From Ramlibacter sp. (GTDB taxonomy: Bacteria; Pseudomonadota; Gammaproteobacteria; Burkholderiales; Burkholderiaceae_C), in assembly GCA_023701085.1 (NCBI GenBank), contig JAMPXR010000053.1, forward strand, positions 1 through 10,171: a stretch of DNA of 10,171 nt. The letters are read 5' to 3'. Both the position numbers and the translations under genes were made by a program. This document shows positions 1 through 10,171 of this stretch, in pieces. Under the pieces are notes generated by a model. That model had not been told where the DNA came from and ran no database searches. It saw nothing but the letters and a program-made list of their open reading frames with translations. The stretch's first letter is position 1, and each line of letters starts with the position of its first letter.

Positions 1-209
1 CGACCACGCCATCGAGCTGCTTCTTTTCGCGGCCGAGTTCCTGCGCCTTCTTCGGGTCGTTCCAGACCTGCGGGTCCTCGAGCGAGGCGTTGACCGTCCT
101 CAGTCGCTCCGATTTGGCATCGAAGTCAAAGATACCCCCGAAGGGCTTGCGTGCGGGCCGAGAGATCGGCGAGCCGGCCGCCGATCAGATTGATGCGTTC
201 TGCTTCCAT
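1..209 (-). CDS. prfB: Peptide chain release factor 2 (RF2), N-terminal part, with programmed +1 frameshift
   Basis: RF2 recognises UGA and UAA stop codons in the ribosomal A site and triggers peptide release. Only the first ~69 residues lie in the window; the gene continues past the left edge. Reading from ATG at 209-207 gives [20 protein letters not shown] and then ALRGYL, followed by an in-frame TGA as codon 28 (128-126). Dropping one base (T at 128) restores the RF2 frame, which continues [20 protein letters not shown] and on to [21 protein letters not shown]. This is the classic autoregulatory +1 frameshift arrangement of prfB. The start is supported by an AAGGA Shine-Dalgarno 8 nt upstream. 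No convincing promoter is visible in the 118-bp gap upstream (210-327), so the gene may have a weak own promoter or be read from the Sel1-like gene. An automatic annotation would call this a broken gene; it is not. Confidence 0.95.
125..140 (-). promoter_or_regulatory. prfB: prfB programmed +1 ribosomal frameshift signal
   Basis: On the minus strand the sequence reads CGGGGGTATCTTTGAC. It has a Shine-Dalgarno-like GGGGG run, a 3-nt spacer (TAT), the slippery codon CTT, the in-frame stop TGA, and a following C that makes the stop a poor terminator. In the known mechanism, low RF2 lets the ribosome pause at UGA, slip from CUU to UUU and resume at GAC, so RF2 controls its own synthesis. It differs from the E. 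coli site by C in place of A before the G run. The Shine-Dalgarno-like pairing is therefore slightly shorter, but the spacing is identical. Confidence 0.95.
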
Positions 210-327
210 TTGGGAAATCCTTGGTTCGTGGGGCGTCGGACTGCCATGAGGGCGATCCGCGTGTGGATTGCCGTTGCCGGAAATCCATCCGAACCTGGGA
301 TTTTGGCACGGGCGCGAAGCCCGCCAG

Positions 328-1248
328 CTATTGGCGGAAGCCGCTCAGCTTGGCTTGCGCGCCGCGGTTGCCCATGGTGGCTGCGCGCTGCAGCCAGCGC
401 ACGGCCTGGTTCGCGTCGCGCGGCGCGGTCGCGCCTTCCATGTAGGCGATGCCCAGGAAGAAGCTCATTTCGCCGCGACCGTAGCGGATGCCGTCGGCCG
501 TCGACTTGCCGGAACGCCTGACCACCGCGGGGATGTCGCCCTGGCCGTTGGCGTAAGCGTGCATCTGCGAAATAGTGTCCGCGAAGAAGGTGTCGCGTGT
601 CTGCGATGCCGCGGCCTTGTCGGGCGCCTGGGTGATCAGCTCATCCGCGAGAACCGGCAACGCCTCGAAGGGGGTCATGCCAGCGACCATCCTGGGCGAA
701 TACCAGGCGCGCAGCATCACCTTGTCCAGCGCCATCAGGCCATCGGTCTTCCAGGGGAAGTAGCTCAGCACGGTTTGCCCGGCGGGATGCCCGCGCACGC
801 CCATCACGTGCATGGCCTCGTGGTAGGCACAGCGGCGCGCATCGCGCGCGCGCATCTGCACGACGGCCGAGTCGATCCGGGTTTCGGTGCGAAAGTCGAG
901 GAAGGTCACGCAGGGCTGGTTGTCCTCCAGCCGGTGATCGGCGGTGATTTCGACACTGACGTTGGCCACCTGCTCCGCGTTGGGCTGGTCGCTCACGTCC
1001 ACCAGCTTGATGGCCGCTTCGGCGGTCACGTCGCGCAAGGCCTGCAGGGTGTATTCCCGATGAGCCGAGGCCTGGACGCCATGGATGCGCACGCGCATCT
1101 CGTTTTCCCATCGCACGACCCGGGTGGGTGTACCGCTTTGGTGCCAAAGCACTTCCCACAAGGTCGCCAGATCCTGTCCGAAGTCCTGCGCCACGGCCGA
1201 GCAAGGCACAACAGCAGCCAGCAACAGTCCTGAACAAAGACGACGCAT
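328..1248 (-). CDS. Secreted protein with HExxHxxG motif and C-terminal Sel1-like repeat
   Basis: The product is 306 aa. Residues 1-20 form a signal peptide (MRR, a hydrophobic stretch, SAVA before Q21), so it is probably periplasmic or secreted. Residues ~30-230 resemble the DUF2927 type of uncharacterised secreted domain. This region contains HEAMHVMGVRGH at 143-154, a zinc-protease-like HExxH followed by a glycine and a third histidine. After a linker, residues ~260-306 form one Sel1-like repeat (LG..Y..G....D...A..W...AA..G...A), which usually mediates protein-protein contact. The start at 1248 is chosen because it puts the signal peptide at the N-terminus, with a modest GGGG Shine-Dalgarno 6 nt upstream. 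An in-frame ATG at 1296 would add 16 residues and cannot be excluded. The gene lies 118 bp upstream of prfB on the same strand. Function unknown; protease activity is only a possibility. Confidence 0.8.
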   Translation of the reverse strand: MRRLCSGLLLAAVVPCSAVAQDFGQDLATLWEVLWHQSGTPTRVVRWENEMRVRIHGVQASAHREYTLQALRDVTAEAAIKLVDVSDQPNAEQVANVSVEITADHRLEDNQPCVTFLDFRTETRIDSAVVQMRARDARRCAYHEAMHVMGVRGHPAGQTVLSYFPWKTDGLMALDKVMLRAWYSPRMVAGMTPFEALPVLADELITQAPDKAAASQTRDTFFADTISQMHAYANGQGDIPAVVRRSGKSTADGIRYGRGEMSFFLGIAYMEGATAPRDANQAVRWLQRAATMGNRGAQAKLSGFRQ

Positions 1249-1262
1249 CCGACACCCCGGAA

Positions 1263-1281
1263 ACACTTGTGGCTCAAGTGT
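1263..1281. repeat. 7-bp inverted repeat in the leader of the Sel1-like gene
   Basis: ACACTTG (1263-1269) and CAAGTGT (1275-1281) are perfectly complementary around a 5-nt loop. An outer pair, CCGAC (1249-1253) with GTCGG (1282-1286), could extend the structure. It lies directly upstream of the preferred start codon (1248), so on the mRNA it could form a hairpin next to the ribosome binding site. If translation begins at 1296 instead, it is coding sequence. Its role is unknown. Confidence 0.45.
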
Positions 1282-1285
1282 GTCG

Positions 1286-1301
1286 GTAGGACTCATCCTA
1301 C
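1286..1301. repeat. GTAGGA-N4-TCCTAC inverted repeat
   Basis: GTAGGA (1286-1291), the loop CTCA, and TCCTAC (1296-1301) form a perfect 6-bp inverted repeat in the leader of the Sel1-like gene. It covers the alternative ATG at 1296. A related inverted repeat with the same core occurs at 1462-1479. It could be an operator half-site pair, a dispersed small repeat, or an mRNA hairpin; the sequence alone does not decide. Confidence 0.45.
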
Positions 1302-1314
1302 GTCCAGCGTTTTT

Positions 1315-1320
1315 CCTCCT
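1315..1320 (-). promoter_or_regulatory. Strong Shine-Dalgarno AGGAGG at unusual distance
   Basis: CCTCCT on the plus strand is a full AGGAGG on the minus strand. The next in-frame ATG for the downstream gene (1296) is 18 nt away, beyond the usual 5-10 nt. The only near-cognate start at normal spacing is a CTG (1307-1305), which would open a 4-codon reading frame ending in TGA and overlapping that ATG. The motif may be fortuitous, or may serve a leader peptide or the longer form of the Sel1-like protein. Confidence 0.35.
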
Positions 1321-1348
1321 GCAAATTGATGAAACTCAAAAAATTGGT

Positions 1349-1377
1349 AATTTGTTGCGTTTCAGCAGCAATATCAA
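1349..1377 (-). promoter_or_regulatory. Candidate promoter of the Sel1-like gene
   Basis: The stretch ~1310-1377 is markedly AT-rich for this window. On the minus strand TTGATA (1377-1372; five of six matches to the -35 consensus) is followed after 17 nt by CAAATT (1354-1349; three of six matches to -10). The -35 overlaps the stop codon of the alpha/beta hydrolase gene. The -10 is weak and other registers are possible, so this is a candidate only. Confidence 0.3.
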
Positions 1378-2282
1378 TTGGTTACAAAGAACTCCTCGAG
1401 CAAAGTCGCGATTTTTTCCGGCTGGTCGTGGTGCAGCATGTGCCCTGCGTCCTGGAGGACCGTCCTACAGACGTAGGACACAGCCTTCAGGCGTTCGTGG
1501 TATTCGGCCAGGGTGTATTTGCCCTTCCACCACTCGGCCAGGTTGTCCTCCGCCGACTCCACGTTCAGCACAGGCGCGGTGATGGCGCCGTAGATCTCCA
1601 GCACCTCATCGACGCGATAGAGCTGTGCGTTGATGATCTTGTGCGCCGGGCTGCCGAGGACGCGCCACTGCCCGTCCGCGTCGGGCCTGGCCCAGTGCTG
1701 TGCCAGCCAATCGGCCTTGTCCTGGCTGAGCCGCTTGTTGGTCTTCATGAGCCGGCCTGCGACCCCCGCGACCGAGTCGTAGCGTTTGAGGTCGAGCTCG
1801 CCGCGGTGGAACGCCTTGAGCTGGTCCATCCACGCGGCATAGCGCTGCGGAGCCTGTGCCGGCTGGGTCGCCGGCATCCCGAAACCCTCCAGGTTGGCCA
1901 GCTTTCGCACGCGCTGCGGCCGCGCGCCCGAGTACAGCATGGCGATGTTGCCGCCCATGCTGTGGCCCACGAGGTGGACCGGTGCCCCGGGCGAATAGTG
2001 GTCGATCAGGAAGTCCAGGTCGGCCAGGTAATCGGGGAACCAGTAATTGTCCGCGTCCGGCCCTTGCGTCAACCCAAAGCCGCGCCAATCGGGCGCGACC
2101 ACGTAGTGGTCCTGCGCGAACGCATCCACCACGAACTGGTAGGACGCCGCCACGTCCATCCAGCCGTGGACCATGACGACCGGGACCTTCGCCGGGCCGG
2201 GTTCGCCCCAGACCAGCACGTGGTACTGGAGGTTGCGGATCGGGACAAACTCGCTGCGGGGAATTCTTCGGGGTTGGTACAT
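1374..2282 (-). CDS. Alpha/beta hydrolase
   Basis: A 302-aa cytoplasmic serine hydrolase of the alpha/beta fold, with no signal peptide. From N to C it shows the oxyanion-hole HGWMD (39-43), the PDWRGFG segment (64-70), and the nucleophile elbow GHSMGG with Ser108. A cap region follows at ~130-225, then the likely acid in SAEDN (Asp246) and the catalytic His281 in DAGHMLHHDQPE. The triad is therefore complete, and the length is usual for esterase, lipase or C-C hydrolase relatives. The substrate cannot be told from sequence. The start is uncertain: ATG at 2282 is preferred over GTG at 2288, and neither has a good Shine-Dalgarno. It diverges from the acyl-CoA synthetase gene across only 26 bp. 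That pairing could mean a shared role in acyl or ester catabolism, but this is inference. Confidence 0.93.
   Translation of the reverse strand: MYQPRRIPRSEFVPIRNLQYHVLVWGEPGPAKVPVVMVHGWMDVAASYQFVVDAFAQDHYVVAPDWRGFGLTQGPDADNYWFPDYLADLDFLIDHYSPGAPVHLVGHSMGGNIAMLYSGARPQRVRKLANLEGFGMPATQPAQAPQRYAAWMDQLKAFHRGELDLKRYDSVAGVAGRLMKTNKRLSQDKADWLAQHWARPDADGQWRVLGSPAHKIINAQLYRVDEVLEIYGAITAPVLNVESAEDNLAEWWKGKYTLAEYHERLKAVSYVCRTVLQDAGHMLHHDQPEKIATLLEEFFVTN
1462..1479. repeat. GTCCTAC-N4-GTAGGAC inverted repeat inside the hydrolase gene
   Basis: GTCCTAC (1462-1468), the loop AGAC, and GTAGGAC (1473-1479) form a perfect 7-bp inverted repeat about 85 bp before the 3' end of the hydrolase gene. It shares the TCCTAC/GTAGGA core, and an ACGTAGGA octamer, with the leader repeat at 1286-1303. 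It is the second copy of a small palindrome within 200 bp. Confidence 0.4.
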
Positions 2283-2295
2283 TGCCACGAATGAT

Positions 2296-2302
2296 AAGGA
2301 GG
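2296..2302 (+). promoter_or_regulatory. Shine-Dalgarno AAGGAGG deciding the acyl-CoA synthetase start
   Basis: AAGGAGG is followed by a 6-nt spacer and ATG at 2309. This is the best ribosome binding site in the window. It rules out the in-frame codons upstream, TTG at 2282 and ATG at 2291, as starts. It lies inside the 26-bp gap between the two divergent start codons. Confidence 0.85.
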
Positions 2303-2308
2303 CAGCTC

Positions 2309-4144
2309 ATGGCGCCCAGTCAAGGCAGGGACAACCACGCGCGCATGCACGCCGGCTTCGGCTGGCGGGTCCCCGAGTACTTCAACATCGCGCAGGCATG
2401 CTGCACGGAATGGGCGCAGCGCCCCGGCGCGGGCGAACGCATCGCGATCCGCGCCCACGGGGCCGGGCCCGGCGCGCAAACCCTGTCCTACCTCGAATTG
2501 CAGCGGCGCGCCGACGCGCTGAGCAACCTGCTCGCGAGCCTGGGCGTGCGCCGCGGCGACCGGGTGGCGATCGTCATGCCGCAGCGTTTCGAAACGGCGA
2601 TCGCCTATATGGCGGTATTTCAGCTCGGGGCCGTGGCCATGCCGCTGTCCATGCTGTTCGGCCCCGATGCGCTCGAGTACCGCTTGCGCGACAGCGACAC
2701 GACGGTGGCCGTGTGCGACGAAAGCTCGATCGCCAACCTGCTCGCGGTGCGCGCCCAGTGCCCGGCCTTGCGCACCCTGATCGGCGTGGGCGCGGCGGCG
2801 GCGCAGGCCGACCTGGGCTATGAAGTCGAGACCGGCCGGCAGCCGGCCGGTTTTGCCGCCGCCCGTACCAAGGCCGACGAAGGCGCCGTGCTGATCTACA
2901 CCAGCGGCACCACCGGCCCGCCCAAGGGCGCCCTGGTTCCGCACCGGGCGCTGATCGGCAACCTGCCCGGCTTCGTGTGCAGCCAGAACTGGTTCGGCTT
3001 CGCGCCCGGTGCTGATGGGACTCCCGCCCCCGCGCGGGGGAGGGCCGGGGTGGGGGCGGGCACGTACGGGGCAACGCCCAATGCTGGAGACCAGAACACG
3101 CAAGTGTTCTGGTCTCCAGCAGATTGGGCCTGGACCGGCGGGCTGATGGACGCGCTGCTGCCCACGCTGTATTTCGGCCGTTCCATCGTCGCGTACAACG
3201 GGCGCTTCAGTCCGGAGCTGGCGTTCACGCTGATGCAGGAACATGCGGTCACGCACACCTTCCTCTTTCCCACGGCCCTGAAGGCCATGATGAAGGCGTT
3301 TGCGCAGCCGCGCGCCCACTTCCGCCTGAAACTGCAAGCCGTCATGAGCGCCGGGGAGGCCGTGGGCGACGCCGTCTTCGCCTACTGCCGCGACCACCTG
3401 GCCGTCACCGTCAACGAGATGTTCGGCCAGACCGAGATGAACTACGTGGTCGGCAACTGTTCGATGAACGGATGCACCGACGGCGGCATCGGCTGGCCGG
3501 CCCGGCCCGGCAGCATGGGGCGGCCCTATCCCGGCCACCGCGTGGCCGTGATCGACGATGACGGCAACGAATGCCCGGTGGGTGTGCCGGGCGATGTCGC
3601 GGTCCATCGGTTCGACATCCACGGCGATCCCGACCCGATCTTCTTCCTCGGGTACTGGAAGAACGAGGGCGCGACCCGCGCCAAGTTCACCGGCAACTGG
3701 TGCCGCACCGGCGACCTCGCCACCCGCGACGAAGACGGCTACCTCTGGTATCAGGGACGCGCCGACGATGTGTTCAAGGCGGCCGGCTACCGCATCGGGC
3801 CGAGCGAGATCGAGAACTGCCTGGTCAAGCATCCCGCGGTGGCCAATGCCGCCGTCGTGCCCAAGCCCGACCGCGAGCGCGGCGCGCTGGTCAAGGCCTT
3901 CGTGGTGCTGGCGCCCGAGTTCGCGGCGGCGCGCGCGCAGTCCGGCGCGGCGACGGCGGGGTTCGACGAGCAACTGGTGGCCCGCCTGCAATCGCACGTG
4001 CGGGACAAGCTCGCGCCTTACGAGTACCCCAAGGAAATCGAGTTCATCGACGCGTTGCCGATGACCACGACCGGCAAGATCCAGCGCCGGGTGCTGCGCC
4101 TGCGGGAGGAGGAGCGGGCGAGGGCGGTGGGCGGCGGGGCGTGA
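2309..4144 (+). CDS. AMP-forming acyl-CoA synthetase with an in-frame repeat insertion
   Basis: The 611-aa enzyme belongs to the ANL adenylating superfamily. It activates a carboxylic acid to acyl-AMP with ATP, then transfers it to CoA. The overall look is of medium-chain or aromatic acyl-CoA synthetases; the exact substrate is unknown. Motifs in order are the P-loop YTSGTTGPPKG (197-207), FWSPADWAWTGGL (267-279), NEMFGQTEMN (369-378), and TGDL with the ribose-binding Asp469. They continue with the hinge and C-terminal domain entry GRADDVFKAAGYR (to 495) and TTGK with catalytic Lys590. All key residues are present. Residues ~232-265 (A-P-G-A-D through N-T-Q) are an extra low-complexity Gly/Ala/Pro stretch where relatives normally have a short linker. 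It is encoded by the repeats at 3021-3060 and 3076-3129. The frame is intact on both sides, so the gene is probably expressed, but effects on folding or activity are unknown. The start is set by AAGGAGG 6 nt upstream. Confidence 0.95.
   Translation: MAPSQGRDNHARMHAGFGWRVPEYFNIAQACCTEWAQRPGAGERIAIRAHGAGPGAQTLSYLELQRRADALSNLLASLGVRRGDRVAIVMPQRFETAIAYMAVFQLGAVAMPLSMLFGPDALEYRLRDSDTTVAVCDESSIANLLAVRAQCPALRTLIGVGAAAAQADLGYEVETGRQPAGFAAARTKADEGAVLIYTSGTTGPPKGALVPHRALIGNLPGFVCSQNWFGFAPGADGTPAPARGRAGVGAGTYGATPNAGDQNTQVFWSPADWAWTGGLMDALLPTLYFGRSIVAYNGRFSPELAFTLMQEHAVTHTFLFPTALKAMMKAFAQPRAHFRLKLQAVMSAGEAVGDAVFAYCRDHLAVTVNEMFGQTEMNYVVGNCSMNGCTDGGIGWPARPGSMGRPYPGHRVAVIDDDGNECPVGVPGDVAVHRFDIHGDPDPIFFLGYWKNEGATRAKFTGNWCRTGDLATRDEDGYLWYQGRADDVFKAAGYRIGPSEIENCLVKHPAVANAAVVPKPDRERGALVKAFVVLAPEFAAARAQSGAATAGFDEQLVARLQSHVRDKLAPYEYPKEIEFIDALPMTTTGKIQRRVLRLREEERARAVGGGA
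3021..3060. repeat. GC-rich REP-like palindromic repeat inside the acyl-CoA synthetase gene
   Basis: The inner part is a perfect palindrome CCCCCGCGCGGGGG (3027-3040). Alternative outer arms CCCGCCCCC (3023-3031) and GGGGGCGGG (3052-3060) are also complementary. The minus-strand segment CACCCCGGCCCTCCCCCGCG is the hallmark of a dispersed proteobacterial repeat usually found between genes (CCCTCTCC...GGAGAGGG with CCGGGGTGAGGG). Here it is translated in frame as part of residues 238-251. Family membership is from recall of that common pattern, not from a search. Confidence 0.7.
3076..3129. repeat. Long inverted repeat with GCAA loop covering the FWSPADW codons
   Basis: Left arm 3083-3099 (GCTGGAGACCAGAACAC) is exactly complementary to right arm 3104-3120, with a 4-nt loop GCAA (3100-3103). 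Beyond a 2-nt bulge (AG, 3121-3122), GCCCAAT (3076-3082) pairs with ATTGGGC (3123-3129). That makes 24 base pairs in all. The right arm encodes Val266 to Ala274 of the synthetase, including the conserved FWSPADW. The left arm encodes a nonconserved stretch ending NAGDQNT. No T-run follows, so it is not a typical terminator. Confidence 0.9.
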
Positions 4145-4284
4145 CGCCATCCGCCGCGTGCAAACGCGCGGTCACGGCGGGCTCGCACGAGGCCGCGTCG
4201 CGAGGTGTCACGGGCGCCCGCCGCGCCGGGCACGAAAATCGATTATTCTGCTTCGTTCCCCGCAACGCTCACTGTCGTTCCGCC

Positions 4285-5346
4285 ATGCAAGAAGTCCAGC
4301 TCGGCCAAAGCGGCCTGCGCGTCACGCCCGTCTGCCTGGGCACGATGACGTTCGGTGAGCAGGTGGGCGAGGCGGATGCGCACGCCATCCTCGACCGGTC
4401 GGTGGAGCGCGGCGTCAACTTCATCGACACCGCCGAGATGTACGCGGTGCCGGCGCGGGCCGCGACGTTCGGCGCCACCGAGACCATCATCGGCCACTGG
4501 TTCGCCAGGCGTCCCGGCCTGCGCGACAAACTGGTGCTGGCCAGCAAGGCCGCCGGTCCGTCGCGCGGCATGCCCTGGATACGCGAGGGCGGGGGGCTGA
4601 CGGCGCAGGACATCGCCGCATCCTGCGAAGGATCGCTCAAGCGGCTCCAGACGGATGTCATCGACCTGTACCAGATCCACTGGCCCGAACGCACGGTGCC
4701 GGCATTCGGCCAGATCTATTACGACCCCGCGAAGGAGCGCACCCAGACCTCCATCCACGAGCAGCTGGAGGCGCTGGCGCGGCTGGTGCGGCAGGGCAAG
4801 GTGCGCTACGTGGGGCTGTCGAACGAAACCCCTTATGGCGTGCACGAGTTCGTGCGCGTCGCCGAGCAGCACGGCCTGCCGCGCATCGCGACGGTGCAGA
4901 ACGTCTATTGCCTGCTCAGCCGCGGCCTGGAGAACGGCCTGGACGAAACCATGCACCGGCTGCAGGTGTCGCTGCTGGCCTATTCGCCGCTGGGGTTCGG
5001 CCTGCTGACGGGCAAGTACGACGCGTCGGGCACGGAAGGGCCGGACGCGCCCAAGGATGCGCGCATCGCGCGCTACGAAACTGTTCGCAGCCAGCGCTGG
5101 GGACGACCCGAGGCGCTGGCGGCGGCGCGCCGCTACAACGCGCTGGCGCGGGACCATGGCATGACGCCGGCGCGCATGGCGCTGGCCTGGTGCTTCACGA
5201 AATGGCAGGTGGCCAGCACCATCATCGGCGTGACCACGCTGGCGCAACTGGAGGAAGACCTGGACGCCTGGGGCACGACGCTGTCCGCCGAGGTGCTGGC
5301 GGAGATCGACCGCATCCGTTGGGAGATGCGCGACCCGGCGATCTGA
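4285..5346 (+). CDS. tas: NADP(H)-dependent aldo/keto reductase, Tas family
   Basis: The 353-aa product closely resembles E. coli Tas along its whole length, including LGTMTFGEQ...EADAHA near the N-terminus and AEMYAVPAR. Aldo/keto reductases reduce carbonyl groups with NADPH in a TIM barrel. The catalytic tetrad is Asp48 and Tyr53 (FIDTAEMY), Lys88 (ASKAAGP) and His132 (YQIHWP), all present. The C-terminal half has the expected YVGLSNET, VQNVYCLLSR and SPLGFGLLTGKY blocks, plus an ASTIIGVTT segment near the cofactor phosphate. The physiological substrate is not known. The start is ATG at 4285, giving the N-terminus MQEVQLGQSGLRV as in Tas; the Shine-Dalgarno is weak. The frame is open far upstream, but only because it overlaps the synthetase gene out of frame. 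It is followed after 26 nt by ybaK, so the two are probably cotranscribed. Confidence 0.93.
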   Translation: MQEVQLGQSGLRVTPVCLGTMTFGEQVGEADAHAILDRSVERGVNFIDTAEMYAVPARAATFGATETIIGHWFARRPGLRDKLVLASKAAGPSRGMPWIREGGGLTAQDIAASCEGSLKRLQTDVIDLYQIHWPERTVPAFGQIYYDPAKERTQTSIHEQLEALARLVRQGKVRYVGLSNETPYGVHEFVRVAEQHGLPRIATVQNVYCLLSRGLENGLDETMHRLQVSLLAYSPLGFGLLTGKYDASGTEGPDAPKDARIARYETVRSQRWGRPEALAAARRYNALARDHGMTPARMALAWCFTKWQVASTIIGVTTLAQLEEDLDAWGTTLSAEVLAEIDRIRWEMRDPAI

Positions 5347-5372
5347 GGATCGCCATCGCAAGGCGGGATGCC

Positions 5373-5864
5373 ATGGCCAGGAAGGAACACGTCAGCGAAA
5401 CGCCGGCCACCTCGCTGCTCAAGGCGAACAAGGTGGACTTCACCGAGCACCCCTATGAGTACCTGGAACACGGCGGGGCCCAGCACAGCGCGCAGGTGCT
5501 GGGCTTCGATCCCTTCACCGTGATCAAGACGCTGGTGATGGAGGACGAGAAGGGCAAGCCGCTGCTGGTCCTGATGCACGGCAACCGCAAGGTCTCCACC
5601 AAGAACCTGGCGCGCCAGATCGGCGCCAAGTCGGTCGAGCCGTGCCGGCCGGAGGTGGCGAATCGCCACAGTGGATACCTGGTGGGAGGCACATCGCCGT
5701 TCGGCACGCGCCGCGCGATGCCGGTGTACATCGAGGAAACCATCCTCGCCTTGCCCCGGATCGCGATCAACGGCGGCCGGCGCGGCTACCTGGTCGGCCT
5801 GGACCCGCAGGTGTGCGTGCGATTGCTGGCGGCGAAACCGGTGAACTGCGCGCTGGCAGAATAG
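5373..5864 (+). CDS. ybaK: YbaK/EbsC-family Cys-tRNA(Pro) deacylase
   Basis: A 163-aa cytoplasmic editing enzyme that hydrolyses Cys-tRNA(Pro), mischarged by prolyl-tRNA synthetase, in trans. The single YbaK domain spans nearly the whole protein. The essential lysine is Lys52 in the block FTVIKTLVM, and the glycine-rich substrate loop SGYLVGGTSPFG is at 100-111. A second conserved glycine segment, AINGGRRGYLVGL, follows. Length and motif order match E. coli YbaK (159 aa). ATG at 5373 is preceded by an AGGCGGG ribosome site. The ATG at 5368 is in another frame. The gene sits 26 nt after tas and 30 nt before plsY, all on +, suggesting one operon. Other deacylated substrates of the wider YbaK/ProX group are possible. 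Confidence 0.92.
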   Translation: MARKEHVSETPATSLLKANKVDFTEHPYEYLEHGGAQHSAQVLGFDPFTVIKTLVMEDEKGKPLLVLMHGNRKVSTKNLARQIGAKSVEPCRPEVANRHSGYLVGGTSPFGTRRAMPVYIEETILALPRIAINGGRRGYLVGLDPQVCVRLLAAKPVNCALAE

Positions 5865-5883
5865 CGGCCAAAGGGCTCAGGCC

Positions 5884-5888
5884 GGAGG
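5884..5888 (+). promoter_or_regulatory. plsY: Shine-Dalgarno GGAGG that fixes the plsY TTG start
   Basis: GGAGG with a 6-nt spacer precedes TTG at 5895. The first ATG in frame encodes residue 29 and would remove the first membrane helix and the conserved GSIS motif. The TTG is therefore the likely start. Confidence 0.8.
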
Positions 5889-5894
5889 CACCGC

Positions 5895-6524
5895 TTGCAA
5901 ACGCTCTATTCCGTCGTGGCCGCTCTCGCGGCCTATCTGATCGGCTCCATCTCCTTCGCGGTCGTCGTCAGCCGCGTGATGGGACTGAAGGACCCCCGCA
6001 CCTTCGGCAGCCGCAATCCCGGCGCCACCAACGTGCTGCGTTCCGGCAGCAAGGCGGCCGCCGCCGTCACCTTGCTGCTCGACGCGGTGAAGGGCCTGGT
6101 GCCGGTGCTGCTGGTGAAATGGTTCGGCAAGCCCTACGGCCTGGGGGACGGCACCGTCGCGCTGGTGGGCCTGGCTGCCTTCCTGGGCCACCTCTGGCCC
6201 GTGTTCTTCCACTTCCGCGGCGGCAAGGGCGTGGCGACCTTCATCGGCGTGGTCTTCGGCATCGACCTCCTGCTGGGCGCCGCGACGGGCCTGACCTGGC
6301 TGATCATCGCCTACTTCTTCCGCTATTCGTCGCTCGCATCGCTGGTCTCGGCGGCGTTCGCGCTGGCCTACTACCTGCTGGGCAACCGGGTCCAGTGGTA
6401 CGCGCACACCGCCATCGCGCTGGCCCTGTTCGCGATGGCCATGCTGCTGGCGTACCGCCATCGCGAGAACATCAACCGGCTGCTGCAGGGCAAGGAATCG
6501 CGGCTGGGGGGGAAGAAGACTTAG
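5895..6524 (+). CDS. plsY: Acyl-phosphate:glycerol-3-phosphate acyltransferase PlsY
   Basis: An integral inner-membrane enzyme that transfers an acyl group from acyl-phosphate to glycerol-3-phosphate, making lysophosphatidic acid in the first step of phospholipid synthesis. The 209-aa protein has about five membrane segments and the three family signatures. These are GSISFA (17-22); FGSRNPGATN (37-46) with D63AVKG; and GHLWPVFFHFRGGKGVAT (98-115). E. coli PlsY has 205 aa, so this is full length. Translation starts at TTG, supported by GGAGG upstream. The C-terminal tail is basic (HRENINRLLQGKESRLGGKK), as expected for a cytosolic end. It is the last gene of the tas-ybaK-plsY group, and its stop codon overlaps a hairpin. 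Confidence 0.97.
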   Translation: MQTLYSVVAALAAYLIGSISFAVVVSRVMGLKDPRTFGSRNPGATNVLRSGSKAAAAVTLLLDAVKGLVPVLLVKWFGKPYGLGDGTVALVGLAAFLGHLWPVFFHFRGGKGVATFIGVVFGIDLLLGAATGLTWLIIAYFFRYSSLASLVSAAFALAYYLLGNRVQWYAHTAIALALFAMAMLLAYRHRENINRLLQGKESRLGGKKT

Positions 6525-6542
6525 GGCCTGTTGACAGGCCCT
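6523..6542. terminator. Hairpin between convergent plsY and MFS genes
   Basis: AGGGCCTG (6523-6530), the loop TTGA and CAGGCCCT (6535-6542) form a perfect 8-bp GC-rich stem. The stem overlaps the last bases of the plsY stop codon and ends 6 nt before the stop codon of the opposing gene. It fills most of the 24-bp convergent gap, so it may act in both directions. No strong T-run follows on either strand, so termination efficiency is uncertain. Confidence 0.6.
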
Positions 6543-6548
6543 GGCTTC

Positions 6549-8156
6549 CTAGCGCTCGATCAACAGCCGCGTCACCTGCGGCGGCTGCGCCCCGGTGTGG
6601 AACGCCAGCTTGCGGTCACGCAGCTGCACGTCGGCGGCGGTGACGCGGTCGAAGCGGCGCAGGTGCTCCGTCCACGATTCGTCCGTGATCTGTTCCACGA
6701 ACCGTCCCGGGTCGTACAGGTCGCGCAGCAGCTGCCAGTCCAGCGCGCCCTGCTGCATGCGGCTGCGCCGGCTTTCCTGCATCAGCTCGACGAATTCGGC
6801 CGTGCGCGCGGGGTCGATGTGGTACTCGATGTTGGCCTGGATGCGGCCCGACTTCGGCGGCGTTTCGGCATGGGGGATCTTGAACACGCGCGAAGGCGTG
6901 AGGTCCTCCTCGATGCCGCGATCGACCACCAGCCGCTGGGCCAGCGCCATCAGCACCACGCTGGAGACCGCCGCGATCGCCAGCGCGTCGTGAATGTCGG
7001 TCCAGGTGGCGATCTGGCCCCACAGCGCGGCGCCGGCGGCCGTCGAGCCCATCACCGCCATCTGGAAGATCGACATGCCGCGCGCGCGCACCCAGTCCGG
7101 CAAGGCCATCTGGGCCGACACGGTGAGCGAATTCGCCACCACGATCCAGGCCATGCCGGCGAGCGCCATGGCCGGCACGGCGACATACAGGTTGGGCGCG
7201 AAGGCGACCGCCACCGCGCCGGCCGATTGCGCGGCCGTGGCCGCCAGCAGCAATGTCTGCGCGGGCAACAGGGCGCGGATGCGCACCACGAACAGCGCGC
7301 CCACGATCGCACCGGCGCCCATGGCGGCCAGCAGCAGCGTGAACGTGCCGGCCGCTCCGCCCTGCAGGCTGCGCGCCACCAGCGGCAGCAGCGCGATCAA
7401 GGCCGTGGAGTGCAGGAAGAACAGCGCGATGCGCAGCAGCACGGCCCGCATGCGGGCCGACTCCCAGACGAACTGCACGCCCACGCGCATCGCGCTGGTG
7501 AGCCGTTCACGGCCCAGCGGGCTTTCCTTGTGTTCGCGGCGCCAGCGCATGATCACGAAGGCGGCGGCCAGCGACAGGGCGGCGTTGAGCACGAAGACCC
7601 AGGCGCTGCCCGCGGCGGCGATGATCGCCCCGGCCAGCAGCGGACCGACGATGCGCGAGGCGTTCATCGCCACGCCATTGAGGGCGAGCGCGGCCGGCAG
7701 TTGCGAACGGGGCACCAGTTCGGGCACGATCGCGGCGAACACGGGCCAGCGCATCGCCAGTCCCACGCCATTGGCGAAGGTCAGCGCCAGCAGCAGCGGG
7801 GCCGTCATCCAGTCCATCATGATGGTGACGCACAGGATCAGCGCGATCACGGCCACCCACAGCTGGGTCATCATGAAATAGCGCCGGCGGTCCAGGATGT
7901 CGGCGAACGCGCCGCTGGGCAGCCCGAGCAGGAACACCGGCAACGTCGAGGCCGACTGCACCAGCGCCACCCACAAGGGCGAGGGCGCCAGCGACGTCAT
8001 GAGCCAGGCCGCCGCCACGTCGTTCATCCACATCGAGGTGTTGGCCGCCATCCAGGTGAGCCACAGCATGCGGAACACCGGCCGGCGCATCGGCGCGAAG
8101 GCGGAGCGCGAATCTTCTTCGGAAGTCGGGGTGGTTTCGGTGCGAGTTTCCGGCAT
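6549..8156 (-). CDS. MFS transporter of the MFS_3 (EntS-like) type with C-terminal soluble domain
   Basis: A 535-aa inner-membrane exporter of the major facilitator superfamily. Residues ~25-425 hold the membrane helices, with the typical loop motif GAFADILDRRRY between helices 2 and 3. The pattern (N-terminal MLWLTWMAANTSMWMNDVA, VNSL-type central segments) matches the transmembrane secretion effector family that includes EntS-like efflux proteins. Residues ~430-535 form a soluble tail (IEYHIDPARTAEF, RDLYDPGRFVEQ, SWTEHLRRFDRVT) that looks like the dimeric alpha/beta-barrel extension common in this family. The substrate is unknown; siderophore-like or other hydrophobic compounds are typical of relatives. 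The start is ATG at 8156, with no clear Shine-Dalgarno. It lies 17 nt after the protease gene, probably in the same transcript, with possible translational coupling. Confidence 0.9.
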   Translation of the reverse strand: MPETRTETTPTSEEDSRSAFAPMRRPVFRMLWLTWMAANTSMWMNDVAAAWLMTSLAPSPLWVALVQSASTLPVFLLGLPSGAFADILDRRRYFMMTQLWVAVIALILCVTIMMDWMTAPLLLALTFANGVGLAMRWPVFAAIVPELVPRSQLPAALALNGVAMNASRIVGPLLAGAIIAAAGSAWVFVLNAALSLAAAFVIMRWRREHKESPLGRERLTSAMRVGVQFVWESARMRAVLLRIALFFLHSTALIALLPLVARSLQGGAAGTFTLLLAAMGAGAIVGALFVVRIRALLPAQTLLLAATAAQSAGAVAVAFAPNLYVAVPAMALAGMAWIVVANSLTVSAQMALPDWVRARGMSIFQMAVMGSTAAGAALWGQIATWTDIHDALAIAAVSSVVLMALAQRLVVDRGIEEDLTPSRVFKIPHAETPPKSGRIQANIEYHIDPARTAEFVELMQESRRSRMQQGALDWQLLRDLYDPGRFVEQITDESWTEHLRRFDRVTAADVQLRDRKLAFHTGAQPPQVTRLLIER

Positions 8157-8173
8157 GGATCGGCGAGTATGCG

Positions 8174-8815
8174 TCAGTACCGCCGCTCGAGCACCATCTG
8201 GTCGTTGTTGCGCGTCATCTGGAATCGGCCGAGGAAGCTGTTGCCCAGCAGTACATACGGCATCGCGGCAGGCAGTACGGCGGCGGAGACGTCATGGATC
8301 TCCACGTCTGCGATGCGCACCGAACCGAGCTTGACGTGCCAGACCGCCACGGTGCCGTTGGCCGTGCTGCCCGCGCCCAGCCGGCCCTCCTTGTAGTTCA
8401 GGCCGATGCGCTGGGCCTCGGGCACGCCAATCGCGACCGACGTGGCGCCGGTGTCCACCAGGAACTGCACCGCCTGGCCGTTGATGGCGCCCTGGGTGGT
8501 GAAATGGCCGCCGCTGCCCGCCGTGAGCACGATGCGGCTGCCGCGCCCCGCGCCCGCGCGGGCGCCGACGCTGGCGGGCGCGTCACCCACGCGCAGCGTG
8601 TGGTGCTTGCCGGCGATGTCGACCACCGCCTGGTCGCCGTGGGTGGAGACGACCTTGACCCCCTGGTGCGTCTCGCCGGGCGCCACCGATTTCGGCGCGG
8701 TTCCATCCACGATCAGCAAGGCCCGCGTCCCCAGCATGCCCTGCAGCGTGACGGTCTGCGCGATCGCACCCGCGCACGACAATACCGCCGCCCAACCCAG
8801 GAACGTCTTCATCAT
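8174..8815 (-). CDS. Periplasmic retropepsin-like aspartyl protease (clan AA)
   Basis: The 213-aa product has a signal peptide (MMKTFLGWAAVLSCAGAIA, cleavage likely before Gln20). Residues ~21-80 form a small beta-rich region (ALLIVDGTAPKSV, GVKVVS, TLRVGD) that recalls the periplasmic GspC/PulC homology fold. Residues ~92-213 are a retropepsin-like domain of the TIGR02281 type. The catalytic motif is FLVDTGATSVAIG with Asp121, and the flap-following motif is VLLGNSFLGRFQM near the C-terminus. Retropepsins act as homodimers, each subunit giving one aspartate. The native substrate is unknown. ATG codons at 8815 and 8812 are both possible starts; neither has a good Shine-Dalgarno. It lies 37 nt after yajQ and 17 nt before the MFS gene on the same strand. 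A lipobox reading (VLSC14) is unlikely because the preceding stretch is too short. Confidence 0.88.
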   Translation of the reverse strand: MMKTFLGWAAVLSCAGAIAQTVTLQGMLGTRALLIVDGTAPKSVAPGETHQGVKVVSTHGDQAVVDIAGKHHTLRVGDAPASVGARAGAGRGSRIVLTAGSGGHFTTQGAINGQAVQFLVDTGATSVAIGVPEAQRIGLNYKEGRLGAGSTANGTVAVWHVKLGSVRIADVEIHDVSAAVLPAAMPYVLLGNSFLGRFQMTRNNDQMVLERRY

Positions 8816-8852
8816 TTCAGAGGCGCCGAAGGCGTTTCGGGGCGGGCTTCAT

Positions 8853-9338
8853 TCAGTCGCGGAAGTTCTGGAAGGACAGCGGCAGGTCGGCGACCTCCTT
8901 GCGGATCAGCGCCATGGCGGCCTGCAGGTCGTCGCGCTTGGCGCCGCTGACGCGTACCGCCTCGCCCTGGATGGCGGCCTGCACCTTGAGCTTGCTGTCC
9001 TTGACCAGCCGCGTGATCTTGCGGGCCTGCTCCGACTCGATGCCGTTGCGCACCTTGACCACGCGCTTGACCTTGTCGCCGCCGATCTTCTGCACGTCGC
9101 CCTTGTCGAGAAAGCGCACGTCGACGTTGCGCTTGGCGAGCTTGCCGGTGAGGATGTCCTCGACCTGCGCGAGCTGGAATTCCGCATCGCCGAACACGGT
9201 GATGTCCTTGTCCTTCAGGTCGATCGCGGCCGAAGTGCCCTTGAAGTCGAACCGGGTGCCTATCTCCTTGGCGGTGTTGTCCACCGCGTTCTTCACCTCG
9301 ACCATATTGGCTTCGCAGACGGTGTCGAACGATGGCAT
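8853..9338 (-). CDS. yajQ: YajQ family cyclic di-GMP-binding protein
   Basis: A 161-aa cytoplasmic protein of the YajQ (UPF0234) family, made of two ferredoxin-like halves. It begins [20 protein letters not shown] and continues [12 protein letters not shown]. The family's [20 protein letters not shown] and [13 protein letters not shown] segments follow, then the ending [10 protein letters not shown]. Length and ends match the family (E. coli YajQ is 163 aa). Relatives such as the Xanthomonas one bind c-di-GMP and modulate transcription with a LysR-type partner; that function is transferred by homology. The start ATG at 9338 has GGGGG upstream at good spacing. The gene diverges from murB, with 42 bp between start codons, and heads a likely yajQ-protease-MFS transcript. 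Confidence 0.96.
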
Positions 9339-9380
9339 GAGATCCCCCGGAATGTCTTGTCCAGATGCGACAATTCTCCC

Positions 9381-10171
9381 ATGTTCGTGGAGCAAAACGT
9401 ACCCTTGCAGCCGCACAACAGTTTCGGCATCGTCGCGAAAGCGCGCGCCCTGGTGCGCGTGCGCGGCGAGGCCGACGTGCGCGAGGTGCTGGCCGATCCG
9501 GAACTGGGCTCCATCCCGAAGTTCGTGCTGGGCGGGGGCAGCAACATCGTGCTGACCGGCGACGTCAAGCCGCTGGTGCTCAAGGTCGAAGTCGCGGGCC
9601 GGCGCGTGGTCGAGGACGGCCCGCACGCCACCCTCGTGGAGGCGGGGGCGGGCGAGAACTGGCACGATTTCGTCACCTGGACGCTGGACCGGGGCTTGCC
9701 GGGCCTGGAAAACCTGGCGCTGATCCCGGGCACGGTGGGTGCTTCGCCGGTGCAGAACGTGGGCGCCTATGGCGTCGAACTGCAGGACCGCTTCGAATCC
9801 CTGGACGCGATCGACCTTTTCACCGGCAAGACCTTCACCCTGGACGCCGGTCAATGCGCTTTCGGCTACCGCGATTCCGTGTTCAAGCATGTCGCCGCGC
9901 AGGAAGGTGACCTCGGCCTGGGCGGACGCGCACTCATCCTGAGGGTGCGGTTGCGGCTGCCCAAGCCCTGGAAGGCGGTGCTGGGCTACATGGACCTGCA
10001 GCGCAAGATCCAGGAAACCGGAAACCCGGCGCCCTCGGCGCGCCAGATCTACGACTGGGTCTGCGCCGTGCGCCGGGCCAAGCTGCCCGATCCGCAGGTG
10101 ATCGGCAACGCGGGCAGCTTCTTCAAGAACCCGACCGTCACGCCCGACCAGTGCCAGGACATCATCGCGCG
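9381..10171 (+). CDS. murB: UDP-N-acetylenolpyruvoylglucosamine reductase MurB (3' end outside window)
   Basis: MurB uses FAD and NADPH to reduce UDP-GlcNAc-enolpyruvate to UDP-MurNAc, the second committed step of peptidoglycan synthesis in the cytoplasm. The window holds the first 263 residues; E. coli MurB has 342 aa. Visible motifs are NSFGIVAKA (13-21) and the FAD-binding loop [10 protein letters not shown] (49-58). They continue with the pyrophosphate-binding [17 protein letters not shown] (115-131), FGYRDSVFK, and RRAKLPDP followed by [10 protein letters not shown]. Ser246 in the last motif is the expected proton donor (Ser229 in E. coli). The spacing is that of the E. coli-type (type I) enzyme. 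ATG at 9381 is the natural start by family alignment; the upstream ribosome site is weak. The frame is open to the window edge. Confidence 0.97.

Follow-up and report, generated by a model that had tools for sequence, protein, structure and literature searches.

Four families of palindromic repeats recur in frame in one loop of an acyl-CoA synthetase from a Ramlibacter and related bacteria, and one of them carries an arm resembling its host gene

The synthetase and its variable loop

The window, by which we mean the whole stretch of 10,171 nucleotides analyzed here (Ramlibacter sp., contig JAMPXR010000053.1), encodes on its plus strand an AMP-forming acyl-CoA synthetase with an insertion (Table 1). 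As the initial annotation had it, the frame stays open throughout, with TSGTTGPPKGA before the inserted segment and FWSPADWAW after it. The protein has the features of an ANL acyl-CoA synthetase, that is, an AMP-binding domain (PF00501, 216 bits), a C-terminal domain (PF13193, 75 bits), and the P-loop motif; among the 25 NCBIfam families listed, it scores below every curated cut-off. Its best solved match is human ACSM2A (3c5e; Foldseek E value, 9e-48), in which the loop region spans about 19 residues versus about 52 in the query by sequence alignment. Also in the window, both on the minus strand, are a retropepsin-like aspartyl protease gene (8174-8815; PF13975, PF13650) and a gene for a DUF2927 protein with a Sel1 repeat (328-1296).

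Table 1. Coordinates of the synthetase gene and of the parts of its insertion (window numbering)
Feature	Position	Strand	Basis
AMP-forming acyl-CoA synthetase (ANL superfamily) carrying the insertion	2309..4144	+	Reading frame open across the insertion; PF00501, PF13193; best Foldseek match 3c5e
TSGTTGPPKGA P-loop motif, preceding the insertion	2900..2932	+	Translated reading frame; homolog alignment
Variable loop, residues 232-266 (35 residues; 11 in short-loop homologs)	3002..3106	+	Homolog alignment
REP-a palindrome: 9-base arms 3023-3031 / 3036-3044, 4-base loop 3032-3035	3023..3044	+	Inverted-repeat search
REP-a G-rich strand with at least four G-runs, fitting the G3+N1-7 quadruplex motif; conserved 3' tail to 3063	3036..3060	+	
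Left hairpin arm, inserted; inverted copy of the native codons on its right	3076..3099	+	
Hairpin tip GCAA	3100..3103	+	
Right hairpin arm: native V-FWSPADWA codons, conserved in insertion-free homologs	3104..3129	+	

The suggestion that the insertion forms a flexible surface loop agrees with structure prediction. Of two AlphaFold2 models, the first was poor (mean pLDDT, 59); the second, built with more diverse rows (mean pLDDT, 79.9), renders residues 228-263 as a low-confidence coil (pLDDT below 50) between a helix (212-227) and a strand (266-268). We would expect the synthetase to retain its function while gaining a flexible loop.

A palindrome followed by a half-native hairpin

Residues 232-266 are encoded by an in-frame REP-type palindrome plus a hairpin, half of which is native. 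The initial annotation had recognized the segment as low-complexity residues 232-265, one residue short of its actual extent, and had named both a REP-like palindrome and a long hairpin; both are present, but the hairpin is not wholly inserted, as its right arm, from 3104 onward, belongs to the gene. Homologs lacking the insertion conserve that arm as well, and so it is the left arm that was added. The palindrome with its G-rich tail spans 3023-3063, and the hairpin spans 3076-3129. The core of the hairpin is an inverted repeat matching at 18 of 18 bases (3082-3099 / 3104-3121), extending to arms of 24 and 26 bases (3076-3099 / 3104-3129) with one 2-base gap, and a second, G+C-rich inverted repeat pairs 3023-3038 with 3045-3060. 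Single-strand folding of the region 3010-3135 is much stronger than that of dinucleotide shuffles (z scores, -7.5 for DNA and -8.2 for RNA), and none of 200 shuffles folded as well in either form. At 3023-3044 the palindrome falls within the broad definition of a REP, a short G+C-rich palindrome of about 20 to 40 bp, and its in-frame position within a conserved gene is that of the Rickettsia palindromic elements (RPE). We regard this anatomy as firm and well supported, and we word the mechanism proposed below conditionally.

The loop as a recurrent docking site

Is the long loop merely an ordinary Gly/Ala/Pro-rich feature of this lineage, with no insertion at all? Among the best 120 of 7,997 homologs, the spacing from the P-loop motif to FWSPADWAW is 32 to 36 residues in 44 and 40 to 102 in 76 (58 in the query); the linker is short, then, in many close homologs. 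The majority of long loops in that set speaks for an ordinary lineage loop; nevertheless, the long loops consist of different dispersed repeats, in different frames and from different families, beside homologs with an 11-residue loop. This diversity contradicts the ordinary-loop explanation, which we have dropped and to which we give very little credence. The initial annotation had proposed that a conserved segment with no further genomic copies would be such a loop, and here the outcome is mixed: the window's own draft genome has a single strict copy, yet the segment is the opposite of conserved.

We classified the loop in 214 non-redundant rows, made up of the query, 112 proteins from the best 120 of 7,997 homologs, and 101 loci (some from at least 80 listed); because the rows were drawn from similarity searches, they are biased toward the query. 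The loop is short in 92 rows, repeat derived in 103, and otherwise long in 19. The repeat-derived loops fall into four families, namely, REP-a (77 rows; PSPARGRAGVGAG-like), b (9; SRDPS..WIPDQVRDD), c (13; HPNPLPQAGEG / LRERAGVR), and d (4; PEPVEG / STGSART), with the qualification that one locus classed as c, L018, has a remnant and an arm of the REP-a type. On a FastTree phylogeny computed with the loop left out, loop class changes at least 65 times (mean of 112 when shuffled) and the REP-a state at least 41 times, 25 of them forced by starred branches; homologous exchange between species may account for some of the class changes. Close sisters differ in class, as in L014 (c) and P0119 (a), or in L048 and L053 (c) and L051 and L056 (short). 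The L014 loop, from the synthetase of genome G021, is also a composite of two repeats, in which a second, unrelated palindrome directly follows NWFGF (ASHRDPLVGHDAD), besides the c-type REP.

The 112 loci that have both motifs yield 102 distinct loop DNA sequences, every one of which preserves the frame and contains no stop; therefore, the loop is translated. This observation bears on the idea that the segment is a translational bypass element, in which ribosomes hop over the hairpins. The message does contain two strong adjacent hairpins, but bypass would free the loop from the constraint on frame and stops, and all 102 loops keep both. We dropped that explanation as hardly credible.

For families d and c, the repeats in the loop are also dispersed elsewhere in the genomes concerned. 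The d pattern matches 203 times in G004 and 25 times in G033, both of which have a d-type synthetase loop; the G033 matches include the synthetase and recG (C35:64248; C25:65897, 65914). Likewise, c palindromes number 46 in G001 and 13 in G021, both with a c-type loop. The synthetase loop has been repeatedly filled, in frame, by four repeat families, probably by whichever reside in the genome. The initial annotation was thus right about an in-frame, protein-tolerated insertion of palindromic DNA in a betaproteobacterium (the genus of Ramlibacter-like genomes) and wrong to see it as singular: the loop changes rapidly and also takes three other repeat families.

REP-a in other genes and genomes

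In the window's own draft genome, the strict REP-a pattern occurs once, in the synthetase, and REP-a palindromes with perfect 9-base arms number zero; a weaker copy lies on contig C499, and a degenerate one lies inside recG (L208). In relatives, perfect palindromes number 4 to 31 (six of the seven genomes searched). The strict 24-base REP-a tail was found by pattern search in 3 of 399 genomes sampled across the family; beyond a handful of genera, therefore, the strict form is uncommon. The C499 copy (L003; G000:C499, match 5653-5689) and L250 (G043:C2, near 483003) are REP-a-like and share the same junction, upstream of a start that appears, from its motifs, to be LivF-like; the L250 copy has a strong 3' hairpin (score, 34), and the L003 copy is degenerate.

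REP-a also sits in frame in recG, glpK, the hydantoinase B gene (HyuB), aceF, and lpd; other REP subtypes are found in aroA, uvrA, an aidB-like gene, and an ABC transporter, and a copy in hrpA has a 7-base palindrome loop and an arm score of 26. At the recG site, between QRLALR and LLMMTATPIPR, 53 of 120 homologs have 12 residues, 1 has 11, and 66 have 18 to 73. Some long recG loops contain repeat-like peptides outside families a to d (P0181, P0193, P0234, P0236; P0157, P0160, P0162, P0167, P0176, P0187), with sequences such as PPQGDAAPSGGSDPRSGGAWG and ELDLVQGQGGTG.

The draft status of the genome (543 contigs, 80.9% complete, from a metagenome) might suggest that the hairpin is a fold-back artefact of assembly. 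The same architecture is found in assemblies of 1 to 40 contigs (G057, G009, G008) and in independent species, which contradicts that suggestion; we have dropped it and see practically no chance that it is correct.

An arm matched to its own gene

Where does the inserted arm come from? By sequence comparison, its closest match is the gene in which it lies and, in most cases, that gene in the same species. In 28 loci, a set that includes 6 c-type loci without arms, the left arm scored a mean of 32.6 against its own right arm and 24.6 against those of other loci, a difference reached in 0 of 5,000 permutations. Among the 22 synthetase loci with an arm score of at least 28, the locus's own right arm fitted better than that of the nearest unarmed relative in all 22; against the closest armed relative whose right arm differs, it fitted better in 16, worse in 3, and equally in 3. 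In some loci the inserted arm carries changes matching those of the gene: L068 (DWTW and an unusual leucine codon), L018 (serine AGC), and L063 (TTT phenylalanine). The match is likewise specific to the host gene, with mean scores of 36.7 for the synthetase, 28.9 for RecG, 29.0 for GlpK, 24.0 for HyuB, and 26.0 for AceF, versus means of 9.7 to 11.2 against other genes (highest single value, 21).

The arm is polar. A fold-back score of at least 20 was found on the 3' side in 41 of 109 REP-a-like copies, and none of these 41 also reached it on the 5' side; shuffled 3' regions averaged 10.3 and reached at most 19 (n = 150). Fold-backs of that score on the 5' side occur in seven other copies: five c-type synthetase entries, one in uvrA, and L185. 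In L185 (G013:C1:822600-825700), a long run of C, which may reflect slippage or assembly, adjoins a REP-a pair. The hairpin center lies 31 to 49 bases beyond the REP in 33 of 35 armed copies in named genes and 21 and 67 bases beyond it in the other two. Arms of forward-oriented copies (synthetase, GlpK, HyuB) duplicate the right flank, and those of reversed ones (RecG L126, L129, L131, L132, L165, and L172; AceF L176) duplicate the left. Thus, the side of the arm follows the orientation of the REP, not transcription. In RecG, the arms of forward copies are weak (scores, 16 to 22) and contain few native bases, and a plain flank-arm comparison in this gene, made without anchoring, separated the classes poorly.

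Arms also go with a subfamily. Where the palindrome loop is 4 to 5 bases long, 38 of 53 copies are armed, versus 2 of 69 with a 3-base loop; the 15 copies unarmed by score among the former include some that are tandem or intergenic. The Fisher test gives a p of 6e-17 on nonindependent copies, a value that overstates the case because the copies are related, the synthetase is oversampled, and the rule was noticed post hoc. The same division is seen within single genes: in HyuB, L157, L169, L171, and L175 are armed and L191 (3-base loop) is unarmed, and in AceF, L176 and L253 are armed and L178 (3-base loop) is unarmed. Copies were called coding by a crude rule of open frame and third-position G+C, which missed genic synthetase copies such as L005, L042, L044, L063, and L072.

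These data can be set against a history in which one or a few old insertions were inherited and exchanged by recombination, with the hairpin kept by selection on mRNA structure. In its favor, there are only two main places where the arm starts (38 rows of the QNTxV type and 39 of the ETQSV type), and wobble pairs in the arms exceed A-C mismatches by 13 to 5. However, the tip types hardly follow the tree, as no fewer than 20 changes are required across 77 rows, versus 22 to 30 in the ten shuffles listed, and short, REP-a, b, and c loops are found in close sisters. Selection on mRNA structure is also at odds with an arm side set by REP orientation, which in RecG and AceF places the arm upstream of the REP in the mRNA. 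The wobble excess is a weak hint of selection at the RNA level, one that a template-switch model does not need, and mRNA-structure selection was dropped as the reason for the arms. We consider this history as a whole unlikely, though it deserves a hearing.

A proposed origin

The reading that we favor, and hold to be probable without being confident of it, is that an armed REP-a element sits in frame in a disordered surface loop where resident palindromes come and go, and that its arm arose by template switching. In this model, the loop would tolerate almost any in-frame peptide, so that resident palindromic repeats keep entering and leaving, and selection would retain only frame-preserving copies. 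A polymerase copying the G-rich strand would arrive from its 3' side and stall; the nascent end could then snap back, at a small local palindrome, onto the flank just copied; and synthesis would resume on the template, leaving a hairpin with an outer arm of host sequence. Template switching is described as creating and maintaining perfect stem arms (PMC8794818), and quadruplex repeats are described as unstable in E. coli in an orientation-dependent manner (PMC10530614). Stalling followed by a template switch would produce just the layout observed. All 21 REP-a rows tested have a quadruplex motif on the G-rich strand. Of six c-type loops, four match a loosely defined quadruplex motif on their coding strand, and all four are without an arm; the quadruplex alone therefore does not explain the arm, and we rejected it as the sole cause.

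Could a transposase do the work instead? A Y1 enzyme of the RAYT/TnpA-REP type might move the element as single-stranded DNA, with the arm serving target pairing or choice. Genomes of the genus do encode Y1 transposases (57 of 59 have a match exceeding the Pfam cut-off, and 53 of these have just one), and published work describes the IS200/IS605 enzymes as acting on single strands and the dissemination of REPs as lacking an explanation (PMC8266576). On the other side, RAYT genes are described as typically flanked by REPs (PMC2817692), the arrangement that marks the RAYT-associated GTAG REPs, but REP-a flanked the Y1 transposase in 0 of 12 surroundings fetched, and RAYTs are not known to produce a flank-copied arm of about 24 bases. 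Nor can a GTAG tag be seen beside 3023-3063. The link between REP-a and the Y1 transposase of the genus was dropped on this count, and we think the transposase explanation quite improbable. One Y1 (RAYT-like) transposase gene in the window's own genome (L237; G000:C23:919-1248) has a glutamate-synthase-like gene next to it and no REP-a on its flanks.

Relation to known repeats and significance

The initial annotation had held in-frame palindromes in genes to be mainly a matter of Rickettsia; this does not stand, as intragenic REPs are described in many bacteria, several of them in DNA repair genes (Di Nocera et al. 2013, PMC3733652). The GTAG/CGTC REPs of that report resemble those described here in being short in-frame palindromes in conserved genes, for which its authors suggest a role as linkers or loops. 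Two different REPs occur there at about one recB site in two Xanthomonas species, in comparison with four families and many species here, and the excerpted description mentions no target-copied arm, unlike REP-a. The RPE are similarly in-frame palindromes in conserved proteins, found in 19 reading frames, with an active guanylate kinase among the products (PMC2229807); as described, however, they measure 105 to 146 bp and have terminal inverted repeats, whereas here a REP of about 40 bp is joined to a host-derived arm. Copies of the betaproteobacterial repeat element (BRE) are also G+C-rich, with some copies wholly within coding sequences and 29 copies in Polaromonas sp. JS666 (PMC3110155). 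The REP-a pattern matches only once in JS666, and identity of REP-a with BRE is therefore not supported. Finally, template-switch hairpins (Monttinen and Loytynoja 2022, PMC8794818) share the reverse-complement copy beside its source and the near-perfect stem; those described are in RNA genes, whereas here they stand beside a REP, on a fixed side, in protein-coding genes. In searches of the open-access literature, we found no report of a docking loop for multiple REP families or of a target-copied arm.

A more far-reaching reading is that armed REP-a is a separate class of gene-dwelling mobile palindrome. Its palindrome loop would set it apart (4 to 5 bases, versus 3 in its intergenic cousins), it would live mainly in frame in recurring loops (synthetase, RecG, GlpK, HyuB, AceF, Lpd), and each insertion would copy the host flank 3' of the G-rich strand. 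We offer this as a tentative possibility that we would not yet back. If it were true, the hairpin footprint would record how REPs spread, a process described as unexplained (PMC8266576).

The polar, target-copied arm is a molecular footprint of the insertion or its aftermath; its polarity is testable, and the unarmed subfamily offers a matched control. The docking loops, in turn, provide hundreds of naturally occurring insertions of random peptides into a single enzyme, from which one could learn which peptides a fold will accept and how to build sites tolerant of insertion.
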